Below, one piece after another: positions 1 through 64,000 of a stretch of 64,000 nucleotides of DNA (position 1 is its first letter; each line of letters starts with the position of its first letter). The position numbers were made by a program, and so were the translations under genes. The stretch spans positions 124,001 through 188,000 of the forward strand of contig NZ_VOBR01000016.1 of assembly GCF_007845675.1 (NCBI RefSeq). Direction: 5' to 3'. A model generated the notes under the pieces. That model saw nothing but the letters and a program-made list of their open reading frames with translations, was not told the origin of the DNA and searched no databases. This DNA comes from Lentzea tibetensis (GTDB taxonomy: Bacteria; Actinomycetota; Actinomycetes; Mycobacteriales; Pseudonocardiaceae).

Positions 1-6
1 TAGACC

Positions 7-30
7 ACTACCAACTGTCAAGAAGGTAGT
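7..30. promoter_or_regulatory. Inverted repeat and possible minus-strand -35 box
   Basis: ACTACC (7-12) pairs with GGTAGT (25-30). Within it TGTCAA at 17-22 reads TTGACA on the minus strand, a consensus -35 box pointing out of the window to the left. This suggests a divergent promoter between adnA and an upstream minus-strand gene that is not in the window. It rests on a short match only; no -10 box can be checked. Confidence 0.25.
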
Positions 31-100
31 CGAAAGACGCATGTGGTGGCGCGCGGCGGGCGTCACGGAACATGTCAGGGGTGCGTGGTGGAATCCATGC

Positions 101-3100
101 ATGCGCCAGGCCCCCCTCCTCGTACGCCGGACGCCGGAACCCCGGCCCCGGCCCGAGTGGGACGCCGCTGGCAGGGCGGTGTTCGACCACGCAGGCGGCC
201 CGTTGCGGGTGCTGGGCGGGCCGGGGACGGGCAAGTCGACGCTGCTCGCCGAGCTGGCCGCGCACCAGGTGCTCGAGCACGGGGCGGACCCGGAGAGCGT
301 GCTGGTGCTGACCGCGAACCGGCGCGCGTCGGTCGAGATGCGAGCGCACATCACCCGGCTGCTCACCGGCAAGATGCGCACGATCCGCGAGCCGCTGGTG
401 CGCACGGTGCACTCGTACGCGTTCGCGGTCCTGCGCAACCAGGCCGTGCTGCGCGAGGAGCCGTCGCCGCGGCTGCTGTCCGGTCCCGAGCAGGACGCGA
501 TGGTCCGCGACCTGCTGGCGGGCAACGTCGAGGACGGCGCGCTGGACTGGCCCGAGCGGCTGCGGCCCGCCCTGGAGCTGCCCGGCTTCGCGGCGGAGGT
601 GCGCGACCTGCTGCTGCGCGCGTCCGAACGCGGGCTGGGGCCGGAGGACCTGATCGCGCTGGGCCGCAGGCACGGCAGGGACGAGTGGATCGCCGCCGGC
701 CTGTTCGGCAGGCAGTACGAGGAGATCACCCTGCTGGCAGGCCGGTACGACCTGTCGCCGTCGCTGGACGCGGCCGAGCTCGTCAGCAGCGCCCTGCTCG
801 CGTTCGACACCGACGACGAGCTGCTGGCGCACGAGCAGGTGCGGGTGCGGCACCTGTACGTCGACGACGCGCAGCACCTCGACCCGCAGCAGTTCCAGCT
901 GATCCGCAGGCTGGGTGGCGCGGCGGAGCGGTTCGTCGTGACCGGCGACCCGGACCAGGCGGTGTTCTCGTTCCGCGGCGCGGATCCCTCGCTGCTGCAG
1001 GACTTCGAGGCGACGACGGTGGTGCTGTCGCAGGGGTACCGGATGCCGCCCGAGGTGCGGGACGCGGTGGCGCGGCTCGCCGGGCGGTTGCCCGGTGCGT
1101 CGCCCGCCCGGCACGTGGTGCCCTGCGACGGCACCGGTGTGGTGCAGGTGCGGCTGCTCGCGTCGGCCGCGCAGGAGGCGAGCTGGGTGGCGGACCAGCT
1201 GCGGCGCGCGCATCTCGTGGACGAGGTGCCGTGGTCGCAGATGGCGGTGCTCGTGCGGTCGACGTCGCGGGAACTGCCCGTGCTGCAACGGGCTCTGCTC
1301 GCCGCCGGCGTGCCGGTCGCGGTGCCGTCGGACGAGCTGCCGCTGGCGCAGCAGCCCGCGGTGCGTCCGCTGCTGGCGTTGCTGCGCGCCGCGGCCGTGC
1401 CGGGCAGCCTCGACGAGGACTCGGCGGCGATGCTGCTGTCGTCCGCGCTGGGTGGCGCGGACCCGTTGGCGCTGCGGCGGTTGCGGCGCGGGCTGCGGCG
1501 GCTGGAGATGGCCGCGGGCGGTGACCGGTCGAGTGGGCAGCTGATCGTCGACGTGATCGAGGAGGGCGACCGGCTGGCCGCTCTCGAGGACGTGGAGTCG
1601 TTGCCCGCGCGGCGGATCGCGGCGCTGCTGAAGGTCGCGCGCGAGACGATCGCCAAGGGCCGCACGGTCGAGCAGGTGCTGTGGGAGCTGTGGACGGCCA
1701 GCGGGCTGCAGGACCGCTGGGTGAACCAGTCGGGGCGGCGCGGCACGACCGGCATGCAGGCCGACCGCGACCTCGACGCGATCGTCGGGCTGTTCGAATC
1801 GGCCGCGAAGTACGTCGACCGGCTGCCCGGCTCGGGTGTCGCCGGGTTCGCGGACTACCTCGCGGCGCAGCAGTTCGTGGGCGACAGCCTGGCCGCGTCG
1901 GCACCCGTCGGCGAGGCCGTCGCGGTGCTGACGGCGCACGCGGCCGCCGGTCGCGAGTGGACGGTCGTCGCGGTGCCCGGTGTGCAGGAGGGCAGCTGGC
2001 CGGACCTGCGGCTGCGCGGCACGCTGCTCGGCGTCGAGCGGATGGTCGACGTGCTGGCCGGGCTGGATCCGGCCACGTTCGTCTCGGCGACGGCGCCGCT
2101 GCTGGCCGAGGAGCGCAGGCTGCTGCTCGTGGCCGCATCGCGTGCCCGCCGCACGTTGCTGGTGAGCGCGGTGCGCGGTGAGGACGAGCAGCCGTCGCGG
2201 TTCCTCGACGAGCTGGACGGCGCGTCGACAGAGGAGGAGGAACGCCCGCTGCACCGCCCCGAACGCGGCCTGGTGCTGGCCGAGCTGGTGGGCGAGCTGC
2301 GCCGGGTGGTGTGCTCCGACGACGAGTCGGCTGATCGCCGGGGACGTGCGGCCACCCAGCTGGCCCGGCTCGCCGAGGCCGGCGTGCCGGGCGCGCACCC
2401 GGACTCCTGGTACGGCCTCGCGGACGTGACGACCGCCGACCCGCTGTGGACGGAGGAACAGCGGGTCAGCGTGTCGCCGTCGACGATCGAGGTGATCACG
2501 AAGTGCCCGCTGCGCTGGGTCGTCGAACGGCACGGCGGCCAGGACCCGGCCGAGCTGGCGTCGGTCACCGGCACCCTGGTGCACGCGCTGGCCCAGGCCG
2601 CGGCCTCCGGCGCGGACGCGGTGGCGCTGCGGGAGAAGCTCGACGAGGCGTGGGCCGCAGTCGACGCGGGCGCCCCCTGGTTCTCCCGGCGCGAGCGCAT
2701 CCGCGTCGAACGCATGCTGGACACGTTCCTGACCTGGCTGACGTCCAGCCGCGGCCAGCTGACCCAGATCGCGGTCGAGGAGGACATGTCGGTCGAGGTG
2801 CCCAAGCGCGACGGCGGACCGTGGCTCGTGGTCCGAGGCCGCGTCGACCGCCTCGAGTCCGACGCCGACGGCCGGCCGGTGGTGGTGGACATCAAGACCG
2901 GCAAGAACCCGGTGTCCAAGGACCAGGGCCAGGAGCACCCGCAGCTCGCCGTCTACCAGCTGGCGACCTCGCTGGGCGGGTTCACGCACATCGGCCTCGG
3001 CACCGAGCCCGGTGGCGCGCGGCTGCTGTACGTCGCGCGGGAGGACAAGAAGACCGGCGCCGTCGAACGCGCGCAGGCGCCGCTCGACGAGCAGGGCGTC

Positions 3101-3244
3101 ACCGCGTGGCTGGAGGTCGTGCAGGACGCCGCCGAGTCCGTCGTCGGGCCCGAGTACACGGCACGGGAGAACGCCGACTGCGACCGCTGCCCCGCGCGCA
3201 CCAGCTGCCCGATCCACCCGTCGGGCAGGCAGGTGAGCGAGTAG
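101..3244 (+). CDS. adnA: AdnA-like helicase-nuclease subunit
   Basis: UvrD-like SF1 helicase fused to a RecB-like PD-(D/E)XK nuclease, 1047 aa. It is probably the AdnA subunit of the actinobacterial AdnAB machine that resects double-strand breaks for recombination. Visible parts: Walker A GPGTGKST (residues 40-47), motif II VDDAQ, motif III GDPDQAVFSFRG, a motif VI-like LLVAASRARR, the nuclease GTLVH motif, and catalytic D930-I-K with a following QLAVYQLA. Four cysteines (802, 1027, 1030, 1036; C-x2-C-x5-C at the end) match the Fe-S staple of AddB/AdnB-type nucleases. The ATG at 101 was chosen over the in-frame ATG at 41 because homology begins shortly before Walker A. Its partner adnB follows after a hairpin-bearing gap. 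The helicase DDAQ differs from the usual DExx, in line with AdnA motors being the less active of the pair in mycobacteria. Confidence 0.88.
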   Translation: MRQAPLLVRRTPEPRPRPEWDAAGRAVFDHAGGPLRVLGGPGTGKSTLLAELAAHQVLEHGADPESVLVLTANRRASVEMRAHITRLLTGKMRTIREPLVRTVHSYAFAVLRNQAVLREEPSPRLLSGPEQDAMVRDLLAGNVEDGALDWPERLRPALELPGFAAEVRDLLLRASERGLGPEDLIALGRRHGRDEWIAAGLFGRQYEEITLLAGRYDLSPSLDAAELVSSALLAFDTDDELLAHEQVRVRHLYVDDAQHLDPQQFQLIRRLGGAAERFVVTGDPDQAVFSFRGADPSLLQDFEATTVVLSQGYRMPPEVRDAVARLAGRLPGASPARHVVPCDGTGVVQVRLLASAAQEASWVADQLRRAHLVDEVPWSQMAVLVRSTSRELPVLQRALLAAGVPVAVPSDELPLAQQPAVRPLLALLRAAAVPGSLDEDSAAMLLSSALGGADPLALRRLRRGLRRLEMAAGGDRSSGQLIVDVIEEGDRLAALEDVESLPARRIAALLKVARETIAKGRTVEQVLWELWTASGLQDRWVNQSGRRGTTGMQADRDLDAIVGLFESAAKYVDRLPGSGVAGFADYLAAQQFVGDSLAASAPVGEAVAVLTAHAAAGREWTVVAVPGVQEGSWPDLRLRGTLLGVERMVDVLAGLDPATFVSATAPLLAEERRLLLVAASRARRTLLVSAVRGEDEQPSRFLDELDGASTEEEERPLHRPERGLVLAELVGELRRVVCSDDESADRRGRAATQLARLAEAGVPGAHPDSWYGLADVTTADPLWTEEQRVSVSPSTIEVITKCPLRWVVERHGGQDPAELASVTGTLVHALAQAAASGADAVALREKLDEAWAAVDAGAPWFSRRERIRVERMLDTFLTWLTSSRGQLTQIAVEEDMSVEVPKRDGGPWLVVRGRVDRLESDADGRPVVVDIKTGKNPVSKDQGQEHPQLAVYQLATSLGGFTHIGLGTEPGGARLLYVAREDKKTGAVERAQAPLDEQGVTAWLEVVQDAAESVVGPEYTARENADCDRCPARTSCPIHPSGRQVSE

Positions 3245-3260
3245 TGCGGCTGGTGTGTTG

Positions 3261-3309
3261 GATGAGGGGAGCTTTCATCGAGCTCAGGTTGATGAAAGCT
3301 CCCCTCATC
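3261..3309. repeat. Perfect 19-bp palindrome between adnA and adnB
   Basis: Arms at 3261-3279 (GATGAGGGGAGCTTTCATC) and 3291-3309 are exact reverse complements around an 11-nt loop. It lies 16 nt after the adnA stop and 23 nt before the adnB start. No T-run follows, so it is not a textbook intrinsic terminator. It could attenuate or process the adnAB transcript, or be a dispersed palindromic repeat. Confidence 0.9.
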
Positions 3310-3332
3310 AACGACGACACCGAGGACGCCAG

Positions 3333-6300
3333 GTGACTGTCAGCCCGTTCGAGGTCGCCGACGCGCTCGGGCTGAACAAACCGACGCCCGAGCAGGCGGC
3401 GGTGATCGCGGCGCCCACGTCGCCCGCGCTCGTCGTGGCCGGTGCGGGGGCGGGCAAGACGGAGACCATGGCCGCGCGCGTGGTGTGGCTGGTGGCGAAC
3501 GGGATCGTCACGCCGGACCGGGTGCTGGGCCTGACGTTCACGCGCAAGGCGGCGCGGCAGCTCGCGGAGCGGGTGCGGGCGCGGCTGCGCAGGCTGGCCG
3601 GGTCGGGGCTGCTCGACGAGCTGGATCCGAGTGGCGAGCGGCGGATGGCCGTGCTGACCGGTGAGCCGACGGTGCTGACCTACCACGCCTACGCGGGCAG
3701 GCTGGTGAGCGAGCACGGGCTGCGGCTGCCGGTCGAGCCCGGTGTGCGGCTGCTGACCGAGACCGCGTCGTGGCAGCTGGCGCACCGCGTGGTCGCGACG
3801 TGGTCGCGCGACCTGGACACGGACAAGGTGCCCGCGACGATCACCGGGTACCTGCTGGCGCTGGCCGGTGAGCTGGGGGAGCACCTGGTCGAGCCGGAAG
3901 CGTTGCGGGACAACGCCGAGAAGCTGTGCTCGTTGATCGAGAACGCCCCTAAAGCCAAAGGACAGCGTGATGCCCTGCCGGAGAAGCTGAAGGTCGTCAT
4001 CGGCGCGCAGCGGATGCGGGTCGCGCTGCTGCCGTTGCTGGAGGCCTACCAGCAGCGGAAACGGCGTGAGGCGGCGATGGACTTCGCCGACCAGATGAGC
4101 CTCGCGGCCCTGCTCGCGGACTCCCACCGCGAGGTCGTGCAGGGCGAGCGCGACCGGTACGGCACGGTGCTGCTCGACGAGTACCAGGACACCGGGCACG
4201 CGCAGCGCGTGCTGCTGCGATCCCTGTTCGGGCAGGGGCAGTCGCATAAGAGCGGGCACATGCCGGTCACGGCCGTCGGCGACCCGGCGCAGGCCATCTA
4301 CGGCTGGCGCGGCGCGAGCGCGGCGAACCTGCCGCGGTTCGCGGACGACTTCCCGCCTACCAACAAGTTCGGGCTGCTCACCAGCTTCCGCAACCCGCCG
4401 GAGGTGCTGACGCTCGCGAACGCGGTGTCGAAACCGTTGCGGGACATGGGACTCGACGTCGAGGAGCTCAAAGCCAGAGAAGGCGCGGGGCCGGGCGACG
4501 TGCGGCTCGCGCTGCACACGGACATCCGCGCCGAGCTGGACTGGATGGCGGACACCGTTGCGGCGCAGTGGGAAGCGCACCTCGACGAGCACAACGTGCC
4601 GCCCACGGCCGCGGTGCTGGTGCGGCGCCGCAGCGACATGGCGGCGATCGCGGCGGCGCTGCGGGAACGCGGGCTGCCGGTCGAGGTCGTCGGGCTCGGC
4701 GGGTTGCTCGACGAACCCGAGGTGCGCGACTTGACCAGCGCGCTCAGGGTGCTCGTCGACCCGCTGGCGGGCACGGCAGCCGCGCGGTTGCTCACCGGGT
4801 CGCGCTGGCGGGTGGCGGCGCGAGACTTGGCCGCGCTGTGGCAACGGGCGCGCGAGCTGGCCATCTCGCCGAGCCGTCAGTCCGTTGTGGACGATCCGCT
4901 GCTGGTGATCGCGGACGCGCTGCCCGGTGAGCACGCCGAGCAGGCCGGGCTGGCCGACGCGCTGGACAACCCCGGCTCGCCGGACGCGTACTCGCCGGAC
5001 GGCTACCGGCGCATCCGCAGGCTCGGCGGCGAGCTGTCCCGGTTGCGCGAGCGGCTGGTCCAGCCGCTGCCCGAGCTGGTCGCGGACGTCGAACGCACGT
5101 TGCTGCTGGACATCGAGGCCATGGCGCGGCCGGGCAGCGTGGGGCGGGCGCACCTCGACGCGTTCGCGGACGTCGTCGCGGACTACGCGCAGTCCAGCCC
5201 GAGTGCGACGCTGCAGTCGCTGCTGGACTACCTCTACACCGCCGAGCACGCCGAGGACGGTCTCGAACCGGGCGAGGTCGAGGTCGCCGAAGATCGGGTG
5301 CAGGTGCTGACAGTGCACTCCGCGAAGGGGCTGGAGTGGCACATCGTCGCGCTCCCGCACCTGGTCAAGGACGTGTTCCCCGGCCGGAAGAAGTCGTCGA
5401 GCTGGCTGCGCAACGTCACCGAGCTGCCCGCCGAGCTGCGCGGTGACACCCAGGACCTGCCGGTGCTGCGGGCGTTCGCGGGCATGAACCGCAAGGAGAT
5501 CGACGAGGCGCTCACCCGGCACGAGGAGGAGTTCGACGAGCGCAGGCTGGTCGAGGAGCGCCGCTTGCTCTACGTCGGCGTCACGCGCGCCGAGCACAGC
5601 CTGCTGATGTCCGGGCACTGGTGGGCCGAGGCGGGGGAGCGGCCGAAGGGGCCGTCCCCGTTCCTCACCGAGATCCACGAGGTCATGACCGGCGACGACT
5701 CGCCGGGTGACGTGGTCGTCTGGGCGGACCAGCCGGACGAGGAGGAGCCCAACCCGCTCGCCGCCGAGGTGAAGGCCGCGCAGTGGCCGAACGACCCGCT
5801 CGGGCGCAGGCGGGACGCGGTCGTCGAGGGCGCGGAGATGGTGCTCGCCGAGCTGAACGCGATCCGCGACGCGGCTGTCCGGGCGCAGACCCCCGGCCTG
5901 CGGGCGCCCGACCAGATCGAGCTGCTGCTGCCGATCGAGGAGCTCGAGCCGCCGCCGGACGACTTCGAGCCGCCACCCGACGACGAGCCCTTCTTCGACG
6001 AGGAACCGCCGCCTGAGCCGGAGTTCGAGGACGTGGAGGAGGACGAGGAAGCGGACCCGGAGGGCTGGGCGCAGGACGTCGAGGTGCTGCTCGCGGAACG
6101 GGCGGCCGCGGCGAGCAGGCGCGAGGAGGTGCTGCTCCCGGAGAACCTCTCGGTGAGCCAGCTCGTCGAGCTCGCGAAGGACCCGGACCTGCTGGCCCGC
6201 AGGCTGCGCCGCCCGCTGCCGTTCCCGCCGAACCCGATGGCCAGACGCGGAACGGCGTTCCACACGTGGCTGGAGAACCGGTTCGGCGCGACCCGGCTGC

Positions 6301-6728
6301 TCGACATCGACGAGCTGCCCGGCGCGGGCGACGAGGACGCGTCGCCGGACGCGGACCTGGAGCGGCTGAAGGAGGCGTTCCTCGGCAGCGCGTGGGCGGA
6401 CCGCGCGCCGCACGACGTCGAGGTGCCCTTCGAGGCGGAGTTCGAGGGCATCTCGGTGCGCGGGCGGATGGACGCGGTGTTCCGCGACGAAGACGGCGGC
6501 TGGACCGTCGTCGACTGGAAGACCGGCGCGGTGCCGGAGGAAGAGCAGCTACCGGCGTTGTCCGTGCAGCTCGCGGCGTACCGGCTGGCCTGGGCGGCGC
6601 TGGTCGACGCGCCGCTGCCGAGCGTGCGTGCGGCGTTCCACTACGTGCGGCACGACCACACGCTGCGGCCCTCGGACCTGCTCGACGAGGACGGCATCAA
6701 GGCGTTGATCCGGAGTGTCAGCTCTTGA
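3333..6728 (+). CDS. adnB: AdnB-like helicase-nuclease subunit
   Basis: UvrD-family helicase with a C-terminal RecB-type nuclease, 1131 aa, partner of AdnA in a heterodimeric ATP-dependent resection enzyme. All SF1 motifs are intact: GAGAGKT (37-43), LLDEYQDT, GDPAQAIYGWRG, LTSFRNPP, a VLTVHSAKGLEW motif and LLYVGVTRAEH. The nuclease shows GTAFHTWL and the DWKTG motif (D1061, K1063) with a downstream QLAAYRLA. A very acidic Pro/Asp/Glu-rich linker lies before the nuclease. The GTG at 3333 is preferred over the upstream ATG at 3255, because that extension would be translated from the palindrome. The intact DExx box suggests AdnB is the lead motor, as in mycobacterial AdnAB. It ends 11 bp inside the convergent hypothetical gene. 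Confidence 0.88.
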   Translation: MTVSPFEVADALGLNKPTPEQAAVIAAPTSPALVVAGAGAGKTETMAARVVWLVANGIVTPDRVLGLTFTRKAARQLAERVRARLRRLAGSGLLDELDPSGERRMAVLTGEPTVLTYHAYAGRLVSEHGLRLPVEPGVRLLTETASWQLAHRVVATWSRDLDTDKVPATITGYLLALAGELGEHLVEPEALRDNAEKLCSLIENAPKAKGQRDALPEKLKVVIGAQRMRVALLPLLEAYQQRKRREAAMDFADQMSLAALLADSHREVVQGERDRYGTVLLDEYQDTGHAQRVLLRSLFGQGQSHKSGHMPVTAVGDPAQAIYGWRGASAANLPRFADDFPPTNKFGLLTSFRNPPEVLTLANAVSKPLRDMGLDVEELKAREGAGPGDVRLALHTDIRAELDWMADTVAAQWEAHLDEHNVPPTAAVLVRRRSDMAAIAAALRERGLPVEVVGLGGLLDEPEVRDLTSALRVLVDPLAGTAAARLLTGSRWRVAARDLAALWQRARELAISPSRQSVVDDPLLVIADALPGEHAEQAGLADALDNPGSPDAYSPDGYRRIRRLGGELSRLRERLVQPLPELVADVERTLLLDIEAMARPGSVGRAHLDAFADVVADYAQSSPSATLQSLLDYLYTAEHAEDGLEPGEVEVAEDRVQVLTVHSAKGLEWHIVALPHLVKDVFPGRKKSSSWLRNVTELPAELRGDTQDLPVLRAFAGMNRKEIDEALTRHEEEFDERRLVEERRLLYVGVTRAEHSLLMSGHWWAEAGERPKGPSPFLTEIHEVMTGDDSPGDVVVWADQPDEEEPNPLAAEVKAAQWPNDPLGRRRDAVVEGAEMVLAELNAIRDAAVRAQTPGLRAPDQIELLLPIEELEPPPDDFEPPPDDEPFFDEEPPPEPEFEDVEEDEEADPEGWAQDVEVLLAERAAAASRREEVLLPENLSVSQLVELAKDPDLLARRLRRPLPFPPNPMARRGTAFHTWLENRFGATRLLDIDELPGAGDEDASPDADLERLKEAFLGSAWADRAPHDVEVPFEAEFEGISVRGRMDAVFRDEDGGWTVVDWKTGAVPEEEQLPALSVQLAAYRLAWAALVDAPLPSVRAAFHYVRHDHTLRPSDLLDEDGIKALIRSVSS

Positions 6729-7254
6729 CCGGGGCGTGCGCTTCCTTGAGGACCCGTTCGTAGAGGACCTCGAGCAGCCAGCGGCCGAAGAGCGACGGGC
6801 CGAACTCCGACGAGCGGTCCTCGGGCGGCACCATCAGGTCCGCGCCCGCCTCGTCGACGGTCACCACGCCGATGCCGTAGTAGTCCAGCTCGATGAACGG
6901 CCACGCCTGCGACTCCTCGGTGCGCGGCAGCACGACGGCGCACGGCGCGAGGGTCATGAGCGTGCCGCACGACTGCAGCGCGCGGTCCACGGTGGACTCA
7001 CCGACGAGCACGCCGACCAGTTCCACGGCGGCCACGGGCAGGCGGTCGTGCGCGGACGGCTCGAACCACGAGCGGAACCACGAGGGATCCGCCCGAGGCG
7101 GCCAGCCGTTCGCTGTTCGCCATTCGTGCACGTCGGACTGAACGCGTACAACCGCGGACACCTGCTGACCGAGCACGGCCACGTCGGGAACGACGATGCC
7201 GTGCCAGTCGAGCGCCGCCGCGGCGCGCTGAAGGAGCGGTTGCACAGGGAGCAT
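6718..7254 (-). CDS. Hypothetical protein
   Basis: A 178-aa soluble protein without signal peptide or membrane segment; no family recognised. It is rich in Trp and acidic residues (for example WFRSWFEPS and IELDYYGIG) and looks like a folded globular protein. The ATG at 7254 has an AGGAAAATAGG purine-rich leader. It is convergent with adnB and overlaps its last 11 bp, so the overlap is only of 3' ends. It follows the DoxX-like gene on the same strand with a 46-bp gap and may be co-transcribed with it. Confidence 0.65.
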   Translation of the reverse strand: MLPVQPLLQRAAAALDWHGIVVPDVAVLGQQVSAVVRVQSDVHEWRTANGWPPRADPSWFRSWFEPSAHDRLPVAAVELVGVLVGESTVDRALQSCGTLMTLAPCAVVLPRTEESQAWPFIELDYYGIGVVTVDEAGADLMVPPEDRSSEFGPSLFGRWLLEVLYERVLKEAHAPVKS

Positions 7255-7300
7255 CCTATTTTCCTAACAGGACCAAAGACAGCGTTTTCCGGACCGGTTC

Positions 7301-7678
7301 TCAGCCGGAGCGACGCACTTTCAGCGCCCACGCCACCAGGGGTATCTGCAGTGGTAGCCGTGCGTATGCGATGGCCTTGGCCTTGGGTGACTTGGTGCGG
7401 AAATCCAGAGCCATTTTCACGTTTGCTGGAAATACCGCGACGAAGAAACCGGCCGTCAGCAAGCCGCCGAGGCGACGGGTCGTCGGGGCGGCGACGGCTG
7501 CGGCGAGAGCCAGTTCGACCGCCCCGGACACGTAGGTCCAGGTGCGAGCGCTACCCGGCAGCGAGGCCGGGACGATCCTGTCGTACTGCTTCGGCCGCGT
7601 GAAGTGGGTGACTCCGGCGAGACCGAGCAGGGCGGCCAGCGCGAACGCCGACCGCGCAGGGGAACGGTTCGGTTCCAT
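7301..7678 (-). CDS. DoxX-like small membrane protein
   Basis: 125 aa with about four hydrophobic segments, starting ATG at 7678. Features typical of the DoxX/YphA-like family: an N-terminal helix with GVTHFTRPKQYDRIVP, a middle helix with SGAVELALA, then a basic loop and a last helix LPLQIPLVAWALKVR. Family members are inner-membrane proteins of poorly defined, sometimes redox-linked function. It is divergent from the M20 peptidase across about 50 bp, which must contain both promoters. Confidence 0.75.
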   Translation of the reverse strand: MEPNRSPARSAFALAALLGLAGVTHFTRPKQYDRIVPASLPGSARTWTYVSGAVELALAAAVAAPTTRRLGGLLTAGFFVAVFPANVKMALDFRTKSPKAKAIAYARLPLQIPLVAWALKVRRSG

Positions 7679-7728
7679 GCGGTGACACTGTCATACCTAC
7701 GCCGCGTAGGCGAGAGAGGGCTGGCCTA

Positions 7729-9150
7729 TTGTGCTCGCCCGTGGCAGGTGATTCTCGTCATCCCGAGCGCGCCGCTGTGACGGCGCTCGCGGACGGCTTC
7801 CTCGCCGGGCTGCGCGAGTGGCTGACCATCCCGTCCATCGGCACCGATCCGGCGCACCACGCTGACGTGGGCAGATCCGCGTCCTGGCTGGCAGCGGCGC
7901 TGCGCGCGGACGGCTGGCCGCAGGTGGAGGTGTGGGATGCCGGCCCCGCGCTGCCCGCGGTGTACGCGTGCTGGCCGTCGGCGGACCCGGACGCGCCGAC
8001 CGTGCTCGTCTACGGGCACCACGACGTGCAGCCGGTCGACCCGCTCGAGCTGTGGCAGCACCCGCCGTTCTCGCCGGTGCTCGTCGGTGAGGAGCTGTTC
8101 GGGCGCGGTGCCAGCGACGACAAGGGGCAGGTCGCGATGCACCTGCTGGCCGTGCGCGCCCACCTCGCGGCGACCGGCCAGGCGGCGCCGTCGGTGACCC
8201 TGAAGCTCTTCGTCGAGGGCGAGGAGGAGTCCGGCTCGCCGCACATCCGCCGGCTGCTCGACGACCACCGCACCGACCTCGCGTGCGACCTGGTGGTGTT
8301 CACCGACACGCCGCTCCACGAACGCGACGCGCCGACCGTGTGCACCGGTCAGCGGGGTGTCGTCGGCGCCGAGGTGACCTTCACCGGAGGCAGCTCCGAC
8401 GTGCACTCCGGGCGTGCCGGTGGCGGCGTGCCGAACCCGGTGACCGCGCTGGCCCGCCTGGTCGGCGCGTTGCACGACGACAACGGCCGGGTCCAGCTGC
8501 CCGGTTTCTACGACGGCGTGCTCGAGCCGTCCGAGCAGGAGCGGGCGGACTGGGCTTCGCTGCCGTTCGACGAGACCGCGTGGCTCGCGCACAACGCCGG
8601 CGGCGCGCAGGTGGCGTCCGGCGAGGCGGGCTGGTCGACGCTGGAACGCGTGTGGGTGCGGCCGACGGCCGAGGTCAACGGCATCGTCGGCGGGTACACC
8701 GGGCCAGGGCTGAAGACGATCGTGCCGTCGCGCGCGTCGGTGAAGCTGTCGTTCCGCCTCGTGCCCGGTCAGCGGCCGGAGGTCGTGATCGACCAGCTGC
8801 GGTCGTTCGTGCTCGCGCACACGCCCGCCGGTGTGCACGCCGAGGTGGAGGTGCGCGGTGAGGGCGTGCCGCCGTACGCGGCGGACGTGACGCACCCGGC
8901 GAACACCGCGCTGCGCGAGGCGTTCGAGGCCGCCTTCGACCAGCCCGTGCGGTTCAGCCGCACCGGCGGATCCGGGCCCGCGGCGCTGTTGCACGCGTGG
9001 CTCGGCGTGCCGGTGGTCTACCTCGGTGCGACGTTGCCGGATGATCGCATCCACGCGCCGAACGAACGCGTGGTCGTGCCGCTGCTGCTGAAGGGTGCCG
9101 AGGCGGCGGCCGTGTTGTGGCGGATCCTGCCCGAGAGGTTGGTTCGATGA
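7729..9150 (+). CDS. M20 family dipeptidase / metallopeptidase
   Basis: Zinc-dependent M20/M28-type peptidase, 473 aa, cytoplasmic, probably a broad dipeptidase of the ArgE/DapE/CNDP group. Metal and catalytic motifs are in order: VYGHHDVQP (His and Asp), GRGASDDKGQ (bridging Asp), EGEEESGS (catalytic and metal Glu), HSGRAGGGVPNP in the dimerisation lid and RTGGSGP near the end. The TTG at 7729 has a GAGAGAGGG leader about 8 nt upstream; a GTG at 7741 is the alternative. Its stop overlaps the ATG of the channel gene (ATGA), so the two are translationally coupled. Confidence 0.88.
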   Translation: MCSPVAGDSRHPERAAVTALADGFLAGLREWLTIPSIGTDPAHHADVGRSASWLAAALRADGWPQVEVWDAGPALPAVYACWPSADPDAPTVLVYGHHDVQPVDPLELWQHPPFSPVLVGEELFGRGASDDKGQVAMHLLAVRAHLAATGQAAPSVTLKLFVEGEEESGSPHIRRLLDDHRTDLACDLVVFTDTPLHERDAPTVCTGQRGVVGAEVTFTGGSSDVHSGRAGGGVPNPVTALARLVGALHDDNGRVQLPGFYDGVLEPSEQERADWASLPFDETAWLAHNAGGAQVASGEAGWSTLERVWVRPTAEVNGIVGGYTGPGLKTIVPSRASVKLSFRLVPGQRPEVVIDQLRSFVLAHTPAGVHAEVEVRGEGVPPYAADVTHPANTALREAFEAAFDQPVRFSRTGGSGPAALLHAWLGVPVVYLGATLPDDRIHAPNERVVVPLLLKGAEAAAVLWRILPERLVR

Positions 9151-10190
9151 GGTTGACCGATCAGCCGACGCACTCGCTCGTCGGCGTGATCAAGATGCCG
9201 GACAAGGTCGAGAGCCCGACCCGAGCCATCGTGAAGCGCGTCATCGGCGCACTCGCCGCGTTGCTGCTGGCGGTGTTCATCGTCTACCTCGACCGCGACG
9301 GCTACCGGGACGTCAACGGGGACGGCGTCTCGCTGCTCGACTCGTTCTACTACGCCACGGTGTCGCTCTCGACCACCGGATACGGCGACATCACGCCCGC
9401 CAGCTCGACCGCGCGGCTGGTGAACGTCCTGGTGATCACGCCGTTGCGCGTGCTGTTCCTGATCGTGCTGGTCGGCACGACACTCGAGGTGCTCACCGAG
9501 CGCTCCCGCCAGGCGATGCGCATTCAGAAGTGGAGGAGAGTCGTGCGTGACCACGTCGTCGTCGTCGGATACGGCACCAAGGGCCGTTCGGCGGTTGCCG
9601 CGTTGCTGGGCGACGGCGTCGAGCCCGGCTCGATCGTCGTCGTCGACACCGTGCAGGAGTCGCTGGACGCCGCGTCCGCGATCGGGCTGGTCACCGTGCA
9701 CGGGTCCGGTACCCGCAACGACGTGCTGCGCGTCGCGGGCGCGGCACGGGCGCGTGCGATCGTCGTCGCCCCGAACCGCGACGACACGGCGGTGCTGGTG
9801 ACGCTGACCGCCCGCGAGCTCGCTCCCAAGGCGCAGATCGTCGCGTCCGTGCGGGAGCGGGAGAACGAGCACCTGCTGCGCCAGTCCGGCGCCGACTCGG
9901 TCGTCGTGTCGTCCGAGACGGCGGGCCGCCTGCTCGGCATGGCGACCGCGACCCCCTCCGTCGTCGACATGGTCGAGGACCTGCTCACCCCGGACGCCGG
10001 CCTGGCGATCGCCGAACGCGACGTCGAGCCGGGCGAGATCGGCGGCTCGCCGCGCCACCTGGCGGACATCGTGCTCGGCGTCGTGCGCGACGGTCAGCTG
10101 TACCGGGTCGACGCTCCCGAGGCGGATGCGATCGAGCACGGCGACCGGCTGCTCTACGTCAAGAAGGTCACGCCACCGGCGGGTGACTGA
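9147..10190 (+). CDS. Potassium channel with TrkA-N (RCK) domain
   Basis: 347-aa two-transmembrane ion channel. The first helix (VIGALAALLLAVFIVYL) is followed by a pore loop with selectivity filter TTGYGD, then a second helix and a cytoplasmic RCK/TrkA-N Rossmann domain starting HVVVVGYGTKGRSAV. The C-terminal part resembles a TrkA-C ligand-sensing domain. It probably mediates K+ flux gated by nucleotide or ion binding. The ATG at 9147 overlaps the dipeptidase stop and has GAGAGG about 8 nt upstream; the longer form from 9117 is unlikely. Confidence 0.88.
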   Translation: MRLTDQPTHSLVGVIKMPDKVESPTRAIVKRVIGALAALLLAVFIVYLDRDGYRDVNGDGVSLLDSFYYATVSLSTTGYGDITPASSTARLVNVLVITPLRVLFLIVLVGTTLEVLTERSRQAMRIQKWRRVVRDHVVVVGYGTKGRSAVAALLGDGVEPGSIVVVDTVQESLDAASAIGLVTVHGSGTRNDVLRVAGAARARAIVVAPNRDDTAVLVTLTARELAPKAQIVASVRERENEHLLRQSGADSVVVSSETAGRLLGMATATPSVVDMVEDLLTPDAGLAIAERDVEPGEIGGSPRHLADIVLGVVRDGQLYRVDAPEADAIEHGDRLLYVKKVTPPAGD

Positions 10191-10195
10191 GCACC

Positions 10196-11176
10196 GTGGT
10201 CAGCTGGATCCTGGAGGACGGTGAGCCACTTCCGTCCGCCGACGAACGCCACGGCATCGTCGAACTGAAGGTCTCCGAGTACGCCGAGATCGAGTGGGCG
10301 GAGCTGTCCGGGTTGCCCGCGCTGGAGCGCCTGACGCTCAACGGATGGGGCATCCACGACCTGGACTTCCTGCCGGTCCTGCCGCGCCTGCGGCGGCTCA
10401 CCATCGACCCCTGCCCGGACCTGGAGGACGTCTCCGCGCTCCTGCGCCAGCCGTCGTTGACGCACCTCGAGCTGTGCAGCGGGGCTCGCACCGATCTCGA
10501 CCGGCTGAACGTGGAGACGTTGGCGCGCCTGACCGGGCTGCGTTCGCTGGGGTTCTCCCGGGACGGACTGCCGGACCTGTCGTTCGTCGCCGGGATGACC
10601 GTGCTGGAACGGCTCGACCTCTTCAGCGTGGTGTTGCGGGACCTGGGCCCGCTGGCCGGCTGCGCGGCGCTGCGGAAGCTGAACCTGGACGGCTGCGACG
10701 AGCTCGCAGGCGTCGAGCCGCTGGCCGGCCTGCCGGACCTGGGTGAGCTGTGGCTCAGCGGCCCGGTCACCGCGGACCTGGCGCCGCTGGCCGGTACGCC
10801 GCTGGAGCGGTTGGTCATCCAGCACCGCCGGGTCAAGGACCTGCCTGTCGACCTGGAGTCGATCGCCCGGATCCCCGGCCTGGAGACCCTGGAGATCCTC
10901 TCGGCCGACCTCGTCGGCCTGGACGGGCTCGCCGGCTCATCGGTGCGCGTGCTCCGCCTGGGCCGCTGTCTCCGGCTGACCGACCTGTCGGCGGTCGGCA
11001 CGCTGCCGAACCTGGAGTCGCTGCGCATCGCCGAGGCTCAGGCACTGGAGCGGGTCGACCTCGGCTCGCCGCGGCCCGCTCTGCGTGAGGTCAGGTTCTC
11101 GGACTGCCGCGCGTTGACCGGCATCGATGACCTGCGGCTGGCGCACCCCGGCATCGGCATCGCCCGCTCGCGGTGA
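10196..11176 (+). CDS. Leucine-rich-repeat protein
   Basis: 326 aa, no signal peptide or membrane helix, built almost entirely of about 23-residue leucine-rich repeats of the form LPxLERLTLxGW...LxxLPxL. GTG start at 10196, five bases after the channel stop, so it is probably in the dipeptidase-channel transcription unit. LRR arrays bind proteins; the partner is unknown. The absence of an export signal argues for a cytoplasmic scaffold rather than a surface adhesin. It converges on the MarR gene with only 2 bp between the stops. Confidence 0.75.
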   Translation: MVSWILEDGEPLPSADERHGIVELKVSEYAEIEWAELSGLPALERLTLNGWGIHDLDFLPVLPRLRRLTIDPCPDLEDVSALLRQPSLTHLELCSGARTDLDRLNVETLARLTGLRSLGFSRDGLPDLSFVAGMTVLERLDLFSVVLRDLGPLAGCAALRKLNLDGCDELAGVEPLAGLPDLGELWLSGPVTADLAPLAGTPLERLVIQHRRVKDLPVDLESIARIPGLETLEILSADLVGLDGLAGSSVRVLRLGRCLRLTDLSAVGTLPNLESLRIAEAQALERVDLGSPRPALREVRFSDCRALTGIDDLRLAHPGIGIARSR

Positions 11177-11178
11177 GG

Positions 11179-11661
11179 TCACAGGTGGCCGAACACGGCT
11201 TTGAGCGCCTTCGTGGCCGCTTCGAGCTCCTTCTCTGGGATCTTGTTCAGCACCTCGTCGTGCGCTTTTCCGTTGGCGATGGCGGCTTTCTCGGCCAGCG
11301 CCTTGCCCTCGTCGGTGAGGCGCACCAGCGTGCTGCGCCCGTCGCTCGGATCCGGCTCCCTGGCGACGAGGTGCCGCGCTTCGAGCCGGTTCACGACGTT
11401 GCTCGTGCCGCCGGTGGACAACAGCAGCTCGTTGCTGAGCTCGTTCGCCTTGAGCCGGTAGGGCGCGCCGCTGCGCCGCAACGCCAGCAGCACGTCGAAC
11501 TCGGCTCCGGTGAGCTCGAATCCGGGCAGCGTCCGGTTGGTCGCCACGACCAGCGCGCCCGCGATCATCATGACCCTCTTGCCGAGCTCCGAGGTCGGTC
11601 CGAGCGCCTCCGGTAGTTCGGTGCGCCACTGGTCGAGGAGCTGATCCACTCGGTCCGTCAC
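11179..11661 (-). CDS. MarR family transcriptional regulator
   Basis: 160-aa winged-helix regulator with GTG start at 11661. It shows the MarR arrangement: N-terminal dimerisation helices, a recognition region around LSNELLLSTGGTSNVVNRLE, and the wing DPSDGRSTLVRLTDEG. Such proteins usually repress themselves and a divergent neighbour and are released by a small aromatic ligand. The divergent neighbour is an amidohydrolase, a plausible target; the 65-bp gap contains a 16-bp inverted repeat. Confidence 0.88.
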   Translation of the reverse strand: MTDRVDQLLDQWRTELPEALGPTSELGKRVMMIAGALVVATNRTLPGFELTGAEFDVLLALRRSGAPYRLKANELSNELLLSTGGTSNVVNRLEARHLVAREPDPSDGRSTLVRLTDEGKALAEKAAIANGKAHDEVLNKIPEKELEAATKALKAVFGHL

Positions 11662-11688
11662 AGGTCAGAGGCTATTGCACGACGTGAT

Positions 11689-11704
11689 AGCTTTTGAGAA
11701 AGCT
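11689..11704. promoter_or_regulatory. Putative MarR operator
   Basis: AGCTTT-TGAG-AAAGCT is a 6+4+6 bp perfect inverted repeat, the size of many MarR sites. It lies between the divergent MarR and amidohydrolase starts, 28 nt upstream of the MarR GTG and 23 nt upstream of the amidohydrolase GTG. The assignment is inference from position and symmetry. Confidence 0.4.
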
Positions 11705-11726
11705 TTCTTCTGAGGGGAATCTGGCT

Positions 11727-12965
11727 GTGGATCTTCTGTTGCGCGGTGGGCTGGTCATCGACACCGAGCCCTCGCCCGTCGCCATGTCAGGTGTGGACGT
11801 GCTGGTGTCCGACGGGCGGATCGCGGCCGTGGGGCCGGGGCTGGTCTCGGAGTCGGCCACGGTGATCGACTGCACCGGGCGGATCGTGCTGCCCGGTTTC
11901 GTCGACACGCATCGGCACCTGTGGCAGACCGTGCTGCGGTCCGTCGCCTCCGACGTGTCGCTGGGGCAGTACATCGACGTGGTGCTGCGGTCCGCCGGGC
12001 CTCGGGTGCGGCCGGAGGACGTGCACGCCGGGACGTTCGCGGGGGCGTTGGAGTGCCTGGACTCCGGGATCACGACCGTGCAGGACTACGCGTACTCGCC
12101 GACCTTCGCGCACGCGTCCGCGTCGGTGTCCGCTCTGCAGGCCTCGGGGATCCGGGCTCTGTTCGGGTACGGGCAGCCCGTGTTCGGTCCCGCTTCGGCT
12201 GCGTCGGACGTGGCGCGGGCCGCCGAGCTGGCCGACTCGTTGGTGTCCACGGCCTTGGCGCCGATGGGGCCCTCGTTCGCGGAGATGGACGAGGTCGTCC
12301 GGACGTGGGAGCTGGCTCGGGGGCTGGGGATGCGGGTCGTCGTGCACGTCGGCAACGGGCCGACCGCGGGTGCGCCCATCTCGGCCTTGAAGGCGGCCGG
12401 GCTGCTCTCGTCGGCGATCACGTTCGTGCACGGCAACTCGTTGGAGGACGCGGAGTTGTCGTTGATCGCGTCGGCCGGTGCTGGGGTGTCCATCGCGCCC
12501 GCTGTCGAGGCGCGGATGGGGCACGGTGGGCCGGTGGTCGGGCGGTTGCGGCGGTTGGGTGTGACCACCGGGCTCGGGGTTGATGTCGTGTCCGCTGTCG
12601 CCGGTGACATGTTCTCGTTGATGCGGGCCACGTTGATGTCGGCTTCATTTGGGGACGTGCACGTGACGCCTGCGGACGTTTTGCGGATGGCGACCGTCGA
12701 GGGGGCGGCCGCGATCGGCATGGACGACCGGATCGGGTCGTTGCGGGTGGGGAAGCAGGCTGATCTGGTGGTGTTGCGGGCCAATGACGTCAACCTCGTC
12801 GGTGGGGTGGCGCACGACCCGGTCAACGCCGTGGTGACGGCTGCGCATCCGGGGAACGTGGAGCTCGTCATGGTGGGTGGGCGGGTGGTGAAGCGCGATG
12901 GCCGCCTGCTGACGGCGGGTGATCCTGACGCTGTTCTTGCTTCAGCCGCGCACCTGGTGGCGTGA
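11727..12965 (+). CDS. Amidohydrolase / chlorohydrolase-type deaminase
   Basis: 412-aa metal-dependent amidohydrolase of the cytosine/guanine deaminase-TrzA/AtzA group. N-terminal beta-sandwich (LLLRGGLVIDTE), metal motif GFVDTHRHLW (HxH), later HVGNG and HGNSL histidines, the GVDVVS aspartate, and the C-terminal KQADLVVLR strand return. It probably hydrolyses an amino or amide group on a heterocycle; the substrate is unknown. The GTG at 11727 is chosen because GAGGGGAA lies 7 nt upstream; the TTG at 11694 would sit in the putative operator region. It is probably controlled by the adjacent MarR protein. Confidence 0.82.
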   Translation: MDLLLRGGLVIDTEPSPVAMSGVDVLVSDGRIAAVGPGLVSESATVIDCTGRIVLPGFVDTHRHLWQTVLRSVASDVSLGQYIDVVLRSAGPRVRPEDVHAGTFAGALECLDSGITTVQDYAYSPTFAHASASVSALQASGIRALFGYGQPVFGPASAASDVARAAELADSLVSTALAPMGPSFAEMDEVVRTWELARGLGMRVVVHVGNGPTAGAPISALKAAGLLSSAITFVHGNSLEDAELSLIASAGAGVSIAPAVEARMGHGGPVVGRLRRLGVTTGLGVDVVSAVAGDMFSLMRATLMSASFGDVHVTPADVLRMATVEGAAAIGMDDRIGSLRVGKQADLVVLRANDVNLVGGVAHDPVNAVVTAAHPGNVELVMVGGRVVKRDGRLLTAGDPDAVLASAAHLVA

Positions 12966-12996
12966 GGCCGTAGTTCAGCTGGGGAGCAGCTTTGGG

Positions 12997-13090
12997 CTTT
13001 GGTGGTGGGGTGGGGAGGGTCTCGCTGATCACCAGAGGCAAGGCTTCGCCTGATCAGCGAGCCCCACCCCACCCCAGACCACCAGGAAAG
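12997..13090. repeat. Large imperfect inverted repeat (hairpin element)
   Basis: The gap 12966-13351 carries no convincing gene. An inner 11-bp perfect arm (13021-13031 with 13051-13061, CTCGCTGATCA) is extended by a G-rich strand (13001-13020) facing a C-rich strand (13062-13083). The left end CTTTGGTGGTGGGGT (12997-13011) is identical to the end of the hairpin near 61.86 kb. It could terminate the amidohydrolase transcript and/or be a dispersed palindromic element. Confidence 0.7.
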
Positions 13091-13180
13091 TGTTTTATGA
13101 TCATTCGGCCGCCGGTTTTGGCTCGGGGGCCGCGCCCGGTTGGCAGTGCGGGGGTTGGGAATGCGGCGGGCGCTCTTTTC

Positions 13181-13270
13181 TTTTGGCACCTGCCGGTTTG
13201 GCCGGTGCTCCCTTGGTACCTGCCGGTTGGGGCGGCGCTCTCTTGGTATCTGCCGGTTTCGCTGCGGACA
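13181..13270. repeat. Three 30-bp tandem repeats
   Basis: Units start at 13181, 13211 and 13241 and share the core TTGGYAYCTGCCGGTT followed by a GC-rich tail ending GCTC in the first two; the unit end GGCGCTC appears once more just upstream. They lie in the non-coding gap between the amidohydrolase and the histidine kinase. An antisense 62-codon frame across them gives a Pro/Ala/Lys-rich repeat peptide and is not supported as a gene. Confidence 0.65.
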
Positions 13271-13351
13271 ACTGCGGCACCGTGGACAACTCGCGATCAA
13301 CCGGGTCAGCGGGTCGGCTGATCGGTCTGCCTGACTGGTGGGCTGGCCGGT

Positions 13352-14665
13352 TCAGCCAGTCCGGTCCGGCGGGATGTCCGCCCGGTTGAGCCGGATCGGC
13401 CGGGTGGGCTCGTCGTGCGGCCGGAACACCGCGCGGAACACCGCGCCAGAGGGAGAGGGTTCGCAGCTGAGGTTCCCGCCGTGCGCCCGCACCACCCCGC
13501 GCGCGATGGCTAGCCCCAACCCGGACCCACCAGAGCGCCGGTCCCGCGAGTCGTCCAGCCGCACCAGCCGGTCGAAGATCCGCTCCCGCTCGGAGTCCGG
13601 CACGCCGGGCCCGTTGTCGGACACCGTGAACCCGGCCCAGTCGACGAGGATCCGCACTCTCCCGCCAGGCCCGGTGGCCTGCCGGGCGTTGTCGGCCAGG
13701 TTGGCCATCACCTGGGCCAGCCGCTGGCCGTCGCCGGTGATCACGAGCGGTGTGCCGGAGGCCTCGATGTCGAAGTCCGGTGCCAGCAGGCGGGTGCGCG
13801 TCACCTCGGACTCGGCCAGTGCCAGCAGGTCGACCTGTTCGCGTTGCATCTCGAGGCCGGCGTCGAGTTGGGCGAGTGCTAGCAGGTCGTCTACGAGCCT
13901 GCCCGCGCGGCGAGCCTCGCGGACCAGCAGCAGGCTCATCTGGTCGCGGTCGGGTGCGTCCGGTGAGGCCTGCACCAGTGCTTCCGCTACGGCCTGCACG
14001 CCGGTGATCGGGGTGCGGAGCTCGTGGGCCGCGTCGGCGACGAAGCGGCGGGTGCGTTGTTCGGAGCCCTCGAGTGAGTCGAGCATGCCGTCGAACGCGA
14101 CCGCGACCCTGCCCAGCTCGGTCTTCGGTGACGACGGGTTCAGCCTGCCGCCGCGGTGGCCGCCCGCAATGGCCTGGGCGAGCGACGTCATCGCGTCGAG
14201 CGGGGCGAGTGCCCTGCGCACCACCCAGATGAGCACCACGCCGGTCACCGTGATCGCGCCCAGGCCCACGAGGAACAGCAGCCTGCGCAGTCGTTGCTGC
14301 TGCTGCGACATCACCTCGACCTCGGCGTAGAACGTGATCTTCGTGCCGTCCGGGTAGGACCAGGTGAGCTGCTTCGACGTCTCGCTGTCCGGGCCGCTGC
14401 CGAACGTGCGACCGTCCGGCGTCACCAGGTCGACGCGCACGCCGCCGCGTTCCAGCGACCGCGCGACCGCGGGACCGGGGCCTCGGCGCTGGATGACCTG
14501 GCCCGCCTGCACGGCGCGCTGCCGCAGCGCGATGTCCGTGTCGCGGCTCGTCTGCGCGGCGAACAGGACGTCGACCAGCACCACGAGCGTGACCAGCACG
14601 ACGACCAGCACCAGCAGCACGCCCGCCGCCACCCTGCGGCGCAGTGAGACTGTCTTGAGCGTCAT
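13352..14665 (-). CDS. Sensor histidine kinase
   Basis: 437-aa membrane sensor kinase. N-terminal helix at about residues 13-35, an extracytoplasmic region of about 90 residues, a second helix at about 130-150, a HAMP-like segment, then the phospho-acceptor box DAAHELRTPI with H214. The ATPase domain has LADNAR (N box), VSDNGPGVPD (G1) and GGSGLGLAI (G2). It phosphorylates the response regulator encoded immediately upstream; the two genes overlap by 4 bp (ATGA), so they form one operon. The extracytoplasmic domain is not recognised, so the signal is unknown. Confidence 0.93.
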   Translation of the reverse strand: MTLKTVSLRRRVAAGVLLVLVVVLVTLVVLVDVLFAAQTSRDTDIALRQRAVQAGQVIQRRGPGPAVARSLERGGVRVDLVTPDGRTFGSGPDSETSKQLTWSYPDGTKITFYAEVEVMSQQQQRLRRLLFLVGLGAITVTGVVLIWVVRRALAPLDAMTSLAQAIAGGHRGGRLNPSSPKTELGRVAVAFDGMLDSLEGSEQRTRRFVADAAHELRTPITGVQAVAEALVQASPDAPDRDQMSLLLVREARRAGRLVDDLLALAQLDAGLEMQREQVDLLALAESEVTRTRLLAPDFDIEASGTPLVITGDGQRLAQVMANLADNARQATGPGGRVRILVDWAGFTVSDNGPGVPDSERERIFDRLVRLDDSRDRRSGGSGLGLAIARGVVRAHGGNLSCEPSPSGAVFRAVFRPHDEPTRPIRLNRADIPPDRTG

Positions 14666-15351
14666 TCCTCGGCTCGCAGCACGTAGCCGAGTCCGCGGAC
14701 GGTGTGCAGCAGGCGAGGGCCGTGCTCCTCCAGCTTGCGGCGCACCGCGCTCACGTGGACCTCGACCAGGTTCGGGTCGTAGTCCTCATAACCCCACACG
14801 GCGGTGAGTATCTGCGTCTTCGACACGACCCGCCCGCGCTGCGCGGCCAGGTAGCACAGCAGCCGCAGCTCGGTCGCGGTCAGCTCGATCGACGACGACC
14901 CGCGCAGCACCACGCCCGAGTCCGCGTCGACCACCAGGTCGTCGATCTGCACCGTGGACGGCGTGCGGCCCAGCCTGCGCAGCACGGCCGTCACGCGTGC
15001 GACCAGCTCGGCCAGCACGAACGGTTTGCCGACGTAGTCGTCCGCGCCGCTCTCCAGCCCGCGCAGCCGGTCGGTCACCCCGTCGCGCGCGGTCAGCATC
15101 ACGATGCCCGCGCCGCTCGACTTGCGGATCACCTCGAGCAGCCGGAACCCGTCGCGGCCGGGCAGCATCACGTCGAGAACCACCAGGTCGGGGCGGAACT
15201 TGGTGAGGTCCGTCTCCAGTTGGCGACCGTCCAGCCGGTGCTGCACCTCGTACCCGACGGCACGCAGCGCGGAGCACACCGCGGCGCCGATCGCCTCGGC
15301 GTCCTCGATCACCAACACCCTGGCAGTCGACACGGAGACCATTCTGCGCAC
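14662..15351 (-). CDS. OmpR/PhoB-family response regulator
   Basis: 229 aa: receiver domain with the acidic pair in VLVIEDAE, phospho-acceptor D60 in LDVMLPG and a conserved Lys in VGKPF, then a winged-helix output domain ending with the VHVSAVRRKLE recognition-helix pattern. The GTG at 15351 is chosen over the ATG at 15342 because GGAGG lies 7 nt upstream. It is the partner of the adjacent kinase. It probably binds the 11-bp-spaced TTCAG direct repeats in the divergent gap, thereby controlling its own operon and the DUF5666-like gene. Confidence 0.93.
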   Translation of the reverse strand: MRRMVSVSTARVLVIEDAEAIGAAVCSALRAVGYEVQHRLDGRQLETDLTKFRPDLVVLDVMLPGRDGFRLLEVIRKSSGAGIVMLTARDGVTDRLRGLESGADDYVGKPFVLAELVARVTAVLRRLGRTPSTVQIDDLVVDADSGVVLRGSSSIELTATELRLLCYLAAQRGRVVSKTQILTAVWGYEDYDPNLVEVHVSAVRRKLEEHGPRLLHTVRGLGYVLRAEE

Positions 15352-15375
15352 CAGTCGACCTCCGGGCTAACGGGC

Positions 15376-15500
15376 TTCAGCTCACGTTCAGGCGATACAA
15401 CCAGTCGGTCGCAACCGGCGAGTCGCAGGGGGTGGTCTGCCCCCACACGCAGTCGTAGACCTTCAGGATCCGTTCAGCACAGTTTTCAGCCTCCGTTCAG
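15376..15500. promoter_or_regulatory. Three TTCAG-N5-GTTCAG direct-repeat boxes
   Basis: The divergent gap holds TTCAG-CTCAC-GTTCAG (15376-15391), TTCAG-GATCC-GTTCAG (15462-15477) and TTCAG-CCTCC-GTTCAG (15485-15500). Within each box the TTCAG cores are exactly 11 bp apart, one helical turn, the usual architecture for OmpR/PhoB-family regulators (compare the 11-nt direct repeats of Streptomyces PHO boxes). One box sits beside the regulator start, two beside the secreted-protein start at 15523. Binding by the adjacent regulator is inferred. Confidence 0.65.
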
Positions 15501-15522
15501 TCGAACGACGGACGCTTGTGGC

Positions 15523-16095
15523 ATGTCGAAGAGAACAGTGCTGGCGGGTGTGCTCCTCGCCGCCGTCGGGCTCGGCGCGGGCGGACTCGCCATCGCCGAA
15601 CAGGCGGCGTCGGCGGACAGCCCCGGTTCGGCCAGGGCGGCTGAGCACCGGCCGGGCCCGCGCGGCCCCGGCAAGGGCCATCCAGGCAAGTTCGCCGAGG
15701 GCGTCACGCTCGTCGTCGGCACGGTGAAGTCGGTGGAGAACGGCAAGCTGGTCGTCACCAAGGACGGCGGCGGCGAAGCCACGATCACCACCGACGGGTC
15801 CACCAGGTTCCGCGGCGGCGAGCTGTCCGGCCTCAAGCAGGGGCAGCGGGTCGCGGTGCGGGTCAAGGACGGCAAGGCGCTCGGCGTCGCGGTGCCGAAG
15901 AGCCACGCGAGTGGCACGGTCACCAGCGTCGACGGCGACAAGGCGGTGCTGATCAAGACGGACGGCCTCCAGGTGAACCTCGACCTGTCGGGTGTCTCCG
16001 AGAAGCCGAAGTCCGGTGACCTGGTCGTCGTCACGGGCACCGTGTCCGACGGCAAGACCATCAAGGTCGAGAAGGTCAGGCAGTTGCCGAAGTAG
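15523..16095 (+). CDS. Secreted DUF5666-like protein
   Basis: 190 aa with an N-terminal signal sequence (KRTVLAGVLLAAVGLGAGGL) and then two repeated beta-rich modules of the VxGTVxSVxxxKLVVTKDGG / ASGTVTSVDGDKAVLIKTDG type, as in DUF5666 proteins. A Pro/Gly/Lys/His-rich linker follows the signal peptide. Function is unknown; it is presumably exported or membrane-anchored. ATG start at 15523. It faces the two-component operon, and its promoter region carries two TTCAG-N5-GTTCAG boxes, so it is a likely regulon member, perhaps the main output of the system. Confidence 0.75.
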   Translation: MSKRTVLAGVLLAAVGLGAGGLAIAEQAASADSPGSARAAEHRPGPRGPGKGHPGKFAEGVTLVVGTVKSVENGKLVVTKDGGGEATITTDGSTRFRGGELSGLKQGQRVAVRVKDGKALGVAVPKSHASGTVTSVDGDKAVLIKTDGLQVNLDLSGVSEKPKSGDLVVVTGTVSDGKTIKVEKVRQLPK

Positions 16096-16120
16096 CGCCC
16101 GAGTCTGCGACGATCGCTAG

Positions 16121-16573
16121 GTGGCGGTTCCGCGTATCCCCCATAGATGGGTGCTCATCCTGCTGGTCATCGGACTGGTCGGGGTGGGCGTCGCGGTCGC
16201 GATCTGGTTCCCGCTCTCGCTCATGGGAGCCGCGGAACCGCCCCGGCACGTCTCCGCCAAGGTCGTGAAGACCGGTGCCTGCAACCAGGGCATGGACGTC
16301 GTCGAGGTCGAGCTCGGCGGCAGCGTGAAGCAGGCGAAGCTCGACGCGTGCGGGCACCACGAGGGCGAGCAGGTCGACATCGTCGTTCCCGAGAGCGCGG
16401 ACGGTGACCTGGTCGTCCAGACCGCCAGTTCGACGCCGACCGGCAGGCCGCTGGCCAACCGGCTGGCCTCGCTCCTGCTGTGCCTGAGCGGGTTCGCGGG
16501 CGGTTTCTACGCCTACCTGTTCCGGTACGGCCCCTTCAACCTGCCCGCGCTGATCTCCGACCCGAAGCCCTAA
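16121..16573 (+). CDS. Hypothetical membrane protein
   Basis: 150 aa with one hydrophobic segment at about residues 10-30 and another near the C-terminus (LASLLLCLSGFAGGFYAYLF), separated by an extracytoplasmic loop with two cysteines (ACNQ and ACGHHEG). Topology and cysteine pair suggest a small membrane protein with a disulfide-bonded loop. No family recognised. GTG start at 16121, 25 bp after the DUF5666-like gene on the same strand, so possibly co-transcribed. It overlaps the convergent metallopeptidase gene by 4 bp at the stops. Confidence 0.65.
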   Translation: MAVPRIPHRWVLILLVIGLVGVGVAVAIWFPLSLMGAAEPPRHVSAKVVKTGACNQGMDVVEVELGGSVKQAKLDACGHHEGEQVDIVVPESADGDLVVQTASSTPTGRPLANRLASLLLCLSGFAGGFYAYLFRYGPFNLPALISDPKP

Positions 16574-17460
16574 GCGACCTTGCCCGCGGGAGCGGCGAAG
16601 GTGTTGCAGGCGGTCGTCGCGTTGTTCTTGAACCCCAGCGACGCCCACTCGGCCTGGTTCGCGGCCGTGCCGTGCGCGTTGTGCTCGGGTGACTCCTCCA
16701 GCGCGTACTGGAAGTCCTGCTCGGCCTCGGACGCGAGCTGCGGCGTCACCGAGCCCCGGCCGGACGCGCTCATCAAGAACATGCCCGCGAAGCAGTTCGC
16801 CTGCAGCTCCAGCCGGCGCGACATCTCCAGCCCGGCGGGCGTCTTCTCACCCGCGTCGGTGATCTTCACGTCGGCCGCCCGCAGGATGCCGGTCAGCGCC
16901 TGCACGTGGTGGCCGTACTCGTGCGACAACGTGGCCAGGTGCGTCGCGGGCGCGTCGCCGCCGCCGTTGTCGCGCAGCCGCGTCGTCGGCATGTAGATCG
17001 TGCGGTTGCGGCCGCAGTAGTAGGCGACGGCCTGCTCGGACGTCGGCGCCTCGCCGCACGGCCCGTCCTTCAGGTCGGGGGAGGCGTCCAGCTTCGGCGC
17101 CTCGAACGGCAGGTTCGCCTTCTCGAGCAGCGGCGCCCACGCCTGGTCCAGGCACTGCACGCCGGCCGTGTAGTACGCGGCGAGCTGGTCGTCCCGCACG
17201 CCGAACCGCGGCAGCTGGCACGTGACCTGCGGCAACGTCGCCGGCGCCACCAGCAGCGGGTGGTCGGCGAGCCGGTACACCGCGCGCGGGCGCGGCGGCA
17301 CGCTCGGCTCGGCCGTGGCCGGCTTCGTCTCACCGGCCAGTGCTCTGCCCTGCACGAGACGGGGTTTGCCCAACTGGGTGAGACCCAGCACGGACGCCAC
17401 GACCAGCGCGAACACCCCGGCGAGAAGGAGCGGGTTGTTCTTGGCCAGTCGATCAGTCAC
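16570..17460 (-). CDS. Neutral zinc metallopeptidase, membrane-anchored (paralog 1)
   Basis: 296 aa. One N-terminal membrane helix (about 10-30) and an extracytoplasmic peptidase domain with the zinc motif HEYGHH at 180-185 (HExxH). Resembles the YpfJ-type putative neutral zinc metallopeptidase family; the domain contains paired cysteines likely to form disulfides and ends with an ACNTF motif shared by the two neighbours. It lacks their Pro-rich cytoplasmic tail. First of three tandem paralogs on this strand; the gap to the next is 12 bp, so it is probably last in a shared transcript. Confidence 0.85.
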   Translation of the reverse strand: MTDRLAKNNPLLLAGVFALVVASVLGLTQLGKPRLVQGRALAGETKPATAEPSVPPRPRAVYRLADHPLLVAPATLPQVTCQLPRFGVRDDQLAAYYTAGVQCLDQAWAPLLEKANLPFEAPKLDASPDLKDGPCGEAPTSEQAVAYYCGRNRTIYMPTTRLRDNGGGDAPATHLATLSHEYGHHVQALTGILRAADVKITDAGEKTPAGLEMSRRLELQANCFAGMFLMSASGRGSVTPQLASEAEQDFQYALEESPEHNAHGTAANQAEWASLGFKNNATTACNTFAAPAGKVA

Positions 17461-17472
17461 GTGGTTCCCCTC

Positions 17473-18711
17473 TCAGGCGACGTCCGCGTCGCCGGCCGCC
17501 CACGTGTTGCACGCGGCCGCCGAGTTGTTCTTGTAGCCGTGGTTCACCCAGGCGGAGTTGCGCTCGGGCGTTCCGTGGTCGCGGTACGGGTACTGCGGGT
17601 AGTCACCGCGGATACCCGCGTCCTGCAGGGCGTGGTTGATCACGTCCATCGGGATCGCACCGTGGGACAACGGCGCGAGTGACATCCCACCGAAGCAGGT
17701 CGCCTGGAGTTCCATGCGGCGGTTCAGGTCGAGCCCCTTCGGCGTGTCCCAGCCTCCCGCGTCGTACTGAGCGTTACCTGAAGCTTTGAGGAGGCCTGAC
17801 AACCATTGGACGTGATGACCGTACTCATGCGCCAATTGGCCTAGATATTTGCCCGGATGGTTCGGCGAGTTGTCGTTCGCGTAGTTGGGCGCGGTCCAGT
17901 AGATGGCGCCCTGGCAGTAGCGGGCCGTCTGGTCGGCTTTCACCGTGCCGCACGGGTACTGCATGTCCTGCGTGACGACCTGCAGCTCCACCGCCTGGTA
18001 GGGCAGGTTCGCCCGCGCCATCGCCGGCTTCCACATCGCCTCGATGCACACCAGCGCCGCGCGCAGGAACCTGTCCTGGCCCGCGGGCGAGTAGTCCATC
18101 CCCGGCAGCGCGCATCCGCTGATGTCCATCGCGCCGACGTCGTTGCGGTGGATCGGGTGGTCGGCGAGCGCCACCACGGCCTTCGGGCCCACCGGCTGCG
18201 TCGACGTCGGCGTCGACCTGGTCGACGCGGACGTCCGGGTCGTGGTCGTCGTCGTGGTGGTCGTGGTCGTCGTCTCGCTGTAGGTGTACGTCGGGCTGAA
18301 CGACGAGTAGCCGCCGTAGCCCGAGTCCGTGGTGCGGTCCGAGCTGTTCGCCGCGATCAGGCCGACCGCGCCGACGCCGAGCAGGACCACGCCGAACAGC
18401 ACGAGCGCCACGATCGGCCCGTTGTTCTTCTTGCGCGGCATCATCGGGTACGGCTGGTACCCCGACGGTGCCTGGTATCCGGTCGGCGGCGGTCCCCACG
18501 ACGGCTGCGGCGGTGGCATCACCGGCCGCGGCGGCGGCATCGGGCCTGCCGGGCCCTGCTGCCACTGAGGTGGCGGCGGTCCCTGCGGCGGGGGTGGTCC
18601 CTGCGGGGGCGGCGGCGGGCCGTAGGGCGGTCGGCCCATCGGCGCCGGCATGGGTGGTGGACCCACCGGGCGCGGCGGCGGCCAGCCTCCCGGCGGCGGT
18701 GGTTGCGTCAT
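17473..18711 (-). CDS. Neutral zinc metallopeptidase with Pro-rich tail (paralog 2)
   Basis: 412 aa. A cytoplasmic tail of about 90 residues made of Pro/Gly/Gln repeats, a basic stop-transfer KKNNG, a membrane helix at about 99-121, a Thr/Ser-rich extracytoplasmic linker (a run of threonines at about 147-158), then the peptidase domain with HEYGHH at 295-300 and a C-terminal ACNTW motif. Probably processes cell-envelope or secreted proteins; substrate unknown. Very similar in design and sequence to the next gene, so the pair looks like a tandem duplication. Confidence 0.85.
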   Translation of the reverse strand: MTQPPPPGGWPPPRPVGPPPMPAPMGRPPYGPPPPPQGPPPPQGPPPPQWQQGPAGPMPPPRPVMPPPQPSWGPPPTGYQAPSGYQPYPMMPRKKNNGPIVALVLFGVVLLGVGAVGLIAANSSDRTTDSGYGGYSSFSPTYTYSETTTTTTTTTTTTRTSASTRSTPTSTQPVGPKAVVALADHPIHRNDVGAMDISGCALPGMDYSPAGQDRFLRAALVCIEAMWKPAMARANLPYQAVELQVVTQDMQYPCGTVKADQTARYCQGAIYWTAPNYANDNSPNHPGKYLGQLAHEYGHHVQWLSGLLKASGNAQYDAGGWDTPKGLDLNRRMELQATCFGGMSLAPLSHGAIPMDVINHALQDAGIRGDYPQYPYRDHGTPERNSAWVNHGYKNNSAAACNTWAAGDADVA

Positions 18712-18766
18712 CGCCTGAGGTTCCTCCCCGTCAGCCCAGGTTCACGTACGAGCATAGGTGCGAAGG

Positions 18767-20038
18767 TCATGCCACGTCCGCCGCATTCGCCATCCAGGTG
18801 TTGCAGGCGTTGGTCCGGTTCGTCTTGTGGCCGTGCATCACCCAGCGGCCGTTGTTCTCCGTGCTGCCGTGGTCCGGCGTCCGGCTGCCGTCCCCTCTGT
18901 TGGACGCGTCGGAGAGACCTTCGTTCACCACGTCCAACGGGATCGCCCCGTGCGAGAGCGGCGCGAGCGTCATGCCGCCGAAGCAGGTGGCCTGCAGCTC
19001 CTTGCGCCGGTTCAGCTCGAGACCGGTGCGGGTGTCCCAGCCGCCCGCGTCGTACTGGGCGTTGTCCGCGGCCTTCAGCATCCCGGACAGCCACTGGATG
19101 TGGTGGCCGTACTCGTGGCCGAGCTGGCCGAGGTACTTGCCGGGGTGCGGCGGCATGCCCGCCTCGTTCGCGTAGAAGCCGCCCGGCCAGTAGATGACGC
19201 CGCGGCAGTACATCGCGGTCGCGTTGTTCTGCCGCGAGCCGCACGGCGTCTGCGTCGTGCCGGTGAACACCTGGAGCTCCACCGGCTGGTACGGCAGTTC
19301 CGTCCGCTGGAACACCGGCTTCCACATCGCCTCGATGCACGGCAGCGCCGCCTGGAGGAACCGGTCCTCGCCTGCCGGGGAGTAGTCCATCTTCGGCAGC
19401 GCGCAGCCGTTGACGTCGAACGTGCCCAGATCGCCGCGGAACAGCGGGTGGTCGCCGAGCTTGTACACCGCCTGCGGGCCGGGCGGCTTCGACGGCGTGG
19501 TCGAGGTGGACTTCGACGCGGTCGTGGCAGAGGGCGCCGTGGTGTCCGTCGTCGTGGTCGTCGTCGCGCTGTAGGTGTACGTCGGGCTGGCGGACGAGTA
19601 GCCCGCGTACCCGGCGTCCGAGACGCGGTCCGACCTGGTGGCCGCGATGATCCCGATCGTGCCGACGCCGAGCAGGACCGTGCCGAACAACACGAGCGCC
19701 ACGATCGGGCCGTTGTTCTTGCGCCTCGGCGGCGGCATCAGCGGGTACGGCCGGTAGCCGGGCGGCGGCGGGAATCCGGGCGGCGGAGGTCCCCACGCCG
19801 GCTGCGGTGGCGGCATGACCGGGCGCGGCGGCGGCATCAACTGCGGCATCAACGGCAGCGCCATCGGCCTCGGCGGGGGCAGCGGACGGCCCATCGGCGC
19901 AGGCGGCGGCACGTGCCGGGGCCACTGCTGGGGCGGACGCGGGGGCATCGGCCTGCCGTGCGGCGGTGCCGACGGCACCGGTGGCGGACCGACCGGACGG
20001 TGTGGCGGCCAACCGCCGGGTGGCGGTGGTTGCGTCAT
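18767..20038 (-). CDS. Neutral zinc metallopeptidase with Pro-rich tail (paralog 3)
   Basis: 423 aa, same architecture as its neighbour: Pro-rich tail (about 1-105), membrane helix at about 111-132, Thr/Ser linker, zinc motif HEYGHH at 308-313, and terminal ACNTWMANAADVA. Large stretches match paralog 2 almost residue for residue (for example GGWDT followed by GLELNRR, and ELQATCFGGM). It is the promoter-proximal gene of the cluster; the divergent DUF2207-like gene starts 75 bp away. Confidence 0.85.
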   Translation of the reverse strand: MTQPPPPGGWPPHRPVGPPPVPSAPPHGRPMPPRPPQQWPRHVPPPAPMGRPLPPPRPMALPLMPQLMPPPRPVMPPPQPAWGPPPPGFPPPPGYRPYPLMPPPRRKNNGPIVALVLFGTVLLGVGTIGIIAATRSDRVSDAGYAGYSSASPTYTYSATTTTTTDTTAPSATTASKSTSTTPSKPPGPQAVYKLGDHPLFRGDLGTFDVNGCALPKMDYSPAGEDRFLQAALPCIEAMWKPVFQRTELPYQPVELQVFTGTTQTPCGSRQNNATAMYCRGVIYWPGGFYANEAGMPPHPGKYLGQLGHEYGHHIQWLSGMLKAADNAQYDAGGWDTRTGLELNRRKELQATCFGGMTLAPLSHGAIPLDVVNEGLSDASNRGDGSRTPDHGSTENNGRWVMHGHKTNRTNACNTWMANAADVA

Positions 20039-20113
20039 CGCTGAGATTCCCCCATATGGCGTCTACCGGAAAGCGCACCAGAGCATAGGGGGAGTCGGCT
20101 ATTCTCCGCGGCC

Positions 20114-21733
20114 GTGTTGAGAAACTGGGGAGCGGCGATCTCCTGCTTCGTCGTGGTGATGTCCGCGTGCGCGACGACTGCGTCCGCGCAGCCGCTGCCC
20201 GGAACCGTCAGCACCGAGGTGCGGATGAAGCTGGAGCGCGACTCCAGGCTCACCGTCACCGAGACCGTGAACGTCCCGGACGGCAAGACCGTGAAGCGGT
20301 CCGTCCCCTTGCGACTCGCGGTCGGCAACGACCTCGACCGCCTCTTCAAGATCACCGAGCCGAAGGTCGACGGCAAGGGCACCGCGTCGGTCGGCGACGA
20401 CCGCTTCGAGGTCTCGCTCGACGGCGGCCAGTCCACGATCAGCTACACCGTCGAGGGCGCGGTCGCGAAGGTCGGCGACTCGCTGGAGCTGCGCTGGCAG
20501 GCCGCGGGTGGCTGGGACACCGAGATCGACCGCGTGTCGGTGACCGTGTCCGCTCCGGACTCGCCCACGTCGGTCAACTGCCTCGCGGGCCCGGTCGGCT
20601 CGTCGCAGCCGTGCACGAGCGCGGACCTCGCGGACGGCCGCGGCGTGCGCGCCCAGGAGATCAAGCTCGCCGCCGGTGAGCGGGTCGACATCGCGGTCGG
20701 GCTGTCGGCGGGTGTCGTGCCCGCGAACGCCGTCGTGATCGAGAACTCGTCGCTGGCCGCCGCGTTCGCGCTGACCCCGCTGTCCGGTGCCGCGCTCGGT
20801 GGCCTGCTGCTGCTCCTGCTGGGTGGCGTCGCGCTGCTCTGGTACCTGCGCGGCCGGGACTCCGCCGCGCTCGCGGCCGAGGTCGGCCCGGTGAACGTGC
20901 TGGTGCGCGACCAGGGCGGGCGCGTCGCGTTCGCCTCGCCGGACGGAGTGCTGCCCGGCCAGGTCGGCACGGTCGTCGACGAGCACGTGGACGTCGTGGA
21001 CGTGACCGCCACGGTGATCGACCTCGCCGTGCGCAACTACCTGTGGATCGCCGAGGTCGATGGTCATGACTGGCGCATCGTCCGGCGCAACCCGGCCGAC
21101 GACGCCCTGTCCGGCTACGAGCGCGCCGTGTACCGCGCGCTGCTGCCCGACGGCGTGGACGCGGTGACGCTGTCCGACCTGAGGTCCCGCCGGATCGACC
21201 TCGCCGAGGTGCGCGACGAGCTGTACGCCGACGTCGTGGAGAAGCGCTGGTTCGTGCGCCGCCCGGACGCCGAGCGCAGCCTGTTCTGGTGGGTGGGCAT
21301 CGTGATCGCGGTGCTGGGCCTGGCCGCGACCGTCGTGCTGGCGCTGACCGTCGGCAACGCCCTCTTCGGACTCGCGGTCGCCGTCGGCGGTGGCGCGCTG
21401 GCGTTCGGCGCCCGCTCGATGCCCGCGCGCACCAAGCGCGGCAGCGCACTGCTCGAGCACGTCCGCGGCCTGCGCGGGTACCTGCACGGTGTCGCGCCGG
21501 ACGACATCCCGGAGAGCGACCGCGAGCTGGTCTTCTCCCGTTCGCTGCCGTACGCGGTGGTGCTGGGGGAGACCGAGCGCTGGCTCAGCACGTTCGCCGC
21601 GCAGTCCTCCGGCCTCTACTGGTACGGCGAGTCGGCCGACTTCAGGCGCAGCTTCCCGGCGTTCCTCGGTGCACTCGACGGTGTGCTCGCCCAGGCCGGA
21701 CATCTCCGTTCCTTGCGAGCCGCGAACCCGTAG
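20114..21733 (+). CDS. DUF2207-like predicted membrane protein
   Basis: 539 aa. Signal peptide (about 1-26, ending SAQPLPG), an extracytoplasmic beta-rich domain of the DUF2207 type (RDSRLTVTETVNVPDG...), a membrane helix at about 235-255, a cytoplasmic segment, a hydrophobic helical hairpin at about 393-425, and a C-terminal domain ending near a conserved WLSTF / YWYGES region. Function of the family is unknown. GTG start at 20114. It is 9 bp upstream of the M16 peptidase and on the same strand, so probably co-transcribed with it. Confidence 0.8.
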   Translation: MLRNWGAAISCFVVVMSACATTASAQPLPGTVSTEVRMKLERDSRLTVTETVNVPDGKTVKRSVPLRLAVGNDLDRLFKITEPKVDGKGTASVGDDRFEVSLDGGQSTISYTVEGAVAKVGDSLELRWQAAGGWDTEIDRVSVTVSAPDSPTSVNCLAGPVGSSQPCTSADLADGRGVRAQEIKLAAGERVDIAVGLSAGVVPANAVVIENSSLAAAFALTPLSGAALGGLLLLLLGGVALLWYLRGRDSAALAAEVGPVNVLVRDQGGRVAFASPDGVLPGQVGTVVDEHVDVVDVTATVIDLAVRNYLWIAEVDGHDWRIVRRNPADDALSGYERAVYRALLPDGVDAVTLSDLRSRRIDLAEVRDELYADVVEKRWFVRRPDAERSLFWWVGIVIAVLGLAATVVLALTVGNALFGLAVAVGGGALAFGARSMPARTKRGSALLEHVRGLRGYLHGVAPDDIPESDRELVFSRSLPYAVVLGETERWLSTFAAQSSGLYWYGESADFRRSFPAFLGALDGVLAQAGHLRSLRAANP

Positions 21734-21742
21734 GCTGCGTGC

Positions 21743-23032
21743 ATGGCCTCACCCCAACTCCACAGGTTCACGCTTCCCAACGGCCTGCGGGTGGTGCTCG
21801 CGCCCGACGCCAGCGCACCGGTCGTCGGGGTGAGCGTGCACTACGACGTCGGCTTCCGATCGGAACCCGAGGGGCGCACAGGTTTCGCGCACCTCTTCGA
21901 GCACCTCATGTTCCAGGGCAGCGAGAGCCTGGAGAAACTGGCGCACTTCCGCCACGTCCAGTCGTCGGGTGGGACGTTCAACGGGTCGACGCACCCGGAC
22001 TACACGGACTACTACCAGGTCCTGCCGTCCGCGGCGCTGGAGCGCGCGCTGTTCCTCGAGGCCGACCGGATGCGCGCGCCGAAGATCACCGAGGAGAACC
22101 TCCGCAACCAGATCGACGTGGTGAAGGAGGAGATCAGGCTCAACGTGCTGAACCGCCCGTACGGCGGCTTCCCGTGGATCCTGCTCCCGCCGGTGCTGTT
22201 CCAGACGTTCCCCAACGCGCACAACGGGTACGGCGACTTCGTCGACCTGGAGAACGCCACGGTCGACGACTGCGCCGCGTTCTTCGACACCTACTACTCG
22301 CCCGCCAACGCCGTGCTGACCGTCGCCGGTGACGTCGACGTGGCCGCGGCCACCGCGTTGGTGGAGAAGCACTTCGCCGACGTCCCGCCCCGCCCGGCGC
22401 CCGAGCGCCCGTCGTTCGCCGAGCCGCCGCCCTCGGGCGAGGTGCGCTCCACGCACGTCGACGCGCACGCCCCGATGCCCGCGCTGGCGATCGGCTACCG
22501 CGTGCCGGACCCGGTGAGCGACATCGACAACTACCTGGCCTACCTCGTGCTGGCCGGGGTGCTGACCGACGGCGACGGGTCCCGGCTGCAGCAGCGCCTG
22601 GTGCACACCGAGCAGCTGGTCACGGACCTGTCCGCCGGCTGCGGCCTCTTCGGACCGCTCGAGGCACGCGACCCGGACACGTTCAGCATCAGCGCCATCC
22701 ACCCGGCCGACGTGCCCACCGACCGGGTGATCGCGGCGATCGACGAGGAGCTCTCCCGGCTGGCGCAGGAGCCGCCGTCGGTGGAGGAGCTGGCGAAGGT
22801 CACCGCGCGGTGGGCGTCCACCATGCACCGGGAGCACGACCGGCTCACCAACCGGACGCTCGGCCTCGGCTCGGCCGAGCTGCTGTTCGGGCGGGCCGAG
22901 CTGATCTACGAGCTGCCCGAGCGCATCGCCGCGGTCACCGTCGACGAGGTGTCCGCCGCCGCGAAGGCGCTGCGGCCCGACTCGCGCGCCGTGTTGATCG
23001 TCCAGCCCGCCAACGGGGCCGACAGTGTTTGA
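21743..23032 (+). CDS. M16 family zinc peptidase, catalytic subunit
   Basis: 429-aa pitrilysin/insulinase-family (M16B) peptidase. Inverted zinc motif HLFEH (H50, E53, H54) with the distal glutamate in VVKEEIR about 75 residues later, and two repeated halves typical of the fold. It has no obvious signal peptide and probably degrades peptides in the cytoplasm. The next peptidase gene downstream lacks the zinc motif; M16B enzymes commonly work as an active/inactive heterodimer. The genes are separated by 273 bp holding a large imperfect hairpin. Confidence 0.9.
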   Translation: MASPQLHRFTLPNGLRVVLAPDASAPVVGVSVHYDVGFRSEPEGRTGFAHLFEHLMFQGSESLEKLAHFRHVQSSGGTFNGSTHPDYTDYYQVLPSAALERALFLEADRMRAPKITEENLRNQIDVVKEEIRLNVLNRPYGGFPWILLPPVLFQTFPNAHNGYGDFVDLENATVDDCAAFFDTYYSPANAVLTVAGDVDVAAATALVEKHFADVPPRPAPERPSFAEPPPSGEVRSTHVDAHAPMPALAIGYRVPDPVSDIDNYLAYLVLAGVLTDGDGSRLQQRLVHTEQLVTDLSAGCGLFGPLEARDPDTFSISAIHPADVPTDRVIAAIDEELSRLAQEPPSVEELAKVTARWASTMHREHDRLTNRTLGLGSAELLFGRAELIYELPERIAAVTVDEVSAAAKALRPDSRAVLIVQPANGADSV

Positions 23033-23041
23033 TGGCCGCTG

Positions 23042-23171
23042 CTCCGCAGACGGCGGCTCGGTCGCCGGGAAGTCGATCGTCCGGCCACTCGCTCTCGCCG
23101 AACGGGCTTCGCCGATTCGGCGAGACCGGGCGTCCGGACGACCGACGCGACCGAGCGTGGTTTCCGCGGAG
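23042..23171. repeat. About 130-bp imperfect hairpin between the M16 genes
   Basis: Nested arms: TCTCGCCGAA (23093-23102) with 23116-23125, GTCGATCGTCCGG (23072-23084) with 23134-23146 (12 of 13 pairs), GCTCGGTCG (23056-23064) with 23148-23156, and CTCCGC (23042-23047) with 23166-23171. No gene fits this gap. It may lower transcription of the second subunit or be a dispersed hairpin element. Confidence 0.7.
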
Positions 23172-23305
23172 TGCTGCGTTCCGCGCTTGCGCAGAGGTCC
23201 CCGCCAGGGGGTCCCCTGCTTTCATTTTCCCATGCGGCACCGACAGTTTCGGGCACTGACCAGCCAGCCTGTGGACAACCAGCCCGCGACCAACGGAGGA
23301 CAGCT

Positions 23306-24694
23306 GTGAGCGCCCCGGCAACCCACCGCTCCGCCGAGGAGATCGGCCGCACGCCGCTCGGCCCGCGCCCGCTCCCGCCGCTCGGCGAGCAGAAGGCCGC
23401 CGCGGACATGTCCCACGTGGACACCGTCCTGCCGAACGGCCTGCGGGTCATCGCGGTCCGCCGTTCGACCGTGCCGCTGGTCGAGCTGCGGGTGCGCGTC
23501 CCGTTCGCGGACCCGGCCGAGTCGAGCGAGGGCAGCCAGCACTCGGCGCAGGCCGAGATCCTGGCGAACACGCTGCTGACCGGCACGGCCACCCGTGACC
23601 GCGTGCAGATCGACACCGAACTCGCGCTCGTCGGCGGCGAGCTGGACGCGGTGGTCGACCCCGAGCGGCTGAGCATCTCCGGCAGCTCGCTCGTCACCGG
23701 GCTCGACACGCTGCTCGACGTCCTGCGCGACGCGCTCACCGGCGCGGTCTACCCGGCCGACGAGGTCGAGCGCGAGCGGGCGCGGCTGGTGGAGCGCATC
23801 GCGCTCGCCCGGTCGCAGCCGAACGTCATCGCACGCGAGGCGCTGCAGAAGCACCTGTACGGCACGCACCCGTTCGCCAAGGAGATGCCCGAGGCCGACG
23901 AGGTCGCACGCGTCTCCCGCGACGAGGTGCAGGCGTTGCACGCCAAGGCTTTGCTGCCGCGCGGCAGCGTGCTGGCGGTCGTCGGCGACATCGAGCCCGC
24001 GCAGGCCGTCAGCGCCGTCGAGGAAGCGCTGAAGGCCTGGCAGTCCGACGGCGAGGCGCACGAGATGGCGCCGCTGCCGATGGTCGAGGGCGGCGACCTG
24101 GTGCTGGTGAACCGGCCGGGTGCGGTGCAGTCGCAGATCCGGTTGTCCGCGCAGGCCATCACCCGCACCGACCCGCGCTACCCGGCGCTGCAGGTGGCGA
24201 ACCTGGTGTACGGCGGGTTCTTCAGCAGCCGCCTCGTGGAGAACATCCGCGAGGACAAGGGCTACACCTACAGCGCGCGTTCGCACCCCGAGTTCACCTC
24301 GCACAGCGCCACGCTGCTCGTGGACGCGGACACGGCGAGCGACGTCACCGCGGCCGCGCTGCTGGAGACGCGCTACGAGCTGGCGCGCCTGGGTCTCGTG
24401 CCGCCCACGGAGTCCGAAGTGGACACCGCGCGCCGGTACGCGATCGGCTCGCTGCTCACCACGACCTCGTCGCAGGCGGGGCTCGCGTCGTTCCTGGTGA
24501 ACCTCGCGGGGCTCGGGCTCGGCATCGAGTGGCTCGTCGCGCACCCCGAGCGGCTGGCGAACGTGACGGCCGAGCAGGTGGCCGAGGCGGCGCTGGAGTT
24601 CTTCGCCCCCGGCAACTTCACCGGTGTCGTCATCGGTGACGCGGCGAAACTCGCTCCGAAGATGCGTGCTCTCGGTGGGATCATCGTTCCGTGA
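23306..24694 (+). CDS. M16 family protein, probable non-catalytic partner subunit
   Basis: 462-aa M16B-fold protein. The position of HxxEH is occupied by GSQHSAQAEI, so zinc binding is lost, while the substrate-binding GYTYSAR motif in the second half is kept. This is the pattern of the non-catalytic partner in M16B heterodimers. GTG start at 23306 with a strong GGAGGA 5 nt upstream; the longer frame from 23171 would run through the hairpin region. It overlaps nudC by 4 bp (GTGA). Confidence 0.85.
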   Translation: MSAPATHRSAEEIGRTPLGPRPLPPLGEQKAAADMSHVDTVLPNGLRVIAVRRSTVPLVELRVRVPFADPAESSEGSQHSAQAEILANTLLTGTATRDRVQIDTELALVGGELDAVVDPERLSISGSSLVTGLDTLLDVLRDALTGAVYPADEVERERARLVERIALARSQPNVIAREALQKHLYGTHPFAKEMPEADEVARVSRDEVQALHAKALLPRGSVLAVVGDIEPAQAVSAVEEALKAWQSDGEAHEMAPLPMVEGGDLVLVNRPGAVQSQIRLSAQAITRTDPRYPALQVANLVYGGFFSSRLVENIREDKGYTYSARSHPEFTSHSATLLVDADTASDVTAAALLETRYELARLGLVPPTESEVDTARRYAIGSLLTTTSSQAGLASFLVNLAGLGLGIEWLVAHPERLANVTAEQVAEAALEFFAPGNFTGVVIGDAAKLAPKMRALGGIIVP

Positions 24695-25641
24695 CATTCG
24701 ACCTGGTTGGCCTTCCCGCGTTGTCGCGGTTCACGATCGACCGTCAGGAGCCGCTGCGCGGTGACGACGAGCGGCTGCAGCAGCTGTGGCCGAAGTCGCG
24801 GGTGATCGTGGTGGACGTGCGCGGACGGACGCTCGTGTCCGACCGCGGCACGCGGGTGGTCGACCGGCCGGCGACGGAGTTCGGCGACCAGCCGCCGCAC
24901 ACCGCCGTCCTGCTCGGCGAGCAGGACGGCGTGGCGCACTGGGCCGTCCCGCTCCCCGCCGAAGAGACCGAGGAGGCGCCCGCCGGGCGCGCGTGGAGTT
25001 ACCCCGAGCTGACGGACGAGCCGCAGTGGCTCGACCTCCGCCAGTCCGGGGCCACTTTGGACGACACGTCCGCCGGTCTGTTCACGACCGCGGCCGCGCT
25101 GTTCCAGTGGCACCGCATCGCGAAGTTCTGCGCCAAGTGCGGTGCGCCCACCACCGTCGAGAAGTCCGGCTGGGTGCGGATCTGCTCCGGCTGCGGCCGC
25201 GAGGAGTACCCGCGCACCGACGCCGCCGTGATCTGCCTCGTCCACGACGGCGCGGACCAGGTGCTCGTCGCGCGCGGCGTCGAATGGCCGGAGGGCCGGT
25301 TCTCCGTGCTCGCCGGGTTCGTCGAGGCAGGCGAGTCGCTGGAAGCGTGCGTCGCGCGCGAGATACTCGAAGAGGTCGGTGTCACCGTGCACTCGGTGCG
25401 CTACCTCGGCAGCCAGCCGTGGCCGTTCCCGCGCTCGCTGATGATCGGCTTCGAGGCGATCGCCGACCCCACCGAGCCGCTGCGCCCCGCCGAAGGTGAG
25501 ATCGCGGAAGCCAAGTGGGTCCCGCGATCCCTGCTCCGCGAAGCGTTGAAGGCACCCGGCACCGTCCCGGACCTGTACATGGCCGGTGGCGCGTCGATCG
25601 CCTACCGGATGCTGCAGTCCTGGGCCGCCGAAGGCGACTAG
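24691..25641 (+). CDS. nudC: NAD+ diphosphatase / NAD-cap decapping Nudix hydrolase
   Basis: 316 aa. NudC cleaves NADH/NAD+ to NMNH/NMN plus AMP and can remove NAD caps from RNA. A zinc ribbon of two Cys pairs (FCAKCG and CSGCG), the Nudix box GFVEAGESLEACVAREILEEVG and the family signature SQPWPFPRS are all intact, so it should be active. GTG start coupled to the preceding M16 stop. It ends tail-to-tail with the dioxygenase gene with a 4-bp overlap. Confidence 0.93.
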   Translation: MTFDLVGLPALSRFTIDRQEPLRGDDERLQQLWPKSRVIVVDVRGRTLVSDRGTRVVDRPATEFGDQPPHTAVLLGEQDGVAHWAVPLPAEETEEAPAGRAWSYPELTDEPQWLDLRQSGATLDDTSAGLFTTAAALFQWHRIAKFCAKCGAPTTVEKSGWVRICSGCGREEYPRTDAAVICLVHDGADQVLVARGVEWPEGRFSVLAGFVEAGESLEACVAREILEEVGVTVHSVRYLGSQPWPFPRSLMIGFEAIADPTEPLRPAEGEIAEAKWVPRSLLREALKAPGTVPDLYMAGGASIAYRMLQSWAAEGD

Positions 25642-26465
25642 CGCACGCAGCCACCCTCACCGGCGGGCCGCACGTGCGGCCGCATCACGTCGGTGATCCC
25701 CTTGAACGCGTACGGGTCCTCACCCGCGACCAGCACGACGTCGCGGTGGTCCACGGTGCCCATGCTGTCGTCCGCGCCCGGCGGGAACCACGGCAGCAGC
25801 GAGCCCGCGTTCATGTAGTGCGTGACGTACGCGCGCCGCATGCCGTGCCTGCCGGTGTTGGGCAACGACCGGTGCAGCAGGTGCCCGTCGAACACCAGCG
25901 CGCTCCCCGCGGGCAGCTCGACCGGGATCGCGTTGTCGTCGGTGAACCCGTGCGCCTCCTTCGTGCAGTCGAAGCGCACGTCGTGCTGCTCGCGGTCCGG
26001 GTACAGGTAGCCGCGCCGGTGCGAACCGGGCAGCACCCACAGGCAGCCGTTCTCGACGGTCGCGTCGTCCAGCGCGATCCACACCGCCGTGAGCGAACGG
26101 TCGCGCGTCGGGATGTGCGTCTCGTCCTGGTGCCACGCCTGGCCCGGCTTGCCCTCGGCCTTGATGAACAGCATCGACTGCATCATCTTCACGTCCGGCC
26201 CGATGACGCCGGTGAGCGCGTCCGCGATCTTCGGCAGCACCGCGACGTCGTGCAGCACCTTCGAGATCTTGTGCGGGAAGTGGACGCACAGGTACCTGCG
26301 CAGCACGTCGTCGTCCGGCTCGCCGGGTGCCGCGGGGACGACGCCGTCGATCTCTCCGCGTTCCCCGCGGCAGATCGCGGTGGCCTCGGCCCGCACCTCG
26401 GCGAGCTGCTCGGAGGTCAGGACGTTGTCGACGACGAGGTAGCCGTCATGCGCGTAGTTGCTCAC
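25638..26465 (-). CDS. Phytanoyl-CoA dioxygenase (PhyH) family protein
   Basis: 275-aa Fe(II)/2-oxoglutarate oxygenase. The iron triad is visible as the HxD of WHQDE and a later His in LLHRSLPN, followed by the arginine-containing strand GMRRAYVTHY expected for 2-oxoglutarate binding. It hydroxylates an unknown small molecule. The EctD-specific motif of ectoine hydroxylases is not seen. GTG start at 26465, divergent from an AraC-type regulator over 56 bp, suggesting regulator and enzyme form a catabolic or biosynthetic unit. Confidence 0.82.
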   Translation of the reverse strand: MSNYAHDGYLVVDNVLTSEQLAEVRAEATAICRGERGEIDGVVPAAPGEPDDDVLRRYLCVHFPHKISKVLHDVAVLPKIADALTGVIGPDVKMMQSMLFIKAEGKPGQAWHQDETHIPTRDRSLTAVWIALDDATVENGCLWVLPGSHRRGYLYPDREQHDVRFDCTKEAHGFTDDNAIPVELPAGSALVFDGHLLHRSLPNTGRHGMRRAYVTHYMNAGSLLPWFPPGADDSMGTVDHRDVVLVAGEDPYAFKGITDVMRPHVRPAGEGGCVR

Positions 26466-26470
26466 ATGTG

Positions 26471-26508
26471 CATGCTCAGTTGTGATGATCGGTGCTGGCC
26501 ATGCTCAG
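26471..26508. promoter_or_regulatory. Direct repeat CATGCTCAG in divergent promoter
   Basis: CATGCTCAG occurs at 26471-26479 and 26500-26508, 29 bp apart, filling most of the gap between the dioxygenase and the AraC-type regulator. Spaced direct half-sites are usual for AraC proteins, so these are candidate sites; the second copy overlaps the AGGAGG ribosome site of the regulator. Confidence 0.3.
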
Positions 26509-26521
26509 GAGGTGCTGACCG

Positions 26522-27298
26522 TTGTCCGGATGTACACCAGCGGTCGCCGACTACCCGGCGGGCGCCCGGATGCCGACGCGGGTGATCGACGACTACGAGC
26601 TCGTCTGGATGCTGCGCGGCCGCGCGACGTTCGTCACGCCGGACGGCACGACGCCGCTCGTTCCCGGTGTGCTGCTGCTGATCCCGCCCGGCTTCGAGCA
26701 CGGCTTCGACTGGGACCCCGCCCGCCCGAGCAGGCACGGTTACGTCCACTTCGGACCTTCGTACGTGGACGGAACCGTTGCGGCACCGGTGTTCGCGCGG
26801 ATGACGGGTGACAACCCGATCGGCGGGCTGTGCGCGTACCTGCTCACCGGCCTCCAGGTCGACGAGACCCTGCGCTACCTGGTGTCGGTCGTGCTGGCGG
26901 ACCCGCCGGAGCCGCCGGTCACCGGGCCGCTCGTCCACGCCGTCGAGCACCTGCGCCGCACGTGGGCCGAGTTGCCGCTGCGCCGGGTCGACGTGCGGGA
27001 GCTGGCCGCTGCGGCGGCGGTGACCCGCGGCTACCTGAACCGGCTGTGCAGGCAGGAGTTCGGGGTGAGCGTGGCGGCCGCGCTGGAGCAGGTGCGGTGC
27101 TCGCGGGCGGAGACCCTGCTGACCCGCACGGACATGACCGTCGACGCGGTGGCGCGGCAGTGCGGGTTCGCCGACGTCAGCCACTTCTCGCACCGGTTCT
27201 CCGCGCTGTACGGCGTGCCGCCCAGCGCGTATCCCGGCAGCCCCACCGTCATGGACCACCCCGGTGTGCGGCGGCTCACCCGGCTGCTGTGGGCCTGA
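26522..27298 (+). CDS. AraC family transcriptional regulator
   Basis: 258 aa. N-terminal cupin-like ligand domain (ADYPAGARMPTRVIDDYELVW and a PGFEHGF segment) and a C-terminal double helix-turn-helix with the AraC signature around AVARQCGFADVSHFSHRFSALYG. TTG start at 26522 preceded by AGGAGG nine bases upstream; an ATG at 26570 is possible but would cut the cupin start. Probably controls the divergent dioxygenase gene. Confidence 0.85.
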   Translation: MSGCTPAVADYPAGARMPTRVIDDYELVWMLRGRATFVTPDGTTPLVPGVLLLIPPGFEHGFDWDPARPSRHGYVHFGPSYVDGTVAAPVFARMTGDNPIGGLCAYLLTGLQVDETLRYLVSVVLADPPEPPVTGPLVHAVEHLRRTWAELPLRRVDVRELAAAAAVTRGYLNRLCRQEFGVSVAAALEQVRCSRAETLLTRTDMTVDAVARQCGFADVSHFSHRFSALYGVPPSAYPGSPTVMDHPGVRRLTRLLWA

Positions 27299-27328
27299 GC
27301 CGGGCGCGGTCGGCGTTGGTGAACGCGC

Positions 27329-28399
27329 TCAGGTGAGCGTCGTGAGGACGTGCTCCTCGGTGACCTGGAGCCCGGTCGCCGCCATGGTCCCGGCGAGCTG
27401 GGCGTCCCACGACGCGGCGGGCGGCGGCGTGGTCAGCGTCGGCAGCTCGACGCCCTGCGTGAGCAGCGCGGCGACCGCGTCGCGGTAGTCGGTCGCGGAC
27501 ATTCGCCATGCCGTGCCGCCGGTCCACGCCAGCACGTCGTCGACCAGCCTGATGCCGTCCGCGGTGAAGTCGCCGTGGCAGCGGATGCGCGTGCCCCGGT
27601 CGGCCAGGCGCGCGAGGTGGTGCCGCGCCTGTGCAGTGAGCCCGTGGTCGAGCACCAGCAGCGGGCCGGGGAAACCGGACTCCAGCAGGCGCGGGCTGCG
27701 GCACACGGTGATCTCGGCGAACTCGGGTGCGCTGTCCAGCGTGAGGTGGCCGTTGGTCGTCAGCACCGGGTCGGCGAGTCCGTCCCGCAGCACGCCGCAG
27801 CGCTCCCACAGGGTGCGCGGATCACGCGGTACGTCCACGCCGTGCGCGAGCGCGGCCGCGCGCAGGACGATCCGCGCCAGCGGTCGTCCGTCGTCGAGGT
27901 CGTTGCCCGCCAACGAGTGCCGTGACACCCACGCGCGCGGTGGTGCGTCGAGCGCCATGCGGCTGAGCACCTCGGCGGCGCGCGTCGCGAGCATCGGCAG
28001 CGCCGGCTGGGGGATCTTGCCGTAGCGGCGCACCTGCTCGATCCACGCCGCCGCCCACGGCCGCGCGTCCAGCCTGTGCTCGCGCAACGCGAACCGCAGC
28101 ACCGCGTCCGCCGTCGGCGCCTCCTGCTCGGCCGTCATGCCGACCGGCCTGCCGTGCACGGACTCCAGCACGCCGACCAGCGTGGTCCCGGCGGCGCGCA
28201 GGTGTTCGTCCAGGCGCGCCAACGAGATCTGCCTGCGCGCCGGGTGCGCGACGGGCTTGCGCAGCACCTCGCCCAGCGCCTCGGCGGTCGCCGCGTCCTC
28301 GACGCGGATGCTGAACGCCGAGCGCCCGCCGCCCTCGAGCGTCTCGCGCGCGAGTTGCCACAATTTGGCCAGTTCAGGGCGGTGGTACGGATTTGTCAC
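27329..28399 (-). CDS. jetD: JetD-like (TIGR02679/DUF2399) Wadjet nuclease subunit, divergent
   Basis: 356-aa homologue of JetD, the TOPRIM/topoisomerase VI-like nuclease that cleaves plasmids extruded by the Wadjet SMC complex. The LWERCGVL segment (about 198-205), the C-terminal TOPRIM-like region and the terminal WRMSATDY agree with the type II family as I recall it. However, the expected CENP (catalytic Glu) reads CRSP at 233-236, and the expected GDFD reads GDFT (D277, T279). The protein is also shorter than usual for the family. It may be catalytically impaired or repurposed. It is on the same strand as jetABC but separated from it by two opposite-strand genes. Confidence 0.75.
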   Translation of the reverse strand: MTNPYHRPELAKLWQLARETLEGGGRSAFSIRVEDAATAEALGEVLRKPVAHPARRQISLARLDEHLRAAGTTLVGVLESVHGRPVGMTAEQEAPTADAVLRFALREHRLDARPWAAAWIEQVRRYGKIPQPALPMLATRAAEVLSRMALDAPPRAWVSRHSLAGNDLDDGRPLARIVLRAAALAHGVDVPRDPRTLWERCGVLRDGLADPVLTTNGHLTLDSAPEFAEITVCRSPRLLESGFPGPLLVLDHGLTAQARHHLARLADRGTRIRCHGDFTADGIRLVDDVLAWTGGTAWRMSATDYRDAVAALLTQGVELPTLTTPPPAASWDAQLAGTMAATGLQVTEEHVLTTLT

Positions 28400-28459
28400 G
28401 CCATCAAAATAGGTTATGGATTCTCGTTCGGCCGCGAACGGGCTTGTCTACAATCGCGT

Positions 28460-28473
28460 GTGACGGGGGTCAC
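28460..28473. promoter_or_regulatory. Inverted repeat GTGAC-N4-GTCAC
   Basis: A 5+4+5 bp perfect inverted repeat in the gap between jetD and the membrane-protein gene, flanked by direct copies of CAATCG (28451-28456 and 28475-28480). Possible operator; no regulator is linked to it. Confidence 0.25.
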
Positions 28474-28509
28474 GCAATCGATCTTGAAGCAAGGCCAGGG
28501 GGAGTGATC

Positions 28510-29163
28510 TTGCGGTCCGGACTCGTCGCCACCATCGTTCTCGCTTGCATCGCCGGAGTCTCGTTCCTCACCGCGTGGCTGATCACCATGGGGTCCAAGG
28601 GCGGTGAGCTCGCCGACATCCTGTCCACCTCACTGGGTGCGCTGTCGTTGCTCGTCACCGCGCTCAGCTTCTCGTTCAACGTCAGGGAGCGCAGGCGGCC
28701 CGAGCGGCACGCGAAGGTCCACCGGCCCCGCTGGATGTGGGTCTCGGCGGCACTGCTCACGACCGCGCTCGCCGGTGTCGCCGGCTACTTCTGGATCTTC
28801 GTCAAGTCGGACATCCCGGTGACCGACCGTGCGCAGATCACCGACGGCGCCCGGATGAAGGTCGGTGTCGAGGCGGCGATCCACATCCCCGGCGACCCGC
28901 CGGATCGCAGGTACTTCGCGTTCGTGCCCGCACTGACCAACCCGACGGCGGTCGGGGACTGCGTCGGCTCCGCGCGGCTGAAGATCGCGTTGACGATCGA
29001 CGGCAGGCGGACCCAGCAGCAGACGGGTGTGCTGCCGCAGCAGGAGATCACGATGGACCTCGACGGCGTCGCTCGCGAAGCGAAGGTGCTGGTCGTGCTC
29101 GACATGCAGGACCCGGCCTGCGAGGTCGACCTGAGCCTCACCGAAGCCGTTCTCTACAACTAG
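28510..29163 (+). CDS. Hypothetical three-helix membrane protein
   Basis: 217 aa. Hydrophobic segments at about residues 5-23, 35-52 and 77-97, then an extracytoplasmic C-terminal domain with two cysteines (GDCVG and PACEV). No family recognised. The TTG at 28510 has AGGGGGA six bases upstream; a GTG at 28504 is the alternative. Followed after 14 bp by a solute-binding lipoprotein on the same strand, so the two probably form an operon. The pair lies between jetC and jetD, pointing against them. It may sense or anchor the lipoprotein; that is inference. Confidence 0.65.
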   Translation: MRSGLVATIVLACIAGVSFLTAWLITMGSKGGELADILSTSLGALSLLVTALSFSFNVRERRRPERHAKVHRPRWMWVSAALLTTALAGVAGYFWIFVKSDIPVTDRAQITDGARMKVGVEAAIHIPGDPPDRRYFAFVPALTNPTAVGDCVGSARLKIALTIDGRRTQQQTGVLPQQEITMDLDGVAREAKVLVVLDMQDPACEVDLSLTEAVLYN

Positions 29164-29177
29164 GAAGAGCTGTCGCC

Positions 29178-30023
29178 ATGCTTCGCCTTCTCGCTGTCCT
29201 GCTGGCCGCGGCGCTGCTCGCCGCGTGCGGCTCCCAGGGCAGAACACCGACCACCGCCGCGTCGGCGCCGACCACGCGCGAAGCAGCCGCCGCGCCGCCG
29301 CTCAACGTCGGCGTGTCCACGGACCTCCCCGGTGTCGGCAGCTTCGACGCGAGCGCGCACGTGCGGTCCGGGTTCGACGTCGACCTGTACCGCTGGCTGG
29401 CCAACGAGAGCCCCGAGTTCACCCCGGTCGAGGTCGACCTGCCGATCAAGGACCGGGTGAACGCGTTGGTGGACAAGAAGGTCGGCATCGTGGTGGCCGG
29501 TTTCTCCATCACCGACGAGCGCCGCAAGTCGATCTCGTTCGCGGGCCCCTACCTGGAGACCCAGCAGGGCGTGCTGATCCGCGCCGACGACAAGCGGATC
29601 GCCGTCGTCAACGACCTCAGCGGCAAGACGGTGTGCGCGCCGCGGGGCAGCACGTCGCTGGCGCAGCTGTCCCAGGCGCAGCAGGGCCGGATCACGATCG
29701 TCGAGGTCACCGGCTCGCAGGAGTGCGTCGACAAGCTGGTCGCCGGTCAGGTGGACGCCTTCTCCACCGACCAGCTGATGCTCTACGGGTTCGCCAGGAA
29801 GGACGCGGCGCGGGTCGCCGTGGTGCCGAACCTCGTCTTCGGCGCCAAGGAGCGCTACGGCATCGGGCTGCCCAAGGGTGACGTCGCGTTGTGCAGGCAG
29901 CTCAGCGAGAAGCTCCGCACGTTCATGACGAGCGGGGCGTGGGAGGAGTTCTTCCGCACGAACTTCGGCGAGCTCAGCCCGGCCGGGTACAAGCCGGACC
30001 CGTACGTGCTCGACCCCTGCTGA
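29178..30023 (+). CDS. Family 3 solute-binding lipoprotein
   Basis: 281 aa. Lipoprotein signal peptide with lipobox LAAC (Cys17), then a periplasmic-binding-protein fold of the amino-acid (SBP_bac_3) type: a GVSTDLPGVGSF entry strand, GFDVDLYRWL, DRVNALVDKKVGIVVAGFSITDERRK, SFAGPYLETQQGVL and GLPKGD. No permease or ATPase gene is nearby, so it is an orphan receptor or feeds a transporter encoded elsewhere. ATG at 29178 with AGGAAG upstream. Its stop abuts the stop of jetC. Confidence 0.85.
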   Translation: MLRLLAVLLAAALLAACGSQGRTPTTAASAPTTREAAAAPPLNVGVSTDLPGVGSFDASAHVRSGFDVDLYRWLANESPEFTPVEVDLPIKDRVNALVDKKVGIVVAGFSITDERRKSISFAGPYLETQQGVLIRADDKRIAVVNDLSGKTVCAPRGSTSLAQLSQAQQGRITIVEVTGSQECVDKLVAGQVDAFSTDQLMLYGFARKDAARVAVVPNLVFGAKERYGIGLPKGDVALCRQLSEKLRTFMTSGAWEEFFRTNFGELSPAGYKPDPYVLDPC

Positions 30024-33000
30024 TCACGGATCGACCCGGTCCAGCGCCGCCCCGTCCCACGTGGTCTGCGTGCACGCCACCCCGCGCCCGTTCTTGGGCC
30101 GCAGCACGTCGTAGATGTGCATGCGCGGAATCTTGTCCGACACGCCCCACCCGGACGGCCAGGTGATCACCCAGTCCATGTCCAGGTCGACGAGCAGGCC
30201 GAGCATGCGGGCGATCGTCGGGTCGTCGAGGCGTTCGAACGCCTCGTCCAGCAGCACCAGGCGCAGCGGGTCGAACTCGCCGGACACCGCGTCGTAGAAG
30301 CTGGCCGCCGCGGCGAACAGGGTCACGTACGAGATCAGGCGGGTCTCGCCGGACGACAGCTGGCGCAGGCGCCGTTCGCGCGGGTTGCCGTCCGGGCCGG
30401 TGTCGGCGACGGTCACCGTGAACTGGTGCCACGTGCGGTAGTCCAGCGCGCGAGAGAGGATCTCGGCGTAGCCGCCGGTGTGCGTGTCGCGCTCGGCCTC
30501 GATGCGTTCGGTGAACACGCGGCGCAAGGTCGCGTCCTGCTCGGGCGTGCGTTCACCGAACGGCAGGCGCACCAGTGCGAGCGCCTGGCGCGTCTCGTCG
30601 TCCAGCGCCGAGCTCGACTTCCAGGACAGCTTCACGTGCACGCCCTGGCTCGACCGCGCCTGGGACAGCACCTCGTTCATCCGCTTCGTCAGGTCCTCGG
30701 CCACCGAGATCTGGCCGCGCAGCCACTCGGCCAGGTCGCGGATCAGGTAGTCGGCGAAGATGCTCTGGTACTGCTCGTCGAGGAAACCGCGCTGCTCGGC
30801 CAGTTTCGTCGTCACCTGGCGGGCGGCGACCGCGACCGGGCGCGCGCCCTCCTCGCCGGTCACCGTCACGGTCAGCAGGCCCGCGTGCTGCTCGGCGGCG
30901 ATGTCGTGGCTGCCGGACAACGACGTCTGCAACGCCTGCAGCTTGCTGATCACCGTCGCCTCACCCGCACCGCGCCGGTCGCCCGCCTCCGTGATCGCGG
31001 CGCGCACCGCGGCGTGGTCACCGTCCACCTCGGGCAGTGCGGCGACGAGCAGGCCCGGTGCGCGCACGGTCGCGTCGAACTGCGACACCGCACGGACCTC
31101 GGCGTCCTCGGCCTCGGTGACCTGCTCGGAGTTGGTCTCCAGCAACGCTTCCAGCTTCGCGGCCTGTTCGCGGGCCGCGGTGACCTGCTCGCGCACGGTC
31201 TTCAGGTCCGTGCGCATCTGCTTGCGCTGCGACTCCAGCGACGTCAGCTGTCCGGCGATCTCGCGCGCCTCGCCGCCGATCGCGTCGGTCAGCTCCGCCA
31301 GCGTGCTCGCCTGGGCCGCGTAGTCGACGCACCGCGCGTCCGCGTCCGACTCGGCGGTCTCGCGGTCCTGCACGGACTCGTGGTAGCGGTGCGCGGCGTC
31401 GGTCAGGTCGGAGATCGTGCCCTGGCAACGCTTCCGCATCGCGTCACCGAGCCGGTCCGCGATGCGCTGCGCCTCGGCGGCCGCCGACTGGGCGTGCCGC
31501 AGGCCGTCCGAGTCGGCGGGCAGGCCCGCGTCACCGGCCTGCTTCACCAGCTCGCCGCGCGCGGCTTCCACGCGCGTCGCGGCCGTGTCCAGCTCGGCGC
31601 GGAGCTCCTGGGTGCGCTGTTGCGCGCGTTCGGCCGACTCCTCCGCCGACTGCACGCGGCTGTGCTTCGCGATCAGCTCGCCATCGGCGGGGAACTCCGC
31701 CAGGTGCGACTCCCAGGCAGCGACCTGCTCGTGCGCGCCGGCCAGTTCCTCTTCAGCCACACCGAGTTCGGCGCGCAACGACGCCAGCTGGTCCTCGAGG
31801 TCCGAGATCCGGCGCTGCCGTGCCGCCTCGCGCGCACCGGCGCCGATGAACTCGGCTTCCGGCTTGCTCCACCGCCCGGTGAGCACACCCGCACGCCAGC
31901 CGCCGTCAACCGACAGCACCAGCGCGTTGTCGTCGTCGAGCGCCACCGCGGCCAGCAGCTCTGCCACCAGCTCCTCGGCCACCGGCGACCCCTCCACCGC
32001 CGGCACGAGCACGTCGGCCAGCGAACGACCGGCGACTGCGGGCCGCGAGGTCGCGACGACGTAGCCGTCGCACGAGCCCTCGGTGACCCACGCGTCGAGC
32101 AGGCCGCTCGCCTGCAACGCCGCCTCCAGCCCGGCTCGTTCGGAGTCGCTCAGCGATGAAGTGAAGTCCACCAACCGGTAGAAGGGTGCGCCGCTGGCAG
32201 AATCCCGTTGTGCCGCAACGTACTTGCCCGGCTCGGGGACGCGCTCGTCACCGGAGCGCAGGCCGGCCAGCTCGGCGTCCAGCTCGTCGATGCGCGTGCG
32301 GAGCTCGGTGCGCTGCTGGGAGAACGCGTGCGCGGCGTCGCGGGCGGCCTGCACCAGCGGGCCCGTCCACTCGCGGGCCATGCCGGTCAACGCCCGCGCG
32401 CCTGCCGGGTCGATCACCGACGGCAGTGCGAACTCCTGCTCCGGCCGTTCACCGGCCAGCGGGCCCGCACCGCACCACGTCTCGACGCTCGAGAGCCACG
32501 CGGAGGTCAGTGACGCGAGCTCCTGCACCTCCTGGTTGCGCAGCGCGGTCGACTCGGTCGCGGCGAGCTGCGAGTCGCGTGCCTTCTGCCGCAACGAGTC
32601 CACGGACAGCTGCTGCGCGTCCAGCTCCAGCGCCTGCTGGTGCAACGCCAAGGCCAACGCACCCCGTTGCCGCGCAAGGGAGGCGATGGAGGTCGTGGCG
32701 TCGGATGCCTTGCCCAACGCGGTGACGACGTCCTCGGTCGCGGCGGCGGGCGGTACGCGCCGTTCGATCGGCAGGGGCTCGGACTCGGGGTCCGGCTTGG
32801 CGCGCACCGATGCCGTGACAACGGAAGCCGACGCGTCCGGCACCTGCGGCACGACGGGCGCGAGCGAGTCGTCCATGCCCGCGGCACGCAGGTGCTGGCG
32901 CAGCGGCTCGCTCAGCTCGGCGGCCGAACCCAGGTCCTCGGCGAGGCGGCGCAACAGGCGCAGCACACCCTCGACGGCCGCGTCCTCCTGCGCCCGTTGC

Positions 33001-34049
33001 TTCGCGGCCATCTCCAGCGCCGCGATCGCGGAGGAACGCTTCTCCGCCACCAGGTTCTCGCGCGTCTTCAGGTCCTGCAGATCGCGGAACGCGGGCAGTT
33101 CCTTCAGCGCCGCGATGGTCTCCTCGGCCTGCTGCTCACCGGTCTCGAGCTCGCCGAGCGACTGCTCCGACGACACCCGCTCCGACCGCGTCTGGTCCAG
33201 CTGGCCGGACAGCTTCGCCTGCTCGCGCCGCAGCCGCGCGACGGACTTCTCGGCCGCGTCCAGCTTCTCCGCCGACGAGCGCAGCCCGCCGAACGCGTAG
33301 TCCGAGTACGTCTTGAGGAACGTGCCCAGCGCACTGTCCGCGGAGGACAGTCGCGTGATGTTCTCGCGGATCGACTCGAGGTCGTCGAACGACGTCGCCA
33401 GCTGCTCGATCATGACCTGGTCCAGCGGCGGCAGCGCGTCCGACAGGATCTGCTCCAGCTGGCCTTCCAGCACCTTCAGTCCGACGTCCGGGTTGCGCAG
33501 CGTGCGCTGCAGGTGCAGCAGGTCCGGGTAGCGCGCGGCAGGCACGCCGTAGACGGTCTCCGCGATCTTGGCGCGGAACGCCGCGTCCTCGAACACGCAG
33601 TCCGCGCCGATCACGTCACGCAGGTTCGCGGGCCCCAGCGGCACCCGGTCCGGCCCGGCGAGCTGCAGGTCGTGGCCGACCCGCATGCCGGTGACGAACC
33701 GCCACGAGTCCGTGATCGCCTGCGACGTCTTGGACGCCTTCACGCCGAGTCCGCAGGTCAGGAACTCCTCGTCGCGCTTGAGCTCCACCCACGCGTACCC
33801 GATGCGGTTCGGGCCGCCGTCGTAGTCGTCCAGCATGAGCCGCCGGATGCTGACCGTGTCGAAGCCCTTCGAACCGAGCTGACGCAGGTCGCCGTCGAGG
33901 CACAGCGGCAGCAGCAGCTCGAGCGTGCGCGACTTGCCGGAGCCGTTGGTGCCCTGGAAGATCGCGCGCCCACCGGAGAAGTCGAACGTCTGCTCGGTGT
34001 ACTGCCAGATGTTGACGATGCCGCCGCGGTGCAGCCGCCACCTGCTCAT
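30024..34049 (-). CDS. jetC: JetC-like SMC/MukB-type ATPase (TIGR02680)
   Basis: 1341-aa SMC-like motor of a Wadjet system, which extrudes circular DNA loops and marks small plasmids for cleavage. The ATP head is split: Walker A GTNGSGKS (33-40) at the N-terminus, and ABC signature LSSGETR (1231-1237) plus Walker B VLLDEAF (LDEAF 1267-1271) at the C-terminus. Long coiled coils (Glu/Ala/Arg/Gln-rich heptads) flank a central hinge-like globular segment. All ATPase motifs are intact. Its ATG overlaps the jetB stop by 4 bp, so jetABC are translationally coupled. Confidence 0.92.
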   Translation of the reverse strand: MSRWRLHRGGIVNIWQYTEQTFDFSGGRAIFQGTNGSGKSRTLELLLPLCLDGDLRQLGSKGFDTVSIRRLMLDDYDGGPNRIGYAWVELKRDEEFLTCGLGVKASKTSQAITDSWRFVTGMRVGHDLQLAGPDRVPLGPANLRDVIGADCVFEDAAFRAKIAETVYGVPAARYPDLLHLQRTLRNPDVGLKVLEGQLEQILSDALPPLDQVMIEQLATSFDDLESIRENITRLSSADSALGTFLKTYSDYAFGGLRSSAEKLDAAEKSVARLRREQAKLSGQLDQTRSERVSSEQSLGELETGEQQAEETIAALKELPAFRDLQDLKTRENLVAEKRSSAIAALEMAAKQRAQEDAAVEGVLRLLRRLAEDLGSAAELSEPLRQHLRAAGMDDSLAPVVPQVPDASASVVTASVRAKPDPESEPLPIERRVPPAAATEDVVTALGKASDATTSIASLARQRGALALALHQQALELDAQQLSVDSLRQKARDSQLAATESTALRNQEVQELASLTSAWLSSVETWCGAGPLAGERPEQEFALPSVIDPAGARALTGMAREWTGPLVQAARDAAHAFSQQRTELRTRIDELDAELAGLRSGDERVPEPGKYVAAQRDSASGAPFYRLVDFTSSLSDSERAGLEAALQASGLLDAWVTEGSCDGYVVATSRPAVAGRSLADVLVPAVEGSPVAEELVAELLAAVALDDDNALVLSVDGGWRAGVLTGRWSKPEAEFIGAGAREAARQRRISDLEDQLASLRAELGVAEEELAGAHEQVAAWESHLAEFPADGELIAKHSRVQSAEESAERAQQRTQELRAELDTAATRVEAARGELVKQAGDAGLPADSDGLRHAQSAAAEAQRIADRLGDAMRKRCQGTISDLTDAAHRYHESVQDRETAESDADARCVDYAAQASTLAELTDAIGGEAREIAGQLTSLESQRKQMRTDLKTVREQVTAAREQAAKLEALLETNSEQVTEAEDAEVRAVSQFDATVRAPGLLVAALPEVDGDHAAVRAAITEAGDRRGAGEATVISKLQALQTSLSGSHDIAAEQHAGLLTVTVTGEEGARPVAVAARQVTTKLAEQRGFLDEQYQSIFADYLIRDLAEWLRGQISVAEDLTKRMNEVLSQARSSQGVHVKLSWKSSSALDDETRQALALVRLPFGERTPEQDATLRRVFTERIEAERDTHTGGYAEILSRALDYRTWHQFTVTVADTGPDGNPRERRLRQLSSGETRLISYVTLFAAAASFYDAVSGEFDPLRLVLLDEAFERLDDPTIARMLGLLVDLDMDWVITWPSGWGVSDKIPRMHIYDVLRPKNGRGVACTQTTWDGAALDRVDP

Positions 34050-35236
34050 GACGCGTTCTCCTCATCGAACAGGGACCAGCTGGGCACTACCTCGGCCACG
34101 GGTTCCGGCACGGCTTCCCGTTCCGGATCGCCGTCCGGCACCGGGATCCACCGGTGCGCCGCCGCGCTGATCGACCAGCCGTCGTCGCACGGGACAGCGA
34201 GTCCCATGCGCCGCAACAACTCCGTCACCTCGTCGGTCAACCGGTCGAGGTCGTCGGTGAACTGCTTCGACCACGCCGCCGGGTAGTCCTCGACGAGCAC
34301 GGCGCACGCCTCACGAATCCGTTGCCGGGCAACGACATGCCGTGCGGGCGCGTCTTCGTGCTCGTGCTCCACCAGCTCGGGCAGTGCGAGCAACGCGATG
34401 CGCGCGACCGTCGAGGTGCCGGGGAAGTAGAGGTCGGTGAGGACGTCCTCGGGATCGGACGTCAGCACGCCCTCGACCCGGCACTCGGTGTAGAGGCCGA
34501 AGCACTGCTCCAGCAACGCGGTTTCCTTGCGCTGGTTGCGGCGCAGCCACTCGGACTGGTCGTCCGGCAGGTCCGCGTACAGCACCAGCGGCGTCTCGAC
34601 GAGCTTGCGGCGCACCGCGTGCTCGACGCCGCGCGGGCCGGGACGCGCGGCGAGCCGCACCAGGTGCTCCGGCGACTCGGCCTCGCCGACCGGGCCCGTG
34701 ACGAGCTGGCCGAGCAGGTCCGTGTCGATGGTGATCAGCGCTTCCTGCGGCACGGTGTCCTGCACGACCGTGCCCTCGGTCTCGTGCACCACGCCCAGCG
34801 ACACCAGGTGGCGCAGCGCGGCGGTGAGCGCACGGCGTTCGGTGATGTCGTCCGGCGCGTCGATGCCCGCTTCCGTCGCGGCGGCGCGGATGTCGGCCAC
34901 CAGCCGTGACAGCAGCGTCTGGCGGCCGGTGCCGGTCAGCACGGCCAGCGTCAGCGCCAGGTAGGCATACGCGCGCGGCGACAGACCCAGCACGCCACGG
35001 GTGTCGTCGTTGCCGGGGCCGGACTTGTACAGGCGCGCGAAGCGGCGTTCGACGACCAGCCGGTAGCCCAGCAGGCCGGCGAAGAGGTCCTGGAGCACCG
35101 CGCGGTGCCGGTAGACGAGCGTGAGCAGCTCGCCGTCCGGGCCGTCCGTGCGCAGCAACGGCCTGCGCAGCAACGTGCGCGCGCAGCGCACCACGTTCGC
35201 GGCGTCGATGTCCGAGAGCTCGTCGAGTTGGTTCAT
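34046..35236 (-). CDS. jetB: JetB-like (TIGR02678/DUF2398) Wadjet kleisin-associated subunit
   Basis: 396 aa. JetB is the MukE/KITE-like winged-helix subunit that bridges JetA and JetC. The protein is soluble with winged-helix-like segments; the opening VVRCARTLLRRPLL and the LVYRHRAVLQDLFAGLLGYRL motif match the DUF2398 family. The ATG at 35236 forms an ATGA overlap with the jetA stop; the longer frame upstream runs antisense-like through jetA in another phase and is not real. The C-terminus overlaps jetC by 4 bp. Confidence 0.88.
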   Translation of the reverse strand: MNQLDELSDIDAANVVRCARTLLRRPLLRTDGPDGELLTLVYRHRAVLQDLFAGLLGYRLVVERRFARLYKSGPGNDDTRGVLGLSPRAYAYLALTLAVLTGTGRQTLLSRLVADIRAAATEAGIDAPDDITERRALTAALRHLVSLGVVHETEGTVVQDTVPQEALITIDTDLLGQLVTGPVGEAESPEHLVRLAARPGPRGVEHAVRRKLVETPLVLYADLPDDQSEWLRRNQRKETALLEQCFGLYTECRVEGVLTSDPEDVLTDLYFPGTSTVARIALLALPELVEHEHEDAPARHVVARQRIREACAVLVEDYPAAWSKQFTDDLDRLTDEVTELLRRMGLAVPCDDGWSISAAAHRWIPVPDGDPEREAVPEPVAEVVPSWSLFDEENAS

Positions 35237-36705
35237 TCGCTCAGTGCCAATGTCGCGTCGTGCAGGGTGAGGGTGCCGGCCGCGGACTGGATCTTCGTCG
35301 TGGTGCCGTGGCTGACCGTGACCTTGAGGCCGCGGACCGGATCGCTCGCCTCGCCCGAGTCCTGCGGGGTGTCGCGCTGGGCCATCGCGAGCGTGAGCAG
35401 CTCGCAGAGTACTTCGAGCGCGCCGTGGCTCAGCGTCGTGCCGTGCAGGTCCTTCGCCGCCCTGGTCAGCTCGGTGACGTGCGCGGCCCTGCGTTCGTCC
35501 GCCTCGCGGGCTTCGGCCAGCAGCGACTGCTCGGTCATCGGGTCGTCCAGGATCCGCGACGTCCGGCCGCGCGCGCCGCGGTCGCCGCGGCTGCGGACGC
35601 TGACCGTCACGTCGTGCACCGGGCCGTCGCGCCACGCGGTGCGCTCGTTGTCGCTGTCGTGGTCCGGCGCGGGGGACAGGTGGCGCGCCGAGTAGAGGCC
35701 GAACGCCGCCGCGTACAGCTCGTGCGCCTCCTCGCGGGTGCCGCTGTCGAACCACTTCGCGAGCTTCAGCAGCTCGGCCCGCCGTCCCGGGAGCAGGCCG
35801 CCGCCGGACGTCGCGCGCTTGACGCTGGCCAGGAGGCTGCCGATGGCGCGGGCGGTGGCTTCGCGCAGCGCGGTGACCTGGCTCGGGCGGCCCGGCCGGT
35901 CGACGAACCAGTCGGTGAGGTCCTGCCAGTCGTGCTCGCTGCGCCCGCGGGCCCGTTCGACGTCGCCCGCCAGCTCGGTGCCGAGCAGCCGCAGCAGTTC
36001 GGGACGGGCCCTGGTCAGCGCGGCCAGCGTCTCCGCGATCGCGGGCGTGTACTTCAGCACGTCCTCGACGACCCGCTGGATGTACTCGACGAGCAGGTTG
36101 CGGAACCCGGCGATCTCGTCCGGCGCCAGGTGGTTCCGCGTGACGACCTGGCCGAGGTAGGCGTAGAAGTCGCGGACCGTCGCGGCCAGCTCGGCGTGCT
36201 GGAGGAACAGCGTGGTGACGCGTTCGGCCAGCAGCTCCCTGGTGCGCTCGCCCTCGTTGAGCAGCGCTACTGACAGGCTGCCGCCGAGTTCGCTGAGGCC
36301 GCGTTCGATCGCGGGCAGCAGCTCGCGGGCCACCTCGCGGGCGCCTTCGGGCGCGCGCAGCAGCTCGTCGACGTCGCGCTGGACGCGGACGGCGAGCTTG
36401 CTGACCTGGTAGCGGACGCTGCCGTGCTGGAACTCGGCGATGCTCGCGGCGACCACCTCGCGGCGGCCCTGCACGAGGTTGCCCCACTCGACCAGCTGCT
36501 TGAGCCGGGTGATGACGTTCTCGATGCGGGACTCGCCCTGCTCCACCCGTCCCTCGCGTTCAGCACCCGCGAGCGCTCCCGCCACCTCGCCCGCGGACAG
36601 GTCGGCCAGGAGCGTGGAGGTGAACAGACGCATGATCGCCAGGTACGTGCGCTGGTGGTCGCGCGCGTCCAGATAGGCGTACAGCTTCAGCCTCTTGTGC
36701 TCCAC
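35233..36705 (-). CDS. jetA: JetA-like (TIGR02677/DUF2397) Wadjet kleisin subunit
   Basis: 490 aa. JetA is the MukF-like kleisin of the Wadjet complex. The N-terminal region (LYAYLDARDHQRTYLAIMRLF) and the long helical middle fit DUF2397. GTG start at 36705, first gene of the tight jetA-jetB-jetC operon (two 4-bp overlaps). It is divergent from cobD; the 71-bp gap between the starts must hold both promoters. Type II assignment is based on this DUF2397-DUF2398-SMC-DUF2399 set. Confidence 0.88.
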   Translation of the reverse strand: MEHKRLKLYAYLDARDHQRTYLAIMRLFTSTLLADLSAGEVAGALAGAEREGRVEQGESRIENVITRLKQLVEWGNLVQGRREVVAASIAEFQHGSVRYQVSKLAVRVQRDVDELLRAPEGAREVARELLPAIERGLSELGGSLSVALLNEGERTRELLAERVTTLFLQHAELAATVRDFYAYLGQVVTRNHLAPDEIAGFRNLLVEYIQRVVEDVLKYTPAIAETLAALTRARPELLRLLGTELAGDVERARGRSEHDWQDLTDWFVDRPGRPSQVTALREATARAIGSLLASVKRATSGGGLLPGRRAELLKLAKWFDSGTREEAHELYAAAFGLYSARHLSPAPDHDSDNERTAWRDGPVHDVTVSVRSRGDRGARGRTSRILDDPMTEQSLLAEAREADERRAAHVTELTRAAKDLHGTTLSHGALEVLCELLTLAMAQRDTPQDSGEASDPVRGLKVTVSHGTTTKIQSAAGTLTLHDATLALSE

Positions 36706-36776
36706 GACCGGCCACCCTAATGCGGGCGACCGGCGGTCGCGGCGCTACGGTCTCTTCGGACTCTGGGGAGGCAGGC

Positions 36777-37709
36777 GTGGGCGCGGGGCGCGCGGTCGGG
36801 TTGTTGCTGGGCGTGGCAGCGGATGCGGTGCTGGGTGATCCGAAACGATTTCACCCGGTAGCGGCATTCGGGCGGACAGCCGCCGCGCTGGAACGCCGTC
36901 TCTACCGCGATCACCACGCGGCGGGTGTCGCGTACTCCGCCGCGCTGGTCGGCGGGACCGTTGCCGCTGGTGTCGCACTCGAACGGGTGGGGCGGCGGCA
37001 CTGGGTGCTGCAGGCGCTGACGACCGGTCTGGCCACCTGGGCGGTGCTCGGCGGGCGGTCGCTGGCCGCCGAGGGCACCGCGATGGGCCGTGAGCTGGAC
37101 GCGGGCGATCTGGACGCCGCGCGGGCCCGGCTGCCTCATCTCTGCGGCCGCGAACCCTCCCGGCTCGACTCGTTCGGACTGGCGCGGGCGACCGTCGAGT
37201 CCGTGGCGGAGAACACCTCGGACGCGGTCGTGGCGCCGCTGCTGTGGGGCGCCGCGTTCGGCGTCCCCGGACTCGTGGGCTACCGCGCCGCGAACACCCT
37301 GGACGCGATGGTCGGGCACCGCTCGCCCCGCTACCGACGGTTCGGCTGGGCGTCGGCGCGGCTGGACGACGTCGCGAACCTGCTGCCCTCGCGTGCCGCC
37401 GCTCTGCTGACCATCGCCGGCGCGCCGGTCGTCGGAGGCTCGGCTTCGCAGGCCTTGGAGACGTGGCGGCGTGACGCGTCCGCGCACCCGTCGCCCAACG
37501 CCGGCCAGGTGGAGGCCGCGTTCGCCGGTGCTCTGGAGATCAGGCTCGGCGGGCGGACCGTGTACTCGCACGGCGCGGAGGAACGGCCGGTGCTCGGGCA
37601 CGGGCGCAACCCCGACGCCGGTCACGTGACGCGTGCGGTGGAGCTCTCGCGCGTGGTCGGGTTCGGTGCGGCGCTGCTGTCCGCGCTGGTGGCGATCTTC
37701 CGCCGCTGA
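36777..37709 (+). CDS. cobD: Adenosylcobinamide-phosphate synthase CobD/CbiB
   Basis: 310-aa polytopic membrane enzyme joining aminopropanol (phosphate) to cobyric acid in cobalamin synthesis. Family signatures: an ADAVLGDPKRFHPVAAFG opening, VESVAENTSDAVVAPLLW in the middle, GYRAANTLDAMVGH, and ASAHPSPNAGQVEAAFAG. The GTG at 36777 has GGGGAGG five bases upstream; the frame extends to 36720 but without homology. In mycobacteria cobD is also next to a SURF1-like gene, as here. Confidence 0.92.
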   Translation: MGAGRAVGLLLGVAADAVLGDPKRFHPVAAFGRTAAALERRLYRDHHAAGVAYSAALVGGTVAAGVALERVGRRHWVLQALTTGLATWAVLGGRSLAAEGTAMGRELDAGDLDAARARLPHLCGREPSRLDSFGLARATVESVAENTSDAVVAPLLWGAAFGVPGLVGYRAANTLDAMVGHRSPRYRRFGWASARLDDVANLLPSRAAALLTIAGAPVVGGSASQALETWRRDASAHPSPNAGQVEAAFAGALEIRLGGRTVYSHGAEERPVLGHGRNPDAGHVTRAVELSRVVGFGAALLSALVAIFRR

Positions 37710-37719
37710 ACCCGGTGGG

Positions 37720-38496
37720 TCAGCCGTTCTGCCTGGTCTCCTGGTAGGCGTCTTCCTCTTCGGCCAGCATCTCGGCGACCGACTTGCGGCGCGTGCGCTC
37801 CTGCGTGAGCGCCCCGCCCGGCTGGATCTCGCGCCAGCTGAAGTAGGCCCACCCGCCGAGCGCCATCACGCCGAACGCGATCCACTGGAGTGCGTAGGAG
37901 AAGAACGGTCCCGCGTCGAGCTTCGGCAGCGGCAGCGCGTTGATCGCGCCCGGCTGGTCCTCCACGATCTGGAAGTAGCCGGGCTTGATGCCCTTGCCGA
38001 CCGCCTCGGTGTTGATCGAGTACACCTGCCGGCGCCCGTCCTGCTCGAACGCGGGCCGCGCGTCCGACTCGTTCGGCCGGGCCATGCCGATCACCGTGAC
38101 CTCGCCGCTGGGCGGCGCGGGGAAGTCCGGCGGCTTGATGCCGTTGACCGGCCGGACGTAGCCGCGGTCGACCAGGACCGTGGTGCCGTCGGTCGTGCGG
38201 AACGGCGTGAGCACCTCGAACGCCGCCTCGCCCTGCACCGTGCGCAGCCGGGCGAGCGCTTCGTCCTGCGGTGCGTAGGTGCCGGTCAGCCGGACCTTCT
38301 GCCACTCGCCGTGCCCGGCGGTGAGTGCGACCGGTTCGCTCCGGATCGACCGCGTGATCGCGTTGTTCTGCGTCTCGCGCTCCACGTCGCGGCTGAACTG
38401 CCACGGGGCGAGGAGGGTGAAGCAGGCCGTCGCGAAGACCCAGACGACGAGGGTCAACGCGATCCAGCCTGGCTGCAGGAGGAACCGGAACCGCAC
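37720..38496 (-). CDS. SURF1 family cytochrome oxidase biogenesis protein
   Basis: 258 aa. One N-terminal membrane helix (PGWIALTLVVWVFATACF), an extracytoplasmic domain with the SURF1 motif VLVDRGYV, and a C-terminal helix (YALQWIAFGVMALGGWAYF). SURF1 proteins help assemble heme-copper oxidases. GTG start at 38496. Convergent with cobD, stops 10 bp apart. The same neighbour pairing occurs in mycobacteria. Confidence 0.88.
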   Translation of the reverse strand: MRFRFLLQPGWIALTLVVWVFATACFTLLAPWQFSRDVERETQNNAITRSIRSEPVALTAGHGEWQKVRLTGTYAPQDEALARLRTVQGEAAFEVLTPFRTTDGTTVLVDRGYVRPVNGIKPPDFPAPPSGEVTVIGMARPNESDARPAFEQDGRRQVYSINTEAVGKGIKPGYFQIVEDQPGAINALPLPKLDAGPFFSYALQWIAFGVMALGGWAYFSWREIQPGGALTQERTRRKSVAEMLAEEEDAYQETRQNG

Positions 38497-38556
38497 CTCT
38501 TCACGGTATGCGCTGGTCGTGCGTCACACCTCAGCGGGTCGTCAGGTCCGGCCGAC

Positions 38557-39001
38557 TCACATCGCCCGGAGCTCGGCGACCGACTGAACGAGCCCGCAGC
38601 GTTCCAGTGATGTCAGCACATCGCCGATCGTTGCTGGTGGCCTACGCCAGGAGTTCGCGATCTGCTGGACGCAACTCCAGACGACTTTCGCGTTGAGGCC
38701 GATCTGGTCGAGCACGAACTCGTCGCCGTCCTTGGGGTCGATGTCCCACCGGTGCAGCGAGTCCGCGGGGAAGTCCTTGCGGTTGTTCGTCACGATCACC
38801 TGAGCACGAGCCTTGATCGCGGCTGCCAGGACGTGACGATCGTCAGGATCGGGGAGATCCAACGCCGGGATCAACGGTTCGTACCCGGTGACCAGGCAGT
38901 CTCGAACGGCTGTCAGCATCGGGCGCGCCGATCCGCACCAGCAGGTCGCGAAGAGTGTTCGGGTAGAGGACGTTCGCGTCGTAGATGACGACAAAGCTCA
39001 C
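38557..39001 (-). pseudogene. PIN-domain toxin, broken by internal deletion and frameshift
   Basis: A GTG at 39001, directly after the antitoxin stop, begins a canonical PIN N-terminus (SFVVIYDANVLYPNTLRDLL, first catalytic Asp in YDANV). After about 25 codons this frame becomes senseless. The family C-terminus (RDCLVTGYEPLI, LPDPDDRHVLAAAI, AQVIVTNNRKDFP) continues in another frame down to 38557. About 40 residues that normally lie between these parts, which carry a conserved acidic residue, are missing. So an internal deletion of roughly 120 bp that is not a multiple of three has split the gene. The longest single frame (38557-38994) starts within out-of-frame sequence and gives only the C-terminal part. 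A toxin remnant is the best reading; a sequencing error alone cannot explain the missing block. Confidence 0.75.
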
Positions 39002-39460
39002 TCAGGCCATGCCCATCTCTTGCGTGAGCGCCGACAGTTCGTCGGCCGCCTGCCGCCGCCGCTGATCGTCGTTGCGCATGTACTCGATCAACGATGCGGC
39101 CTTGATCCGGCGATGCTTGCCGACCTTGCGGTACTCGATCTCGTCCGCTTCCAGCAGTCCGATCAGGTACGGCCGCGAGACGTTCAACAGGTCCGCTGCC
39201 TGTTGTGTCGTCAGCTCGGCGTCCGCAGGGACGACGGAGACGCCGTGACCAGCGGCCATGTAGGCCAGGATCTGCGCGAACAGCTCCACCGCGGCACGCG
39301 GCAGCAGCAGTTCGTCATCGCTCTCCTCGACCCGGACCCGGACAGCTTCGGTTCCCTCCGGATGGCTGTTGAGGTAGGCCTTGACCCGGCTCAGGGCAGC
39401 GTCAGCGGCGACCACGTCCTCGTGGTCCGGCTGTACCGGTTGCAGCGCGGCTGTGCTCAT
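39002..39460 (-). CDS. Excisionase-type HTH antitoxin
   Basis: 152 aa. An N-terminal region with acidic patches (VRVEESDDELLLPRAAVELF) and a C-terminal MerR/excisionase-type helix-turn-helix (LTTQQAADLLNVSRPYLIGLLEADEI, then KVGKHRRIKAASLIEYM). This architecture is typical of antitoxins paired with PIN_3-type toxins; it likely represses its own operon. ATG at 39460 with GGGAGGGG about seven bases upstream. The broken toxin starts one base after its stop. Confidence 0.8.
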   Translation of the reverse strand: MSTAALQPVQPDHEDVVAADAALSRVKAYLNSHPEGTEAVRVRVEESDDELLLPRAAVELFAQILAYMAAGHGVSVVPADAELTTQQAADLLNVSRPYLIGLLEADEIEYRKVGKHRRIKAASLIEYMRNDDQRRRQAADELSALTQEMGMA

Positions 39461-39476
39461 CGGTATCCCCTCCCGA

Positions 39477-39511
39477 CAAACGCATTATCCGCAGTAATCG
39501 AAGCAAACGCA
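39477..39511. promoter_or_regulatory. Putative operator of the toxin-antitoxin locus
   Basis: Two direct copies of CAAACGCA (39477-39484 and 39504-39511; TGCGTTTG on the coding strand), 27 bp apart, flank the A+T-rich inverted repeat ATTATCCGCAGTAAT (39484-39498). They sit 17-51 bp upstream of the antitoxin start, the place for autorepression. No other gene fits in 39461-39517. Confidence 0.4.
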
Positions 39512-39517
39512 ACAGTG

Positions 39518-40060
39518 CTACGGGGTGACGAGCGTGGCGGCGTGGAACGTCGCCGTGAACCCCGGCCCCTCCGGCGCGGCACCCATGATCCCGACCAGCG
39601 CGGGCACGCCCGGCGGGAAGTAGGCCTTGCGCAGGAAGATGGTGGGCTCGTCGCCGTCGAGCCCGTAGTGGACGTGCACGGCGTCACCGCGCCGCTCGGC
39701 CTTGATCGTCATCCGGTCGAACGCCGGGATCGGTGTCACGGACCAGTCGGAGAAGCCGCGCGTCACCACGGCGCTGGCCTGCGGCCCGGCCTCCACCAGC
39801 TCGACGCCGGTCTTGATCCAGTTGTCCGAGTCGATGCGCAGCGCGACGCCGACCTGGTCGAACCGGCCGGTCAGCGTGGCGCTGAACGTCGCCGTCACCG
39901 TGCAGTCGCCGGGCACGACATCGCCGTAGATGTGGCCGTTGTCCCGGAACACGCCGTTGCCGGTGGTGTGCCAGAAGTCGGTGCTCTCCTCGACGTGCAC
40001 GGTCAGGGCGTCGCCGGACGACCACTTGGCGGGCTCGTTGAACCACTCGGTGAAGGCCAT
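39518..40060 (-). CDS. DUF1349 family protein
   Basis: 180 aa, cytoplasmic, beta-sandwich of the DUF1349 (concanavalin-like) type: an MAFTEWFNEPAKW opening, FWHTTGNGVFRDNGH, then DQVGVALRIDSDNWIKTGVE and a FPPGVPALVGIMGAAPEGPGF end. The exact function is unknown; the fold suggests carbohydrate or polyol binding. ATG at 40060, 4 bp after the kinase-like gene stop on the same strand, so probably one operon with it. Confidence 0.85.
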   Translation of the reverse strand: MAFTEWFNEPAKWSSGDALTVHVEESTDFWHTTGNGVFRDNGHIYGDVVPGDCTVTATFSATLTGRFDQVGVALRIDSDNWIKTGVELVEAGPQASAVVTRGFSDWSVTPIPAFDRMTIKAERRGDAVHVHYGLDGDEPTIFLRKAYFPPGVPALVGIMGAAPEGPGFTATFHAATLVTP

Positions 40061-40064
40061 GGGC

Positions 40065-40808
40065 TCATGCTCGCAGCGCCGCGCGCGCGGCGGTGAGCGT
40101 TTCGGCGAAGTAGCCGCCGCCGAACAGCACGCAGTGCACGAGCAGCGGGAACAGTTGGTGCAGCGGGACGCGGGCGCGCCAGCCGTCGGCCAGCGGGGCG
40201 ATCTCCTGGTAGGCGGCGATGATCCGGTCCAGGTGCGGGCAGCCGAACAGGCGCAGCATCGCGAGATCGCTCTCGCGGTGACCGCCGTGCGCGGCCGGGT
40301 CGATCAGCCAGACGCGTCCGCCGGTGCCCCACAGGACGTTGCCGTTCCACAGGTCGCCGTGCAGCCGGGCCGGGGGCTCGGGCGGGCCGGCGAGCTCGGT
40401 GATCCGCGAGCAGACCTGCGAGATCACGCCGGGCTGCGGGAAGTCGGCACGGAGGTAGGGCTCGATCCGCTGCGAAGCGAACCACTCCGGCCACGACGGA
40501 GCGGGCGAGTTGACCATCGGGGCCATGCCGATCGTGGCGACCGGCGGACCGCCGGGTGGCGCTGCGCCGAACGCGGGCGCGCCGGTCAGGTGCAGTGCCG
40601 CGAGCCTGCGGCCGAAGTCCTCGGCGGCGGCTGTGGACGGTGAGCCGTGCGCGATCTCGTCCATCACCACCCAGCCGCCGACCTGGGCGTGCACCACCGG
40701 AACGGCCGGTCCGCCGGGAACGGTGAGCCAGCGCAGTCCCGCCGCCTCGGCGACGGCCGCGGAATGGTCCGAATGCCACTTCGGCCTCAGAGGCGTTCGC
40801 GCACCCAC
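40065..40808 (-). CDS. Fructosamine kinase family protein
   Basis: 247 aa. Protein-kinase-like fold of the fructosamine/ketosamine-3-kinase family, which phosphorylates glycated amines for deglycation. Catalytic loop HGDLWNGN and metal-binding IDPAAHGGHRESDLAM are intact. It is shorter than many family members and appears to lack part of the N-terminal lobe; GTG start at 40808. It overlaps the phosphatase gene upstream by 22 bp, so the two are coupled. Confidence 0.85.
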   Translation of the reverse strand: MGARTPLRPKWHSDHSAAVAEAAGLRWLTVPGGPAVPVVHAQVGGWVVMDEIAHGSPSTAAAEDFGRRLAALHLTGAPAFGAAPPGGPPVATIGMAPMVNSPAPSWPEWFASQRIEPYLRADFPQPGVISQVCSRITELAGPPEPPARLHGDLWNGNVLWGTGGRVWLIDPAAHGGHRESDLAMLRLFGCPHLDRIIAAYQEIAPLADGWRARVPLHQLFPLLVHCVLFGGGYFAETLTAARAALRA

Positions 40809-41239
40809 GCCAGCATTCCCGGCATCGCGGACTCGACCATCTCGAGCACTTCCTCGAAACCGTCCCGATCGCCGTAGTACGGATCAGGTACGTCAACTCC
40901 CGAAGCATCGGGGTCGAAAGACCGCAACAACCGGACGCGATCGGCGGGAACCATGCGCCGCAACGCACGCGCGTGCCCGGAATCCAAAGCCACGAACAGA
41001 TCCGCGTCGAGGTGCTCGTCACCGATCTGCGCCGCCGCGTGCGACGTCGGATAACCGTGGTCCGCCAATGTCTTGCGGGCACGGGAATCCGCCTGGTCAC
41101 CGACGTGCCAGCCGCCGGTTCCGGCACTGGTGACGAGAACCGCGGAATCCAACCCGTTTCGCCGCAGATGTTCTCCGAACACCAACGCCGCCATGGGAGA
41201 CCGGCAGATGTTGCCGGTGCAGATGAACGAGACGTGCAC
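40787..41239 (-). CDS. ptpA: Low-molecular-weight protein-tyrosine phosphatase
   Basis: 150 aa. P-loop CTGNICRSP (C-x5-R-S) at the N-terminus and general-acid DPYYGD near the C-terminus, both intact. Related to mycobacterial PtpA, which sits in the same neighbourhood with SURF1-like and cob genes. ATG at 41239. First gene of the minus-strand phosphatase-kinase-DUF1349 group. The 182 bp to the next plus-strand gene show nothing beyond promoters. Confidence 0.9.
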   Translation of the reverse strand: MHVSFICTGNICRSPMAALVFGEHLRRNGLDSAVLVTSAGTGGWHVGDQADSRARKTLADHGYPTSHAAAQIGDEHLDADLFVALDSGHARALRRMVPADRVRLLRSFDPDASGVDVPDPYYGDRDGFEEVLEMVESAMPGMLAWVRERL

Positions 41240-41421
41240 GCCGACACTCTAACGGCGCAGCCGAAGGTCTCGATCTCCTGAAGGAATCACCTTGGCCGGG
41301 AAGACCTTCACCGATCACCGGAAAGCTGGGGGATGCTGGTGTGGCCCCGCTCACTGTCCTGCCAACGGTAACGCGAAGGCCGCTCACCCAGATGTAGGAA
41401 CAAACCGAACTGGAGGCCGCC

Positions 41422-41628
41422 ATGCAGACCGGTACCGACGCGCCCGCGCAGCGCGAGATCATCGGGTGCACCGACGCCCTCGGTCGTCGCCGCGCGTTCG
41501 AGGTCTACCTGAACGACCGTGGGCGCGTGTGTTTCCGCACGCCTCCGGGTGAGTCGGCGCAGCTCGACTCGTTCCAGCTCGAAGACCTCATCAACCACCT
41601 CACGGAGCTGCGCCGCTACATGCAGTGA
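41422..41628 (+). CDS. Small conserved hypothetical protein
   Basis: 68 aa, soluble, no family recognised. It reads as a compact domain: a beta hairpin (RRRAFEVYLNDRGRVCFRTPPG) then a helix (DSFQLEDLINHLTELRRYM). The ATG at 41422 has GGAGG six bases upstream, which supports expression. It lies between the divergent ptpA promoter and the polyprenyl-synthetase-like fragment. Confidence 0.6.
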   Translation: MQTGTDAPAQREIIGCTDALGRRRAFEVYLNDRGRVCFRTPPGESAQLDSFQLEDLINHLTELRRYMQ

Positions 41629-41665
41629 GAGCGGGCCCATCTCAGCACCCTCTCAGCGGGGGAAG

Positions 41666-42169
41666 GTGAGGATTGACCGCGTGTCCGCCACCGTGGTTCT
41701 CACTCTCCCGGCCATAGCTGAGGCCTTGCCGCGGGTCGACGAGGAGATCAGGACTCTGGTCGCCTCGTCGGCCCTGCCGGAGGTCAGCAGGCGCGGCAAG
41801 CGCTTGCGATCCATCATCGTCCTCACCGGCACGCTCGCGCTGGGCGGAGGACTCGACGACAAGACGATCAACAGTGCCGCGCTCATCGAGGTGCTGCACC
41901 CGCGCCACGACGTCGCCGAGCTGTTCCGGCTCGGCTGCGTGCTCGCGAACCACTGCGCGGCCGCCGACGAGGAAGAACGGATGGCCGCGTACGGCACGGC
42001 GTTCGGACGGATGTTCGAGCTCGCCGACGAGACACCGGTCGTCGAGCGGTGCTGGGAGCTGGCGGGCGAGGCCGCGCGAGCCGTTCCCGACCGGGACAAC
42101 GACGCCGCCGCCATCTTGCGCGAGCTGCCCACCGCCTACCTGCACTTGATGAGCGCGCTGATCGCCTAG
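41666..42169 (+). CDS. Truncated polyprenyl-synthetase-like protein
   Basis: 167 aa. The N-terminal part (RRGKRLRSIIVLTG and AALIEVLH) resembles the opening of all-trans polyprenyl synthases, and AAYGTAFGRMFELADE resembles the segment around their second aspartate motif. Both DDxxD motifs and the helices between are absent, so prenyl-transfer is not expected. The GTG at 41666 or 41681 could be the start; GGGGGAAG precedes the first. It is 10 bp upstream of cobC on the same strand. It may be a decayed gene or a conserved non-catalytic offshoot. Confidence 0.5.
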   Translation: MRIDRVSATVVLTLPAIAEALPRVDEEIRTLVASSALPEVSRRGKRLRSIIVLTGTLALGGGLDDKTINSAALIEVLHPRHDVAELFRLGCVLANHCAAADEEERMAAYGTAFGRMFELADETPVVERCWELAGEAARAVPDRDNDAAAILRELPTAYLHLMSALIA

Positions 42170-42179
42170 AATCCGGCCG

Positions 42180-43172
42180 GTGACCAGCCAGGACCCGCTC
42201 CGCCACCACGGGGACGCCGACGCCGCGCCCGGCCTCGCCGACTTCGCGGTGAACGTGCGGGTGCCGCGGCCGCCGAAATGGCTGCGCGACCGGCTGGCCG
42301 ACGCGCTCGACGACCTGGGGCGCTACCCCACCAAGGACGCCGACCTCGCCGCGCGAGAGGCCGTCGCGGCCCGGCACGGGCGCGGGCGCGACGAGGTGCT
42401 GATCCTCAACGGCGCCGCCGAGGGCTTCGCGATGCTGCCGAAGCTCCGGCCGAAGAAAGCCGTCGTGGTGCACCCGTCCTTCACCGAACCCGAGGCCGCG
42501 CTGCGCGACGCGGGCATCCCGGTCCATCGGCACCTGCTGAGCGGCGACTACCGGCTCGGCGACGTGCCGGAAGCCGACCTCGTGGTCGTCGGCAACCCGA
42601 CGAACCCCACTTCCGTGCTGCACAGCAGGCAGACCCTGAAGCGAATCAAGAACCTCGTCGTCGACGAGGCCTTCATGGACGCGATCCCCGGTGAGCCCGA
42701 ATCGCTCGCCGGAGACGAGAACGTCCTCGTGCTGCGCAGCCTCACCAAGACCTGGGGCCTGGCCGGGCTGCGCGCCGGGTACTTCCTCGGCGACCAGGAC
42801 ACGCTCGCGAAGCTGAGCCACAACCGTCCACAGTGGCCGGTCAACAGCCTGGCCCTGGCGGCGGTCCGCGCGTGCTGCGAACCTGAAGCCCTCGAGGAGA
42901 CCGAGCGGCTCGCACGAGAAGCCCAAGAGCACGCCGAACAAGCCGCAGAACAGCTCGGCGACCTGGTGGTCGTGCCACCGCGGGCGCCGTTCGTGCTGAT
43001 CAGAGTGCCCAAGGGGACGAGGGAAGCGTTGCGGGACAAGGGCATCGCGGCCCGGCGCTGCGACACCTTCCCCGGACTGGACGACAACCACCTGCGCGTC
43101 GCGATCCGGCCTCCTGAGGAGTTCGCGGTGTTCGTGGACGCGCTGCGGGTAGTGATGGAGGAACTGCGGTGA
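42180..43172 (+). CDS. cobC: CobC-like PLP aminotransferase (threonine-phosphate decarboxylase type)
   Basis: 330-aa fold-type I PLP enzyme of the histidinol-phosphate aminotransferase/CobC group. VVVGNPTNPTS, the VVDEAF aspartate, the SLTKTWGLAGLRAG lysine (PLP Schiff base) and a terminal LRVAIR arginine are present. In mycobacteria the equivalent (Rv2231c) is annotated cobC and precedes the same three genes. It may make the aminopropanol phosphate moiety used by CobD. GTG start at 42180; 4-bp overlap with the next gene. A histidinol-phosphate aminotransferase role cannot be excluded. Confidence 0.8.
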   Translation: MTSQDPLRHHGDADAAPGLADFAVNVRVPRPPKWLRDRLADALDDLGRYPTKDADLAAREAVAARHGRGRDEVLILNGAAEGFAMLPKLRPKKAVVVHPSFTEPEAALRDAGIPVHRHLLSGDYRLGDVPEADLVVVGNPTNPTSVLHSRQTLKRIKNLVVDEAFMDAIPGEPESLAGDENVLVLRSLTKTWGLAGLRAGYFLGDQDTLAKLSHNRPQWPVNSLALAAVRACCEPEALEETERLAREAQEHAEQAAEQLGDLVVVPPRAPFVLIRVPKGTREALRDKGIAARRCDTFPGLDDNHLRVAIRPPEEFAVFVDALRVVMEELR

Positions 43173-44314
43173 GCCCCAAGCTGGCCGACGTGATCGCGGC
43201 GCTCGAGGCCGTCTACCCGCCGGGGACGGCCGAGAGCTGGGACGCGGTCGGGCTCGTCTGCGGTGACCCCGAAGAACCGGTGACCAAGGTGCTCGTCTGC
43301 GTCGACCCGACCGAGTCCACAGTGGACGAAGCGGTGACGACCGGCGCACAGCTGCTGATCGCGCACCACCCGTTGCTCCTCAAGGGTGTCAACGGTGTCC
43401 CGGCGAACGACCCCAAGGGCGCGCTGGTTCACAAGCTGATCCGCAACAACGCGGCCCTGTTCTGCGCGCACACCAACGCGGACAGCGCGCTGCCCGGTGT
43501 CTCGGACGCGCTCGCGCTGGCCATCGGGCTGACGATCACCGGCCCGCTCACCGCGGCACCCGAGGAACCGCTGCTGGCGCTCACCACGTGGGTCCCGCAC
43601 GAGTCCGCGGAGAAGGTGCTCGACGCGCTGTTCGCGGCGGGCGCGGGCGACGTCGGCGAGTACCGCGACGTGGCGTGGGTCGACGAGACGCGCGAGCAGT
43701 TCCGGCCGACCGGGGGAGCCCAGCCGGTGATCGGTGAGCTGGGCGAGCTGACCAGGCACGACGTGACGCGGGTCGAGGTCGTGCTGGCGCGCGCCAAGCG
43801 CACCGCCGTCGTCGAGGCGCTGCTGGCCGCCCACCCGTACGAGCAGGCCGGGTACACGCTGCACGAGTTCGTCGAGGTCCCGTCGAACCGCGGCATCGGC
43901 CGCATCGGCGAGCTGGCCGAGGCCGAGCCGCTGCACGTCTTCACCCAGCGTGTCGCGGACGCGCTGCCCGAAACCGCGTGGGGCGTGCGCGCCGCCGGCG
44001 ACCCCGAGCGCCCGGTCAAGCGGGTCGCGGTGTGCGGCGGCGCGGGCGACAGCTACCTCAAGACCGTCACCCGTGCCGGCGTCGACGCCTACGTGACGGC
44101 CGACCTGCGGCACCACCCGGCGAGCGAGCATTTGGCCGCGGGCGGGCCCGCGCTGGTCGACGTGGCGCACTGGGCCAGCGAGTGGCCGTGGTGCGAACAG
44201 GCGGCGGACGTGGTGCGCGAGGCCTTCGGCGGTACGGTCCAGGTACTCGTCTCCACGCGCCGGACCGATCCGTGGACCGTCGGTGCGACGAGCCGAACAG
44301 GAGGAAATGCGTGA
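43169..44314 (+). CDS. Nif3-like dinuclear metal centre protein
   Basis: 381 aa, NIF3/YbgI family (YqfO-like, with the inserted middle domain). The DAVGLVCGD opening, LLIAHHPLLLKGV (metal His pair), FCAHTNADSA and the C-terminal DLRHHPASEH and DVAHWASEW motifs bind a dinuclear metal site. Function is not settled (annotated as GTP cyclohydrolase 1 type 2 homologue). GTG start in a GTGA overlap with cobC and GGAGG before it; second gene of a four-gene coupled operon. Confidence 0.9.
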   Translation: MSPKLADVIAALEAVYPPGTAESWDAVGLVCGDPEEPVTKVLVCVDPTESTVDEAVTTGAQLLIAHHPLLLKGVNGVPANDPKGALVHKLIRNNAALFCAHTNADSALPGVSDALALAIGLTITGPLTAAPEEPLLALTTWVPHESAEKVLDALFAAGAGDVGEYRDVAWVDETREQFRPTGGAQPVIGELGELTRHDVTRVEVVLARAKRTAVVEALLAAHPYEQAGYTLHEFVEVPSNRGIGRIGELAEAEPLHVFTQRVADALPETAWGVRAAGDPERPVKRVAVCGGAGDSYLKTVTRAGVDAYVTADLRHHPASEHLAAGGPALVDVAHWASEWPWCEQAADVVREAFGGTVQVLVSTRRTDPWTVGATSRTGGNA

Positions 44315-45045
44315 AAGCCGATCCCGCACTCCAGCGCAGGCTGCTCGACCTCGCCGAGGTCGACGCCGAACTGGCGCGTGTGACCCACCGCCGCCGGACG
44401 CTGCCCGAGATCGCGGAGATCGCCGACGCGGAGCAGCTCGTGCGAGCGAAGCAGGACGCGCTCGTGCAGATCGAGACCACGCTCGGCGACCTCGACCGCG
44501 ACTACAAGCGGCAGGAGACCGAGATCGAGCAGGTCCGCGCCCGCGAGGACCGCGACCGCAAGCTCATGCAGTCCGGCAGCGTCGGCGCCAAGCAGCTGAC
44601 CGACCTCGAGCACGAGCTGGCCACGCTGGAGCGCAGGCAGGGCGTCCTGGAGGACGACCTGCTGGAGCTGATGGAACGCCGCGAGGCCGTCGAGGCGGAC
44701 GTGCAGCACGCGCGCGTCGAGCTGGACAAGGCGCAGCAGGGCCTGACGGATGCGTCCAAGCGGCGCGACGAGGCGTTCCTCGACCTCGACTCCACCGAGG
44801 CGAAGCGCACCGCCGACCGGCAGCTGATGGCCAAGCAGTTCCCCGACGACCTGCTGTCGCTCTACGACAAGCTGCGCCAGCGCGGCATCGGCGCGGCGCT
44901 GATCCGGTCCCGCCGCTGCGGCGCGTGCCGCATCGAGATGGACCGCAACGCCGTCTCGAAGCTCAAGGACGCGGCCGCGGACGAGGTCATCCGCTGCGAG
45001 GAGTGCGGCGCGATCATGGTCCGCACCGGGGAAAGCGGCCTGTGA
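44311..45045 (+). CDS. Coiled-coil zinc-ribbon protein (CT398-like)
   Basis: 244 aa. A long antiparallel coiled coil (about residues 10-180, charged heptads) followed by a C-terminal zinc ribbon: CGAC and CEEC pairs. The family occurs between the Nif3-like and RNase H genes in mycobacteria (Rv2229c); a role as a nucleic-acid-associated adaptor for the RNase H is plausible but unproven. GTG start with AGGAGG upstream, overlapping the Nif3 stop (GTGA); its own stop overlaps the next start. Confidence 0.9.
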   Translation: MKADPALQRRLLDLAEVDAELARVTHRRRTLPEIAEIADAEQLVRAKQDALVQIETTLGDLDRDYKRQETEIEQVRAREDRDRKLMQSGSVGAKQLTDLEHELATLERRQGVLEDDLLELMERREAVEADVQHARVELDKAQQGLTDASKRRDEAFLDLDSTEAKRTADRQLMAKQFPDDLLSLYDKLRQRGIGAALIRSRRCGACRIEMDRNAVSKLKDAAADEVIRCEECGAIMVRTGESGL

Positions 45046-46145
45046 GGGTCGTCGTCGAGGCTGACGGCGGGTCGCGGGGAAACCCCGGTCCCGCCGGGTA
45101 CGGCGCCGTCGTCAAGGACGCGCGCACCGGCGAGCCGCTCGCCGAGCGCAAGGGGTTCATCGGCGTCGCGACCAACAACGTCGCCGAGTACCAGGGCCTC
45201 ATCGCCGGGCTGCGGGCCGCCGCCGAGCTCGGTGCAGGCACTGTCGACGTGCGGATGGACTCCAAGCTCGTCGTCGAGCAGATGTCCGGCCGCTGGAAGA
45301 TCAAGCACCCGTCGATGCAGCCGCTCGCGCAGGAGGCGCGGACCGTCGCGCAGCGGTTCGAGTCCGTCAACTACGAGTGGATCCCGCGCGAACGCAACCG
45401 GCACGCCGACCGGCTCGCCAACGAGGCGATGGACGGCGAGACCAAGACCGCGGAACCGAAGAGCGCAGAACCGAAGACGGCTGAGCCGAAAACTCAGCCC
45501 GGCCCCAAGTCGTGGACCGGCGCGAGCGGCGACCCCACCCGGTTGCTCATCCTGCGGCACGGGCAGACCCGGCTGAGCGTCGAGCGCCGGTACTCGGGCC
45601 GCGGCGACCACCCGCTGACCGAGGCCGGGCAGCGGATGGCCGAGCAGGCGGCCGCGCGTCTGTCCAAAGTGGAGGGCATCGCGGCGATCGTGTCGTCCCC
45701 GCTCGCACGGGCGAAGCAGACCGCGCAGGCCGTGGCGACCGCCACCGGCGTGGAGCTGGTGACGCACGACGGGCTCATCGAGACGGACTTCGGCGGGTGG
45801 GAGGGCCTGACGTTCGCCGAGGCTGGCGAGCGCGACCCGGAGATCCACCGCCGGTGGCTCGGCGACACGTCGGTCGCCCCGCCGGACGGCGAGAGCTTCG
45901 ACGTCGTGCACCGGCGCGTCCGCAGGGCGCGCGACGAGATCATCGCCCGCTACGGCGGCGCGACGGTCGTCGTGGTCAGCCACGTGACGCCGATCAAGAC
46001 CTTGCTGCGCATGGCGCTCGACGTCGGCCCGTCGCTGCTGTTCCGGCTGCACCTCGACCTGGCGTCGCTGTCGACCGCCGAGTTCTACCCGGACGGGCAC
46101 GCCTCGGTGCGCCTGGTGAACGACACCTCGCACCTCAATGCGTGA
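45042..46145 (+). CDS. Bifunctional RNase HI / CobC-type acid phosphatase
   Basis: 367 aa. An N-terminal RNase H domain (EADGGSRGNPGPAG, NVAEYQ and DSK acidic residues, RNRHADRLANEA) is joined through a repetitive KTAEPKSAEPK linker to a histidine-phosphatase domain (LRHGQTRLS, SPLARAKQTA, ETDFGGWEG, SHVTPIK). It equals mycobacterial Rv2228c, which removes RNA-DNA hybrids and dephosphorylates alpha-ribazole phosphate in cobalamin synthesis. GTG start in a GTGA overlap; last gene of the coupled operon, overlapping the aldo/keto reductase start by 8 bp. Confidence 0.93.
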   Translation: MRVVVEADGGSRGNPGPAGYGAVVKDARTGEPLAERKGFIGVATNNVAEYQGLIAGLRAAAELGAGTVDVRMDSKLVVEQMSGRWKIKHPSMQPLAQEARTVAQRFESVNYEWIPRERNRHADRLANEAMDGETKTAEPKSAEPKTAEPKTQPGPKSWTGASGDPTRLLILRHGQTRLSVERRYSGRGDHPLTEAGQRMAEQAAARLSKVEGIAAIVSSPLARAKQTAQAVATATGVELVTHDGLIETDFGGWEGLTFAEAGERDPEIHRRWLGDTSVAPPDGESFDVVHRRVRRARDEIIARYGGATVVVVSHVTPIKTLLRMALDVGPSLLFRLHLDLASLSTAEFYPDGHASVRLVNDTSHLNA

Positions 46146-47061
46146 GGTGCGGCTCGCCGGGTTCACCGCCAGCGCGATCGTCGCGGGCGGGTGGCAGGCG
46201 GGCCGCGAGGACTGGGCAGGCATCGACGACGCGGACTCGGTCGCGGCGTACCGGGCGTCGTTCGACGCGGGCGTCACGACGTTCGACACGGCCGAGGAGT
46301 ACGGCGCGGGCCACAGTGAACGGCTGTTGGGCCAGGCGCTGGGTGGTGTGCGGGACGACGTCGTCATCGCGACCAAGGTGTCCTGGCGCAACCTGACGGC
46401 GGCCAAGGTCGCCGAGGCGTGCGAGCGGTCGTTGCGCAACCTCGGCACGGACCGCATCGACCTCTACCAGATCCATTGGCCCGCGGGCACTTTCGGCAGT
46501 CCGGTGGTGCCGCTCGAGGAGACGCTCGGGGCACTGGAGGCGCTCAGGGACCAGGGCAAGATCCGCGCGATCGGGGTGTCCAACTTCTCGCGGGAACAGC
46601 TCGCGCAGGCGCGGGGCGTCACGCGGATCGACGCCGTGCAGAACCCGTTCTCCCTGTTCTGGCGCACCTACGAGGCTGAAGACCTGTGCCTGATGGCGTA
46701 CTCGCCGCTCGCGCAGGGCCTGCTGGCCGGCCGGACGGGGCCGTTCGAGCCGGGCGACAACCGCGCGGGCAACCGGTTGTTCCGCGGCGAGAACTTCGCG
46801 CGAGCCCAGGCCGCACTCGTCCAGCTGCGGGAGATCGCCGCCGAGCACCGCGTCACGGTCGGGCAGCTCGCGCTCGCGTGGCTGCTCCACCGGCCCCGCG
46901 TGTGCGCGGTCGTCGGTGCCCGCACCGCCGAGCAGGCGAGGCAGAACGCCGAGGCAGGCCGGATCGGGCTCGACCCGGCGACGCTGGCGGTGATCAGCGA
47001 GATCGGCCGGTCGGTCACGGACCCGATGCGCGAGAAGATCATGTGGGACTGGGAGCTGTAG
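46138..47061 (+). CDS. Aldo/keto reductase
   Basis: 307-aa NADPH-dependent TIM-barrel oxidoreductase. The catalytic tetrad appears as Asp in TFDTAEEYG (with Tyr), Lys in ATKVSW, and His in QIHWPAG; the NADP-binding end has VVGARTAEQARQN. Substrate unknown. ATG at 46138 overlaps the preceding stop by 8 bp, so it is the tail of the cob/RNase H operon. Confidence 0.88.
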   Translation: MREVRLAGFTASAIVAGGWQAGREDWAGIDDADSVAAYRASFDAGVTTFDTAEEYGAGHSERLLGQALGGVRDDVVIATKVSWRNLTAAKVAEACERSLRNLGTDRIDLYQIHWPAGTFGSPVVPLEETLGALEALRDQGKIRAIGVSNFSREQLAQARGVTRIDAVQNPFSLFWRTYEAEDLCLMAYSPLAQGLLAGRTGPFEPGDNRAGNRLFRGENFARAQAALVQLREIAAEHRVTVGQLALAWLLHRPRVCAVVGARTAEQARQNAEAGRIGLDPATLAVISEIGRSVTDPMREKIMWDWEL

Positions 47062-47652
47062 GTGGACGGCAAGCACATCGCGGCACTGGGAGCGGCGCGG
47101 GACACGCACCGCGAGGTGCTCGCGCTGCTGTCCGAGACCGCGCGGTTGTCGTCGTTGCGACCGGAGACCGACGTCCGCTGGAACCCCGAGGACCACGGCA
47201 TCTACTGGGTCCTCTTCGCCAACGACGGCACCTGGGCCCAGCCGCTGGACGGCTGGATCGAGCTGTGCGTCGCCGACCGGGACGACTGGTCGGCGAAACG
47301 GCGCGGCGTGCCCGCGGTGGGCGCGGGGATCGCGCTGTCCGACGAGTACTACGAGGAAGTCCGGTCCGCGCGGTTGAAGGACTGGCGGCGCGATCTGGCG
47401 GCCGGTGGCGTCGAGGTCGGCGTGTTCGACCGGTACGTGCGGCTGTGGAGCACCCGGTACCTCACCGACCTGCCGCGCTACGACCAGTCCCGCTACCTGG
47501 CCGCCTGGCTGGACGACACCGTGGCGTTCCTGGGCAGGCACTCTCCTGGATCATTTGGCACCGCGCTAGCCGGCCTTGCGCAGCCGGACGGTCGTCAGGG
47601 CGCCCGCGAACCGTTCGGCCGCGCCGCGCACGGCGGCCGTGGCCTCGGCTGA
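47062..47652 (+). CDS. Hypothetical protein
   Basis: 196 aa, cytoplasmic, Trp/Asp-rich, no family recognised (WNPEDHGIYWVLFANDG is a striking segment). GTG at 47062 follows the aldo/keto reductase stop directly. The last 29 codons overlap the convergent FMN reductase gene by 87 bp and become low-complexity, so the original stop may have been lost. Confidence 0.6.
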   Translation: MDGKHIAALGAARDTHREVLALLSETARLSSLRPETDVRWNPEDHGIYWVLFANDGTWAQPLDGWIELCVADRDDWSAKRRGVPAVGAGIALSDEYYEEVRSARLKDWRRDLAAGGVEVGVFDRYVRLWSTRYLTDLPRYDQSRYLAAWLDDTVAFLGRHSPGSFGTALAGLAQPDGRQGAREPFGRAAHGGRGLG

Positions 47653-48102
47653 CAGCACCCCGTGCTCGACGTGCCGGTCGAGCACGAACTCGCCGCGCAC
47701 CACCTGGTCCGCGCCCTTCGACGCCAGCAACGGGTGCAGCGCGTAGTCCATCGCCACGAGGAAACCCTGGTTGCCACCTGTCGCCAGCGGCAGCACCGCG
47801 CGCCCGCGCAACGCCTTCTTCGGCAGCAGGTCCAGCAGTGACTTCACGAGTCCGCTGTACGCCGCGCGGTACACCGGGCTCGCCACGACGATCCCGTCCG
47901 CCTTCAGCACGCCGCCCACCGCGTTGCCGATCGCCGGGTCGCGCAGGTCCTCGGTGAGCAGGGAGATCGTCGGCAGCTCCCGCACGTGCAACGTGTGCAC
48001 GGCGTGACCGGCCTCGCGCAGCAGCTGCTGCGTGCAGCTGACCAGCACGCCCGTCGCCGCGGTCGGCGAAGGCGCACCGGAGATGATCAGGACGTCGGCC
48101 AC
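47566..48102 (-). CDS. NADPH-dependent FMN reductase (SsuE-like)
   Basis: 178-aa flavodoxin-like reductase. VLIISGAPSPTAATGVL phosphate-binding loop and ASPVYRAAYSGLVKSLLDLLP are typical of SsuE/NADPH:FMN reductases, which supply reduced flavin to monooxygenases such as sulfonate or aromatic oxygenases. None is encoded nearby. Start ATG at 48102; the promoter lies towards rnpB. Confidence 0.88.
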   Translation of the reverse strand: MADVLIISGAPSPTAATGVLVSCTQQLLREAGHAVHTLHVRELPTISLLTEDLRDPAIGNAVGGVLKADGIVVASPVYRAAYSGLVKSLLDLLPKKALRGRAVLPLATGGNQGFLVAMDYALHPLLASKGADQVVRGEFVLDRHVEHGVLSAEATAAVRGAAERFAGALTTVRLRKAG

Positions 48103-48171
48103 GAGGTCGAGTCAACCAACGGTGGTCGGTCACCGACAAGGGCGTCCACAGCCTGGGATATCCTGTCCGAC

Positions 48172-48574
48172 GCGGATGAGTCGGCAGGGCGGCCGCGGCG
48201 AGGCAGTGCTTTCGGGCACGGGCTCGTCGAGGAAAGTCCGGACTCCACAGGGCAGGGTGGTTGTTAACGGCAACCAGGCGCGAGCCTCGGGACAGTGCCA
48301 CAGAGAACAGACCGCCTGGGTTCGCCCAGGTAAGGGTGAAACGGTGGTGTAAGAGACCACCAGCACCCCTGGTGACAGGGGTGGCTAGGTAAACCCCACC
48401 CGGAGCAAGGCCAAGAGGACACCTCGGTGTCTGCGCAGGCGTTCGAGGGCTGCCCGCCCGATGCCTGCGGGTAGGCCGCTAGAGCCTGTCGGCAACGGCA
48501 GGCCGAGATGGATGGCCGCCGACTGGGAATTCGTTCCCATGAACAGGATCCGGCTTACATGCCGGCTCATCCGC
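48172..48574 (+). ncRNA. rnpB: RNase P RNA, bacterial class A
   Basis: Catalytic RNA that matures tRNA 5' ends. Helix P1 pairs GCGGATGAGTCGGC (48172-48185) with GCCGGCTCATCCGC (48561-48574). The conserved core GAGGAAAGTCCGGACTCC (about 48228-48245) and the complement-side ACAGGATCCGGCTTACA near the 3' end identify it. Length of about 403 nt is normal. The true 5' end may differ by a few bases. Confidence 0.95.
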
Positions 48575-48590
48575 CTGTATGCATGGGGCC

Positions 48591-49742
48591 ATGGCCTTCA
48601 GTCATCTGTCCCATGTGGAATGCCCACGATGCGGTCTGACGCACGACGCGGACACGCTGCTGAACCTCTGTTCGTGCGGCTCGCCGTTGCTGGCCCGCTA
48701 CGACCTCGCCGGCGTCGAGAAGCCGGACGGGCCGAACTCGCTCTGGCGCTACCACCAGGTGCTGCCGGTCCGTGATCCGGACACCGTCGCCGCCGTGTCC
48801 ATGGGCGAGGGCATGACCCCGCTGGTGAACCTCCACCGCACCGGGCAGTCGCTGGGCATCACCCTGCTGATGAAGGACGAGGGCCTCGTGCCGACCGGTT
48901 CCTTCAAGGCACGCGGAGCGGCCGTCGGCGTCGCCCGCGCACTGGAGCTCGGCGTGCGCGGCATCGCCATGCCCACCAACGGGAACGCCGGCGCCGCGTG
49001 GGCGTTGTACGCCGCGCGGGCGGGCATGCGCTCGGTGATCGCGATGCCGCGCGACGCACCGTTGATCACCCGCGAGGAGGTGGAGATCAGCGGCGGCGAG
49101 CTCGTCCTCGTCGACGGGGTGATCAGCGACGCGGGCAAGGTGATCGCGGAACGGCTGAAGACCGAGGACCTCTTCGACGCCTCCACGCTGAAGGAGCCGT
49201 ACCGCATCGAGGGCAAGAAGACGATGGGCTACGAGATCGCCGAGCAGCTCGGCTGGCGCAGCCCGGACGTGATCGTCTACCCGACCGGCGGCGGCGTCGG
49301 CCTGATCGGCATCCACAAGGCGTTGCTGGAGATGCGGGAGCTGGGCTGGGTCACCGGCGAGCTGCCCCGGCTCGTCGCCGTGCAGTCGTCGGGCTGCGCG
49401 CCGATCGTGAAGGCGTTCGAGTCGGGTGCGGAGACGGCCGAGTTCTGGGAGGACGCGCGGACCATCGCGTTCGGCATCACCGTGCCCAAGCCGATCGGCG
49501 ACTTCCTGATCCTCGACGCGCTGCGCGAGACCGGCGGCACGGCGGTGGCGGTCGACGACGAGCAGATCCTCGCCGACCAGGCCGAGACCGCCCGGCTCGA
49601 AGGCGTGTTCCTGTGCCCCGAGGGCGCGGCCACCATCAGCGCGGTGCGCACGCTGCGCAAGGACGGCTGGATCGCCGACGGCGAGGAGGTCGTCGTCCTC
49701 AACACGGGCGCCGGCATCAAGTACCCAGGTATCCGCCTGTAA
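48591..49742 (+). CDS. thrC: Threonine synthase
   Basis: 383-aa PLP enzyme converting O-phosphohomoserine to threonine. N-terminal Cys-rich segment (CPRCGLTHD and LCSCGSP), the LMKDEGLVPTGSFKARGA lysine-containing motif, PTNGNAGAAWA and PTGGGVGLIG. The ATG at 48591 is favoured; an ATG at 48579 would add four residues. Only 4-16 bp separate either start from the rnpB 3' end and no ribosome-binding site is visible, so translation is probably leaderless or depends on a transcript reading out of rnpB. Confidence 0.9.
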   Translation: MAFSHLSHVECPRCGLTHDADTLLNLCSCGSPLLARYDLAGVEKPDGPNSLWRYHQVLPVRDPDTVAAVSMGEGMTPLVNLHRTGQSLGITLLMKDEGLVPTGSFKARGAAVGVARALELGVRGIAMPTNGNAGAAWALYAARAGMRSVIAMPRDAPLITREEVEISGGELVLVDGVISDAGKVIAERLKTEDLFDASTLKEPYRIEGKKTMGYEIAEQLGWRSPDVIVYPTGGGVGLIGIHKALLEMRELGWVTGELPRLVAVQSSGCAPIVKAFESGAETAEFWEDARTIAFGITVPKPIGDFLILDALRETGGTAVAVDDEQILADQAETARLEGVFLCPEGAATISAVRTLRKDGWIADGEEVVVLNTGAGIKYPGIRL

Positions 49743-49893
49743 GTGGCTGGGGCTGGCATCCGCGTTACAGAAATTGGGCTGTTCGAGTGGTCCGGACGGC
49801 CCAGCACGCCACGCTCGGTATCACGGGTCACCGGGAACAGCTCCTCCTGGCAAGACGGCGGGCCCTGCACCCGCCGTCGCCAAGGGAGGAAGC

Positions 49894-51483
49894 ATGTCCA
49901 GGAAGTTGACCGCGGTGCTGGCCCTGTCCGGCCTGATCACCGCGGGTGCGGCCGGTGTCGAGGCCTCAGCGGCCGAGACCGAGCTGCCCGTGTACGGAGT
50001 GAAGAGCGCCGGTCTCGACGACCGGCAGACCGCAGCCCTGCAAAGAGCGTTCGCACTCAAGGACGTCGACAGATCCGAGTACGGCGCGGTGGCCTTCGCC
50101 GACGAGGACCGCTACTTGCACGTCCCGAGCGTCGACAGGGGAGAGGGCAAGCCCGGCGAGGACGGCCCGACCGTCCAGACCGCCATCGACGTCGACGGTC
50201 TGCGCAGGTTGAAGGCGATCCCCGCGGAGGAAGCCACCAAGCGCGTCCAGGAAGCACTGCGCGGCGCCGGACTCCTGCCGTCCAACGCCACGCCGACCGC
50301 CCGCAACACCACGTTCGAGCTCGTCGACGCGAACGGCCGCGCCTCGCTGTCCGCGCCGCTCGACACGGCCGTCAGCTACTCGTTCAGCCTCGACGGCATC
50401 CCGCTGGAGGGCGCAGGCGCCAAGCTGCGCGTCGCCTACGACGGCCAGGGCCAGGTCACCGGGCTGTCGCACAGCACGCGTGAGCTGTCCAAGACCGGCA
50501 GCGTGCCCGTCTACGACCTCGACCGCGGCCGCGAGCGCTGCGCGAAGGTGTTCGGCGACGGCGTGCGGCCCGGCAAGGTCTCCTACGTCTACGTCGCGCC
50601 GCCGCTGGAGGAGAAGGTCGACCGCCTCCTGCCGAGCTTCCGGTGCGAGGGCGTGACCGCCGACGGGTCGCAGGCCCAGGCGATCACGGTGCCGGCCGCG
50701 GTCGGGTCGACCCTGCCCGCACCCGACCCCGGCCAGCCGCCGCGCGACACCAGCGCGAAGATCTCGCCGCTCGTCGAGTCCGGTGAGGTCGGCAGCGAGG
50801 GCACCGGCAACTGCTCCGGCCTGCCGAACACCTCGGCCAACATCGACTCGTTCAACAACGAGGCCACCGGCCACGGCGTGCCCGTCCAGTTCAGCTGGAA
50901 GGACGCCAACGCGTGGGAGAGCGACTTCAAGGACCCGGTGTTCCCCGGCGGTGACGACAGCCACTACGCCGACGACGTCGACCTGACCTACTGGCAGGGC
51001 CACGGCTCGCCGACCGGCTTCTACTTCACCGGCTGCTCCAACCACAACGACACCAAGCTCGCCAACACCGACGCGCGGTGGGGCAACCTGGACGTCGAGT
51101 GGATGTCGCTGTTCACCTGCCAGATCCTGCAGGACACCAGCGGCGGCCTGACCTGGGCGCAGCGGTGGGCGCAGGCGTTCCGCGGCCTGCACCAGATCAA
51201 CAGCTTCACGACCGTCTCGTACAACAGCTCCAACCACGGCGGGAAGTACGCGCACTACATGCTGCGCAGCCCGTTCCTCTGGTGGAACAACCCGATGAAG
51301 GTCCGCGACGCGTGGGCGCAGGCGTCGATCGACACGCAGCCCGCCGCCGTCATCTGGGCGACCATGGGCCCCGTCTCGAACGGCAACCTGGCGAACTTCA
51401 ACGACTACTTCCACGGCAAGGGCGCTGTCTCGGCTGACGTCATCTCCTCCGGCGTCTACTGGCGGATCTCGGGCGCCTCGTAA
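49894..51483 (+). CDS. Large secreted protein, DUF6345-like, possible clan CD peptidase fold
   Basis: 529 aa. Signal peptide (about 1-26, RKLTAVLALSGLITAGAAG) and a long N-terminal propeptide-like region. The C-terminal domain has YWQGHGSPTG (His-Gly after a hydrophobic strand) and later WMSLFTCQIL (Cys after a strand). This His-Gly/Cys arrangement recalls caspase-like cysteine peptidases. I recall the C-terminal part as DUF6345; that assignment is from memory. ATG at 49894 with GGGAGGA just upstream. The 151 bp before it contain no recognisable element. Confidence 0.6.
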   Translation: MSRKLTAVLALSGLITAGAAGVEASAAETELPVYGVKSAGLDDRQTAALQRAFALKDVDRSEYGAVAFADEDRYLHVPSVDRGEGKPGEDGPTVQTAIDVDGLRRLKAIPAEEATKRVQEALRGAGLLPSNATPTARNTTFELVDANGRASLSAPLDTAVSYSFSLDGIPLEGAGAKLRVAYDGQGQVTGLSHSTRELSKTGSVPVYDLDRGRERCAKVFGDGVRPGKVSYVYVAPPLEEKVDRLLPSFRCEGVTADGSQAQAITVPAAVGSTLPAPDPGQPPRDTSAKISPLVESGEVGSEGTGNCSGLPNTSANIDSFNNEATGHGVPVQFSWKDANAWESDFKDPVFPGGDDSHYADDVDLTYWQGHGSPTGFYFTGCSNHNDTKLANTDARWGNLDVEWMSLFTCQILQDTSGGLTWAQRWAQAFRGLHQINSFTTVSYNSSNHGGKYAHYMLRSPFLWWNNPMKVRDAWAQASIDTQPAAVIWATMGPVSNGNLANFNDYFHGKGAVSADVISSGVYWRISGAS

Positions 51484-51510
51484 CAGACCAACTGGCGGAA
51501 CCCCCAGAAA

Positions 51511-51547
51511 GCCGGTGGGGCATCCTCGACGAGGGTGCCCCACCGGC
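51511..51547. terminator. Bidirectional hairpin terminator
   Basis: GCCGGTGGGGCA (51511-51522) pairs perfectly with TGCCCCACCGGC (51536-51547); CCTC/GAGG inside extends the stem. It lies between the convergent secreted-protein and RHH-like genes. No U-run follows, as is common in high-G+C actinobacteria. Confidence 0.75.
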
Positions 51548-51551
51548 GCGT

Positions 51552-51887
51552 TCAGCCTCGGCGCGAAGGGCGGCCGGAGGGCATGCGCAGAACCGTCGGG
51601 AACGGTTTGCCGTCGTTGTACTTGCGCTCCAGCTCGGCCACGTAGGCGTCGACGGCCGGGTTGACGATGTCGACGAGGCTGCGGATGCCGACCCCCGGTT
51701 CCGCCTCGGCGAGGTAGGTCGCGGCCGCACGTGCGCGCTCCAGCACGGAGCTGTCGAAGTTGATCGTCCGCTGCACCCGGCGCCGGGATTGCCGGTCCTC
51801 CCCGGTACCCTTGGGCGTGCCTGGAGCGCTAGGGGAGGTTGTGATTCCGTCCACACTTCCGTCCGGCACGGGGTCTGGCTCGAGCAT
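51552..51887 (-). CDS. Small DNA-binding protein, probable RHH/ParB-C-like
   Basis: 111 aa. A disordered N-terminus, then RTINFDSSVLERARAAATYL and SLVDIVNPAVDAYVAELERKYN, a strand-helix-helix pattern as in ribbon-helix-helix proteins, ending GKPFPTVL. ATG at 51887 with GAGGAG 8 nt upstream. It is divergent from the secretion operon, suggesting that it regulates it or is a partition-like accessory. The exact family is uncertain. Confidence 0.55.
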   Translation of the reverse strand: MLEPDPVPDGSVDGITTSPSAPGTPKGTGEDRQSRRRVQRTINFDSSVLERARAAATYLAEAEPGVGIRSLVDIVNPAVDAYVAELERKYNDGKPFPTVLRMPSGRPSRRG

Positions 51888-51900
51888 CGGCGAATCTCCT

Positions 51901-51916
51901 CGGAGTCGTGACTCCG
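51901..51916. promoter_or_regulatory. Inverted repeat CGGAGTC-GT-GACTCCG
   Basis: A 7-bp perfect inverted repeat 14 nt upstream of the RHH-like start, abutting its ribosome site; a candidate autoregulatory operator. The rest of 51888-52244 (357 bp) shows no gene; it must contain the secretion-operon promoter, which I could not locate. Confidence 0.35.
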
Positions 51917-52244
51917 GGCCGCAGTCCCGACGGGTCCGCGAACCGGCCGAACAGGGCACTCAGCTAGTCGGACGATCCTGCGGTTTTGCGCCGCGTACAC
52001 GGTGGGTGACCAGGGTGTTCGCAGTCGGGTGAACTATGCCAGCGACGGAGAGAATCTTGTTCCGGATGTTCCCCACCGGCGTCTCCTCAGTGATGATGTG
52101 CGAGCCAGATTAGACGTAATTCGGCCCGGAGGGAACGTCCTTTTGATCTACAGCCCGCTCAACGACCTTCACCGCTCGTGACGAACTCGTGTTCTACTCG
52201 ATAGCGCAAACCCCCGGACGGGACCGCGCCCCCTGGAGTACGAA

Positions 52245-52523
52245 ATGATGGCCATCGACCTGGTATCACTCGCGCAGCAACAGCAGCAGGCGCCGGGCAC
52301 AGGCAACCTTCGTGAGTGGATCCTGGGCAACATCGTCCCGCTGCTCCTGCTCACGGTCGCGCTGCTCCTGCTGTGGCTCGGCGGCGGCAAGGGCGACAAC
52401 GCCGGTGTCATGCGTCGCCTGGGCGGCGTCATCGTCGCGCTGGCCATCATCGGTCTGGCCGTGACCACCGACGCCGGCAAGACCATCGGGCAGTGGCTCG
52501 CCGGCTTGTTCGTCGGCGGGTGA
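52245..52523 (+). CDS. Small two-helix membrane protein of T4SS-like operon
   Basis: 92 aa with two hydrophobic helices (about 25-46 and 55-75) and short tails, resembling TcpD/VirB2-like small membrane components. ATG at 52245 with GGAG upstream; an ATG at 52248 also fits. First gene of a colinear run with the secretion ATPase; the next gene starts 4 bp after its stop. Function is inferred from size, topology and position. Confidence 0.6.
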   Translation: MMAIDLVSLAQQQQQAPGTGNLREWILGNIVPLLLLTVALLLLWLGGGKGDNAGVMRRLGGVIVALAIIGLAVTTDAGKTIGQWLAGLFVGG

Positions 52524-52526
52524 CAC

Positions 52527-53012
52527 GTGCGGGTTCGCACTGACGACGAGGTCTACCGGGTCGACGCCGTCTGGCTCGGCCCGCCCAAGGCAACTTTTCC
52601 CTGGCGCGCGCGGTACGTCGCGTGGGGCGTCGGCATCCTCGTCTTCCTCGTCGTGCTCACGGTCGAGCGCCGCATGGGGTTCTCGTTCGGCTTCTTCACG
52701 ACCGCCTGGGCGTTCGTGATCACGATCATCATCACCCGTTTCATCACCGCGCGGATCAGCCACGAGCGGCCACTGAGCGCCGTGGTCACGATGTGGGTCC
52801 GCGAGCTCACCGCACCTCGGGAACGCACGGCAAGCACCGGCGGAGCGGCCAGCGCCGCCCGCATCAGGGTCAACCCCCAGCGGCCTCGCCCACGGGACAC
52901 GAAACGGGCGAGAACGCAGGCACGCAAGCGGGTCGAGGCCCAGCACCGCCGGACGTCAGTCAGCCGTAAGTCGAAGGAGGTTCGCGGTGTTCGGACGCCG
53001 ACGAGACCGTGA
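52527..53012 (+). CDS. TcpE-like membrane protein of T4SS-like operon
   Basis: 161 aa. Short N-terminal domain, two adjacent membrane helices (about 32-50 and 55-75), then a long basic Arg/Lys-rich C-terminal tail. This resembles the TcpE/PrgI-type small membrane component found before VirB4 ATPases in Gram-positive conjugation systems. GTG start at 52527. Its 3' end overlaps the ATPase start by 26 bp. Confidence 0.6.
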   Translation: MRVRTDDEVYRVDAVWLGPPKATFPWRARYVAWGVGILVFLVVLTVERRMGFSFGFFTTAWAFVITIIITRFITARISHERPLSAVVTMWVRELTAPRERTASTGGAASAARIRVNPQRPRPRDTKRARTQARKRVEAQHRRTSVSRKSKEVRGVRTPTRP

Positions 53013-55848
53013 TCGTCGATCCGCGCAGCACATCGCCCAGCACGCGGCTGCCGCGGACCCGCGGAACCAGAGGTCTGCCACCTACAGCAAGCGCGGCCGC
53101 AGGCTCCCCGGCGAGCAGTCGGTGCCGAGCTACACGCCGTCGATCTCCGCGCGGAGCATCGACGGGCACCTGCTGCGCACCGGCCAGGAGGTCTACGCCT
53201 GGTACAAGCTGGCACCGCAGCGCTGGTCGTTCCGCTCGGACTCGCAGCGCCAGGACCTGATCGCCGCGATCGCGGGCCAGTACGCCGAGCTGCAGGGCCG
53301 CTGGATGCACCTGCGGGTCACCACCCGCCCGTACCCGATCCGCATGTGGGCCGAGGCGCACGTGCACAACGCGGTGAAGCGGCTCCCGGACACCCCCGGC
53401 ACGCTCACGTTCGACGACTACATGGTCGGCGAGCAGCAGCAGCTGATGGGCCGCTCCATGGCGGAGAAAGAGGTCTACCTGGGCGTCCAGGTGCAGACCC
53501 GCAACATGATGGACCGCGCCGTCGAACGCGCCGCGCCCGTGCTGCGCAAGGTCTTCCCGGACGCCGTCGACGCCGAGCTCGTCGCACTGGACAGCGAGGT
53601 CGAGCACCTCGACCAGGTCATCGGGTCGGCCGGTCTGGACGGACGCCCGGCGACGGCCGAGGAGATGTCCTGGCTGATGCACCGGTCGTGCTCGCTCGGC
53701 CTGCCCGCGCCGCGCAACCTGCCCGCCGTGCCGGGTGCGGCGTGGGAGCCGGAGGACCTGGCGTCGTTCACCGACGCGGCTGATTTCCACCAGGAGCCCT
53801 ACTCTCCGACGGTCACCGTGCGTGGCCGCACCGGCTCGAACGCGGGCATCAAGCGGCATGTCGCGGTGCTCACCGTCGGGCTGATGCACGGCCTGCAGAT
53901 CCCCGAGTCCGACGACCCGTGGGTGCAGCGCGCGGACCGGCTCCCCGCCTCCGTCGAGTGGTCGGCGCGCATCTACGTGCGCAGGCCCGAGGAGGTGGGC
54001 GGCGAGCTGCAGCGGCAGATGAACAAGGTCCGCTCGCAGGTCCGCCACTACACCGACGAGCACGAGCTCGAACCGCCGCAGTCGCTCGCCCGCCAGGCTG
54101 GCCGCGTGCTGGAGATCGACGACGAGATGACGTCGGGCTTCACCGCGATGGGCACCCGCGTGCGCTCGTGGTGGCGCATGGCCGTGTCCGGGCCGACCGA
54201 GCGGGACGCGCTGCGCCTCGCGCAGTCGTTGCTCGACCTGTACAAGCCGAAGGTCGCGATCGAGCACCCCGAGGCGCAGTACGCGATCGCCCGCGAGTTC
54301 ATCCCCGGCGAGCCGCTGTCCTCCGGTGCGTACCTGCGCCGCGGGTCGGTGCTGTGGGCGGCTTCGGCCGTGCCCACCGCGACCGCCGAGGTCGGCGACC
54401 GGCGAGGCATCCTGCTCGGCGAGACGTGCACCGCGACCCGGCGCCCGGTGGCGTGGGACCCGTGGATGGCGCAGGAGCTGCGCGACGCGTCCGGCCTGAC
54501 GGCGATGGTCGCGGGCCTGGGTGCCGGTAAGTCGTTCCTCGGCGGCGGCATCGTCTACAAGACGTTGCGCTCCGGCGCGCACTGGACGTTGCTCGACCCG
54601 TCCGGCCCGCTCGCCGCGTTGTGCGACCTGCCGGAGCTGCGCCCGTACGCGCGGCCGATCAACCTGCTCAACGCCCAGCCCGGCATCCTCAACCCGTACC
54701 GCGTGGTGGCCGAGCCGATGCTCGAGCACTTCATGGACGAGGAAGACCCCGAGCGCGCGTGGCGCCGCGAGAAGGCGCTGGCCGCGGCGACGCGTCGTCG
54801 TCTCGTGCTCGACGTGCTCACCGGCCTGCTGCCGTTCGAGGTGGCTCGGCTCCCGCAGACGCGCATCGTGCTGCTGCGCGCCGTCCGCACCGTCGGTGGC
54901 CGCTTCGACGCGCACCCCGGCCTGGTGTTCGAGGCGCTGCGGCGGGACGCGTCGGAGCACCACGAGCACGCCGTCGTCGTCGCGGACTTCCTCGACGAGA
55001 TGCGCGAGCGCATGTCGTTGCTCATCCCCGAGGAGAACCTCGACCCGTACGACGAGGTGCGCGACGACCGGCTCACCGTCCTCACCATGGCGGGCCTCAA
55101 CCTGCCGAAGGACGGCGTCGGCCGCGAGCACTGGACGGACGCGGAGTCGCTCGGCGTCGAGATGCTGAACCTGGCCGCGTGGCTCACCCAGCGCTCGATC
55201 TACGAGAAGCCGAAGGACCAGCGCAAGGGCGTCTGGATCGACGAGGCGTTCTTCCTGTCCGAGGTGCCGACCGGCCGCGTGCTGATGAACCGCTTCGCGC
55301 GTGACTCGCGCAAGTGGAACGTCCGCGTGCTGCTGTCGTCGCAGATCCCCGCGGACTTCCTGAAGATCCAGGGCTTCGTGACGCTGCTCGACTCGGTCTT
55401 CGTCGGCAGGCTCGACGACGACCAGGCGCAGGCGGACGCGTTGCGGCTGCTCAAGGTGCCGATCGGTGCCGGGTACGAGCAGGTCGTCGCGTCGCTGGGC
55501 CGTCGTCCCGGTGGGGAGCGCAACCAGTCCGAACGCGACCGCGCGCCGAGGCAGTTCATCTTCGGCGACGGCGCGGGTGGCGTGGAGCGCATCCGCATCG
55601 ACTTCAGCGGCCCGCACCTGGAGCACCTGCGCAACTCGCTCGACACGACCCCGGACGCGCTGCGCGACCGCGGCACCGAGGTCCCCGACGAGCAGATCTC
55701 GTCTCCGCAGCTGCCGGCCGCCCACTACGCGTCGGACGAGCTGGACGACGAGCTCGCCGCCGACCTCGAGCTCGGGATGGGAGACGAGCAGCTGGTCGGG
55801 CACGGTGACACCGGGAACGGCAGGCACGGCAGGGAAGGCATCGCATGA
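52987..55848 (+). CDS. VirB4/TcpF-type secretion ATPase
   Basis: 953-aa cytoplasmic ATPase of the VirB4/TraE family that energises type IV secretion. Walker A GLGAGKS (510-516), Walker B VWIDEAF (D752, E753) and the following LLSSQIPADFL strand are intact. The N-terminal half contains the VirB4-like domain. GTG start at 52987 with AAGGAGG seven bases upstream. It couples with the next gene by ATGA. Distinct from FtsK/TcpA coupling proteins, which have membrane helices; none are present here. Confidence 0.85.
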   Translation: MFGRRRDRDRRSAQHIAQHAAAADPRNQRSATYSKRGRRLPGEQSVPSYTPSISARSIDGHLLRTGQEVYAWYKLAPQRWSFRSDSQRQDLIAAIAGQYAELQGRWMHLRVTTRPYPIRMWAEAHVHNAVKRLPDTPGTLTFDDYMVGEQQQLMGRSMAEKEVYLGVQVQTRNMMDRAVERAAPVLRKVFPDAVDAELVALDSEVEHLDQVIGSAGLDGRPATAEEMSWLMHRSCSLGLPAPRNLPAVPGAAWEPEDLASFTDAADFHQEPYSPTVTVRGRTGSNAGIKRHVAVLTVGLMHGLQIPESDDPWVQRADRLPASVEWSARIYVRRPEEVGGELQRQMNKVRSQVRHYTDEHELEPPQSLARQAGRVLEIDDEMTSGFTAMGTRVRSWWRMAVSGPTERDALRLAQSLLDLYKPKVAIEHPEAQYAIAREFIPGEPLSSGAYLRRGSVLWAASAVPTATAEVGDRRGILLGETCTATRRPVAWDPWMAQELRDASGLTAMVAGLGAGKSFLGGGIVYKTLRSGAHWTLLDPSGPLAALCDLPELRPYARPINLLNAQPGILNPYRVVAEPMLEHFMDEEDPERAWRREKALAAATRRRLVLDVLTGLLPFEVARLPQTRIVLLRAVRTVGGRFDAHPGLVFEALRRDASEHHEHAVVVADFLDEMRERMSLLIPEENLDPYDEVRDDRLTVLTMAGLNLPKDGVGREHWTDAESLGVEMLNLAAWLTQRSIYEKPKDQRKGVWIDEAFFLSEVPTGRVLMNRFARDSRKWNVRVLLSSQIPADFLKIQGFVTLLDSVFVGRLDDDQAQADALRLLKVPIGAGYEQVVASLGRRPGGERNQSERDRAPRQFIFGDGAGGVERIRIDFSGPHLEHLRNSLDTTPDALRDRGTEVPDEQISSPQLPAAHYASDELDDELAADLELGMGDEQLVGHGDTGNGRHGREGIA

Positions 55849-57704
55849 CGATCCTCCTGGTCGTCCTGGCCCTCGCCGCCGCGCTTCACGCGCGGCGGCG
55901 GTTCAAACGACGGCCGTCTCCGCGCACCCGTGCGCTGCTGGCGGTCATCGCGGTGCTGGGCCTCCAGGTCGTCATCGGCGCGCCCGCCGCTCATGCGGCC
56001 GAGTGCGGCGAGGCGCCGAACCCCGAGCGCCCCGGATCCGGCATGGTCGGCGCACTCGACCCGCCGATCGGCAACGGCCTCCCCGGCACGCCGTACCTGG
56101 ACTTCGGGTACGCCGGCATGGTCTGGCACACCTATCAGAAGGAGTGCCTGAAGCTCCCGGACGCGAACGCGGTCATCGACACGTGGGCGGGCAACGAGCT
56201 CTTCAACGTCGGCAAGAACATCGTCGGCGCCACGAACGCGCTGCACTACACCGTGATGGGCAAGGGCCTGCTGGTTCCGCTCGACGACGCGGTCAAGTCC
56301 GGCGTGCAGAAGGTGTACGACAACGTCTACCTGCGCTGGTTCGGGCTCGTCGCGCTGGTGCTCGCGGTGCTGATGTTCCGCCAGATCTGGAGCGGCGACC
56401 TCGCCGCGATCAGCAAACGCGGGCTCTGGGCACTGGCCGCGATGTGGCTCGCCACGTCGACGCTGGCGCTGCCGCAGTTCTACAACCTCCTCGACAACAC
56501 GCTGGTCTCCAAGACTTCGGAGATCCAGGCGGGGTTCATCGAGTCACCTGAGGACCAGGGCACGCTGCACGTCCTGCCGAGCAAGCTGCACGACGCGGTC
56601 GTCTACCAGAGCTGGCTGCGCGGCGCGTTCGGCGCACCGGACGCACCGCAGGCCGCCGAGTTCGGGCCCAAGATCCTCAAGACGCAGGCGTGGACCCGTG
56701 AGGAACTGGCCCAGCACAAGGACGGCGACCAGGCCGCGCTCGACGCGAAGAAGAACGAGTGGAAGGCCATCGTCGACGGCGGCCAGCTCGGTCCCACGCG
56801 CGGCATCTTCATCGGCGCGGACGGCAGCCGCACGGGCTCCGGCTTCCTCGCCCTGCTCCAGGCCGTGGCGTTCTCGCTGTTCCAGTTGTTCGCCAAGGCC
56901 GCTGTCCTGCTGGCACAGCTGCTGCTGCGGGTGCTGACGCTCGCCGGACCGCTCATCGGTCTCGTCGCGCTGCTCCACCACGACCTGTTGCGCAAGGTCG
57001 GCCGCGCGGTCGCCGTGACGGTGTTCAACGTGCTGATCCTGGCCGTGCTGGCCGGTGTGCACGCGCTGCTGCTGCAGGCGATCTTCAACGCCACGGGATT
57101 GTCCTTGCTCGCGAGGACGTTGCTGGCGCTGATGCTCACCCTGGTGTGCTTCGCGATCGGCAAACCGTTGCGCCGCATGTGGCAGATGGTCGAGGTGTCC
57201 GTCGGCTCGGCGAGCAACATGCTGCCCATGAGCGGTGGCATGTGGTCGCGGTTCCGCGGCAGGAAGGGCCAGCAGGGCCCGTCGCCGCAGGACGAGTTCT
57301 GGGACCACGTCAGGGATTCCGACCAGGAAGGCGACGAGCCGCAGCGCCGCCGCCGCGTCCGGCCGGAGGCCGCGAACCCGGTCATGGCGACCGCGGAGCG
57401 GCTGGACCGGGGCGACCCGAACTACCCGCGGGTCGCGGCCGCTGGGGACGGCTACCACGCGCTGGCTGGCCGGGGCCCGAACGCTCCGGCGCTCCCGTCC
57501 GGCCGGTCGCGGGCGGTCGACACGGTGCCGGTCGCGGACCAGAGGTGGGACCGGGTCGACGACGCGGTGCTGGTGCCGTCCCGCACGAACGGCTACGTGC
57601 TACCCCCGTCGGAACCGCGAAGGGCGGAGACGGAAACCGTTGCGGGACGCCAAGTTCACGTGATCTACCGACCGTCGCGCGGACTCGAAGTCCGGGACAA
57701 CTGA
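55845..57704 (+). CDS. VirB6/TcpH-like polytopic membrane protein
   Basis: 619 aa. An N-terminal signal-like region ending AAHAAEC, an extracytoplasmic stretch with two cysteines, then several membrane helices (about 160-180, 188-208, 340-370, 375-395, 400-440) and a charged C-terminal cytoplasmic tail of about 160 residues. The layout fits the VirB6/TrbL/TcpH channel component. The ATG overlaps the ATPase stop. Confidence 0.7.
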   Translation: MTILLVVLALAAALHARRRFKRRPSPRTRALLAVIAVLGLQVVIGAPAAHAAECGEAPNPERPGSGMVGALDPPIGNGLPGTPYLDFGYAGMVWHTYQKECLKLPDANAVIDTWAGNELFNVGKNIVGATNALHYTVMGKGLLVPLDDAVKSGVQKVYDNVYLRWFGLVALVLAVLMFRQIWSGDLAAISKRGLWALAAMWLATSTLALPQFYNLLDNTLVSKTSEIQAGFIESPEDQGTLHVLPSKLHDAVVYQSWLRGAFGAPDAPQAAEFGPKILKTQAWTREELAQHKDGDQAALDAKKNEWKAIVDGGQLGPTRGIFIGADGSRTGSGFLALLQAVAFSLFQLFAKAAVLLAQLLLRVLTLAGPLIGLVALLHHDLLRKVGRAVAVTVFNVLILAVLAGVHALLLQAIFNATGLSLLARTLLALMLTLVCFAIGKPLRRMWQMVEVSVGSASNMLPMSGGMWSRFRGRKGQQGPSPQDEFWDHVRDSDQEGDEPQRRRRVRPEAANPVMATAERLDRGDPNYPRVAAAGDGYHALAGRGPNAPALPSGRSRAVDTVPVADQRWDRVDDAVLVPSRTNGYVLPPSEPRRAETETVAGRQVHVIYRPSRGLEVRDN

Positions 57705-57717
57705 GAGGGGGACGCAG

Positions 57718-58320
57718 ATGCCGATCCGGACCAACCGCGGCCGGGCCGCGGTCTACCGCACGCTGTGGGGCTGGCCCTTGCGTTCACCCACGCACCTGGT
57801 CATCGCGATCATCGGGTTCGGCGTGCTCGTCATCGCGCTCGGCGTGATCGTCCCCCGCGTGCTCGACAACAAGCCGGCGTCGCAAAGCGGAGCCACCGCT
57901 GTGTCGTCCAGCACGCAGCCGAACCAGGTGGGCGTGCTGCCGTCGAGCGGTCAGTCGAACCTGCCGACGAAGCTGCCCAGCCCGGTGAACTCCGCGTCCG
58001 CCGCTCCGCCGCAGAGCGACGCGCAGCTCGTCGCCGAGCTGTGGGCCGAGACGTGGATCAAGCCGCCGCCGAACAACGACGTCAACAAGTGGCTCGAGGA
58101 GCTCAAGCCGTACACGACGGACGAGTTCCTGGCGCACATGGCGACCATCGACCCGCAGAACGTGCCGGACAAGATCACCGAGAAGGTCAAGGCCGTGAAG
58201 TCGACGACCAGCTCGATCGACTTCGAGGTCGGCACGGACGTCGGCAAGGTCCGGATCACGCTGATCAAGGTCCAGCCTGACGGGAAGTGGCGCGTCAACA
58301 GCTACACGAAGGCGGACTGA
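57718..58320 (+). CDS. TcpC/VirB8-like membrane protein
   Basis: 200 aa. A single N-terminal membrane helix (about 27-47), a Ser/Pro/Gln-rich linker, then an extracytoplasmic domain of about 95 residues (AELWAETWI ... LIKVQPDGKWRVNSY) of NTF2-like character, as in VirB8/TcpC channel-scaffold proteins. Starts 13 bp after the preceding stop; ATG at 57718 with GAGAGGGGG upstream. Confidence 0.7.
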   Translation: MPIRTNRGRAAVYRTLWGWPLRSPTHLVIAIIGFGVLVIALGVIVPRVLDNKPASQSGATAVSSSTQPNQVGVLPSSGQSNLPTKLPSPVNSASAAPPQSDAQLVAELWAETWIKPPPNNDVNKWLEELKPYTTDEFLAHMATIDPQNVPDKITEKVKAVKSTTSSIDFEVGTDVGKVRITLIKVQPDGKWRVNSYTKAD

Positions 58321-58322
58321 CC

Positions 58323-59321
58323 ATGCGCCTTTTCCTGCTGATCAGCGCGGTGGTCGCGGTGATCGCGATCGTCGTGACGTCCGGTGTCGCCACGGTCGTC
58401 AACAACAGCACCAACGAGCAGGCGCACCTCGCCATCGCGCGCGTCGGCTGCACCGCGTCCATCGGGCCGTGGGACAGCGGCGGCGCGGACAAGGGCCGCC
58501 AGGACGCGTCGCGGCTCAACGACGAGCAGCGCAACATCGTCGCGCGGATCATCTCGATCGGGCAGGAGCGCAAGCTGCCGCCGCTCGCGTGGCAGGTCGC
58601 GATCCAGGCGGGCATGACCGAGTCCGGGCTGCGCCCGCTGAACTACGGCGACCGCGACTCGCTCGGCATCTTCCAGATGCGCCCGTCGATGGGCTGGGGC
58701 ACCCCGGCACAGGTGACGGACCCGACCTACGCGATCAACAAGTTCTACGACGTGATGCTGAAGCTGCCGGACTGGGAGACCCGCCGTCCCGGTGACACGG
58801 CGCAGAACGTGGAGCGGTCGGCGTTCCCGGACCGGTACCACAACTGGGAGGCCATGGCGGCGTTCCTGCTGGGCGAGCTGGGCAACGTCCAGGACCCGGC
58901 GGGCTGCGGCTCGGGCGCGGGCCAGTTCCTCGTGGCGTCGGCGGCGGCCTCGACGGCGATCGACTTCACGAAGCAGCAGCTGGGCGAGCCGTACCTGTGG
59001 GGCGGCAACGGCCCGGACGCGTGGGACTGCTCGGGCATCCTCGTGAAGGCCTTCGCCGCGGCGGGCATCAAGATCCCGCGCGTCGCGAACGACCAGTACC
59101 GCAAGGGCGGCGCGTTCCTGCCGGTGCGCGACGCGCAGCCGGGCGACCTGCTGTTCTGGGCGTACGACCGGAGCAACCCGGAAACGGTGCACCACGTGGG
59201 CATGTACCTCGGCAACAACGAGTACATCCACGCACCGCAGACGGGTGATGTGGTGAAGATCAGCAAGATCAATTGGGACTATGCAGAGTTGATGCCACAG
59301 GCCGTCCGGCCGGGCGTGTAG
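58323..59321 (+). CDS. Transglycosylase plus NlpC/P60 peptidoglycan hydrolase (TcpG-like)
   Basis: 332 aa. N-terminal membrane anchor, then a lysozyme-like region (AGMTESGLRPLNYG and DSLGIFQMRPS, catalytic Glu in TES), then an NlpC/P60 domain with C236 in WDCSG, His in VHHVG (290/291) and H303. Such bifunctional hydrolases open the cell wall for a Gram-positive T4SS. ATG at 58323, two bases after the TcpC-like stop. Confidence 0.88.
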   Translation: MRLFLLISAVVAVIAIVVTSGVATVVNNSTNEQAHLAIARVGCTASIGPWDSGGADKGRQDASRLNDEQRNIVARIISIGQERKLPPLAWQVAIQAGMTESGLRPLNYGDRDSLGIFQMRPSMGWGTPAQVTDPTYAINKFYDVMLKLPDWETRRPGDTAQNVERSAFPDRYHNWEAMAAFLLGELGNVQDPAGCGSGAGQFLVASAAASTAIDFTKQQLGEPYLWGGNGPDAWDCSGILVKAFAAAGIKIPRVANDQYRKGGAFLPVRDAQPGDLLFWAYDRSNPETVHHVGMYLGNNEYIHAPQTGDVVKISKINWDYAELMPQAVRPGV

Positions 59322-59339
59322 TTCGCGTGGGAGGCGCTC

Positions 59340-59807
59340 ATGTTCACACCCGACCCCATCCCCAGGCCCTCCGGTCCACCCGCGTCCAGCACACCCCTCC
59401 GCGACTACCTCGCGGGCGGGCGGCCGGGCGTGGACCAGACCTACGCGGTCATCCCGCGCTCGCTGGCCGAGACCATGCCACTGCCGTGGCAGCAGCAGAT
59501 GGTGCACCTGATGGCGGAGTTCCACCGGACGTACGGCCACCTGACGTGGCCCGCGTACCGCGTGATCCCGTCCCGCCACGAACGCCTCGTCGACCTGGAC
59601 GAGGACCAGCTGGCCGAGGTCGGCGTGATCATGGAGATCGACTCCGACGGTGATCTCGTGTACCGCGAGCGCACCGGCAGGCCGATCGAGAACGCCGAGG
59701 ACCGCACGGTGCTCGTGTCCTGCCTGGACCCGATCCCGTCGTCCTACGCGAACGCCAACGACTCGACCCCGCCGCGGGGTTTCCCGCAGCCGAAGCTCAA
59801 CGCATGA
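59340..59807 (+). CDS. Hypothetical protein, end of T4SS-like operon
   Basis: 155 aa, soluble, Pro-rich at both ends; no family recognised. Segments such as LPWQQQMVHLMAEFHRTYGHLTWPAYRV suggest a helical folded core. ATG at 59340 with GGGAGGC just before. It follows the hydrolase by 18 bp and precedes a strong hairpin, so it is probably the last gene of the operon. Confidence 0.6.
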   Translation: MFTPDPIPRPSGPPASSTPLRDYLAGGRPGVDQTYAVIPRSLAETMPLPWQQQMVHLMAEFHRTYGHLTWPAYRVIPSRHERLVDLDEDQLAEVGVIMEIDSDGDLVYRERTGRPIENAEDRTVLVSCLDPIPSSYANANDSTPPRGFPQPKLNA

Positions 59808-59818
59808 TCAGGTGCTGC

Positions 59819-59930
59819 GCGAGATCGCGTCGGTGTCTGGACTGAGTCATTTCGCGTGGTTCGGCGCCCCCCTTGGGCGCCGAACCACGCGAAATCACGA
59901 GGGAAGACATCGACCTTCAGGCGATCTCGC
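59819..59930. repeat. Two-tier inverted repeat, probable terminator or hairpin element
   Basis: Outer arms GCGAGATCGC (59819-59828) and 59921-59930; inner 21-bp perfect arms at 59849-59869 and 59875-59895 with a 5-nt loop. It follows the T4SS-like operon and is strong enough to stop transcription. The inner sequence gives spurious open frames on both strands. Confidence 0.75.
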
Positions 59931-59987
59931 CGCCGCGCCGGAGGCGCGGCCATTGATACCGACGTCTTCGCCTATAGCCTTGTGCGC

Positions 59988-60179
59988 ATGGGTGACGACG
60001 GCTGGTGGTACTGCCTGACGCACGGCGCGGTCGAGAACACCCGGCGCTGCCGGGGAGCCGACCGGATGGGTCCGTATCCGGACAAAGCCACCGCAGAGCG
60101 CGCTCTGGAGATCGCCCGCGAGAAGACTCGCGCGGCCGACGAGGCCGATCACAAGTGGCGTGACGACAACGACGACTAA
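59988..60179 (+). CDS. Small Trp/Cys-containing conserved protein
   Basis: 63 aa. The opening MGDDGWWYCLTHGAVE and later PDKATAERALEIAREK are recognisable as a short actinobacterial hypothetical. Two cysteines (YCLTH and RRCRG) could bind a metal. ATG at 59988; the RNB gene starts 9 bp after its stop, so they are probably co-transcribed. Confidence 0.65.
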   Translation: MGDDGWWYCLTHGAVENTRRCRGADRMGPYPDKATAERALEIAREKTRAADEADHKWRDDNDD

Positions 60180-60188
60180 GGTGGCGGC

Positions 60189-61601
60189 GTGGCCTCCTTG
60201 GTGATCCGTACGGGCCGCGCCGAGCTGGACTTCCAGGGCATCCGCACGGAGTTCGGACTGCCACAGGAGTTTCCCGCTGCCGCGCTGGCCGAGGCAGAAC
60301 GAGCGGTCTCCCGCACACCGGGCGACCGCGAAGACGCGACCGACATCCCCCTGGTCACGATCGACCCGCCGGGAGCGAAAGACCTGGATCAGGCGCTCTG
60401 CGTGCTGCGCACACCCACCGGCTTCCGCGTGCACTACGCGATCGCGGACCTGGGCGTGTTCGTCTCTCCTGGCGGCCCCATCGACACCGAGGTGCGCCGC
60501 AGAGGCCAGACCCTCTACCTCCCGGACGGCAACGTCCCACTGCACCCGACCGTCCTGTCCGAGGGCGCCGCGTCACTCCTGCCGACGGTGGTGCGCCCGG
60601 CGGTCCTGTGGACCTTCGAGTGCGCCCCGGACAGTGAGCCGACCTCAGTCCGCGTGCGCCGCGCCCTGGTCCGCTCACAGGCCCAGTTCGACTACGAGTC
60701 CGTGCAAGCCTCGTTCGACGCCGGCACCCCGCACCCGTCAGTCGAGGCACTAGCCGAGTTCGGCCAGCTGCGCCGGGAGCGCGCCCAGGAACGCGGCGCG
60801 GTGGAGCTGCAACTCCCCGAGCAGGAGATCGCCCCCAACGGCAACGGCCAGTGGAAACTCCTGATCCGCCCGCGCGTGCAGGTGGACCAGTGGAACGCCG
60901 AGATCTCCCTGCTGACGGGCATGTCGGCGGCCAAGATCATGCTCGACGCACGAGTCGGCATCCTGCGCACCCTCCCGGACGCCGATGCAGAGGCAGTGGA
61001 CGCCCTGCGCCGCTCCGCTCACTCACTGGGCGTGCAGTGGCCGAACGGTGCCTCGCCGGGCCGCATGCTCGCGGGCCTGGACCCCTCCCGCCCCGAGTCA
61101 CTGGCCCTGTTCGTCGACGCGACCAGACTCCTGCGCGGCGCGGGCTACACCGCTTTCGCGGGCTCGCTGCCCGAGGTAACCACCCACGCGGGTCTCGCCG
61201 CGCCGTACACGCACGTCACCGCACCACTCCGCCGCCTGGTCGACCGCTTCGCCACCGAGGTCTGCCTCGCGGTGACCGCAGGCGAAGAGGTCCCCGAGTG
61301 GCTGCGCACCGCCTTGCCGCTCCTCCCGTCGCTGATGGGCACCTCGGACACGCTCGCGTCCAAGGTGGAGCGCGCCTGCCTGGACCAGGTCGAGGCCTGG
61401 GTGCTGGTGGACCGCGTGGGCGAGGACTTCGACGCGGTGGTGCTGCGGGCCGGTGAGTCCGAAGCGGACGTGTTCGTGGCGGAGCCCCCGGTTATGGGCA
61501 AGTGCCAGGGTTCCGAGCTCCCCGAAGGCGAACGCATCAGGGCACGCCTGGTGGAGGCAGACCCGGAAAACCGCCGAGTCGCCTTCAAACGCATCCCGTA
61601 A
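60189..61601 (+). CDS. RNB-domain ribonuclease (RNase II/R-like)
   Basis: 470 aa. Catalytic RNB domain with IDPPGAKDLDQAL (metal-binding aspartates), then YLPDGNVPLHP and a terminal TAFAGSLPEVTTHAGLAAPYTHVTAPLRRLVDRF that fit the family. It lacks the N-terminal cold-shock domains and the full S1 domain of RNase II/R, so it is a short exoribonuclease form. GTG start at 60189. Confidence 0.85.
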   Translation: MASLVIRTGRAELDFQGIRTEFGLPQEFPAAALAEAERAVSRTPGDREDATDIPLVTIDPPGAKDLDQALCVLRTPTGFRVHYAIADLGVFVSPGGPIDTEVRRRGQTLYLPDGNVPLHPTVLSEGAASLLPTVVRPAVLWTFECAPDSEPTSVRVRRALVRSQAQFDYESVQASFDAGTPHPSVEALAEFGQLRRERAQERGAVELQLPEQEIAPNGNGQWKLLIRPRVQVDQWNAEISLLTGMSAAKIMLDARVGILRTLPDADAEAVDALRRSAHSLGVQWPNGASPGRMLAGLDPSRPESLALFVDATRLLRGAGYTAFAGSLPEVTTHAGLAAPYTHVTAPLRRLVDRFATEVCLAVTAGEEVPEWLRTALPLLPSLMGTSDTLASKVERACLDQVEAWVLVDRVGEDFDAVVLRAGESEADVFVAEPPVMGKCQGSELPEGERIRARLVEADPENRRVAFKRIP

Positions 61602-61626
61602 GCCAAGCCGGCGATTGCCGAAGGCA

Positions 61627-61717
61627 CGAAGCCGAAGGCGAGCCGTCCCAAGCTTGTAGTGCCGAAGGCCACGAAGCCGAAGGCGAGCACCCCAAGCCCG
61701 CGAAGCCGGAGGCGAGC
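61627..61717. repeat. Three direct copies of a 17-bp unit
   Basis: CGAAGCCGAAGGCGAGC at 61627-61643 and 61672-61688, and with one change at 61701-61717. They lie just downstream of the RNB gene in a 364-bp gap without a gene (61602-61965), before a large hairpin. Confidence 0.7.
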
Positions 61718-61735
61718 CGACCAATGAAACCAGTG

Positions 61736-61867
61736 GGTGGTGGGGTCTCCGTACGGCGCAGGCGAAGCCCTGCCGCATTTCGAGGGTGGGGTCAAGACGT
61801 CTTTTTGTCTTGACCCCACCCTCGAAATGTGGCTGCCTCTGGTGCGTCGTACGGAGACCCCACCACC
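61736..61867. repeat. Large two-tier inverted repeat (hairpin element)
   Basis: Outer 20-bp perfect arms 61736-61755 and 61848-61867 (GGTGGTGGGGTCTCCGTACG); inner 23-bp perfect arms 61776-61798 and 61807-61829 with an 8-nt loop containing TTTTT. Unequal segments lie between the tiers. The right end ACCCCACCACCAAAG (61857-61871) is the exact complement of the left end of the element at 12997. It looks like a dispersed palindromic element. Confidence 0.8.
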
Positions 61868-61965
61868 AAAGCAACCATCTACGGAAACCAGCCCGAGGCC
61901 TCCGCCGGAGGCGAAGTCCGCAAGCCGCCGGACGCCACAAGACAGCCCCGTGTGAAGATGCGAGG

Positions 61966-62631
61966 GTGACTGAGATTCGAGAGCTCACCGTCGGCGTCCT
62001 GGGCGGCACGGGTGCACAGGGCAAGGGCCTGGCCATCCGCTGGGCCAAGGCCGGCGTCAAGGTGGTCATCGGCTCCCGCAGCGCTGAACGAGCCCAGCTC
62101 GCGGCGAAGGAGATCACCGAGACAGCGGGCGGCGAGGTCACCGGCACGGACAACGTGGAGTGCGCGGCGAGCTCGGACATCGTCCTGGTAGCGGTCCCGT
62201 GGGACGGCCACAGCGACCTCCTGGCAAGCCTGCGCGACCAGCTGGCCGGCAAGATCGTGATCGACTGCGTGAACCCGCTGGGCTTCGACAAGCAGGGCCC
62301 GTTCGCCCTCCCGGTGCCAGAAGGCTCGGCAGCCCAGCAGGCGGAGGCCCTCCTCCCTGAGTCCAAGGTGACGGCAGCCTTCCACCACGTGTCGGCCGTA
62401 CTGCTGGCAGACCTGTCCATCCCCCAGGTCGACATGGACGTACTGGTGCTGGGCGACGACCGAGAGGCGACGGACACCGTCCGCGAGCTGGCCGAACTGG
62501 TGCCGGGCTTCCGCGGCGTCTACGGCGGCCGCCTGCGCAACGCCCACCAGGTCGAGGCGTTCACGGCGAACCTGATCGCGATCAACCGCCGCTACAAGAC
62601 CCACGCCGGCCTGAAGATCACGGGCGTCTAG
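61966..62631 (+). CDS. npdG: Coenzyme F420:NADPH oxidoreductase
   Basis: 221 aa. Rossmann enzyme with VGVLGGTGAQGKGLAIRWAKAG (the NADP loop) and VIGSRSAERA, then AVPWDGH, VIDCVNPL and FHHVSAVLLAD; these match the TIGR01915 (NpdG/Fno) family, which passes hydride between NADPH and F420. GTG start at 61966; ribosome site weak (GAAG). The next gene starts next to its stop. It indicates F420-dependent metabolism in this organism. Confidence 0.88.
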   Translation: MTEIRELTVGVLGGTGAQGKGLAIRWAKAGVKVVIGSRSAERAQLAAKEITETAGGEVTGTDNVECAASSDIVLVAVPWDGHSDLLASLRDQLAGKIVIDCVNPLGFDKQGPFALPVPEGSAAQQAEALLPESKVTAAFHHVSAVLLADLSIPQVDMDVLVLGDDREATDTVRELAELVPGFRGVYGGRLRNAHQVEAFTANLIAINRRYKTHAGLKITGV

Positions 62632-63393
62632 GTGCTCCCGGTCGACGACCTCGGTGAACCGGTACCGCTGGACTCGCCACGACGAGTGGTGAGCCTGGTC
62701 CCGTCCATCACCGAGGCCGTCGCCGCCACGGTCCCGACCGTCCTCATAGGCGCCACGGACTACTGCACGCACCCGGCAGACCTGGACGTCGACCGGGTGG
62801 GCGGCTCGAAGTACCCCGACATCGCGAAGGTACTGGCGCTGAACCCGGACCTGGTGATCGCGAACTCCGAGGAGAACCGCCCGGAGGACGTCGACCGGCT
62901 GCGCGCGAACGGCATCCCGGTGTGGGTGACGGAAGCCCCGGCCACCGTCCCCACCGCACTGGCGAGCCTGCGCCGCTTCTTCGGCACCGCCTGGGACGCG
63001 GAACCGGACTGGCTGATCAAGGCCGAGGACCTGTGGCGCGAAACCACGCCCACCAAGCGAAAAGCCGTCATCCCGGTGTGGCGCAGGCCGTGGGTCGTGA
63101 TCGGCCGCGACACCTTCGCGGGTGACGTCCTGCACCGCCTCGGCGTCGAAAACGTGTACGCACAAAGCGAGGAGCGCTACCCGCGGCCGACCCTGGCCGA
63201 GATCAACGCGACCGAGCCCGATCTGGTCGTCCTCCCGGACGAGCCGTACCTGTTCACCCACGAGGACGGCCCGGAGTCGTTCCCCGGTCTGCCCTACGTG
63301 CTCGTGAACGGCCGTCACCTGACCTGGTACGGCCCGTCGCTGGTCGAGGCGAGGGAAAGTCTCACGAATGCGCTGAATTACGTTAATAGTTGA
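62632..63393 (+). CDS. BtuF-like helical-backbone metal receptor, no signal peptide
   Basis: 253 aa, periplasmic-binding-protein-like (peripla_BP_2/BtuF type): RVVSLVPSITEAVAA, a PDLVIANSEENRPEDVDRL strand and a DLVVLPDEPYLF region. A signal or lipobox is missing, so it should be cytoplasmic. GTG at 62632 adjoins the NpdG stop, so it is translationally coupled. It may bind a corrinoid or other metal cofactor inside the cell; that is inference. Confidence 0.8.
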   Translation: MLPVDDLGEPVPLDSPRRVVSLVPSITEAVAATVPTVLIGATDYCTHPADLDVDRVGGSKYPDIAKVLALNPDLVIANSEENRPEDVDRLRANGIPVWVTEAPATVPTALASLRRFFGTAWDAEPDWLIKAEDLWRETTPTKRKAVIPVWRRPWVVIGRDTFAGDVLHRLGVENVYAQSEERYPRPTLAEINATEPDLVVLPDEPYLFTHEDGPESFPGLPYVLVNGRHLTWYGPSLVEARESLTNALNYVNS

Positions 63394-63446
63394 CGACCAG
63401 TGCCCCGTGAGCTGCCAAGGTGGTCCCCGGAAAGGGGATCCACACC

Positions 63447-63878
63447 ATGCGCAAACTCATCACGGTGGCCGCGGCCACCGCCTTCGCCACGGCCCTGTTC
63501 GTGGCACCGGCCCACGCCGACCCGGTCGTGCACTACCGGGCCGCGGGCACGAACCTCTGCCTCGACGACAACGGCACGCAGGTCAGCGTGTTGCCGTGCA
63601 ACAGGTCCGACCGGCAGAGATGGTTACTGCCGGTCGGCGGCGACCTCTCGGACCGGCCGCGCAACATGGCGACAGGCAGGTGCCTGACGGCCCGTCCGAC
63701 AGGTCAGGTCCTGACCGTCGCGTGCGACGCGTCGGGCTTCCAGCGCTGGCGCCGTGAGCCGCGCGAGAACGAGTTCCGGTTCCACAACCTCGGCACGAAC
63801 AAGTGCCTGGTGGGCACCCGCGGGGTGACGGTCCAGCCGTGCACCCCGCAGACCCAGCGCTGGAGCGCGTTCTACTAG
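63447..63878 (+). CDS. Secreted ricin-type beta-trefoil protein
   Basis: 143 aa. Signal peptide (about 1-25, ending AHADP), then beta-trefoil repeats with paired cysteines and QxW motifs (NLCLDDNG...RQRW, GRCLTA...FQRW, NKCLVG...TQRW). It is a stand-alone lectin-like domain, probably carbohydrate-binding. ATG at 63447 with AAAGGGGA upstream; the longer frame from 63420 would lack a normal signal start. Confidence 0.82.
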   Translation: MRKLITVAAATAFATALFVAPAHADPVVHYRAAGTNLCLDDNGTQVSVLPCNRSDRQRWLLPVGGDLSDRPRNMATGRCLTARPTGQVLTVACDASGFQRWRREPRENEFRFHNLGTNKCLVGTRGVTVQPCTPQTQRWSAFY

Positions 63879-63883
63879 CGGTT

Positions 63884-64000
<117 letters not shown>

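Follow-up and report, generated by a model that had tools for sequence, protein, structure and literature searches.

Wadjet is a machine by which bacteria loop DNA and, as a rule, destroy plasmids, and EptABCD of Mycobacterium smegmatis is a Wadjet of type II. The window studied here (the whole stretch of DNA analysed, 64,000 nucleotides from Lentzea tibetensis) holds such a system with a nuclease subunit, JetD, that is predicted to be catalytically dead, and the question that this locus raises is what a Wadjet motor does when its cutter should no longer cut. The locus and its neighbours are as follows.

21743..25641, plus strand: two peptidase genes of the M16 family and a Nudix gene, forming the conserved flank next to jetD; synteny holds in many core loci
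27329..28399, minus strand: jetD, predicted catalytically dead, 356 aa, N-terminal DUF3323 domain followed by a DUF2399 TOPRIM domain
28504..29163, plus strand: probable membrane protein (by reading), between jetC and jetD; the ORF can begin at 28393
29172..30023, plus strand: family-3 solute-binding protein (by family match), between jetC and jetD; start approximate
30024..34049, minus strand: jetC, SMC ATPase, 1341 aa (TIGR02680, 731 bits; PADLOC JetC2, 1242 bits)
34046..35236, minus strand: jetB, KITE subunit, 396 aa, ATG start (DUF2398, 321 bits; JetB2)
35233..36705, minus strand: jetA, kleisin, 490 aa (DUF2397, 399 bits; JetA2)
36720..37709, plus strand: cobD, divergent from jetA and the anchor of the core locus (CobD_Cbib, 310.9 bits)
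37720..38496, minus strand: SURF1-family gene past cobD, a conserved flank, syntenic in many core loci

The jetA, jetB and jetC genes are complete, overlap by 4 bases at both the A/B and the B/C junction, and form one operon of the DUF2397, DUF2398 and TIGR02680 types, as in a type II Wadjet; the TIGR02677 match (150.7 bits) is below its cut-off of 165.85. Next in order on the same strand is jetD, a genuine ORF of 356 aa with a GTG start codon, with two opposite-strand genes intervening between it and jetC. JetD matches DUF3323 over residues 30–216 (84.8 bits) and DUF2399 over residues 229–356 (76.3 bits), both above the Pfam gathering score, which is the domain pair of a type II JetD, and it is called JetD2 by PADLOC; its match to NCBIfam TIGR02679 (116.1 bits) is under the 196-bit cut-off. 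Past jetD lie an AraC-type regulator, a PhyH gene, the Nudix gene and the two M16 peptidase genes.

The two inserted plus-strand genes (28504–30023) were found in none of 15 other Lentzea loci, and the membrane-protein ORF (28504..29163) gave no family match above cut-off. The gap between JetC and JetD ranges from 3 to 2595 bp across 15 Lentzea loci (within L044–L068 and L189–L193).

A search of solved structures by sequence with the window JetD returned nothing useful. The AF2 model of the protein (pLDDT 84.4, pTM 0.54, from 9 sequences) had as its top PDB fold matches MksG (8b7f, E = 2.7e-6) and JetD (7til, E = 5.8e-5), then topoisomerase VI A. The TM-scores of the first three rows of this fold search were low (0.25–0.34), as would be expected if the two JetD domains were turned differently, and we take the fold assignment of the model to be sound and the arrangement of its domains to be tentative.

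Two short motifs of the TOPRIM domain, located by alignment and codon reading, carry the prediction that the enzyme is dead.

27692..27706, minus strand: TOPRIM motif 1, V-C-R234-S-P, which is V-C-E-N-P in active relatives
27563..27574, minus strand: TOPRIM motif 2, G-D277-F-T279, which is G-D-F-D in active relatives

Residues 233–236 read C-R-S-P (Arg codon 27700–27698) and residues 276–279 read G-D-F-T (Thr codon 27565–27563), so that the window has V-C-R-S-P and H-G-D-F-T where typical relatives with the E-D-D residues have V-C-E-N-P and H-G-D-F-D. A sequence-only reading of the window had claimed that CENP and GDFD are replaced, and alignments with E-D-D homologues agree: the Glu of (C)ENP aligns with R234 and the second Asp of DFD with T279, leaving the catalytic set of a type II JetD (Glu; D-x-D) incomplete. 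That reading was right about the GDFT substitution, with its residue range to be corrected from 277–279 to 276–279, and also about the surrounding signature segments being kept, as little or no variation is seen at R237, H275, F278, G282, W298 and R299 among 35 intact core JetDs and 28 of the R-D-T type. Because these flanking positions are near-invariant, they fix the alignment columns and no other Glu or Asp of the window JetD slides into them; an alignment check for catalytic residues elsewhere in the protein found none that fits. The acidic residues retained are D277, the first Asp of D-x-D, and a C-terminal pair, E348/E349. PMC10123090 reports that the nuclease of the type I homologue MksG is drastically impaired by E236A and likewise by D279A. 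An Arg at the Glu position would be incompatible with normal metal binding and, judged from the sequence together with these published mutants, the window JetD should not cleave DNA.

A JetD match was present in all 25 Lentzea genomes searched. Counting that of the window, 24 copies are full-length; 23 of them have R in place of the Glu and one has H, and at the second Asp 23 have T and one has S; the conservation among close homologues that the sequence-only reading had proposed to check is complete. In the 25th genome (G011), jetD carries a frameshift, and R and T can still be read in the second half of the gene. Since the R/H and T/S states are genus-wide, the substitutions are ancestral, not sequencing error or chance. 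The median pairwise dN/dS of JetD across 15 Lentzea sequences is 0.190 (N-terminal domain 0.189, TOPRIM 0.180), indicating purifying selection and a dead enzyme that is conserved as a protein, TOPRIM included; the corresponding medians are 0.093 for JetA, 0.147 for JetB and 0.157 for JetC. The protein is also short, as had been claimed: Lentzea JetDs have 334–356 aa, whereas intact JetDs at this locus have 400–454 aa (start sites set by profile match), and a missing part of the inter-domain stretch accounts for the difference.

The same locus was then read across the family. Of 249 Pseudonocardiaceae genomes sampled, 134 have a JetA at E ≤ 1e-60; in four of these it is only a distant, accessory JetA, and core JetA is absent at this threshold from 119 of the 249. 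At E ≤ 1e-100, JetA occurs in 25 of 298 genomes sampled from the order, all 25 being Pseudonocardiaceae. With about half of the family sample lacking core JetA, the complex is dispensable over long times. We read 129 core loci, from 128 of the 130 other genomes (with neither the window's own genome nor G008) and from G011, and 126 loci from 26 genera could be scored. Across the core loci JetA is at least 61.7% identical, and in 120 of the 129 cobD lies next to jetA in divergent orientation.

The scorable loci divide into 35 with an E-D-D JetD, 34 with at least one of the three residues replaced, six with a TOPRIM-less JetD and 51 with none, where absence was scored within the stretch read downstream of JetC (median about 6.7 kb, shortest 2.3 kb) and includes weak profile matches beside JetC (19–23 bits, profile positions 1–46; L119–L121, L123 and L149). 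JetD is never intact in 18 of the 26 genera, and the residue that replaces Glu varies among copies (T, S, A, Q, M, R or H). On the JetA tree at least six changes between intact and not intact are needed, or 12 if loss is irreversible (8 or 6 with branches below SH-aLRT 80 or 95 collapsed), counts that are approximate because the tree is a quick one with some long branches. The substitutions are as the sequence-only reading saw them, but they are genus-wide and belong to a family-wide inactivation and loss of JetD that lay beyond its view.

The six TOPRIM-less core JetDs (L058, L059, L060, L061, L110 and L126, in genera g2, g10 and g22) are cut to the N-terminal DUF3323 domain (181–263 aa) and remain downstream of JetC on the same strand. 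Two g21 loci (L099, L101) have, about 1.8 kb downstream of core JetC, a very divergent 362-aa JetD-like protein on a long branch, with M-E-T at the catalytic positions. At one further core locus (L049; G184, g45) the gene is inverted, with JetD on the strand opposite to JetC.

The motor has fared differently from the nuclease. The sequence-only reading had made DNA binding or extrusion conditional on intact JetC and JetAB, and in the window JetA, JetB and JetC are complete, with JetC keeping Walker A (GTNGSGKS), the signature (LSSGE) and Walker B (LVLLDEA). Of the 126 core loci that could be scored, 125 have all three ATPase motifs regardless of the state of JetD, the exception being G011, in which jetC is broken. 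An apparent loss of Walker A in four g21 JetCs proved to be a trimming artefact at split BLAST matches, the whole frames showing all three motifs; the L170 JetC also has Walker A, which the motif pattern search of whole frames missed. In two g46 genomes (G101 and G069; L181, L182) JetA was matched as two separate pieces, which suggests a frameshift or insertion in jetA.

Scaled to the dN of cobD at the same loci, the dN of JetA is 0.38–0.97 and that of JetC 0.71–1.10 in eight of 11 genera, while JetC reaches 1.4–1.8 times cobD in g21, g22 and g34; JetABC is kept roughly at housekeeping-level constraint, with exceptions. Raw dN/dS hinted at tighter constraint on JetABC after JetD loss in g1 (Lentzea), g16, g19 and g27, but not in g21 or g31, and we rejected this idea when scaling to cobD removed most of the trend. 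Co-evolution of JetB with JetD was likewise considered. The type I IFDR motif is reported to contact JetD, and an F-D-x-L stretch near the JetB N-terminus, which was compared with it, has Phe in 32 of the 35 intact loci and mostly Leu elsewhere; the Phe follows phylogeny, differing in none of four independent pairs that differ in JetD state, and co-evolution was rejected.

Outside the core locus, accessory JetDs of the same family have E-D-D in 37 of 38 distinct cases (20 of the 37 matches from a DUF3323 search of genomes with a JetD-less locus, and 18 from other searches), the exception being a TOPRIM-less fragment. Against the 35 intact and 34 replaced TOPRIM-bearing core JetDs, the difference gives a Fisher's p of 1e-8, with relatedness ignored. 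The 20 accessory loci that were fetched have a JetC-like protein nearby in 20 of 20 cases and a JetB-like protein in 19. A tree of the N-terminal domain separates 88 core and stand-alone JetDs from eight accessory ones (SH-aLRT 100), so the dead copies descend from the resident gene.

The SMC–kleisin–KITE motor is thus kept, in the manner of MksBEF, without an active JetD in the window and in 91 of the 126 scored core loci. Because jetD has been repeatedly inactivated, truncated or deleted while jetABC has been kept, the motor must serve some purpose that needs no cutting, and the likeliest, by analogy with Pseudomonas MksBEF, is chromosome organisation or segregation, a role that we infer from conservation. 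We consider it fairly probable that the locus is a resident type II Wadjet whose nuclease has been disarmed repeatedly and whose SMC motor is retained for a probable non-cutting chromosome role. JetD would then be a nuclease subunit that has kept the TOPRIM fold but not the chemistry of cutting, in a JetABCD that is resident and inherited vertically, the change of a metal-binding Glu to Arg and of one metal-binding Asp to Thr leaving the window protein presumably unable to cleave DNA. JetABC would most likely still load on and loop chromosomal DNA, and the Lentzea complex may extrude DNA without cutting it, with the dead JetD as a DNA-binding, dimerising cap that may sit on JetABC. As it is still under selection, the dead Lentzea JetD is probably a structural or regulatory subunit.

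Several other explanations were weighed. The Lentzea complex might still act against plasmids: it could loop or sequester the DNA, or bring in an unrelated nuclease, and the dead JetD would serve as adaptor. That JetD is dead yet selected, that the JetC motor is intact and that the family is known for plasmid defence all fit this account. The sequence-only reading had similarly proposed that another nuclease could supply the activity, and the searches gave this no support. The dead JetD is the sole DUF3323 match in the window's genome at E ≤ 0.001, which covers the DUF3323 fold, and among linked genes no family downstream of JetC is common to the JetD-less genera, as judged with a rough gene finder. 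Downstream gene clusters considered as a replacement nuclease adjoining JetC span at most four genera, and those read resemble peptidase and dehydrogenase by eye. Among the 50 genomes in which no core-locus JetD was seen (a contig end cuts two of the loci), a DUF3323 match lies elsewhere in 28, over the cut-off in 27, and one of these is the stand-alone dead copy of G161; this weighs against the disarmed-Wadjet reading preferred above, although the window's genome has no such second copy. We regard continued defence of this kind as unlikely.

Alternatively, the entire locus could be a defence system in decay that is gradually being lost, with the dead JetD a mere intermediate. Dead, truncated and absent states of JetD do recur, 10 of 15 other Lentzea loci have 0.5–2.6 kb between JetC and JetD, the JetC gene is split across two frames in two g19 genomes (L120, L121), and core JetA is missing from many genomes, as given above. 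The single-contig Lentzea genome G011 (L067), with jetC in pieces and jetD frameshifted, would also fit, its state reflecting either sequencing error or real decay. A locus on its way out should hardly show ATPase motifs in nearly every scorable JetC, constraint near that of cobD in most genera and a dN/dS of 0.18 for the JetD TOPRIM across Lentzea, however, and we hold decay to be somewhat less likely still.

A dead jetD also occurs by itself. Stand-alone jetD genes of the R-D-T type are present in four g21 genomes (L069–L072) and in Saccharothrix luteola (L085), at about 9–10.6 kb in each, and their five neighbourhoods have no other gene in common within about 5 kb. The genes are 90–97% similar to one another, the similarity stopping no more than about 60 bp before and 200 bp after the gene, and 79–82% identical to Lentzea jetD. 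In the JetD tree the four copies from g21 nest within Lentzea (SH-aLRT 99, for a branch that excludes just two basal Lentzea copies), while in the JetA tree Lentzea remains its own clade, which points to transfer of the dead jetD as a single gene. The g21 genomes concerned carry JetABC at the cobD locus. A dead JetD could then be a regulator or decoy, spreading as a single gene, binding its own or an accessory JetABC and blocking plasmid cleavage as an anti-Wadjet protein derived from the Wadjet nuclease itself, an idea that we rate as improbable.

That JetD still cuts DNA through a remodelled site using D277 and E348/E349 is the least credible account: these residues are present in 28 of 28 R-D-T-type copies and the C-terminal glutamates have been suggested as nucleophiles in JetD (PMC10123090), but loss of the Glu alone drastically impairs MksG, as described in the same source, an Arg there should disfavour metal binding, and elsewhere the same Glu has become T, S, A, Q or M, or the domain or gene is missing.

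The preferred explanation, a resident Wadjet disarmed at its nuclease, has consequences beyond this genus. One syntenic locus displays the apparent stages together (active, point-dead, TOPRIM-less and absent), repeatedly and with the motor kept, which suggests a former weapon now in ordinary chromosome work, and we found no report of a dead or missing JetD in Pseudonocardiaceae in the open-licence PMC literature. The role of a Wadjet motor without its cutter becomes directly testable in culturable actinomycetes. Tools that call Wadjet because its genes are present can list a non-cutting complex as a defence system: the PADLOC JetD model matches the dead window copy. In PMC10586767, a review, it is called tempting to derive chromosome condensins such as MksBEF and MukBEF from a Wadjet-like defence complex.

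Three known systems bear comparison with the locus. Type II Wadjet JetABCD (TIGR02677/02678/02680/02679) has the same four gene families in the order A-B-C-D, and the window matches PADLOC JetA2, B2, C2 and D2 and the JetD fold; the window differs in a shortened JetD with the TOPRIM Glu and second Asp replaced, in a jetD split from jetC by two opposite-strand genes, and in being core chromosomal, not accessory. Type I MksBEFG/JetABCD (Corynebacterium glutamicum, Pseudomonas aeruginosa PA14) supplies the best fold matches of the window JetD, 8b7f and 7til, whereas those nucleases are active and equipped with metal-binding acidic residues, two of which the window JetD lacks. MksBEF of P. aeruginosa, described in PMC10586767 as a Wadjet-like SMC complex without a nuclease subunit that serves chromosome organisation, is like the window in having a Wadjet-related motor without a working nuclease; MksBEF has no JetD, whereas the window is built of type II families and Lentzea retains a dead JetD under selection.
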